In this document: piece after piece, positions 1-23,409 of the stretch
How the letters are laid out: the number at the start of each line of letters is the position of its first letter
Numbering within the stretch: position 1 is the first letter of the stretch
Source of the DNA: a virus
DNA: 23,409 bases
Strand: one strand, 5' to 3'
IMG/VR virus record: IMGVR_UViG_3300031215_000070
Location: 1 to 23,409 of that record
Notes under the pieces: generated by a model
Told to the model about the DNA's origin: nothing
The model's database searches: none
What the model saw: only the letters and a program-made list of their open reading frames with translations
Translations under genes and position numbers: made by a program

Positions 1-35
1 TTAAACCCCTAATAGCTTACAAGTGTAAGGTTTAA
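1..35. repeat. Inverted repeat (nested hairpin) at the window edge
   Basis: Outer arms TTAAACC (1-7) and GGTTTAA (29-35) enclose an inner palindrome CTTACAAGTGTAAG (16-29), so the segment can fold into one long interrupted hairpin. It lies just after the stop of the minus-strand gene at 39-272. It has no clear T-tract, so I do not call it a terminator. It could be a structured 3' end or part of a feature outside the window. Confidence 0.3.
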
Positions 36-38
36 TCC

Positions 39-272
39 TTAATCTTTATACATTTTAAATAACTCCACTAATAACTTTTTATAATCCTCAACCTCTTCTT
101 TAGAAAAATCACTACCTGGGTAATTTTCCGAAACATATTTATCTATGTGAGATTTACTTACTTCGATAGGTTGTATAAGTGATTTGTATAATAAATCATT
201 ACCAAAACCATAAACTTCAGCACAAATTAATAAACTGAAAATATCTTCTAAATCATATGAAACTTTACTCAT
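39..272 (-). CDS. Small acidic protein of unknown function (77 aa)
   Basis: This is an intact minus-strand frame from ATG at 272 to a stop at 39. The protein is acidic and appears mostly helical, with no signal peptide, membrane segment or metal motif. Its start overlaps the stop of the upstream gene (265-990) by 8 bases, so the two are very likely co-transcribed and translationally coupled. I do not recognise a family. Like many genes here it has no obvious Shine-Dalgarno sequence, which is normal for Bacteroidetes-type translation. Confidence 0.7.
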   Translation of the reverse strand: MSKVSYDLEDIFSLLICAEVYGFGNDLLYKSLIQPIEVSKSHIDKYVSENYPGSDFSKEEVEDYKKLLVELFKMYKD

Positions 273-990
273 TATAATCTACTTCTTTTTTGAAATCTTT
301 AATATAATTACTTAAAACTAAACAACTCTCATACTCTTCTATTTCTTCATAATGAGAGATCATATCATTTACTAAGTTAACTAATGTTGATGGTTCTATT
401 GTATTTGAAACCATAACCATCATACAATTATCATATACTTCTTTATGTGACATCATAATTTCTATATTATTTTCAGTGTCACTATAAAAGTCTGGGTTCA
501 TACGAGTAAGGTTATAATTCATAAAATCACTTAATATTTCTAAGTTATCTTCAGACTTTAAGAAGTCTTTAAAGTTATTAGTGATCAATGATATTGAATT
601 ATGTGGTTCGTGATCTACTTTTTCATCTAAACCAAACCATGAATCTTCCATACGTGGAACAGCATCAAAAGATATTATTTGCCTTACTTTCACAACATCT
701 TCTTCAAGATAACCAAGTATTCTTGGTCTGAAAACATATTCATTAATATTTTCAGATATTAATTTAGAGAGGGAATTATCTATTATCTCAACATCACCCA
801 TTAAAGAATCGTTAACTACCCTTATATTCTTAACAATATGTGTAGAATTACTTAAGCAAAAAACTCTATCTTGTCCTATTTGACCATAAAATTCTTGGTC
901 TAAATCAACATTTTCGAATGATGATTGTGTGTATTTTCTATTATTTAAATTCTTTATATTAAATTTTAATAACTCAACGGTTATTTCCAT
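265..990 (-). CDS. Unknown phage protein; N-terminal half faintly like a prohead-protease fold, C-terminal UVR-like helix
   Basis: This is a 241-residue minus-strand protein with ATG at 990. Residues about 15-110 follow a pattern reminiscent of T4 gp21-type prohead proteases: an N-R-x-Y element, a FYGQIG stretch, an S-x-H (STHIVKN) followed by LMGDVEI, and then FRPRILG. The serine expected near the last element (gvSsR-like in the family) appears to be Arg/Pro, so if it is related it is probably inactive. The last about 35 residues (MISHYEEIEEYESCLVLSNY onward) resemble a UVR-type helical hairpin. It is the first gene of a two-gene minus unit, overlapping the 77-aa gene by 8 bases. The similarity is from memory and weak; the safe call is conserved unknown. 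Confidence 0.7.
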   Translation of the reverse strand: MEITVELLKFNIKNLNNRKYTQSSFENVDLDQEFYGQIGQDRVFCLSNSTHIVKNIRVVNDSLMGDVEIIDNSLSKLISENINEYVFRPRILGYLEEDVVKVRQIISFDAVPRMEDSWFGLDEKVDHEPHNSISLITNNFKDFLKSEDNLEILSDFMNYNLTRMNPDFYSDTENNIEIMMSHKEVYDNCMMVMVSNTIEPSTLVNLVNDMISHYEEIEEYESCLVLSNYIKDFKKEVDYNE

Positions 991-1057
991 AATTTAATCT
1001 TTATTTTATAGTACTTTTAGGGTTAAATAAGGGATTTGTTTATTATATTACATAGTT

Positions 1058-1066
1058 AATATATAA
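1058..1066 (+). promoter_or_regulatory. Putative phage late-promoter box (AATATATAA)
   Basis: An exact AATATATAA lies 20 bases before the TTG start at 1087. The same box occurs at similar distance before the sheath (8279), the gene at 13452 (13414) and, twice, the tail tube (15664, 15671). It resembles the T4 late consensus TATAAATA in base make-up and placement. That it is a promoter is an inference from recurrence and position. Confidence 0.45.
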
Positions 1067-1086
1067 CTAAAATCGACCTATTTAAC

Positions 1087-1980
1087 TTGAAAAGGATTTT
1101 AAACATATTATTAATAATTTCTATTTTATTTACCTCATCATGTGGAGTATTTAAAGATAGTGAAATTGATGAAGATCTTGGTAAAGGTTTTAGTGATATA
1201 TCATCACCGAACGGATTTAGCAGTGGAAATGAAGCTAAGGATGAAAAAGAAATATCCTTTATTAAAAGAGAGATATCAGTTGTTAGTAGTAGAAACGTTC
1301 CAAAAGATGGAGCTCCTTTCAGAGATGTTGAGGGAATAGATGTTGATGTTGATGTTGAACCAACTTCAAATGTATATGTTAATACTGAAAATTTAAATAT
1401 AACTGATAATACTTCTGATACTTCTAATAATTCATCGAAAGGAACTATCGCTTATTCTGTACCAAAAGAAATGCAAGTAGGTGAATCATATCAAGTAAAG
1501 TTAAGAATAACAAAGGAAAAGGGTAAGGAGATCAATAAAACTCTTATAATAGGGGAAAGAGAGATACCTATAGCTGACTCAGACATACAATCTAAAGTAA
1601 CAATTGAACATATTAGGGTGGAAAGGTCAATGAAAGCATCACTCATATCAGAAGATGAATCATTTAATATCACACCACTGAATACTGAGAATCAAATATT
1701 AGAAGATGAAAGTTATACTGAATGGGGATGGATCGTTTCTCCACTTGAAAGTGGTAAACATTATTTAAAACTGATAATCAAAATTAAAATTGAGATAGAA
1801 GGGGAATCAAGTTATAAAGATATAGTCGTATTTGATAAAAATATAGAAGTTAAATCAAACTTGAAATATGGTATTAAGAGTTGGTTTTCTAGCTATTGGC
1901 AATGGTTGCTTTCTTCTATTATAATTCCATTAGTTATCTTTTTATATAAGAAAAGAAAGGATAAAAAAAAGGAACAATAA
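1087..1980 (+). CDS. Predicted lipoprotein with C-terminal membrane anchor (297 aa)
   Basis: Translation starts at TTG 1087; the frame is closed by TAA at 1057 and holds no ATG before it. Residues 1-18 form a short basic, then hydrophobic signal peptide ending in a lipobox-like FTSSC, so Cys19 would be lipidated. A low-complexity acidic and Asn/Ser-rich linker runs to about residue 120. Residues about 120-255 look like a beta-rich module with the pattern M-x-A-x-L … Q … W-x-W-x-V-x-P, seen in memory in extracytoplasmic or effector-associated modules of many bacteria. Residues about 270-288 form one membrane helix, followed by a Lys/Glu-rich tail. It would sit at the cell envelope of the infected cell. 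An envelope role such as blocking superinfection is only an inference. It converges on the minus-strand block at 1986. Confidence 0.75.
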   Translation: MKRILNILLIISILFTSSCGVFKDSEIDEDLGKGFSDISSPNGFSSGNEAKDEKEISFIKREISVVSSRNVPKDGAPFRDVEGIDVDVDVEPTSNVYVNTENLNITDNTSDTSNNSSKGTIAYSVPKEMQVGESYQVKLRITKEKGKEINKTLIIGEREIPIADSDIQSKVTIEHIRVERSMKASLISEDESFNITPLNTENQILEDESYTEWGWIVSPLESGKHYLKLIIKIKIEIEGESSYKDIVVFDKNIEVKSNLKYGIKSWFSSYWQWLLSSIIIPLVIFLYKKRKDKKKEQ

Positions 1981-1998
1981 TACTATTATTCCTTTTTC
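1966..1998. terminator. Bidirectional terminator between convergent genes
   Basis: AAAAAGG, a short AAC bulge and AATAAT (to 1979) pair with ATTATT and CCTTTTT (from 1985) around a 3-base loop. A T-rich tract follows on the plus side and an equivalent A-run precedes it, so it can serve both the lipoprotein gene (plus) and the small membrane gene ending at 1986 (minus). The stem overlaps the 3' ends of both genes. Confidence 0.6.
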
Positions 1999-2153
1999 TT
2001 TTTATCTTTATTTAAACCCCATACTGAAATCATTATAAATCCTATACCACCGACATATAAAATAGGATGAGGTTCGATACGATTAATTGCTAATAAAATA
2101 GAAGTAAAAAAACACGATACAGATAAAAATGAGAATATTTTAAATATCTTCAT
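1986..2153 (-). CDS. Small two-helix membrane protein (55 aa)
   Basis: ATG at 2153 opens a frame of 55 codons ending in TAA at 1986-1988. The start lies 2 bases after the stop of the upstream gene at 2156. The protein begins MKIFKIFSFLSVSC and has two hydrophobic stretches (about residues 6-23 and 30-47) split by a short polar turn with NRIEPHP. It ends in a run of lysines. This is a typical small phage inner-membrane protein with no recognisable family. Its place at the end of a tight minus-strand operon and its clean membrane topology make it a credible gene. Confidence 0.65.
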   Translation of the reverse strand: MKIFKIFSFLSVSCFFTSILLAINRIEPHPILYVGGIGFIMISVWGLNKDKKKKE

Positions 2154-2155
2154 TA

Positions 2156-2419
2156 TTACTTATAAACATAATGTTGAGAATTTTTAGACATTTCCAAAAA
2201 TAGACATGAAGGTTTATATCTTTTTATTTTACCAGTGTGTCTATCAATAGAAAATTTAATAGATATACTATGACTTATATCTAATAATCTAGAAGCTTTA
2301 TCCGCATATTTAATTATTTCCCCATAATAACTATAATCTCTCCTATTGAGACTTATTTCATACTTCCCATTAGGTTTAATTTTTATTCTACTTTTACTAA
2401 AATATCTTGTTTTACTCAT
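2156..2419 (-). CDS. Small basic protein of unknown function (87 aa)
   Basis: Minus-strand frame with ATG at 2419, overlapping the upstream stop at 2416 by 4 bases (ATGA-type coupling). The protein is basic and rich in Lys, Arg, Ser and Tyr, with alternating polar and hydrophobic residues that suggest beta strands (KIKPNGKYEISLNRRDYSYY, then SISIKFSIDRHTGKIKRYKP). There are no metal or membrane motifs. I do not recognise it; nucleic-acid binding would be a guess from charge alone. Confidence 0.65.
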   Translation of the reverse strand: MSKTRYFSKSRIKIKPNGKYEISLNRRDYSYYGEIIKYADKASRLLDISHSISIKFSIDRHTGKIKRYKPSCLFLEMSKNSQHYVYK

Positions 2420-2793
2420 ACCTCATTCCTTTTTTCTTCGATAAGGTTTTTCAGTTCCCTTACCATATCATTATCTCGTTCTTTAACTGCTTTCTTTAAT
2501 TCAATTTCTAATTCATCAATAACCTCTAGAAGTCTAATTCTTTTAAACTCAGAAATATGATCTTCTAAAGCTACTGTGAGACCTTGTCCTTGATTCCCAA
2601 GTCTTATTAACCCCATTCTAATTAAGGAGTCTAATGAACCTTTAAAATCACCCTCTGTGAGAGATGATAAAGATAGTAAATCTTTATATTTAATCCAAAA
2701 ATTACGCGGATCACTATCCATTGTGAGGATAGATAATATAGTTATCTCTTCTGATGAAAGTTCATCTTTTTTATTTTTCCAATTTATTCCCAT
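2416..2793 (-). CDS. Winged-helix-like small protein with helical tail (125 aa)
   Basis: I start this gene at ATG 2793 (MGINWKNKKDELS). The frame is open to ATG 2847, but that start would overlap the upstream gene by 38 bases, far more than the neighbours do. Residues about 10-80 (EEITILSIL … FWIKYKDLLSLSSLTEGDF … SLDSLIRMGLIRL) have the helix pattern of a winged-helix or replication-initiator-like DNA-binding domain, in which a test at the C-terminal helix reads like a wing. The last 35 residues are a charged helix (ELEIELKKAVKERDNDM) similar to a UVR hairpin. A regulator is possible but unproven. It overlaps the next gene by 4 bases. Confidence 0.65.
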   Translation of the reverse strand: MGINWKNKKDELSSEEITILSILTMDSDPRNFWIKYKDLLSLSSLTEGDFKGSLDSLIRMGLIRLGNQGQGLTVALEDHISEFKRIRLLEVIDELEIELKKAVKERDNDMVRELKNLIEEKRNEV

Positions 2794-2809
2794 ATCTTTA
2801 TATATTATC

Positions 2810-2992
2810 TTATTCGTCTCTAGGATCTTTAAAAGTATCATCTTCATAATCCTTAAAACGATTTTTAATTTTATCGCGTAATTTCTTAATTTTTACAATA
2901 GTTACTATAATAAAAACAACTATTATAGTTGCAAAAATAGTTAAAAGGTTATAATCTGTTATTGTGTCCATATTATTTTTATTATTGATCAA
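2810..2992 (-). CDS. Small single-pass membrane protein (60 aa)
   Basis: The protein has one strong hydrophobic helix (about residues 16-34, LLTIFATIIVVFIIVTIV) followed by a basic then acidic cytoplasmic tail (KIKKLRDKIKNRF, then DYEDDTFKDPRDE). ATG at 2992 is used here; ATG at 2971 (MDTITDYNLL) is an equally good start and would give 53 residues. It lies in the tight minus-strand run. No family recognised; its size and topology resemble small phage membrane accessory proteins. Confidence 0.6.
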   Translation of the reverse strand: MINNKNNMDTITDYNLLTIFATIIVVFIIVTIVKIKKLRDKIKNRFKDYEDDTFKDPRDE

Positions 2993-3015
2993 ATTATTAT
3001 ATTAATAAGTATATA

Positions 3016-3207
3016 TCATGATGTTACATTTTTAGAAATTTTACCTGATACTTTTTTTTCTAATTTCTCATTAAGATCTTCCATCTTTTTTCCTAGAAAA
3101 GAAAGATCCCCTGATTTTAAAAATGTACGTAATTTCCATTTGAAATCAAGATTTGAAACTGATGTATCATTTATAAACTGTATAATAATCTTTTCCCTTT
3201 TGTTCAC
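3016..3207 (-). CDS. Small basic helical protein of unknown function (63 aa)
   Basis: Minus-strand frame with ATG at 3207 and stop at 3016. The protein is Lys-rich and predicted mostly helical, with a charged coil-like stretch KKMEDLNEKLEKKVSGK near the C-terminus. It is the first gene downstream of the terminator at 3244-3279, so it must have its own promoter in about 3208-3243 or depend on read-through. No family recognised. Confidence 0.55.
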   Translation of the reverse strand: MNKREKIIIQFINDTSVSNLDFKWKLRTFLKSGDLSFLGKKMEDLNEKLEKKVSGKISKNVTS

Positions 3208-3243
3208 TTTTACTTTTTATTTAAAATAGGATTAAAATTTAAG

Positions 3244-3279
3244 AAACCAAAAAGAACCCCCTAATTAATTAGAGGGTTC
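3244..3279 (-). terminator. Intrinsic terminator (minus strand)
   Basis: GAACCC (3254-3259) pairs with GGGTTC (3274-3279), and CTAAT pairs with ATTAG inside, with one mismatch between the two helices and a TA loop. Read on the minus strand, the hairpin is followed at once by TTTTTGGTTTC, the expected U-tract. It would end transcripts coming from the genes at 3371-5033 and the folded element at 3286-3351. Confidence 0.7.
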
Positions 3280-3285
3280 AATGTA

Positions 3286-3351
3286 CCACGCAAAAGGATT
3301 AAATACAACAATCCTCTATTTTTATTCTGTGCTATTCACTAGAAAGCGTGG
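3286..3351 (-). ncRNA. Candidate three-way-junction RNA element before a terminator
   Basis: CCACGC (3286-3291) pairs perfectly with GCGTGG (3346-3351). Inside this closing stem are two hairpins: AGGATT/AATCCT (3295-3300 with 3310-3315), and TTCT-GTG pairing with CAC-T-AGAA (about 3325-3344, one bulge). This makes a closed three-way junction in a stretch with no gene. On the minus strand it lies just before the intrinsic terminator at 3244-3279, as expected for a small RNA or a structured mRNA 3' end. It has the topology of a hammerhead ribozyme, but the conserved CUGAUGA core is absent. Strand is inferred from the terminator. Confidence 0.4.
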
Positions 3352-3370
3352 GTTTATCTTTAATTTTATA

Positions 3371-3604
3371 TTAACCTTTAGATCTTATCAAATTTAAAAT
3401 ATCACTTAATTTCCCTTCTATTTCTTTGATATCATCTTTTGATAAAGGATCATCGAAATATTTATTTAACTCTTAAGTCATATCACTACCATGAGTGGGA
3501 GATCCCAAATCATTAGAAGTTCCCCAACAAGAAACAATAAAAGATATAGATTCGATTATTTCTTTTTGTTCATCACTGGGTTTATTGTTTAGTTTGTTAT
3601 CCAT
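3371..3604 (-). pseudogene. Small gene interrupted by an in-frame TAA stop (77 codons if read through)
   Basis: ATG at 3604 opens a frame (MDNKLNNKPSDEQKEIIES …) that meets TAA at 3473-3475, codon 44, after HGSDMT. The same frame continues without interruption to a second TAA at 3371, coding for ELNKYFDDPLSKDDIKEIEG and more, with normal acidic-helical composition. The distance between the first ATG and the final stop is exactly 78 codons, and the second half has no start codon of its own. A single C-to-T change (CAA to TAA) would explain it. Either a recent nonsense mutation, stop read-through or a sequencing error is possible. No family recognised. Confidence 0.5.
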
Positions 3605-3611
3605 AATTTGT

Positions 3612-3992
3612 TTATTTTAAAATCTCTTTAATCATTTCTTCATCGTTAGTTATATTTACTTTATAACATTCACTATTTTCATTATAATACCGTATAGAGT
3701 ATGATCTAAGGTAATCTATCATATTATTATATACAAACCATTTATCGGAAAGAAGGTTATCAAAATTATCTATATGACTATAACCCTTATTGGAAGGTTT
3801 ACCATCTAAATATTCTTTAGATATTTTTTCCAAGAGTATTATATAATTCCTAAGAGAAGATATATCATTTTCATTATTATTAAATGAAAGTTTAATATTA
3901 TGAGAACCAAATTCACCATCTGTTTCTATTAATAGAACATACACGTTTTGAGGTTTCTTATACCTAACTTTATTTCCTATAATAATATTCAT
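3612..3992 (-). CDS. Unknown protein (126 aa)
   Basis: Minus-strand frame with ATG at 3992 and TAA at 3612. Residues 1-40 look beta-rich (MNIIIGNKVRYKKPQNVYVL …), the rest more helical with many Tyr and Asn (SLRNYIILLEKISKEYL, MIDYLRSYSIRYYNEN). There is no signal peptide, membrane span or metal motif. It is one base from the upstream gene (stop at 3994) and 7 bases from the interrupted gene downstream, so it is part of the same operon. Not recognised. Confidence 0.65.
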   Translation of the reverse strand: MNIIIGNKVRYKKPQNVYVLLIETDGEFGSHNIKLSFNNNENDISSLRNYIILLEKISKEYLDGKPSNKGYSHIDNFDNLLSDKWFVYNNMIDYLRSYSIRYYNENSECYKVNITNDEEMIKEILK

Positions 3993-3993
3993 C

Positions 3994-4341
3994 TTATTTA
4001 TTTTTAAATATTAATGTTTGATCATGTTTAAAATCAGGAGATGATTTAACTTCTTTGATTTCCCTTTCTGAAATATTATAACGTCCACCATTTTTTAAAT
4101 TAAATGACATACGTGATCTAGGAACAAAAAGTTTATTTTTATATACAAACATACCTTCTTTCACAGTAATAGAAAACCCACTTTTAACTTTTACAAAAAT
4201 ATCAAGAATCCAACAATGAGAAAACCTACCTATTTGACCTGGTGATGAGATTACAAACCCCGATACATTACCAAAATCATCCTCAGTCCCTACTATGATC
4301 TTACCAGAAATTTTTGATCGATATATTTTATATCCTTTCAC
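3994..4341 (-). CDS. Unknown small beta-rich protein (115 aa)
   Basis: ATG at 4341 overlaps the upstream stop at 4338 by 4 bases. The sequence is mostly alternating strands (GYKIYRSKISGKIIVGTEDD, then FVKVKSGFSITVKEGMFVYK), suggesting a small beta-barrel-like or SH3-like fold, and ends in a short basic stretch (FKHDQTLIFKNK). It contains one Cys and no metal cluster. No known family comes to mind. Tight spacing on both sides supports co-expression with its neighbours. Confidence 0.65.
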   Translation of the reverse strand: MKGYKIYRSKISGKIIVGTEDDFGNVSGFVISSPGQIGRFSHCWILDIFVKVKSGFSITVKEGMFVYKNKLFVPRSRMSFNLKNGGRYNISEREIKEVKSSPDFKHDQTLIFKNK

Positions 4342-4529
4342 ATCATCAATTTTAATGATAAAAGAACAATACCAATACTAAAAAATATAAAAGAGATTAC
4401 ATAAAAAACCATAGAAAAAAGGGAATATGTTCTCCTATAAGCTTTTAAATCTTCTATTGACTTATTCTTATACTTTTTTTCCCTATGATCTTTTAAACCT
4501 TCTGATAATTTATTCTTATACTTTTTCAT
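4338..4529 (-). CDS. Small membrane protein with duplicated basic N-terminus (63 aa)
   Basis: The first 32 residues are two copies of a 16-residue unit, KKYKNKLSEGLKDHRE and KKYKNKSIEDLKAYRR, followed by one or two hydrophobic segments (about 36-61, SLFSMVFYVISFIFFSIGIV …). The repeat is visible in the DNA as TTATTCTTATACTTTTT at 4462 and 4510, 48 bases apart. The start overlaps the upstream gene by 14 bases and the stop overlaps the downstream start by 4. The basic head would face the cytoplasm. No family recognised. Confidence 0.6.
   Translation of the reverse strand: MKKYKNKLSEGLKDHREKKYKNKSIEDLKAYRRTYSLFSMVFYVISFIFFSIGIVLLSLKLMM
4462..4526. repeat. In-frame 48-bp tandem duplication
   Basis: A 17-base identical sequence (TTATTCTTATACTTTTT) occurs at 4462-4478 and 4510-4526, exactly 16 codons apart, with related sequence between. 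It lies in the 5' part of the 63-aa membrane protein gene and duplicates a basic peptide unit without breaking the frame. Confidence 0.65.
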
Positions 4530-4848
4530 CTGATTTTATTATTTTCTCACATTCTTGTTCTAACTCTTCGACCCACTTTAAACATAATACAGAAATATCA
4601 ATACTTAATTTTTTAGGTATTTTTATTTCGGATCTACGTTCATTTTTCCATAAACCTAGAAAAGAAGTTGTTATTTTTCTTTCAATCATAGTGGAGCTAC
4701 TTCTTACTTTAGGGTGTTGAGTATCATTATATTCAAGAAATTTAAGAAACTCTTTTAGGTCTTTTATATCATTTTCTATTTCTTGAACCCTTTTAATCTT
4801 TTCTTGTCTTGTCATTTTTATACTTAATTGTTGGTTATTTATTTTCAC
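4516..4848 (-). CDS. Unknown helical protein (110 aa, or 99 aa from an internal ATG)
   Basis: ATG at 4848 overlaps the upstream stop at 4845 by 4 bases; a second ATG at 4815 (MTRQEKIKRVQEIEND) is also plausible. The N-terminal 50 residues form a charged coiled-coil-like helix (TRQEKIKRVQEIENDIKDLK). A central SSSTMIERKITTSFLG stretch is followed by a C-terminal helix with two Cys. No motif ties it to a known family. It overlaps the downstream start by 14 bases, in line with the compact operon. Confidence 0.6.
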   Translation of the reverse strand: MKINNQQLSIKMTRQEKIKRVQEIENDIKDLKEFLKFLEYNDTQHPKVRSSSTMIERKITTSFLGLWKNERRSEIKIPKKLSIDISVLCLKWVEELEQECEKIIKSDEKV

Positions 4849-5033
4849 TTACCTTGAACTCTATCTTCTTTAGGAATAGAAGGGATAACCCTTTTTTTAA
4901 CATCCTTTACCTTTTGGGATTCTTTATATTCTTCGAGTTTAACTTTAGCAAACTCATCAAGAATAGAACCTAGTCCTTTTCCGTTAACTCGATCTTTACC
5001 ATATTTTCCATCTAAAAATTGTTTTCCGTTCAT
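4845..5033 (-). CDS. Small charged protein of unknown function (62 aa)
   Basis: First gene of the minus-strand run, starting at ATG 5033 just after the gltX terminator (5053-5089). It is rich in Lys, Asp, Glu and Gly (MNGKQFLDGKYGKDRVNGKG … ) with a helical centre (SILDEFAKVKLEEYKESQK). There is no hydrophobic segment and no recognisable family. Its promoter would have to lie within about 5034-5060, where the sequence is AT-only and shows no clear box. Confidence 0.55.
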   Translation of the reverse strand: MNGKQFLDGKYGKDRVNGKGLGSILDEFAKVKLEEYKESQKVKDVKKRVIPSIPKEDRVQGK

Positions 5034-5052
5034 GTGTTAATTTTAATTAATT

Positions 5053-5089
5053 TATAAAAAATGGGAGGATTATAATAACCCTCCCATTT
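5053..5089 (-). terminator. Intrinsic terminator of gltX
   Basis: A perfect 10-bp stem, AAATGGGAGG (5059-5068) with CCTCCCATTT (5080-5089), encloses an 11-base loop. On the minus strand it is followed by TTTTTATAAATT. It lies 14 bases after the gltX stop and closes that gene as its own transcription unit. Confidence 0.8.
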
Positions 5090-5103
5090 ATCTTATTGAC
5101 CTA

Positions 5104-6645
5104 CTATGACAATAGTGAGTTCTTAATTCGGTTGATACTTTCATCCTTTCCAAGAATAACCATTGTAGTCATAAGATCTGGACCTGATACTCCACCAGTT
5201 AGAGCTTGTCTAAGACCCGGCATTACCTTTCCAAATCGATAACCTTTCTCTTTTACAGTTAATTTGTAAATGAGATCTTTAATTGGTTGACCTTCTTTAA
5301 AGTTTAACCCTTCGTTTTCAAGGTGAAAATCAAAGTTTGAGAATACATTTCTAAACTCATCATTAAACTTAGAAACATCAGTATAATTTTCAATTGGTTT
5401 TAAGAAGATATCAATAATAGTTGAGAGATCTTTTCTAAAAACAGCTCTTTCTTTAGCTAAATCTAGAACCATTTCTAACTTTTCAGTACCCCATTCTGAA
5501 ACTTCTTCAGATGTAAATACATCAGAGATACTTAGTTTATTCACATATTGTGAGTTAAACCAATTTAATTTCTTAATATCAAATCGACATCCTGCTTTTG
5601 ATACTCTATTCATATCAAAATCTTCAATCATTTCATCCATTGAAAGGATTTCTTTATCGTTAGTTGGTGTCCAGCCAAGTAAAGCAAGGAAGTTAACAAA
5701 TGCGTCAGACTCATAACCTTGTTCGTCATAACCTAACATATTCACGAGGTTACCTTTCTTATCTTCAACATCACATGTCAAAGGAAATACAGAGAAACCG
5801 TTAGTAATACCACTTCGTTTGGAAAGTTTACCTTTACCATTTGGGTTTAAAATTAATGGTAGGTGAGCAAATGTTGGTCGATCAAGTCCAAGAGCGTCAT
5901 ATAACATACAGTGTAGGCTTACACTAGGTAACCATTCTTCACCTCTAATTACATGAGTGATACCCATTTCATAATCATCAACAATGTTAGCCATATGGTA
6001 TGTAGGAATCCCATTCTTTTTCAAAAGAACTTTATCATCCATAACATTTGATTGAAGTTTAACTCTTCCACGAATCATATCATCAACTTCAATGATTTCA
6101 TCCTTTGGACAGTTAAATCGAATAACATATGGAGTCCCATTTTCTAACAATTCGTTTACTTCATCTTCTGATAGTGTGAATGAATTTTTCATATTCATTC
6201 TACTTTTTCGGTTGTAGGCAAAGTTCTTAACACCGTTTTCTTTCAACTCAGCTCGATAAGCGTCCAATTCTTCGGGTGTATCAAATGCGTAATATGCATC
6301 TCCCGAGTCAATTAGTTGTTTGATATATTTATCATAGATACCTGCTTCAGATCTTTCTGATTGTCTATAAAGACCAATATCTTCATTTGGATTCCAAGGA
6401 GATTCATCAACACTTATACCAACCCATTCCATAGATCTTTGGATGTAATCTTCTGCTCCTTCTACAAAACGTTTTTGGTCAGTGTCTTCAATCCTTAGAA
6501 GAAAATCACCGTTGTTTTGTTTTGCGAATAAGTAACAGATTAGAGCCGTCCTCAGTCCCCCTAAATGTAAATTTCCAGTAGGAGAAGGTGCAAAACGAGT
6601 TCTTACTTTTTTATCAGTTTTTAAAGTTTGATTTGTTTTTGACAT
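5104..6645 (-). CDS. gltX: Glutamyl-tRNA synthetase, class I, Bacteroidetes type
   Basis: The 513-residue protein is full length for bacterial GltX. The class-I HIGH signature is at residues 20-30 (PSPTGNLHLGG), with LRIEDTD and YRQSERSE following. VIRGEEWLPS lies in the Rossmann core, and the KMSKS-type loop is GKGKLSKR near residue 275. The sequence GFSVFPL after the loop, followed by an extra segment, and SKAGCRFDIKKLNWFN are features I associate with Bacteroidetes GltX. The enzyme charges tRNA-Glu in the cytoplasm using ATP. All core elements are present, so it is probably active. It has its own upstream spacer and terminator. No tRNA-Glu is visible in the window. A complete GltX in a phage is rare; it probably came from a host and may support translation late in infection or evade host tRNA damage. 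Confidence 0.97.
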   Translation of the reverse strand: MSKTNQTLKTDKKVRTRFAPSPTGNLHLGGLRTALICYLFAKQNNGDFLLRIEDTDQKRFVEGAEDYIQRSMEWVGISVDESPWNPNEDIGLYRQSERSEAGIYDKYIKQLIDSGDAYYAFDTPEELDAYRAELKENGVKNFAYNRKSRMNMKNSFTLSEDEVNELLENGTPYVIRFNCPKDEIIEVDDMIRGRVKLQSNVMDDKVLLKKNGIPTYHMANIVDDYEMGITHVIRGEEWLPSVSLHCMLYDALGLDRPTFAHLPLILNPNGKGKLSKRSGITNGFSVFPLTCDVEDKKGNLVNMLGYDEQGYESDAFVNFLALLGWTPTNDKEILSMDEMIEDFDMNRVSKAGCRFDIKKLNWFNSQYVNKLSISDVFTSEEVSEWGTEKLEMVLDLAKERAVFRKDLSTIIDIFLKPIENYTDVSKFNDEFRNVFSNFDFHLENEGLNFKEGQPIKDLIYKLTVKEKGYRFGKVMPGLRQALTGGVSGPDLMTTMVILGKDESINRIKNSLLS

Positions 6646-6678
6646 ATATTATTTAGTTTTTAATTTTTGGTTATATGT

Positions 6679-6710
6679 GTAAATATAGAGATAATAAATC
6701 GATTGACCAA
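6679..6710 (-). promoter_or_regulatory. Possible host-type promoter of gltX
   Basis: Read on the minus strand, TTG (6708-6710) is followed after 20 bases by TATATTTAC (6679-6687). The Bacteroidetes sigma-A form is TTG-N19-TAnnTTTG. The match is close but has A in place of the last G and one extra spacer base. It lies about 35 bases before the gltX start. Confidence 0.35.
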
Positions 6711-6740
6711 ACAAATTTATATTTTTCTTCGATTTATTTT

Positions 6741-7223
6741 TCACCATTTCTTCTTATTTTTCTTTCGTATCTTATTTAATTTCCAATCCCTTATTTCATA
6801 TTTTTCAACTTCATGAGTGTTACCTTCTAAATAATCATACCTATAATTTGTAATGGTTATATATATGAAAATTATTAAGAAATAAATATAAGGTAAAAAT
6901 AAATACTTAAAAATGACGCTAATAGCTATAAAGATAGAATAAATTACAATCATAGAAGATATTTCAATAAAGTTTTCTTTGATTTTTTCTAACTTAAAAA
7001 TAAGTAAACCATCAGAGGTAAATATTATGAAAGAATAACATATAGATAAAAATACTGAGGTTGAAATTGTCAGAGGATTAACTTCTACACTTAAACTAAG
7101 TAAGGGGACAAAGAATATAAATGATAAAAAAAGGTTAAAGAATATCACATTCTTCTTAAATGAATATTTAAAGAAAGGATATTTTTTCTTTAAAATTTTT
7201 ATCCTTATTTCCTTATCAGACAT
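6741..7223 (-). CDS. Multi-pass membrane protein of unknown function (160 aa)
   Basis: I choose ATG 7223 (MSDKEIRIKILKKKY), which overlaps the upstream TGA at 7216-7218 by 8 bases; the earlier ATG at 7262 would overlap by 47. The protein has a basic N-terminus, then four hydrophobic segments in two pairs (from about residue 27, FFNLFLSFIFFVPLLSLSV; then two more around ISTSVFLSICYSFIIF and SMIVIYSIFIAI; then FLPYIYFLIIFIYITI). It ends in a very basic tail (RKKNKKKW). Inner-membrane location is likely. No family recognised; coupling to the 254-aa gene suggests they act together. Confidence 0.65.
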   Translation of the reverse strand: MSDKEIRIKILKKKYPFFKYSFKKNVIFFNLFLSFIFFVPLLSLSVEVNPLTISTSVFLSICYSFIIFTSDGLLIFKLEKIKENFIEISSMIVIYSIFIAISVIFKYLFLPYIYFLIIFIYITITNYRYDYLEGNTHEVEKYEIRDWKLNKIRKKNKKKW

Positions 7224-7980
7224 CTTTATTATTCTTTTTATGATCAATATATTTCTTCTCATCAGAAATAATAACTGTGTTATCCGAGAGTATGATAAAA
7301 CCCTTATCTTTCAATTCATCTAACCTTTCTTCTATCTCTACCTCTTTTTTAGTTTTTAACTCACCATCTTTTTTAGAATCATAAACCTTAACTTTAACAT
7401 CACCATGATAAAGATCTATTTCGTGGTTATTCATTTTGTCAATAATTGGACCAATATCTCCATTAAAATCTTCATTACCTTCTAAATCTTCCCATATAGT
7501 CAATTTGTTTAAATATGAATCAACTTTATGTTTTCCACCATTATACTCAAAGGTAGCAGTGTAGTATCTTTTATTATCTTCATCGATAAAGTAAATCCTA
7601 GATTCTTCCTCTTTAGTGTCTGCTGATTTATCAATTTTTTCAAGGTCAACCTTTTCTTCTTTGATCAGAGGGTTTTTTGATATAATATTTTCTATTTTAC
7701 CTTTGAATAAATCCCATTCAGAAGGTATATCATGGACTCTTGTTTCAATTGGTTTTTCTTTATAGAATTTATAAACCCCTATTTTAGTAGATACCATTAT
7801 AAAGTCTCCATCAGATTCTTTTTCTTTGAACCCTAGATCCTTTAAGAATTCAGACATAGCTAGTTTCATATATTTGTCATCTAAGTGAGCGATAAGGTCA
7901 TTCCCTTTTTTAGATAATATTCTATCTAACCGAGAACCTATATTAGTTTTAGAACCAGGTGATAATCCAGATTTTCCCAT
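7216..7980 (-). CDS. Unknown soluble phage protein (254 aa)
   Basis: Minus-strand frame from ATG 7980 to TGA 7216. Residues 1-70 include a Gly/Ser-rich start (MGKSGLSPGSKTNIGSRLDR) and a helical region ending in a strand (SDGDFIMVSTKIGVYKFYKE). The middle (115-130) is a charged linker. Residues 130-200 look like a beta domain (RYYTATFEYNGGKHKVDSYL). The last 50 are a charged helix plus strand. No catalytic or metal motif is seen. It sits 6 bases after the small membrane gene at 7987-8130 and is coupled to the membrane gene at 6741-7223. Confidence 0.65.
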   Translation of the reverse strand: MGKSGLSPGSKTNIGSRLDRILSKKGNDLIAHLDDKYMKLAMSEFLKDLGFKEKESDGDFIMVSTKIGVYKFYKEKPIETRVHDIPSEWDLFKGKIENIISKNPLIKEEKVDLEKIDKSADTKEEESRIYFIDEDNKRYYTATFEYNGGKHKVDSYLNKLTIWEDLEGNEDFNGDIGPIIDKMNNHEIDLYHGDVKVKVYDSKKDGELKTKKEVEIEERLDELKDKGFIILSDNTVIISDEKKYIDHKKNNKDV

Positions 7981-7986
7981 ATTTTT

Positions 7987-8130
7987 TTAGTTTAATGTAA
8001 TTTTGCTAGATGAGTCCACAGTGATAAATATAGTGAATATAGCTCCAAGAACATAATTTAATGATATTAAAAATAAAAATACAAAAAGTGTATCTACTAT
8101 TTTATTTATCAAATCAAAGAGTCTCATCAT
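7987..8130 (-). CDS. Small membrane protein (47 aa)
   Basis: ATG 8130 (or the next codon, ATG 8127) opens a 48-codon frame ending in TAA at 7987-7989. The protein starts MMRLFDLINKIVDT and continues with one long hydrophobic stretch (about residues 14-38, LFVFLFLISLNYVLGAIFTI …) before a short polar tail. It lies 6 bases upstream of the 254-aa gene on the same strand, so it is the first gene of that operon. Short length keeps confidence moderate, but composition and spacing support a real gene. Confidence 0.55.
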   Translation of the reverse strand: MMRLFDLINKIVDTLFVFLFLISLNYVLGAIFTIFITVDSSSKITLN

Positions 8131-8249
8131 TAGTTATTTTAAAGTAATAATAGTTATCTTTTTTATAAAATCAAAATAAAAAACTTTTTAAAACCAAATA
8201 TCCTAAATCCATACTTTTATATTTATATATACTATAAGAAATACTAACC

Positions 8250-8287
8250 AAAACCGATATTTATTGGTTTTATAATATAATATATAA
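8250..8287 (+). promoter_or_regulatory. Late-promoter box of the sheath gene with adjacent hairpin
   Basis: AATATATAA at 8279-8287, inside a longer TATAATATAATATATAAG run, lies 26 bases before the sheath ATG. Just upstream, AAAACC (8250-8255) pairs with GGTTTT (8266-8271) across a 10-base loop. The hairpin may stop leftward or rightward read-through or be an operator. The 8131-8313 spacer holds nothing else that I can see. Confidence 0.5.
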
Positions 8288-8313
8288 GTATATAAAAAAA
8301 GAAAACTATAGAT

Positions 8314-11300
8314 ATGCCAGAAGTACAAATAGGAAGCTTTGGAAGACCAGGTATCTACATTAGAGAATTCGGTGACAGTGTTATCGAAACACCTATTGTT
8401 GAGGGAATCCAAAATGCGGTTCTTGGTTTTGCTAAGAAAGGACCTTTCAATACACCAGTTGTGATAAATAACCAAACAGATTTAGAATCTATATTTGGTC
8501 CAATTGATAGAAGGTTAGAGAGAAAAGGATCTTTCTTCCATAGAACTATATCTAAACTACTAGAATCAAACCCAGTAGTAGCAATAAATTTACTTTTAAC
8601 AGATGATAACTTAGATACATTAGAATATCAAAGTTTTTCAACTTCAACGAAGAATTTCAATTATGTTAAAAAAGATGGACCATATTCAAGGTTCTTTGAT
8701 AGATCAGGTTTTTGGAAAAAAGATACAGATTCATTCAATACATTAGCAAATGAAGATCCAAATGCTGATGAAAGAATATTAAACTTTACTAATATGGGTG
8801 AGAAACCTATTTCAGTATTCGTATTTAAATCAACTCAAACGGGATTTGATGTAGATATGATTTCTTGGTACGGAAGTCCAGATGATATTCCTTTATTTGT
8901 ATATCCAACAGATTATGTTTCAGATTATATGGTTGATGTTGTAGTTTTATCAGGTGACTGGACAGACTATCAACAATTAGCTGTTGATTCTAGATGGGGT
9001 AATTACTTTAACTCATCAGGTTTAATTAAATCGGAAGTTTTAAATTTCATAAATGATCCAGCATCAAGTGTGTTATCTTATTACCAAGGACTTAGTTTAA
9101 TACCTTATTTTAGAGATGCAAATGGTAGAGATATATTTATAGAAAATGTTATAAATAGAGATACAGATAAGAATGGATTATTTTGTGGATATGATATTGA
9201 TGCTGTTCAAGATACAGATTACCCAACAGGTTTAATTGACCTTATTGGTAACAACTTGATCGCAACAACCCAAAGAGATATGCCAGAGGAAGTTAATTTC
9301 TTATCTTATAAAGATGTTGTAACAGATAATGTTACATTTGAAACAAAACTTTTAGATACTCCAGGGAATGTAATTTCTTATGGTAGTTTATATAAAGGTG
9401 GTACACCTTCAAACCCATCACTTGATAGGTCAGCATTTTATGCTGAAAATCATGTATATGATGTTACAGAAAACTCTGGTTTAACAACCGGTTTTGGTGC
9501 AACAAGTGGTGTTCCAACCTTATCAACAGATATCACACTTGAATATCAAGTTGGTCCTGATGCTTACGCTGTTATAGGTGGTCAAGTACTTGAATTGGAA
9601 ACTACGGCAACATTCTCAATTGACCCATCAGATTATGTTGACGCTGATGATGGAGCTAATATTGAAGATGCAACTCCATATAAATCAACAGTAGTTGTGG
9701 ATAACACAGGAACTATTAAGATGATCAACAACATGACAAATGATGATAACCCAACAGTTGCTACAACAGATATTGTTTTAGGATATGTAGATTTTTCGGT
9801 TATAAAAATCGGTCTTACTAATTCTATTGTAGATGAAAGAACAAAACTTACAAATGTTAGTGTTGATTCTTCTGGTTTTGTTGAACTTCAAGAAAGTGTT
9901 GACTTTACTGTAACCTTTAATGGTGGTGAAATAACATGGGAATTTTTAGGTACTGCTCAAGCAGCAGACCCTAATGAATATGAGATATATAGAATATTTA
10001 AATTATTTAATAACTTACTTAATTTATTAGGTGGTCCAAATAAAGGTGAAGCGACACTAATCATAGATGGTAATATTAAAGCTTCTTTAGATACTATGAG
10101 CGTTACGGATATTGAAACTCTAACTTCTGTAAATAAAGAGTTTACTCTTGTAACAGGACTTGTTGAAACTGATATGACAGACCTTGGAGGTAATACATCA
10201 GGTACATATAACTTATTAGTGTATGTAAAGGATGACGAGTTCATATTAGGTACAGATTCGTTAATTACAACTAATCAATTACCAACAACAACTCAAGGTA
10301 TCGTAGCTAAATATTCAGATTTTTATGATAAGTATAGAGATGGTATTATTAATACGAAAGACTTTTTCTATAAGAATATGATAGCAACAGAATATGATGT
10401 TGACTTTGTAGACTTTAATGGACAAGATTATATCGTATTTGAAGATACAACTGGAATAAACCCTATCGGATTTAATACAAATGATAGAGTTATTATACCA
10501 GATTCAGAGTTTAATTCAGATGTATTCACAATTACAAATAATTCAAACTTTATAAATGGTCTAGTAACAGGTGGTGTTTATACATCTCCTACTGATAGAT
10601 ACGCATTTAGAGTTACTGAAAACGTAAGTGGATCAAGTAATGATATTAAAGAATCAATTAGTAATGTTGATAGAGTATGGGACGCAAATGACTTAGCTTA
10701 TTTGAAGATGTACTTTGATAACAGTGGTATATTGAGTGTTGAATTCCAAGACCAATTACTACAATCAACAAGTCCTATTGATATAAACAATAATATTGAA
10801 ATAACAGTAGTATCACAAAAGACTAATTTCCAACAAACAGTTGAGATTGAAGTTCCTGCGGGATACGTTCAAGTACCAAATAAGATACTTGTAAATGGAC
10901 AAAGATTTACAGAAGTTAAGATAGGTGATTTCTTACTAGCTGATGTAGATGAGAGTCAATTAGAAGCTGATGAGGTAGCTAAAAGAATGACAAGAATTCT
11001 TTCTAAGAAAGTTTACCCAGCTAATACTGATCTTGTTGAAATAACAACAGATGCGTCTATTAAGAAATATGATTTTAATGGTGATCTTCAAACAACAAGA
11101 TTTACAAGAATAGATGACTATATAACAGTTTATAAAGGATTCAGAATGAATGGATTCAAAGTTAGAGAAGCATCTATTCCAGATGGTACAGAAGAAAGAC
11201 AAGATGATATCTTAAACATTGTTGAAAAAGGATCAAATATGTTTAAAGCTATTACTGATAAAAATGTGATTGATTTCAGATATTTAGTCGATTCATTTGG

Positions 11301-12171
11301 TAATGGTTTAACAGAAAATTCTAAACAACAACTTGTAGATATTTGTGGAGAAAGATTAGATTGTTTTGGTTTCATTAACATGCCAAGTATGAAACAATTT
11401 AAGAATTCAACTTCACCATCATTCGTTGATGATGAAGGAGTTCTACAAACAGAATTCATTAAACAAGGTGGTGACCCAGAAAGTAACCCAGCTTTCCTAT
11501 ACTCATTAGCAGAGGGAACGGGTGTTACAACAGTTGGTTATTTCGCACCTTACTTAACAGTGAATGATAACGGTAGACCATTGAGTTTCCCACCAGCAGC
11601 ATACGTTGCAAGTACATACCTTAGAAAGTTTAATACAACACAAACTAATATAAGACCTTGGACTGTTTCAGCAGGTGTAACTAATGGTCAGATAACAGGT
11701 ATCGCTGGTCTTGAGAAAGAATTTAACGGTGAAGATATTGAAAATCTAAATGAAATGAAAGTAAATCCAATAGTTTCTAAGAGAAATAGAGGATTTGTAA
11801 TAGAGACTGAAAATACAGCTCAAACGTTCGTTAGATCAGCACTATCATTTATTCACGTAAGAGAGGTTCTTATCGAGATCGAGGAAGAATTAGCAGCAAT
11901 GTTACTCAACTTCCAATGGAAGTTTAACACTCCAGAAGTTAGAGCTGAGATTAAGTTAAGAGCAGATGCTATTTGTGAAAAATACGTTAACCAAAATGGT
12001 TTATTCAACTTCTTTAACAAGATAGATTCAGAAAATAATACTGATGAGTTGATAGATAATCAAATTGGGGTATTAGATACATATCTTGAACCAGTTAAGG
12101 CTATGGGAATAATTGTTAATAACATTACAATCACAAGGACTGGTGGTATTGAATCTAGTGGATTTGCATAA
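8314..12171 (+). CDS. gp18: Contractile tail sheath protein, T4 gp18-like, greatly enlarged
   Basis: The 1285-residue protein begins MPEVQIGSFGRPGIYIREFG, the usual N-terminal strand and loop of T4-type sheaths. The N-terminal conserved part covers about residues 1-200. The C-terminal conserved domain, about 940-1285, contains FINMPSMK, the PPAAYVASTYLR region, SKRNRGFVIETENTAQTF and a helix with HVREVLIEIEEELAAMLLNF, followed by the final strand that links neighbouring subunits (MGIIVNNITITRTGG). T4 gp18 is about 660 residues, so this one is nearly double. The extra mass, about residues 350-900, is beta-rich, Thr/Asp/Asn-rich material that probably forms surface domains on the tail. It is in line with late expression (box at 8279) and ends in a strong terminator. 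Function is sure; the nature of the insertion is inferred. Confidence 0.95.
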   Translation: MPEVQIGSFGRPGIYIREFGDSVIETPIVEGIQNAVLGFAKKGPFNTPVVINNQTDLESIFGPIDRRLERKGSFFHRTISKLLESNPVVAINLLLTDDNLDTLEYQSFSTSTKNFNYVKKDGPYSRFFDRSGFWKKDTDSFNTLANEDPNADERILNFTNMGEKPISVFVFKSTQTGFDVDMISWYGSPDDIPLFVYPTDYVSDYMVDVVVLSGDWTDYQQLAVDSRWGNYFNSSGLIKSEVLNFINDPASSVLSYYQGLSLIPYFRDANGRDIFIENVINRDTDKNGLFCGYDIDAVQDTDYPTGLIDLIGNNLIATTQRDMPEEVNFLSYKDVVTDNVTFETKLLDTPGNVISYGSLYKGGTPSNPSLDRSAFYAENHVYDVTENSGLTTGFGATSGVPTLSTDITLEYQVGPDAYAVIGGQVLELETTATFSIDPSDYVDADDGANIEDATPYKSTVVVDNTGTIKMINNMTNDDNPTVATTDIVLGYVDFSVIKIGLTNSIVDERTKLTNVSVDSSGFVELQESVDFTVTFNGGEITWEFLGTAQAADPNEYEIYRIFKLFNNLLNLLGGPNKGEATLIIDGNIKASLDTMSVTDIETLTSVNKEFTLVTGLVETDMTDLGGNTSGTYNLLVYVKDDEFILGTDSLITTNQLPTTTQGIVAKYSDFYDKYRDGIINTKDFFYKNMIATEYDVDFVDFNGQDYIVFEDTTGINPIGFNTNDRVIIPDSEFNSDVFTITNNSNFINGLVTGGVYTSPTDRYAFRVTENVSGSSNDIKESISNVDRVWDANDLAYLKMYFDNSGILSVEFQDQLLQSTSPIDINNNIEITVVSQKTNFQQTVEIEVPAGYVQVPNKILVNGQRFTEVKIGDFLLADVDESQLEADEVAKRMTRILSKKVYPANTDLVEITTDASIKKYDFNGDLQTTRFTRIDDYITVYKGFRMNGFKVREASIPDGTEERQDDILNIVEKGSNMFKAITDKNVIDFRYLVDSFGNGLTENSKQQLVDICGERLDCFGFINMPSMKQFKNSTSPSFVDDEGVLQTEFIKQGGDPESNPAFLYSLAEGTGVTTVGYFAPYLTVNDNGRPLSFPPAAYVASTYLRKFNTTQTNIRPWTVSAGVTNGQITGIAGLEKEFNGEDIENLNEMKVNPIVSKRNRGFVIETENTAQTFVRSALSFIHVREVLIEIEEELAAMLLNFQWKFNTPEVRAEIKLRADAICEKYVNQNGLFNFFNKIDSENNTDELIDNQIGVLDTYLEPVKAMGIIVNNITITRTGGIESSGFA

Positions 12172-12184
12172 AATTAAACCAACC

Positions 12185-12236
12185 TATAATGTTTTATCAT
12201 TATAGACAAAGGGAACTATTAATAGTTCCCTTTTTT
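12185..12236 (+). terminator. Intrinsic terminator of the sheath gene, with a preceding hairpin
   Basis: AAAGGGAACTAT (12208-12219) pairs with ATAGTTCCCTTT (12222-12233) around a 2-base loop and is followed by a T-run. A second perfect 7-bp hairpin, TATAATG (12185-12191) with CATTATA (12198-12204), lies just before it. The terminator closes the sheath transcript 36 bases after the stop. Confidence 0.85.
12201..12224 (+). repeat. Left copy of a 24-bp degenerate repeat flanking the endonuclease cassette
   Basis: TATAGACAAAGG followed by GAACTATTAATA. A second copy at 13361-13384 has the same first 12 bases and differs at two of the next 12. This copy overlaps the sheath terminator. The two copies bracket the endonuclease-like gene and nothing else. 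Confidence 0.6.
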
Positions 12237-12519
12237 GTTTAAACACAATTAATTTATTTTACTATATATAGTAATGTTAAGTAGTGAATTTATATATGAA
12301 TTTGAGAATAATAATAAGTCTGGAAAAATGACCAAGGAAAAATATATCATTAAAAATTATAATAAAGACTATGATCATATTATTAATTTTTGTGAAAATT
12401 TAGATATTCCATTTAAACAGAAAGTTTATCATACAGTTAATAAAATAAAAAGTTACTTATTATGTGAAAACCCACAGTGTGAAAATAAAGTTAAGTTTAA
12501 GAATTCAAAATTGGGTTAC

Positions 12520-12616
12520 CTTTGATGATCCGCCGATCAGTGCTATTCAGTTTAGAATGTTGAATAAGAGTAAAGGTCCAGCGATGTGGTCGCCGAGAAC
12601 GCAGAATGATAGAATG
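12520..12616 (+). other. Foreign insert of about 97 bp: fragment of a bacterial mnmG (gidA) gene
   Basis: After GGT TAC (codons for GY of the zinc knuckle) the sequence changes to GC-richer DNA (about 44 % by hand count, well above the surroundings). It returns to phage sequence at CATAAATATTGT. The plus frame codes for IQFRMLNKSKGPAMWSP followed by RTQNDRM. This matches the conserved IQFR-LN-SKGPA … R-Q-DR segment of the tRNA-modifying enzyme MnmG/GidA, in the form I associate with Bacteroidetes. The ends are uncertain by a few bases (12523-12619 is equally possible). A length of 97 is what the reading frames on both sides require. Confidence 0.65.
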
Positions 12617-12765
12617 CATAAATATTGTAGTAATAAGTGTATAGGACTCGATCCAAAAGTTATTAAAAAAAGGAAGAGTCTAATATTAAAAAATATGGAA
12701 CAAAACACGCTTCCTTAAATAAAGATATAAAAGAGTGTGATGTTAGAGAAGTTAAGGATAACCAA

Positions 12766-13284
12766 GTGGTAATAGATTTTTTGAATAATAATCATATTCA
12801 GGGGTACTCAAAAAGTAAAATAAAGATGGGATTATTTTATGAAGATGAATTAGTTTCTCTGATGACTTTTGGTGATATTAGAATTTTTATGGGAAGTAAA
12901 GACCAAGAAAAAAACAATTATGAACTTATAAGATTCTGTAATGAAAAAGGGGTAAATGTTATTGGAGGAGCATCAAGATTATTTAAGAATTTTTTAAGAA
13001 ATTATAAACCCAATAAAGTCATATCATACTCTGATAATAGTTATTCAGATGGTAGATTATATAAGACATTAGGATTTGATATTAGTGAAAGTAAGGTTCA
13101 CTTAAATTACCATTGGGTTATTAATAAGAAAAGGGAACACCGATATAAATATAGAAAGTCGGTTCTTGTTAAAATGGGATATGATTCTAATAAATCTGAA
13201 AAAGATATAATGTATGAAGATGTAGGAGCTTATAGGGTATGGGGTTGTGGTAATAAAAAATGGTTATATGTTAATAAACTTTAG
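12766..13284 (+). CDS. C-terminal part of the endonuclease-like gene, open frame (172 aa)
   Basis: This is the longest intact piece of the broken gene; its frame is already open from 12691, and GTG 12766 is only the first usable start. It holds the family's C-terminal domain: MGLFYEDELVSLMTFGD, then YELIRFCNEKGVNVIGGASR, then NKVISYSDNSYSDGRLYKTL, and a basic region with HRYKYRKS. These blocks are familiar to me from many phage homing endonucleases that carry an N-terminal zinc knuckle and a KYG motif. Whether this piece is translated alone is unknown. It would lack the zinc knuckle. Confidence 0.6.
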   Translation: MVIDFLNNNHIQGYSKSKIKMGLFYEDELVSLMTFGDIRIFMGSKDQEKNNYELIRFCNEKGVNVIGGASRLFKNFLRNYKPNKVISYSDNSYSDGRLYKTLGFDISESKVHLNYHWVINKKREHRYKYRKSVLVKMGYDSNKSEKDIMYEDVGAYRVWGCGNKKWLYVNKL

Positions 13285-13360
13285 TATTAATATAGTGGAA
13301 ATATGAAATTTTCGAGTATGATCGAAACATTTGTACTAATATTATATAAGATTATTTTAT

Positions 13361-13384
13361 TATAGACAAAGGAAACTAATAATA
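13361..13384 (+). repeat. Right copy of the 24-bp degenerate repeat
   Basis: TATAGACAAAGG followed by AAACTAATAATA matches 12201-12224 at 22 of 24 positions by hand alignment, and also follows a TTTTAT stretch. Here the terminator arm is not preserved, so no hairpin forms. The rest of the 13285-13451 spacer has a small hairpin TTCGA/TCGAA (13311-13326) and the promoter-like box at 13414. Confidence 0.55.
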
Positions 13385-13413
13385 CTATAATATAAAAACC
13401 ATCTTATCAAAAT

Positions 13414-13422
13414 AATATATAA
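13414..13422 (+). promoter_or_regulatory. Putative late-promoter box (AATATATAA)
   Basis: Exact copy of the box found before the sheath and tube genes, 30 bases before the ATG at 13452. Confidence 0.4.
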
Positions 13423-13451
13423 TCTGAAAAATAATATTATGATTGTGATCT

Positions 13452-13955
13452 ATGGTTCATATAATACGTAAAAATACCCACAAATCTGATAATAGAAAAT
13501 TCAGATTGTTCCTTTTTAAAAAGAAAATATCACATAATGTTTTCTTTAATAATAACTGTGAATATAATTTAGATGGCATCGATCAATTTGATATTAATAA
13601 ATTATTTGGTATGTCATTTGGATTTCACCATAAAAATTCAGCAAGGTTTGGATGGAGGTGGTCGGAAGAAAATCAATCAATGGAAATATTAGCTTATGTT
13701 TATAGGAATGGTGAAAGAGTTAAGGAATGGGATGAGAATATAAAAATATGTAACTTAAAACCATTCGAAAGTGCTGAAATGTCAATTGATGTTAAAGATG
13801 ATAATTTCGTATTTACTGTTAAAAAATTAAATCCATATTCTACTTATACAACAAAGATAAAACATGGTAATTTAAAATTATGGGGTTATTATCTAAATCC
13901 TTATTTTGGTGGTAATAGAGAATCTCCACATGATATGACTATAATGTTAAGTTAA
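13452..13955 (+). CDS. Uncharacterised conserved protein with a C-terminal PYFGGN signature (167 aa)
   Basis: Plus-strand frame with ATG at 13452. After a basic head of about 25 residues it has DINKLFGMSFGFHHKNSARF, a Trp-rich stretch (GWRWSEEN), EILAYVYRNGERV, and ends with YYLNPYFGGNRESPHDMTIM. I recall the last pattern (PYFGG … PHD-I-T-I) from uncharacterised bacterial proteins, notably in Bacteroidetes. It suggests a single beta-sandwich domain. There is no signal peptide. Its own promoter-like box precedes it, and it converges on the next gene with a 9-base overlap of 3' ends. Function unknown; acquisition from a host is possible. Confidence 0.7.
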   Translation: MVHIIRKNTHKSDNRKFRLFLFKKKISHNVFFNNNCEYNLDGIDQFDINKLFGMSFGFHHKNSARFGWRWSEENQSMEILAYVYRNGERVKEWDENIKICNLKPFESAEMSIDVKDDNFVFTVKKLNPYSTYTTKIKHGNLKLWGYYLNPYFGGNRESPHDMTIMLS

Positions 13956-14663
13956 AGAAACTTCCACTTTTTCAGGTTTTTTATTTTTTAGTATAACATC
14001 ACATCTTTCCCTTCGTTGATAGAATTCTAAAAATTCTTTTTTATTGATTTGTTGAATTACATTATTAACATCATTAGATTCAGAATCCATATTTAATGTG
14101 GAATACTCACCATATGTTGTTTTAATGAAAAGTATGTTATTACTTTTAAATAAGTTTTCACTTGAAATAAACTTAATTTTTTTATTATGTGGTAATTTTT
14201 TTCTTAACCTCTTTCTTCTGTTGTATTGTTCCTCCATATCAGAAGTGATGACAAATCCCACATTCTGTATTTGTTTATTTTTAAAATAAAACCCACCCAC
14301 ATTCTGATAAAATTTACTTTGTAAGTTGTGTGAAAAACTAGTGTAAATCAATTCAATTTTATCTTCAAAGATTCCTTTAACCTTAGTACTATATAAGCAA
14401 AGCCCGGTTCTATTTTTTATTATATGAATAACTTGACATAATCTATCAAAATTAAATAAATCCTTATCAATTAGTATTCCCATTCTATCAAAAAGAACAC
14501 TTAAATCAACACCAATACACTTTTCTATCTTATAAGTAAATTCACGAAAAAAGTAATCATCCATGAATGAACCTATATCAGTATCGAGAAGTTGATCTCT
14601 TGTGATATGGTAATCATCTAATAATATGTTTTCGATATGTTCAGATATATCTTGTAGTCTCAT
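13947..14663 (-). CDS. Unknown protein (238 aa)
   Basis: Minus-strand frame from ATG 14663, convergent with the gene at 13452 and divergent from the gene at 14763. The first 90 residues are helical and acidic (MRLQDISEHIENILLDDYHI; IGVDLSVLFDRMGILIDKD). The centre is mixed, with FYQNVGGFYFKNKQIQNVGF. A basic patch (YNRRKRLRKKLPHNKKIK) lies near residue 150, and the C-terminus is Lys-rich. No motif I can name. It is the only minus-strand gene between the sheath and the tube other than spacers. The N-terminal layout slightly recalls small phage structural or regulatory proteins. Confidence 0.65.
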   Translation of the reverse strand: MRLQDISEHIENILLDDYHITRDQLLDTDIGSFMDDYFFREFTYKIEKCIGVDLSVLFDRMGILIDKDLFNFDRLCQVIHIIKNRTGLCLYSTKVKGIFEDKIELIYTSFSHNLQSKFYQNVGGFYFKNKQIQNVGFVITSDMEEQYNRRKRLRKKLPHNKKIKFISSENLFKSNNILFIKTTYGEYSTLNMDSESNDVNNVIQQINKKEFLEFYQRRERCDVILKNKKPEKVEVSLT

Positions 14664-14731
14664 TTTTTAATCTAAAATAGATATTTTACACCATTTACCA
14701 AAACGAAAATTAAAATCTAACTTTATAATAT

Positions 14732-14740
14732 AATATATAC
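14732..14740 (+). promoter_or_regulatory. Putative late-promoter box (AATATATAC)
   Basis: One mismatch from the recurring box, in a TATAATATAATATATA run almost identical to that before the sheath gene, 22 bases before the ATG at 14763. Confidence 0.45.
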
Positions 14741-14762
14741 TTTAAGAAAAATAATTAACGAT

Positions 14763-15242
14763 ATGAAAATTCATAAAAAAATAGGTAATTTTTTAGAATC
14801 ATTAAATGAAAATGTTTCATCTGAACTCGATTCTGAAACAATATTACACATACTAAATCTTAAAATAGATGAAAAGATAGATGAAATCGAAGATGAAAAT
14901 TCTAGGACTATGGGAATTGGTATCGGTGAATCTAAAATCAGTATTCTTAATTGGGTGAAAGGTGTTATTAGTGATTTCGAAAAAACAAATGAATCTAATG
15001 ATAAGGGTATGGAACAAAAAGAGAATGTAAACGAAAGTAATGAGCCAGATTATAGAGACTATTTCATGGGTAAATTAGAAGAATTCGAAGCTGATTCTCC
15101 AGCTGACCTTACTAAAGATCAATGGGAAGAAATCAACAGAGGATGGACTTCAGAAGATGAAGGAAATTATCATACTTTTTTCAGAAATAAAATGGAAGAA
15201 TTTGGAGCTGATTCACCAGCTGATATGACTAAAGAAGTTTAG
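14763..15242 (+). CDS. Acidic phage protein with two copies of an EEF-ADSPADLTK repeat (159 aa)
   Basis: The protein starts MKIHKKIGNFLESLNENVSS, similar to the N-terminus of the next gene product (KTFIQFNEGN). After a helical part and an acidic linker come two repeats: YFMGKLEEFEADSPADLTKD (about 102-121) and FFRNKMEEFGADSPADMTKE (about 139-158). The second repeat ends abruptly at TAG 15240. Another frame continues past it (LDLSMKDENPEEL) to a TAA at 15278 that overlaps the next ATG as TAATG. This suggests that the original gene was longer and suffered a small frameshift. It is likely late-expressed (box at 14732), and a virion or assembly role is inferred from place only. Confidence 0.7.
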   Translation: MKIHKKIGNFLESLNENVSSELDSETILHILNLKIDEKIDEIEDENSRTMGIGIGESKISILNWVKGVISDFEKTNESNDKGMEQKENVNESNEPDYRDYFMGKLEEFEADSPADLTKDQWEEINRGWTSEDEGNYHTFFRNKMEEFGADSPADMTKEV

Positions 15243-15279
15243 ATCTTTCTATGAAAGATGAGAATCCAGAAGAATTATA

Positions 15280-15609
15280 ATGAAAAAAAATAATAACAAT
15301 ATCAAAACATTTATTCAATTTAATGAGGGAAATGATCACGATTTCTTAGATCCAAAATTATGGTCAAAGATGAAATCAGTTATGGATGATATTGATTATG
15401 ATATGTTAAAGTATGAAATCGGTTCGTCTTATTATGATGAAGATGATGATGATTTTGAAGATGAATTAGACTACTATGAATCACATACCCATTTTACAGA
15501 AGATGACTTAATAGAAGAAGTTACAAGTCGTATTAGAATGGGTTTAAATATTAAAGATATTGATAAATATAGACAAAGAATTGAAAACTATATAGAGAAA
15601 TATATTTGA
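15280..15609 (+). CDS. Highly acidic small protein of unknown function (109 aa)
   Basis: Plus-strand frame with ATG at 15280. After a Lys/Asn-rich start comes IKTFIQFNEGNDHDF, matching the N-terminal pattern of the upstream gene product. The centre is extremely acidic (YDEDDDDFEDELDYY), and the C-terminus is helical (RIRMGLNIKDIDKYRQRIEN). It may be part of the same transcript as 14763-15242. T4-like phages process N-termini of core proteins after (I/L)-x-E, and a site near FNE|G would fit loosely, but this is speculative. No family recognised. Confidence 0.65.
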   Translation: MKKNNNNIKTFIQFNEGNDHDFLDPKLWSKMKSVMDDIDYDMLKYEIGSSYYDEDDDDFEDELDYYESHTHFTEDDLIEEVTSRIRMGLNIKDIDKYRQRIENYIEKYI

Positions 15610-15663
15610 AAAGTTTAACAAAATGTAACTTAAATCCCTGATAATAGGGGAATAATGAGTTTT

Positions 15664-15679
15664 AATATATAATATATAA
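15664..15679 (+). promoter_or_regulatory. Double late-promoter box of the tail tube gene
   Basis: Two overlapping exact copies of AATATATAA (15664-15672 and 15671-15679) lie 30-37 bases before the tube ATG. Upstream, CCCT and AGGG around 15637-15651 can form a weak hairpin that I do not call. Confidence 0.5.
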
Positions 15680-15709
15680 AATTAAGAAAGAAAAAATAAT
15701 TAAAAAGAT

Positions 15710-16303
15710 ATGCCTTTACCACATTTCACCCAACTTCAATCAACTAATGTAAACTTTGAACCAGTTTATCCTTCGTTGTTTGAAATAACATTTGTTTTAC
15801 CAACTTTACTTCAAGAAGAAGGAAGAGATCCTTTAGTGATGTTGGAAAATGCTACTAATGTAACTTTACCACTTACTCCAGACATTACACCTACAGAACA
15901 AAGATTCAAGTTCTCTACAAGAAGATATTTAACACTTCCTGAGAGCACACACATGGACTTTGATATTAACTTTAATTTAAATGTTAATGAAGATGGTGCT
16001 GTTTTTATTTGGAACACATTAAAGAGTTGGTATGATAAAGTATGGAACTCTCAGAACGGATCAACAATGTACAAAAGAGACCTTGTTGGTACAGTAGTAG
16101 TTAACCAACACGATAAAAAAGGTTTTGTTATAAGACGAGTAACATATCAAAATGCTCAGTTAATGGGTATTGGTGAAATAGCTCTAGATTGGACAAATAA
16201 TACAAGTATTGTTGAGCCAGTTCAAGTTAACTTTACAGCTGATTACTGGACAGATGAGTACATTGATAATGACTTTGAAATCACACCTGATAACATACTT
16301 TAG
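15710..16303 (+). CDS. gp19: Tail tube protein, T4 gp19-like
   Basis: At 197 residues it is the size expected for a T4-type tail tube (T4 gp19 is about 163). Residues about 15-35 (NFEPVYPSLFEITFVLPTLL) form the typical first strands. The middle carries FKFSTRRYLTLPESTHMDFD and INFNLNVNEDGAVFIWNTLK with WYDKVWN, the conserved tube core. RDLVGTVVVNQHDKKGFVIR is followed by NAQLMGIGEIALDW and the closing strands with VNFTADYW. It stacks as hexameric rings to form the inner tail tube surrounded by the sheath encoded at 8314. In T4 the sheath and tube genes are adjacent; here about 3.5 kb of accessory genes lie between. Double late box upstream. Confidence 0.93.
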   Translation: MPLPHFTQLQSTNVNFEPVYPSLFEITFVLPTLLQEEGRDPLVMLENATNVTLPLTPDITPTEQRFKFSTRRYLTLPESTHMDFDINFNLNVNEDGAVFIWNTLKSWYDKVWNSQNGSTMYKRDLVGTVVVNQHDKKGFVIRRVTYQNAQLMGIGEIALDWTNNTSIVEPVQVNFTADYWTDEYIDNDFEITPDNIL

Positions 16304-16321
16304 AATTAAACTGGTAACAAA

Positions 16322-16621
16322 ATGAAAAAAAACAGCATTATATCAGATTGGTTAGCCCAGAACGGTGACCCAGAAATAGACCAATTTGTAGAAAAAAACC
16401 TTGCCATTACCGAAAAAGTGAGGAATAAACTTATTTTAAAAGGATGGAACAATGGAGACTTAGCCAAAGCAATGGGTAAATCTCCTTCAGAAGTGTCCAA
16501 ATGGCTTTCGGGTATGCATAATCTCACCTTAAAAAGCATCATAAAAATGGAGCGAGCTTTGGAAACAGAACTTATCCATTGTGAACCAATTAAAGAATTT
16601 GAATACTATAATATTAAATAA
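16322..16621 (+). CDS. XRE-type helix-turn-helix protein, probably host-derived (99 aa)
   Basis: The start MKKNSIISDWLAQNGDPEID and ITEKVRNKLILKGWNNGDLA are characteristic of a family of solitary HTH proteins common on Bacteroidetes chromosomes, often the antitoxin half of HigBA-like pairs. The HTH covers about residues 36-85, with KSPSEVSKWLSGMHNLTLKS as recognition region. The gene is GC-richer than its neighbours, which suggests recent acquisition. It lies 18 bases after the tube gene and is followed by a strong terminator, so it probably rides on late transcripts. No toxin partner is next to it. DNA-binding is confident; its target is unknown. Confidence 0.85.
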   Translation: MKKNSIISDWLAQNGDPEIDQFVEKNLAITEKVRNKLILKGWNNGDLAKAMGKSPSEVSKWLSGMHNLTLKSIIKMERALETELIHCEPIKEFEYYNIK

Positions 16622-16633
16622 TAATTATAAGTT

Positions 16634-16664
16634 CCCCATAGGATACGTTCTATGGGGTTTTTTT
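16634..16664 (+). terminator. Intrinsic terminator after the HTH gene
   Basis: CCCCATAG (16634-16641) pairs with CTATGGGG (16650-16657) across an 8-base loop, followed by seven Ts. It ends the tube-HTH transcript; its T-tract overlaps the stop of the convergent gene at 16663. Confidence 0.85.
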
Positions 16665-17124
16665 AATCCTTATTCTTATTTTTAATATTCTCTTTAGCTA
16701 TATGAAACATTGTAACCTTTTTATCTGACATTCCAATTGGACACTTTTGGAAGTTATGGAAATTAAGTAATGTTTCATAATCTTTTATATTGTCGATATT
16801 GATAAATAACTTTCTTTTATTTGTAACAACTAAATTTTTCAAATCTTTTTTATCTAATATCTTAGGGAGTTTATTTAAACTAATAGAATGTTTTTTAAAT
16901 AAAGAAATTACATTAGAATCTATTTTATTTTCTTTACCATCTAGTATTTGTGATAATCTTTTCTCTCTTTTAATTGATTTTAATGTATCCTCACTTTCCA
17001 ATGTGTATGTTATGAGGGTATCCTTTTCACTTCTCATTTTCATTTTAGCAAAATGAAGAGCTTTATATGGTTTTGATAATTTACTTCCGCTTTTAACTAC
17101 GTATAATTTCTCAGGTACTTTCAT
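16663..17124 (-). CDS. Unknown basic protein (153 aa)
   Basis: Minus-strand frame from ATG 17124, convergent with the HTH gene. The protein is Lys-rich throughout (MKVPEKLYVVKSGSKLSKPY; ALHFAKMKMRSEKDTLITYT). After a Lys-rich middle it has KLFINIDNIKDYETLLNF and a C-terminal MSDKKVTMFHIAKENIKN. It has no membrane span and two Cys at most. The pattern at the start (beta strand, then a helix after LHFAK, then strand) resembles small phage alpha-beta proteins, but I cannot assign a family. It stands alone between two late plus-strand units. Confidence 0.65.
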   Translation of the reverse strand: MKVPEKLYVVKSGSKLSKPYKALHFAKMKMRSEKDTLITYTLESEDTLKSIKREKRLSQILDGKENKIDSNVISLFKKHSISLNKLPKILDKKDLKNLVVTNKRKLFINIDNIKDYETLLNFHNFQKCPIGMSDKKVTMFHIAKENIKNKNKD

Positions 17125-17192
17125 AGGAATTATATAAAATGGAATTATATTTGTTTATTTATTTATTTTAATAGAGGAAGAGGGTTAAATAC

Positions 17193-17201
17193 TATATATA
17201 A
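17193..17201 (+). promoter_or_regulatory. Putative late-promoter box variant (TATATATAA)
   Basis: One mismatch from AATATATAA, 28 bases before the ATG of the gp26-like gene. The surrounding ACTATATATAATAATATT is the only clear box in the 105-base spacer. Confidence 0.4.
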
Positions 17202-17229
17202 TAATATTAAAAAAATATCCTTAAAAATT

Positions 17230-18195
17230 ATGGGCGACGATAATAAAAATAATAAACAAGACAAGAGTAACAGTAAGAAAGATGACTTTCTTAGAAGTTA
17301 TATTGAAGAAACTGATGTGAACAATAAGTCTGAAAATGAAAAAGCTTTCAAAGACAATATTAAATCAGATAGTACTGAAAGAGCTTCGGAACTAGAATAC
17401 TTCCATTTTGATACAAAAGATTTACCACTAGGAGCATTTTACCCTAATGGTACAAAGGTAATGGTAAGACCAGCTAAAGTTAAAGAGATCCAATCTTATT
17501 CAATGGTTGATGATGATAACTTTTACGACATTGTAGAAAAAATGAATGATATGATTGCATCATGTGTAAGAGTTAAATATGCTGATGGATCTATGGGATC
17601 TTATTTAGATATCAAAGATGGAGATAGATTCTATTTGATATTTTTAATTAGAGAGTTAACTTTCCAAAAAGGAAATGGACTTTTTGTAAAAGCTAAATGT
17701 TCATGTGGTGAAACTAATGAAATTGAATTAGGCAGAAAATCATTTGTTTTTCATGAAATGGATGGTGATTTAGAACCTTATTTTGATCAAGGTGAAAAAG
17801 TATTTTACTTTGAAACACGAAATGATGATGTGTTCACATTAGCTCCACCAAATATTGGAATTCAGAAGAGCTTTACAACTCACATTATTGAAGATTATAA
17901 AGAGAAAAATCCACCAAATATGAGCTTCTTGAAAGTAATACCATTTACACTTACTGACAGAAATAACATATCTAGTGAAGGTATTAAAAAGAAATTAAGA
18001 GATTATCAAAATTACAATATGGAATCTTTCCAATTCTTAAATGCGGCAGTAGATAAAATGAGGTTTGGTATCAAACAACTAAAAACAGTATGTTCTTCAT
18101 GTAACACTGAAGTTTATACAGACATGGTGTTTCCCAGAGGAGCCTCAGGTATTTTCGTTGATGACAATTCCTTTGACAAGTTTATTAAAAAATAA
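17230..18195 (+). CDS. gp26: Baseplate hub protein, T4 gp26-like, with zinc-ribbon cysteines
   Basis: The 321-residue protein has a charged, disordered head of about 55 residues. A domain typical of the T4 gp26 baseplate family follows: DLPLGAFYPNGTKVMVRPAK, KVKEIQSYSMVDDDNFYDIV, and DGDRFYLIFLIRELTF. CSCGETNEI and, near the C-terminus, CSSCNTEVYTDM provide four to five Cys that could bind one Zn ion. The size exceeds T4 gp26 (208 residues). In T4, gp26 is part of the baseplate hub and its assembly path. It is separated by 7 bases from a small acidic protein gene, which might be a partner or chaperone. Late box upstream; terminator after the pair. Confidence 0.82.
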   Translation: MGDDNKNNKQDKSNSKKDDFLRSYIEETDVNNKSENEKAFKDNIKSDSTERASELEYFHFDTKDLPLGAFYPNGTKVMVRPAKVKEIQSYSMVDDDNFYDIVEKMNDMIASCVRVKYADGSMGSYLDIKDGDRFYLIFLIRELTFQKGNGLFVKAKCSCGETNEIELGRKSFVFHEMDGDLEPYFDQGEKVFYFETRNDDVFTLAPPNIGIQKSFTTHIIEDYKEKNPPNMSFLKVIPFTLTDRNNISSEGIKKKLRDYQNYNMESFQFLNAAVDKMRFGIKQLKTVCSSCNTEVYTDMVFPRGASGIFVDDNSFDKFIKK

Positions 18196-18202
18196 GGTTT
18201 TA

Positions 18203-18412
18203 ATGTATAAACACTATAATCTACAAGATTCAACAATAGACAATTGGGCATTTTGGATGTTTGAAGAGGTTGTGAAGATCATAAATGAGATTGTAGAAGA
18301 GGAAGATAAACAACAAAAGAAGCAAAAAGAAGAACAATCTTCTGGTATGGGTAACCTTAACCCATCTTCTTATATGAAGTCCATGAGTAGTATGGCAAAT
18401 AAGTTTAAGTAA
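18203..18412 (+). CDS. Small acidic coil protein downstream of the gp26-like gene (69 aa)
   Basis: I start at ATG 18203 (MYKHYNLQDSTIDNWAFWMF), 7 bases after the upstream stop; the frame is open to 18158 but that start overlaps the gp26-like gene by 38 bases. The first 35 residues form an amphipathic helix (FWMFEEVVKIINEIVEEEDK), followed by a Gln/Lys/Glu coil and a Ser/Met-rich tail (MGNLNPSSYMKSMSSMANKF). Co-transcription with the baseplate gene suggests an assembly partner. Not recognised as a known family. Confidence 0.7.
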   Translation: MYKHYNLQDSTIDNWAFWMFEEVVKIINEIVEEEDKQQKKQKEEQSSGMGNLNPSSYMKSMSSMANKFK

Positions 18413-18461
18413 CAATAACGAAATACTAGGCAACCTGTTAAGGATAGATAAATACAAAATA

Positions 18462-18494
18462 AAAAGAGAGATAGAATTAGTCTATCTCTCTTTT
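18462..18494. terminator. Strong bidirectional terminator
   Basis: A perfect 14-bp stem, AAAAGAGAGATAGA (18462-18475) with TCTATCTCTCTTTT (18481-18494), with an ATTAG loop. It has Ts at the 3' side on either strand, so it closes the baseplate transcript and the minus-strand block beginning at 20967. Confidence 0.85.
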
Positions 18495-18538
18495 CTAATT
18501 AAATAATCTCCCATTTTTTATAAATTTAAAAATAAAAT

Positions 18539-18756
18539 TTATTTAATATCTTTTTGTGTGACTGGTTTATCACATTTAGGACATTTAACATAGCCCACCT
18601 CATCGTTAGGAGATTATATCGCTGCTTTCAGTAATGAGTATGCAGGTATGTATTTCGGCTCTCCTGGAGCAGTCGAGGTAGAGGAAGACCCGATTCAGGA
18701 ATAGATGTATAATCAAACTCATTTTTACAATTAGGACACACAGATATATTACCCAT
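18539..18756 (-). pseudogene. Zinc-ribbon protein gene broken by a foreign insert
   Basis: ATG 18756 opens MGNISVCPNCKNEFDYTSIP, the first half of a zinc ribbon. The matching second half, GYVKCPKCDKPVTQKDIK with TAA at 18539, is in another frame about 100 bases downstream. The two CPxC knuckles belong together as a double-knuckle ribbon of about 38-40 residues. Between them lies GC-richer sequence that shifts the frame and brings a stop (TGA) into the first. The total length, 218, leaves a multiple of 3 if 98 bases are removed. The gene begins 5 bases after the stop of the upstream gene and would have been co-transcribed with it. Confidence 0.6.
18608..18705 (+). other. Foreign insert of about 98 bp, end of a bacterial-looking gene
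   Basis: The plus frame reads GDYIAAFSNEYAGMYFGSPG then AVEVEEDPIQE and TAG, which looks like the C-terminus of a cytosolic or membrane protein, on the strand opposite to the gene it interrupts. GC is near half by eye, far above the surroundings. The exact ends are uncertain by a few bases; 98 fits the reading frames of the broken gene. I do not recognise the source gene. The size is close to that of the other insert (12520-12616). Confidence 0.5.
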
Positions 18757-18761
18757 CTTTA

Positions 18762-19079
18762 TTATCCTCTTATCGGTTCTATGTTAAAACCTAATTTTTC
18801 CTCTCTTATTTTAAAGTTTTTGGTTATTTCTGAATCAATAAAATCTTTGTTTTTATTAAACCTATCAATTCTTTCAGAGTCAGAATTTTTAATATCATAG
18901 TAGATCCCCTCCTCGTCATTTCTAAAATCCCATATACCACCGAGTTTTTCATACCCATGTTCGGATACTATTTCAAGAGCTAATCCTAGAGGGTGAAAAA
19001 ATCTTCTATTAACTTCTTGTAGGTAACCTTTTTCTCTAAATTCTTTAATACCTATTCTTTTAATCTTGTCTGAGTCCAT
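18762..19079 (-). CDS. Conserved small phage protein (105 aa), unknown function
   Basis: I start at ATG 19079 (MDSDKIKRIGIKEFREKGYL), which overlaps the upstream stop at 19060 by 20 bases; the frame is open to ATG 19121 but that would overlap by 62. The segment YLQEVNRRFFHPLGLALEIV is a signature I recall from many phages, followed by GYEKLGGIWDFRNDEEGIYY. It is a small alpha-beta protein with no metal motif. It lies between the HD-domain gene and the zinc-ribbon gene as one operon. Function unknown. Confidence 0.75.
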   Translation of the reverse strand: MDSDKIKRIGIKEFREKGYLQEVNRRFFHPLGLALEIVSEHGYEKLGGIWDFRNDEEGIYYDIKNSDSERIDRFNKNKDFIDSEITKNFKIREEKLGFNIEPIRG

Positions 19080-19821
19080 CTTTAATAATTTCTTTTGTAT
19101 ATGGATGTACCCTATCACCATTTTCGTTTTTTATAGTTTGTATTTCTAAATCCTCTGGAGTTTCCTTTTTAAGTGAGCCATCATTAAATACATTACGGAG
19201 GAAATTTAAATCATTTAAAATTTTACCATATTTATTACTAAATCTATCTCTACCCCATTCAGTGTATAGTTTTATATTCATGATAAACTTAGTTTGGTTA
19301 AGTATTTGATCTTTAAAATCATCTACTCCAAATTCTTCTTTCATACCAAATAAATAATGATAAATGTGATTGTCAGTGTTAAAGGACATCATGTCACAAT
19401 CTCTAATTATTTTTTGTTGTATATTAAGTTCTACATCTTTGTGAGGAAATTGAGTTGATTCAATTATAGATATAACATTTTCTTGAAATTCTGTTTCTTC
19501 TTTACCAACTTCACCATCATTATATTCTACCCAAAAAGATTTAAAGCTTTCAATACTATTTGCGACATTCTCACTATCAGTCAACTTACCACCTGAATGG
19601 TTAACATCATGGAATAAGGAAGCGATACATAATTCTTCTTCTGCTTTACTATGTAAGACTTCATTTAATTGGTAGTAGTTTGATGCAGAATATGCACTAT
19701 TAAATACTAACATTAAATGTTCCATATTGTGATATGGTAGAGTATTTGATTTTGAGTTAAGGGAAATATACTTAAATGCTTTCAAGTATAAATCATTAAT
19801 TTTTAAGACATCTATTTTCAT
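19060..19821 (-). CDS. HD-domain metal-dependent phosphohydrolase-like protein (253 aa)
   Basis: The HD signature is clear. YHNMEH at residues 30-35 gives the first His residues, LFHDVNHSGG gives the central His71-Asp72 pair with His75, and RDCDMM near residue 141 provides the last Asp. The arrangement YHNxxH … HDxxH … D is shared with HD-type nucleotide phosphohydrolases, including the cyclic-nucleotide phosphodiesterase branch. All ligands for a metal centre are present, so activity is likely. The substrate is not visible; nucleotide or cyclic-nucleotide cleavage is the natural guess. The C-terminal third is helical with KNENGDRVHPYTKEI at the end. It overlaps the downstream gene by 20 bases and is preceded by a terminator, so it heads its own unit. 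Confidence 0.82.
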   Translation of the reverse strand: MKIDVLKINDLYLKAFKYISLNSKSNTLPYHNMEHLMLVFNSAYSASNYYQLNEVLHSKAEEELCIASLFHDVNHSGGKLTDSENVANSIESFKSFWVEYNDGEVGKEETEFQENVISIIESTQFPHKDVELNIQQKIIRDCDMMSFNTDNHIYHYLFGMKEEFGVDDFKDQILNQTKFIMNIKLYTEWGRDRFSNKYGKILNDLNFLRNVFNDGSLKKETPEDLEIQTIKNENGDRVHPYTKEIIKDGLRQD

Positions 19822-19878
19822 TATAATATAAGAGTTATTTTTTCTTTATATCATAACTGAGTTTCTTTGTTTAAAATA

Positions 19879-19908
19879 AAAAAGGTGAGTAGAAATACTC
19901 ACCTTTTT
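19879..19908. terminator. Strong bidirectional terminator with GAAA loop
   Basis: A perfect 13-bp stem, AAAAAGGTGAGTA (19879-19891) with TACTCACCTTTTT (19896-19908), closed by a GAAA tetraloop. It separates the 346-aa gene (minus, stop at 19927) from the HD-domain unit. Confidence 0.88.
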
Positions 19909-19926
19909 GTACCGTTTTTATATATT

Positions 19927-20967
19927 TTATCTATTTGCTAGTTCTGTAGCTCTTGGTCGATCATATTCGTAACTATTTGATATAAACAAGTCACCATTAT
20001 TATTCCGTAGAAATGCTCCATCGATCATAGTATCGAAATATGGTCTTTGGTAATTTGATTCATCAATTTTTGAGATCAATAGTCCTGTTTTTCTATTTTC
20101 ATTTGGAGTAACAAATTCTTCTTTACAATCATATGATTGTCTGAACTTATGAACCATTCCTTTCTTTTTTGCCCATGACTTAAATAAAGCGATATCTTTG
20201 TCATTATTGGTATAGATTCTATCCATAAAAGAACCCTCAAAAACAGTTCCATCGTTAAATAAAATTTTAGAATCGTTCCAAATAAGTGCTCTACCTCTAA
20301 CTTTTTTAGTTTCTTTATCAAAGAGAACTAACATAGAAATTTCATTTGGGTTATAAACATAAAAGTCAATTCGACCTTGGTAGTGATCATACCTTGCACA
20401 AGACCTAATCAGAGTACCAGTTCTTTTATGGTAGTTATCTTCAAGATAACATTCTCTAACTTTCTCACCAGTTACAACTTCGAAATATGCTCCTTTCAAT
20501 TTTGGTTCTCCCACTTTTGAATAGTAATCATTTACGAAAACTTCGATATCTCTTTCAGAAAATTCTTCAATTCCATTAAGTTCAAATACTTTTTTCACAA
20601 AACGTCCAACCTTAATTTGATTTTTCTTGTTTCCAAATGGAATATCAAATGTGATTGTATCTTTTTTAGTCTTGTAAGCTTTAACATTTGTGAATGTCGA
20701 GACAATTCTTTTTCGTTTGTTGAGGTATAAAAGTTTTTTAGAAACCTTTGAGTTAATTTCTTCCAAAGTTTCAACCATAGTTTTGTTCATCTTTAGTTGA
20801 GTTTTACTTTGTGCATGTTTGATAACATCTTTGTGTAATCTCACATCTTTATTTCTTGAAAGAAAAAACTTTAGGTATCTACTTTGACCTTTATTAATGA
20901 CAACAGAAGGTGTTTTACCTTCATACTTCCCACTTTTAAATTTATCAGATAATTTTAGTAATTTCAT
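19927..20967 (-). CDS. Conserved phage protein of unknown function (346 aa)
   Basis: Residues 1-35 (MKLLKLSDKFKSGKYEGKTP … SRYLKFF) resemble the small fold found in DUF3820-type proteins (K-GKY-G … YL-W). The C-terminal half has a pattern I recall from several giant phages: TGTLIRSCARYDHYQGRIDF, YNPNEISMLVLFDKETKKVR, GRALIWNDSK, and FMDRIYTNNDKDIALFKSWA. No active-site residue can be named, and there is no membrane segment. It is the first gene after a clean host-type promoter (21005-21034), which suggests early expression by host RNA polymerase. It ends at a strong terminator, so it is a single-gene transcript. Function unknown. Confidence 0.75.
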   Translation of the reverse strand: MKLLKLSDKFKSGKYEGKTPSVVINKGQSRYLKFFLSRNKDVRLHKDVIKHAQSKTQLKMNKTMVETLEEINSKVSKKLLYLNKRKRIVSTFTNVKAYKTKKDTITFDIPFGNKKNQIKVGRFVKKVFELNGIEEFSERDIEVFVNDYYSKVGEPKLKGAYFEVVTGEKVRECYLEDNYHKRTGTLIRSCARYDHYQGRIDFYVYNPNEISMLVLFDKETKKVRGRALIWNDSKILFNDGTVFEGSFMDRIYTNNDKDIALFKSWAKKKGMVHKFRQSYDCKEEFVTPNENRKTGLLISKIDESNYQRPYFDTMIDGAFLRNNNGDLFISNSYEYDRPRATELANR

Positions 20968-21004
20968 TAATTAAATATTTTTTGGTTATTTTTTAGTTCT
21001 GTAA

Positions 21005-21034
21005 CAAAGATAAGAAAATATTTTAGATATACAA
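21005..21034 (-). promoter_or_regulatory. Bacteroidetes-type promoter (TTG-N19-TATCTTTG)
   Basis: On the minus strand TTG (21032-21034) is followed after exactly 19 bases by TATCTTTG (21005-21012), an exact match to the Bacteroidetes consensus TTG-N19-TAnnTTTG. It lies about 38 bases before the start of the 346-aa gene. Confidence 0.7.
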
Positions 21035-21055
21035 TAGAATTTTAGCTTTTTTTAA

Positions 21056-21190
21056 TCATTTGAACCTTCTATAGATAAAATAGAAGAATCAAAACAAATA
21101 CTAGATAATTTAAAAGCTGAAAAGGAAGAAAGGGAAAAATCAGTTTCATATATTTATTTAGTTTTTTTAATAAGAAAAACCAAGTGTTAG
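21056..21190 (+). other. Coding-like remnant without a start codon
   Basis: Between TAA 21053-21055 and TAG 21188-21190 the plus frame is open and reads SFEPSIDKIEESKQILDNLK then AEKEEREKS, a typical charged coiled-coil, with no ATG, GTG or TTG at its front. Its composition is that of real protein. It may be the 3' end of a gene whose front was lost. It overlaps the promoter-proximal end of the tRNA-like RNA. Confidence 0.3.
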
Positions 21191-21341
21191 GAATCGAACC
21201 CAAAAAACTCCGTTTCGATGAATTGCCATTAGTACTTATCAGCTAACAAGTTTAATTGTGGATTTGCACCACTACGCATAATTCCCAGCCATGCTGTTAG
21301 ACATATCACCTATTTGTTACCACTCCAGAGTAACCACTTGG
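21180..21341 (-). ncRNA. Unusual tRNA-like structured RNA (about 162 nt)
   Basis: On the minus strand the 5' end CCAAGTG (21341-21335) pairs perfectly with the 3' end CACTTGG (21186-21180). The pair is extended by AAAA/TTTT outside. The 3' end is preceded directly by a T-arm, TTGGG-TTCGATT-CCTAA (5 bp with one G-U), exactly as in tRNA and tmRNA. Just after the 5' arm is a perfect 5-bp hairpin GTTAC/GTAAC with TCTGGAGTG in its loop, in the place of a D-arm. The 110 bases between hold no normal anticodon arm. Instead there is a multi-branch part: CTAACAG with TTGTTAG closing hairpins GCAT/ATGC and GTGG/CCAC, the latter with TGCAAAT loop. It is too short for a normal tmRNA and too long for a tRNA. 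Confidence 0.5.
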
Positions 21342-21413
21342 TTTTATTTAACAAATATACAATAAAAATATGAATAAACCATAAGTTTTTAAATCTTTTT
21401 ACCCTTTAAATCA

Positions 21414-21421
21414 TATAAATA
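21414..21421 (+). promoter_or_regulatory. T4-late-like box (TATAAATA) before the gp47-like gene
   Basis: An exact TATAAATA, the T4 late consensus, lies 20 bases before the ATG at 21442. It is the only box-like element in the spacer, which is otherwise AT-rich. As such words are frequent in AT-rich DNA, this call is weak. Confidence 0.3.
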
Positions 21422-21441
21422 AGACAAAATAACCACTACGT

Positions 21442-22557
21442 ATGAAAGCTTTTTTAATATCCGATACCCATTTCGGTACTCGACCAATCGATTCTGATAA
21501 ATGGTTAAGTATGATGGAAAATTACTTTTACGATTTCTTTATACCTCTAATCAAAGAAAAATACGAAGAAGGTGATGTTTTAATCCACTTAGGAGATCTA
21601 TATGATAATAGATCTCAAATTCCGATAAATGTTTTAAACAGTGTAGATAAAATAATATCAGAGTTATCAGATATTTTACCTATTCACTTACTTATTGGAA
21701 ACCATGATATTTATAACAAATCAACCAATGATGTAAACTCACCTAAGTCTTTGAGGTGGATACCCAATGTAAATATTTATGAAAAAACTCAAACAATTGA
21801 ATTAGGTGGTAAAAATCTTACGATGATGCCATGGGTAGAAAGAAAAGTTGATCAAGTAAAACTTCTTAAAGAACATTCAGCAGATTACCTTTTTTGTCAC
21901 TCAGATTTAAATGGGTGTAGAATGCACTTATCATCAGTAGCTTGGAAAAATAAAAATAAAATTGATATTGAATCATTTGCTAGTTATGAGAAAGTTTTCT
22001 CAGGACATATCCATATACGACAAGAAAACAAAAACTTTAAATTTATAGGATCTCCGTATCACTTAGATCGAAATGATATTGGAGATCAAAAAGGAGTTTA
22101 TATTTTAGATATCGAAAGTGGTGATGAAGAATTTGTACCGAATGAGATATCCCCTCAATTTAAGAAAATTCAAATAATAAAAGAAGAAGATATAAGTAAA
22201 ATCGATATTAAAGATTCTAAAAAGAATTACATTGACTTATCTATATCAAATACATTACTTATCAATAACCGAAAGTTAAGAAGGAAAATAGAGCAATTTT
22301 TAGAAGAGGGGAGTTTTGCTAGAGTTGATTATATCAATGATATGGTTAGTAAAGAAGAAGATGATAAGGATAATGTGAATGAAAATAAAAGTGAAGATAT
22401 TGATTTGGATATGGATTTAGAATCAATTGATTTTGATGACTTTGGTAAAATAATTAAAAAGTATATCAAATCACAAAAATGGAAATCAGAAGATGTTAAA
22501 GATGGGGTTTTAAAAGAGTATGAGGAAATTATCAATACTTACAAAGATCAATATTAA
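21442..22557 (+). CDS. gp47: Recombination nuclease subunit, T4 gp47 / SbcD / Mre11-like
   Basis: The N-terminal 230 residues form a calcineurin-like phosphoesterase with all motifs: SDTHFG (Asp8, His10), LGDLYD (Asp52), GNHD (Asn87-His88-Asp89), FCHSDL near 150, and SGHIH near 190. The metal ligands are intact. The C-terminal 120 residues are charged and contain an acidic segment of EEDDKDN and DLDMDLESIDFDDFG kind, followed by a helix. In T4, gp47 pairs with gp46 (SbcC-like ATPase) to process double-strand breaks in recombination-dependent replication. The gp46 partner is not in this window. It lies after the tRNA-like RNA and before a virion gene. The size of 371 is near that of T4 gp47 (339). 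Confidence 0.93.
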   Translation: MKAFLISDTHFGTRPIDSDKWLSMMENYFYDFFIPLIKEKYEEGDVLIHLGDLYDNRSQIPINVLNSVDKIISELSDILPIHLLIGNHDIYNKSTNDVNSPKSLRWIPNVNIYEKTQTIELGGKNLTMMPWVERKVDQVKLLKEHSADYLFCHSDLNGCRMHLSSVAWKNKNKIDIESFASYEKVFSGHIHIRQENKNFKFIGSPYHLDRNDIGDQKGVYILDIESGDEEFVPNEISPQFKKIQIIKEEDISKIDIKDSKKNYIDLSISNTLLINNRKLRRKIEQFLEEGSFARVDYINDMVSKEEDDKDNVNENKSEDIDLDMDLESIDFDDFGKIIKKYIKSQKWKSEDVKDGVLKEYEEIINTYKDQY

Positions 22558-22617
22558 TACAGGTGTTGTTTAATTTTATATATATGGAACAAGATTATAA
22601 AAAAGTAACACAATATA

Positions 22618-23409
22618 ATGAGCGATTCGCTGATTTTCTTCGATAAGAATGGTAATAACATAAACCTCAACTATAACGATAACATAAACAGATATGAGGG
22701 TAGGTTATTTTTTGATGAAAATTCTGATGATACTTTTAGAACTATCACCTTAAATACATTTGAAAGAATAGAAGCATTCGATTTTCGATTAAATGATGGT
22801 GAAAATGATGATTTATTTTTAAATAAATTTCAGTTGTTTAATGAGTTTGGTATAGATTATCAAGGAACTCCATTTCAAGAACAAAAAGTTGAACTTATTG
22901 AAGTAACAAATGAAGATCCTGATTTTTATAGTAAGTGGATATATGGGGAGAACTTTGAAGCTAAATTCCCAAAGGGAACAGAAATAAAATTCAATGAACC
23001 CGTAACGGAATTCAATACCCTTAACCAAACATATACTGTTGTTGGTTCTAAAAAGGGAGCTATTATGGTGATCTCTAATATGGATAATGATACATATGAA
23101 TCAACATATAACGGTCTTACTTCAAGTGCATATAATGGTGTTACGATTGATGGTATAAACGCTATACAAATACGAAAATATGTCGATGGTGCTACCGAAC
23201 CAAATTTATCAGAGTGGTCAGAACCATTCTTTTATGATAAAGTGTTTGAGGGTCAAAAATTATCTGTTGTTAATTCGGAAAATAATGATGGAGTATATAC
23301 AGTTAAAGAAGAATTAGCAGATAACTCTAATTATACATATGAATCCGATGGAGATAATTTAGGTTTATCACAATCATTTATTGTTGAGTTAACATTACTT
23401 ACCGATTTA
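22618..23409 (+). CDS. Probable virion structural protein, 3' end beyond the window
   Basis: ATG 22618 (MSDSLIFFDKNGNNINLNYN) opens a frame that stays open to the window end (264 codons). The sequence is rich in Asn, Asp, Phe and Tyr with alternating strands (RYEGRLFFDENSDDTFRTIT; KWIYGENFEAKFPKGTEIKF; VTEFNTLNQTYTVVGSKKGA). It looks like the N-terminal part of a large beta-rich tail or baseplate protein. The start with a short linear motif and then several small beta domains is common to baseplate-wedge or fibre proteins of large Bacteroidetes phages in my memory. No named family can be assigned. TAA at 22606-22608 upstream fixes the start. Confidence 0.75.
   Translation, partial: MSDSLIFFDKNGNNINLNYNDNINRYEGRLFFDENSDDTFRTITLNTFERIEAFDFRLNDGENDDLFLNKFQLFNEFGIDYQGTPFQEQKVELIEVTNEDPDFYSKWIYGENFEAKFPKGTEIKFNEPVTEFNTLNQTYTVVGSKKGAIMVISNMDNDTYESTYNGLTSSAYNGVTIDGINAIQIRKYVDGATEPNLSEWSEPFFYDKVFEGQKLSVVNSENNDGVYTVKEELADNSNYTYESDGDNLGLSQSFIVELTLLTDL

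Follow-up and report, generated by a model that had tools for sequence, protein, structure and literature searches.

Short composite inserts with pieces of Bacteroidota genes in two broken small genes of a Mahaphage-like megaphage

How do scraps of bacterial genes come to lie within broken genes of a giant phage? The question is raised by a 23,409-base fragment of a virus record (the whole stretch of DNA that was analysed, hereafter the window), in which two inserts occur within 6 kb of each other. A first-pass annotation had ascribed both inserts to one process, either the uptake of host DNA during break repair, a size-limited capture system or chimeric assembly. The underlying observation of two host-derived inserts mostly holds and is partly confirmed here. 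Both inserts lie, as annotated, in small genes, identified here as an endonuclease-like gene and a zinc-ribbon gene, and both are richer in GC than the phage (0.44 and 0.46 vs 0.283). GC content alone does not mark them out, since a value of 0.46 is also found within the sheath gene.

The phage and its closest records

The window is derived from a Mahaphage-like megaphage. Its tail tube protein showed 57% identity to that of a 642-kb uncultured phage and lower identity to those of other huge phages, Sphingomonas phage PAU and Tenacibaculum phages. For Mahaphages over 634 kb, Bacteroidetes are the predicted host (PMC7162821). The phage of the window is a giant phage of Bacteroidota-type bacteria. 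The window also contains a phage-borne glutamyl-tRNA synthetase gene at 5104-6645 on the minus strand (tRNA-synt_1c, Anticodon_2); this enzyme has been described in Bacteroidetes huge phages (PMC7162821).

The closest record is another IMG/VR contig (L001/G001, from IMG metagenome 3300031269), which has 21,070 bp in common with the window and differs by 2 substitutions. Next come L002/G002 (78% identical) and L003 (71%). Further contigs of the same population were sought via the capsid protein, and none appeared among the 80 matches listed. Both inserts are base for base the same in L001. When 2.9 million viral contigs were scanned for exact patterns, the inserts were found in the contig of L001 only; the insert pieces, for which viral contigs were searched with peptides as well as exact patterns to find them in other phages, likewise gave this contig alone. 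In a phage collection, the insert pieces matched complete gidA genes, annotated as such, or records that carry no annotation.

Two other features of the window were recorded. An HTH gene (HTH_3) at 16322-16621 on the plus strand has a Bacteroidota chromosomal protein as its best relative (58% over 93 amino acids) and no DNA match in L002 and L003; judged from these comparisons, it looks like an intact gene from the host lineage. At 21181-21341 on the minus strand, tRNA-like ends (CCAAGTG...TTGGGTTCGATTCCTAACACTTGG) enclose about 160 nt, which is too long for a tRNA, and neither ARAGORN nor Rfam gave a match there; the region may represent a degraded tRNA gene or one that contains extra sequence. 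In two long relatives, ARAGORN identified a tRNA with the anticodon CTA, labelled Pyl (G015, 370132-370204; G011, 121630-121702), a possible amber suppressor.

Inserts in an endonuclease-like gene and a zinc-ribbon gene

Insert 1 lies in a decayed homing-endonuclease-like gene (12274-13284, plus strand), which was delimited from two open reading frames (12274-12525 and 12766-13284), the alignment with L002 and the homologues L263 and L264. An intact relative of this gene combines DUF7487 with an MTES_1575-like nuclease (Pfam). Besides insert 1, the copy in the window carries a frameshift, and about 0.8 kb present in L002 is missing from it; with these defects it is dispensable.

The insert itself occupies 12520-12616 on the plus strand. 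L002, 78% identical, could be aligned up to position 12518 of the window and resumed at 12618, with 2 bases between. Joined directly, the flanks in the window read ...KFKNSKLGY-HK-YCSNKCIGLDP, and the homologues with an intact site read ...KFKNSKVGY-YN-YCSNKCIGLDP (L263) and ...NFINSTLGY-RD-YCSNKCISSDP (L264). Because GY-YN-YCSNKC and GY-RD-YCSNKC in the homologues match GY-HK-YCSNKC in the joined flanks, insertion of the net 97 bp cost no codon. The target is otherwise continuous, as seen in L002/L263 and L264; the edges can slide by a single base, and the phage gene resumes codon-exact. Target-site duplication and terminal repeats were looked for at insert 1, and none was found; a search for flanking direct repeats was likewise negative. 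Insert 1 is a clean insertion: when the target was opened and closed again, nothing was lost and nothing duplicated.

Several known kinds of element do not fit. A transposon or integrase does not account for a site with neither target-site duplication nor terminal repeats, nor CRISPR-like spacer capture for one that lacks flanking direct repeats. Three findings speak against a group I intron or other RNA element: Rfam gave no match at the inserts, they folded no better than shuffles, and with 97-98 bp they fall well below the size of a group I intron.

Most of insert 1 (12539-12616, 78 bp, plus strand) is an internal piece of the mnmG (gidA) gene of Bacteroidota, recognised by Pfam as GIDA (E=1e-6) and 92-96% identical over 26 amino acids in the best Bacteroidota matches. 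Among 396 Bacteroidota genomes, 214 gave a match, with the alignment beginning at residue 6-8 among the matches listed. Employing a profile of 54 mnmG sequences, we found the match to be sharp at both ends of the piece. The 19 bp upstream of it (12520-12538; GC 0.53) are without a match in this profile and are not mnmG; templating of these bases from the phage's own DNA was no better supported than that of shuffles.

Insert 2 splits a small zinc-ribbon gene (MGNISVCPNCKNEFDYT...GYVKCPKCDKPVTQKDIK), which was recognised by six-frame reading at 18542-18756 on the minus strand and has no intact-site relative in IMG/VR or the phage collection. Based on the donor profile, the insert extends on the plus strand from a left edge anywhere between 18597 and about 18608 to position 18705, and its length is therefore about 98-109 bp. 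Of the two frame-fixed lengths in the first-pass annotation, 97 is a measured net length, whereas 98 is one of several frame-compatible lengths of insert 2, which is without an intact-site relative and in which donor homology may reach 18597. No edge slide of the kind at insert 1 was seen at its tested, uncertain edges.

The donor part of insert 2 (18597-18674, plus strand, 69-78 bp) is an internal piece of a PLP-dependent decarboxylase-like gene of Bacteroidota, identified from Bacteroidota loci (L032-L059), a phylum search and a profile, and assigned to PF00282 through the Pfam match of a donor relative. Homology starts at 18597-18606 and ends at about 18674; past GAV, the conserved residues of the donor, including an invariant tryptophan, are unmatched. 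The remaining DNA up to the right junction (18675-18705, about 31 bp; GC 0.48) is GC-rich and not from the donor gene, and in this case too templating from the phage's own DNA did no better than shuffles. The TAG in insert 2 is not the stop codon of the donor, because it lies inside these unmatched bases, beyond the end of donor homology. The bacterial coding content that had been annotated is therefore borne out for both inserts as coming from the inside of a gene, and the proposed gene end in insert 2 is not.

Both inserts contain DNA of a bacterial chromosome, and each is composite, consisting of a donor piece of 69-78 bp and of 19-31 bp of GC-rich DNA that does not match the donor. The resemblance that had been proposed between their right edges (ATGYATAA) proved weak: this pattern has 7 matches in the window vs 3.9 expected, and 11 of 100 shuffles also reach 7.

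Search for further scraps and scars

A possible third event was found at 21071-21142, where 72 bp in the window correspond to an unrelated 64 bp in L001/G001 between identical flanks. The origin of either patch was searched for and not found. Because the patch is 43 bp from the end of the L001 contig, an end artefact is possible. Four other near-identical pairs of relatives (G009/G010, G021/G022, G007/G008 and G016/G017) showed no patch swap; the gaps between G014 and G015 lie between short, partly low-identity repeat matches.

Further host scraps were sought in DNA of related phages (about 3.2 Mb) by tblastn and by scans for clean insertions, and nothing comparable was found. In the tblastn search, about 1,090 Bacteroidota open reading frames were compared with two sets of such DNA, of 1.8 Mb and 1.43 Mb; the bait drew on about 40% of a single, distant Bacteroidota genome and on the loci around both donor genes, and with this limited coverage the negative result carries moderate weight. 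Together, the searches yielded ordinary in-frame indels (low-complexity linkers), repeats and distant domain matches only. In the window itself, a six-frame Pfam scan returned GIDA at insert 1 and ordinary genes but no other scrap, at a sensitivity limited by the fact that the decarboxylase piece is below the reach of Pfam.

Other rearrangements were seen in the relatives. In L002, a broken RNA-ligase gene (11875-12060; G002 1756-2020) has the stretch around motif I (about 100 bp) inverted in place, whereas G011 has the intact order; this piece had been considered as another foreign insert and was rejected as such. A stretch of 121 bp in L321/L322 (14189-14309) is absent from L319 between 100% identical flanks, and as other relatives possess it, the gap in L319 is a deletion. 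In G018, a GC-rich (0.47 vs 0.23) insertion of 30-43 bp is present at 11736-11765 in comparison with close relatives at 90-99% identity.

Origin of the inserts and known systems

The inserts are probably best explained by non-homologous end joining in which short composite pieces of host DNA became trapped. Double-strand breaks would arise in phage DNA, for example through homing endonucleases or the defence nucleases of the host, at a time when host DNA is being degraded into a pool of short fragments. In joining the ends, an ATP-dependent DNA ligase would then catch one or two of these fragments between them. Such insertions would have survived because the small genes that they hit were dispensable, as with the decayed endonuclease gene. 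Long relatives of the phage do encode an ATP-dependent DNA ligase. Ku was looked for in the relatives and not found, so that we infer rather than observe the joining machinery.

Much of the evidence is consistent with end joining. The site of insert 1 is clean and intact in two homologues, with no target duplication, and the junctions lack homology between donor and target. Both donors are Bacteroidota, and the largest Mahaphages are predicted to infect this phylum (PMC7162821). The inserts are composite with sharp donor edges, and their unmatched GC-rich pieces (0.53 and 0.48) are not copies of phage DNA. The neighbouring patch at 21071 differs between the two records, L002 bears an inversion scar, and the second record repeats both inserts exactly. 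Of the mechanisms proposed at first, uptake of host DNA in break repair therefore fits best; the interpretation in the first-pass annotation is, as a whole, partly supported. Against end joining, there are only two clear events, and two scraps within 6 kb are surprising for a random process when none was found in about 3.2 Mb of relatives. An active recurrent process in this lineage, patching breaks with about 65-110 bp of host or other DNA, is doubtful. If it were true, patch turnover would have to be fast enough for patches to differ across 2 substitutions in 21 kb, and the process would be a mutational route for the uptake of host sequence by megaphages.

An assembly or library artefact, in which chimeric reads or local errors produced the inserts and the second record arose from the same or from related reads, was the alternative to be examined first, and we consider it unlikely. 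Local assembly errors without read support have been documented in metagenome contigs (PMC7111523), as have concatenation artefacts in IMG/VR (PMC7162821). An oddity clustered in one population, with no other case in the relatives, would also suit an artefact, as would a patch so near the end of the L001 contig. A chance assembly chimera is nevertheless made unlikely by the identical repetition of both inserts in a record with two substitutions and one differing patch over about 21 kb, although the two records may share reads. The codon-precise resumption of the phage gene at site 1 and donors from the likely host phylum also argue against it, and with an overlap of 1 base the junctions have no common k-mer to mislead an assembler.

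Template switching, in which the replication or recombination machinery of the phage copied a short host stretch and then returned, would also produce composite content, and the in-place inversion in L002 is typical of it too; with a one-base edge overlap at insert 1 and uncertain edges at insert 2, we regard it as improbable. We give very little credence to a dedicated size-limited system, akin to an integrase or an adaptation system, for the insertion of host pieces of about 100 bp. In its favour are two inserts of about this length within 6 kb, whose donor pieces measure up to 78 bp, and a patch swap between nearly identical genomes, but there is no target duplication, flanking repeat or convincing shared edge signal, the second length is uncertain, and no further cases were found in the relatives searched. 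The least probable explanation is that the inserts have been retained because they serve a function, for example as antisense RNA directed at mnmG or the decarboxylase of the host. Both donor pieces are well-conserved coding stretches, but conserved donors are simply the recognisable ones; moreover, relative to the broken phage gene the mnmG piece is in sense and the decarboxylase piece in antisense orientation, and no structured RNA was found at the inserts.

If the inserts are real, such very short scraps of bacterial genes are direct traces of homology-free uptake of host DNA and of the repair of breaks in infected cells. Should they prove to be artefacts, they would show that small insertions in uncurated viral contigs, however clean they look, must be backed by reads before they are interpreted.

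In plants, yeast and mammals, non-homologous end-joining junctions may contain filler DNA, short unrelated pieces that are often composite. The inserts resemble filler DNA in being short, unrelated, composite pieces at putative repaired breaks; they differ in that site 1 shows no loss of target and in the phage setting, with no recognised Ku. They share with metagenome assembly errors (PMC7111523) the appearance of unexpected sequence at a single spot of an otherwise good contig, but are identical in two records and followed by codon-exact resumption of the gene. As cited in PMC8136500, Giles 2008 described phages with host DNA joined without homology. The present phage likewise carries host DNA joined in this way, whereas its pieces are under about 80 bp, composite, two within 6 kb and located in broken small genes of a megaphage. 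The inserts are thus not a new system but an unusually short, composite and closely spaced case of the host-DNA capture already proposed for phages.

Follow-up and report, generated by a model that had tools for sequence, protein, structure and literature searches.

Genes and features of the window

The DNA analyzed here, hereafter the window, is a viral record of 23,409 bases (IMGVR_UViG_3300031215_000070). A zinc-ribbon gene located on its minus strand, at about 18539-18756, is split by a short stretch of foreign DNA (insert 2). A homing-endonuclease gene carrying a comparable stretch (insert 1) was found 6 kb from it. The features of both loci, with the evidence on which each was placed, are the following:

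18692..18756, minus strand: 5' half of the zinc-ribbon gene, MGNISVCPNCKNEFDYTSIPES (sequence and list of open reading frames)
18594..18691, sense on the plus strand: insert 2, decarboxylase fragment (tblastn and DNA alignment to 19-20 donor loci, PF00282 donors, boundary scan)
18539..18593 (start of the stretch approximate), minus strand: 3' half of the zinc-ribbon gene, GYVKCPKCDKPVTQKDIK-stop (sequence)
12274..13284, plus strand: homing-endonuclease gene, broken (PHROG 559/3339 on the C-terminal piece; comparison with the relatives L002 and L010)
12520..12616, plus strand: insert 1, a net insertion of 97 bp with a 1-base ambiguity (not in the same gene of L002 and L010)
12520..12538, plus strand: left 19 bp of insert 1 (differ from the adjoining mnmG sequence)
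12539..12617, sense on the plus strand: mnmG (gidA) fragment in insert 1 (Pfam GIDA, 9.5e-7; TIGR00136, 2e-7; DNA identity to Bacteroidota genomes)

The tail sheath encoded in the window showed 51% identity over its full length to those of the uncultured huge phages LR756502 (642 kb) and LR745206 (635 kb), which places the window within a broad group of huge phages. It is therefore most likely a fragment of a megaphage, to judge from its sequence, and this megaphage presumably infects Bacteroidota. Both huge phages are too distant from the window to show either of the two interrupted loci. The window also encodes a full-length glutamyl-tRNA synthetase on the minus strand at 5104-6645 (TIGR00464, E 1e-130, exceeding the curated cut-off), and a small gene contains a 48-bp tandem repeat of 1.9 copies at 4434-4526. 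Some 160 nt of the minus strand, at about 21184-21343, include a 7-bp acceptor-like stem (CCAAGTG/CACTTGG) together with a hairpin resembling a T-arm (TTGGGTTCGATTCCTAA), and are possibly a tRNA with extra sequence. At normal settings no tRNA or tmRNA was called at this position, and nothing alike is present there in L002. In addition, the sister contig L008 continues past the left end of the window and encodes, at its positions 8933-9640 and 15198-16184, a Sir2-like deacetylase and a dehydrogenase-like protein.

The interrupted zinc-ribbon gene

The two halves of the zinc-ribbon gene are out of frame with each other, the offset between the ATG and the GAG codon at 18601 being 155, i.e., 2 modulo 3. 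Only when 95 bp are left out do the two CxxC knuckles share one frame, and a single open frame of 40 codons with both CPxC knuckles is then obtained. This joined 40-aa frame matched the zinc-ribbon model NF047912 with 23.8 bits (E 3.2e-5), below the curated cut-off; with the halves separated by X the score was 19.2 bits, also below that cut-off. An intact phage relative of the zinc-ribbon gene was sought with tblastn in the loci, with a degenerate pattern across the viral contigs, in the neighbourhood of the adjacent 119-aa gene and among phage records; none was found, and the close relative L002 carries a different gene at this position.

The homology of insert 2 to the donor protein extends from about 18597 to about 18688, its plus-strand reading being TSSLGDYIAAFSNEYAGMYFGSPGAVEVEED. 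According to the boundary scan, the net insertion which best restores a single frame has 95 bp, 18594-18688, equivalent to 18597-18691. CCC is found at both ends of the insert, which makes the boundaries ambiguous, and could be a 3-bp duplication or microhomology. A repeat of at least 3 is carried by 7 of the 56 boundary pairs allowed in the scan, and for this reason the CCC repeat is not significant. Since the searches yielded no relative in which the zinc-ribbon gene is uninterrupted, we infer both the length of 95 bp and the exact empty site. The GC content at insert 2 is 0.478, 3.3 standard deviations above the window mean of 0.283, and the insert is, jointly with insert 1, the richest of the 90-bp stretches. 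The sole stretch of equal GC richness elsewhere in the window lies near 12520-12616, at insert 1.

Bacterial origin of insert 2

Donors were sought by scanning a genome collection with a degenerate pattern of 26 bases, taken from the central part of insert 2 (NEY[AG]GxYF[GA]). It matched 26 genome stretches, while about 3 were expected by chance according to our own information estimate. In 20 of the 26 the similarity continued beyond the pattern, over 28-34 residues with 53-73% identity, and all 20 were annotated as Bacteroidota lineages. Where the protein was checked, a single family was found, the pyridoxal-dependent decarboxylases (PF00282). When 19 donors were aligned at the DNA level, the ends of the insert were again placed near 18597 and 18688. 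The Dokdonia copy shows that the matching segment is internal, since insert 2 corresponds to residues 102-132 of its 481-aa decarboxylase, at 68%. A Pfam search with the 32-residue fragment alone gave no match. Among the genomes sampled (up to 395 of one class), the best decarboxylase donor reached 88% identity over 41 bp. Insert 2 is thus of bacterial origin and, to judge from these alignments, represents an internal segment of a Bacteroidota pyridoxal-dependent decarboxylase gene. It must be noted that it covers just about 31 codons of such a gene and therefore encodes no enzyme.

These results bear on an earlier note on this DNA, which had described two CPxC halves in different frames separated by GC-rich DNA and had read the latter as a foreign, bacterial fragment inserted into a zinc-ribbon gene. 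The arrangement is present as described, with the offset and the GC content given above, and the foreign origin is borne out by the decarboxylase matches. The note had named two findings that would speak against its reading, an intact longer gene in related phages, or the absence of a bacterial match together with read support for a phage-only origin; neither came out, as no phage was seen to have such a gene and the fragment does match bacteria. The boundaries which it proposed, 18608-18705, have to be moved by about 10 bases on the left and about 15 on the right, as the homology covers about 18597-18688 and the net insertion has 95 bp. It had also taken the fragment for the 3' end of a bacterial gene, a reading which is wrong because the donor segment is internal. 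The stop after EEDPIQE, in which the gene was supposed to end, is an accident of the junction: from there on the DNA is that of the zinc-ribbon gene, translated from its opposite strand, so that PIQE-stop is the antisense of the zinc-ribbon codons around SIPES. Hence the overall interpretation stands as regards a foreign bacterial insertion with a companion fragment elsewhere in the window, and falls as regards the gene end.

A second bacterial fragment in the homing-endonuclease gene

The companion, or first, fragment is insert 1, at 12520-12616, which contains mnmG sequence and is not in L002 or L010. The empty site is therefore observed in two relatives, and the comparison with L002 shows that 97 bp net were added with a flanking loss of at most about 2 bases. 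The mnmG fragment aligns to positions 71-97 of the TIGR00136 profile, which amounts to just about 26 codons of MnmG/GidA. Its DNA identity to Bacteroidota genomes is 75-86%, the best match having 86% over 71 bp (up to 395 genomes of one class). No genome of this sample matched both the mnmG and the decarboxylase fragments well, and a search of 13 further related records for mnmG fragments gave none.

For the left 19 bp of insert 1, a possible source is the GFDxSPMF segment, which they resemble and which lies 180 codons downstream in mnmG. This likeness is suggestive only, the shuffle p value being 0.004-0.056 depending on the boundaries chosen. Two separate mnmG segments within one insert would fit a switch of template, a possibility to which we give little weight.

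Besides insert 1, the homing-endonuclease gene has a frame shift and lacks about 815 bases relative to L002. This gene adjoins the tail sheath; the relatives retain it at the same place, and some of them have a second copy.

Presence of the inserts in a second contig

A second contig, L009 (IMGVR_UViG_3300031269_000068), differs from the window by 2 SNPs over 21,070 bp and is otherwise identical to it in that stretch. Both inserts are present in it letter by letter, and this speaks against an isolated mistake of the assembly. The window derives from a metagenome, and bacterial stretches could in principle have been put into a phage contig by a chimera in the library or by a false join in the assembly. 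The second contig may derive from a related sample, and it has its end 43 bp away from one further block in which the two contigs disagree. On the other hand, this contig has SNPs of its own and still carries both inserts unchanged. Moreover, the phage flanks are intact on either side of each insert with next to no bases lost, the comparison at insert 2 being with the deduced empty site; a chimera or a mis-join would rarely yield such flanks, and here it would have had to do so twice. The identical inserts in the second contig and the intact flanks speak against a random chimera even if the two samples may be related, and we regard an artefact as unlikely.

The further block comprises about 74 bp at window positions 21070-21143, replaced by 64 unrelated bp at 22758-22821 of L009, with identical flanks. 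It is the only block that distinguishes the two near-identical contigs, and in the L009 version a frame of 29 aa spans both flanks. No relatives of this block were found, the searches giving only weak short matches as expected from AT-rich sequence. It is possibly an assembly-edge effect, and it was given little weight because of its position 43 bases from the contig end.

Origin of the inserts

In our opinion the inserts were probably acquired by accident. Two events of illegitimate recombination, of the templated-insertion type, would each have put about 95 bp of bacterial DNA into the megaphage and broken a gene that it may well have been able to dispense with. The setting was probably phage DNA replication or the repair of a double-strand break, in a cell that contained host DNA in degraded or single-stranded form. 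There, a broken or stalled phage end would pair with host DNA through a few bases, about 95 bases would be copied from it or a host oligonucleotide would be joined in, and the end would go back to phage DNA with few or no phage bases lost. The same kind of event would have brought 97 bp with mnmG sequence into the homing-endonuclease gene. Both broken genes would then be dispensable and the inserts themselves functionless.

Several traits fit accidents better than an element. The donors are unrelated genes, the ends of the inserts are not shared, and no further copies of either insert were found in the loci compared. The orientations relative to the interrupted genes are opposite, insert 1 being sense to mnmG and insert 2 antisense to the decarboxylase. 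On the coding strand, neither insert has structure beyond that of shuffled sequences (folding z-scores of 0.46 for insert 2 and 0.87 for insert 1). Some observations count against accidental capture. Random events with a broad range of lengths should not give two inserts as alike as 95 and 97 bp in the space of 6 kb, with the reservation that there are two cases only. The CCC repeat is not significant, and similar inserts were not found in pairs of related megaphage contigs.

The near-equal lengths could be taken instead as the mark of a dedicated process, in which an integrase-like or reverse-transcriptase-like enzyme of the phage lineage or of its host would repeatedly write host-gene pieces of about 95 bp into small phage genes, disabling or diversifying them. 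If so, the two equal-sized inserts within 23 kb and the unrelated block that differs between the near-identical contigs would be three outcomes of that process. Nevertheless, two cases are too few for similar lengths to establish it; the inserts lack common ends and a significant target duplication, related contigs carry no such inserts, and no candidate enzyme was identified in the window. We judge an enzyme-driven origin to be improbable. An insertion sequence or MITE was rejected, given the absence of other copies in the loci compared, the different ends and the non-significant end repeat.

Still more doubtful are the readings that assign a role to the inserts. Insert 2 could be a removable element, an intron or a translational bypass, passed over in expression, with the zinc ribbon being produced all the same, and the glycine codons GGT and GGC at the two zinc-ribbon junctions loosely recall the matched codons of T4 gene 60. 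A group I or group II intron or another known RNA element was discarded, as no Rfam match was found in the window (gathering thresholds) and no unusually stable fold at either insert (coding strand). Insert 2 folds no better than its shuffles on the coding strand, it consists of host coding sequence, and the homing-endonuclease gene is inactivated in any case by its frame shift and deletion; removal during expression is accordingly very improbable. Equally hard to credit is a regulatory scrap, i.e., host sequence carried by the phage to make antisense RNA against a host mRNA. From the strand of the zinc-ribbon gene insert 2 is indeed antisense to the decarboxylase, but insert 1 is sense to mnmG on the strand of its gene and the inserts therefore share no orientation. 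Furthermore, no stable structure appears on the coding strands, and the identity to the sampled donor genomes is just moderate. In summary, nothing supports a transposon, an intron, a bypass element or a function. Accidental capture remains the preferred reading: on at least two occasions this phage lineage took up short segments of bacterial DNA, probably through sloppy copying in repair or replication.

Host-to-phage gene flow is mostly recognized in the form of entire genes or of long recombinant stretches. Host scraps that are short and non-homologous, lying within genes of a phage, would directly record illegitimate or templated insertion in the course of phage replication. As each scrap is shorter than a gene, annotation pipelines miss this type of gene breakage. 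Should the remainder of the genome contain more scraps, the mechanism could be tested from their ends and donors with sequence data alone.

Comparison with known processes

A literature search, limited and covering few subscription journals, returned no published report of scraps of this kind in phage DNA. Eukaryotic end joining is known to leave templated insertions, or filler DNA, where a double-strand break was repaired; tens of bases are then copied from another location, in some cases from two neighbouring positions of a single template. The inserts described here would share with filler DNA the copying of tens of bases from another location. They differ in that the break and the polymerase are here hypothetical, and in that the two-piece origin of insert 1 is suggestive only.

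Among known processes, the nearest is the short-patch double illegitimate recombination (SPDIR) of Acinetobacter (Harms et al., 2016, through the citing papers PMC7192050 and PMC6321871). The inserts have in common with it a short foreign segment, two non-homologous (illegitimate) joints and the lack of a mobile element. In Acinetobacter baylyi, the SPDIR segment reportedly replaces recipient bases, and does so in bacterial genomes. At insert 1, 97 bp were gained net with at most about 2 bases lost, so that recipient bases were not replaced, while at insert 2 the empty site is the deduced one. As regards microhomology, CCC is found at both ends of insert 2, yet 7 of the 56 allowed boundary pairs carry such a repeat, and microhomology is here no more than possible. 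For these two reasons the inserts were not classed as SPDIR. By analogy, they may be said to work like SPDIR, with the difference that the recipient is a phage and that, at insert 1, bases were gained and hardly any lost.
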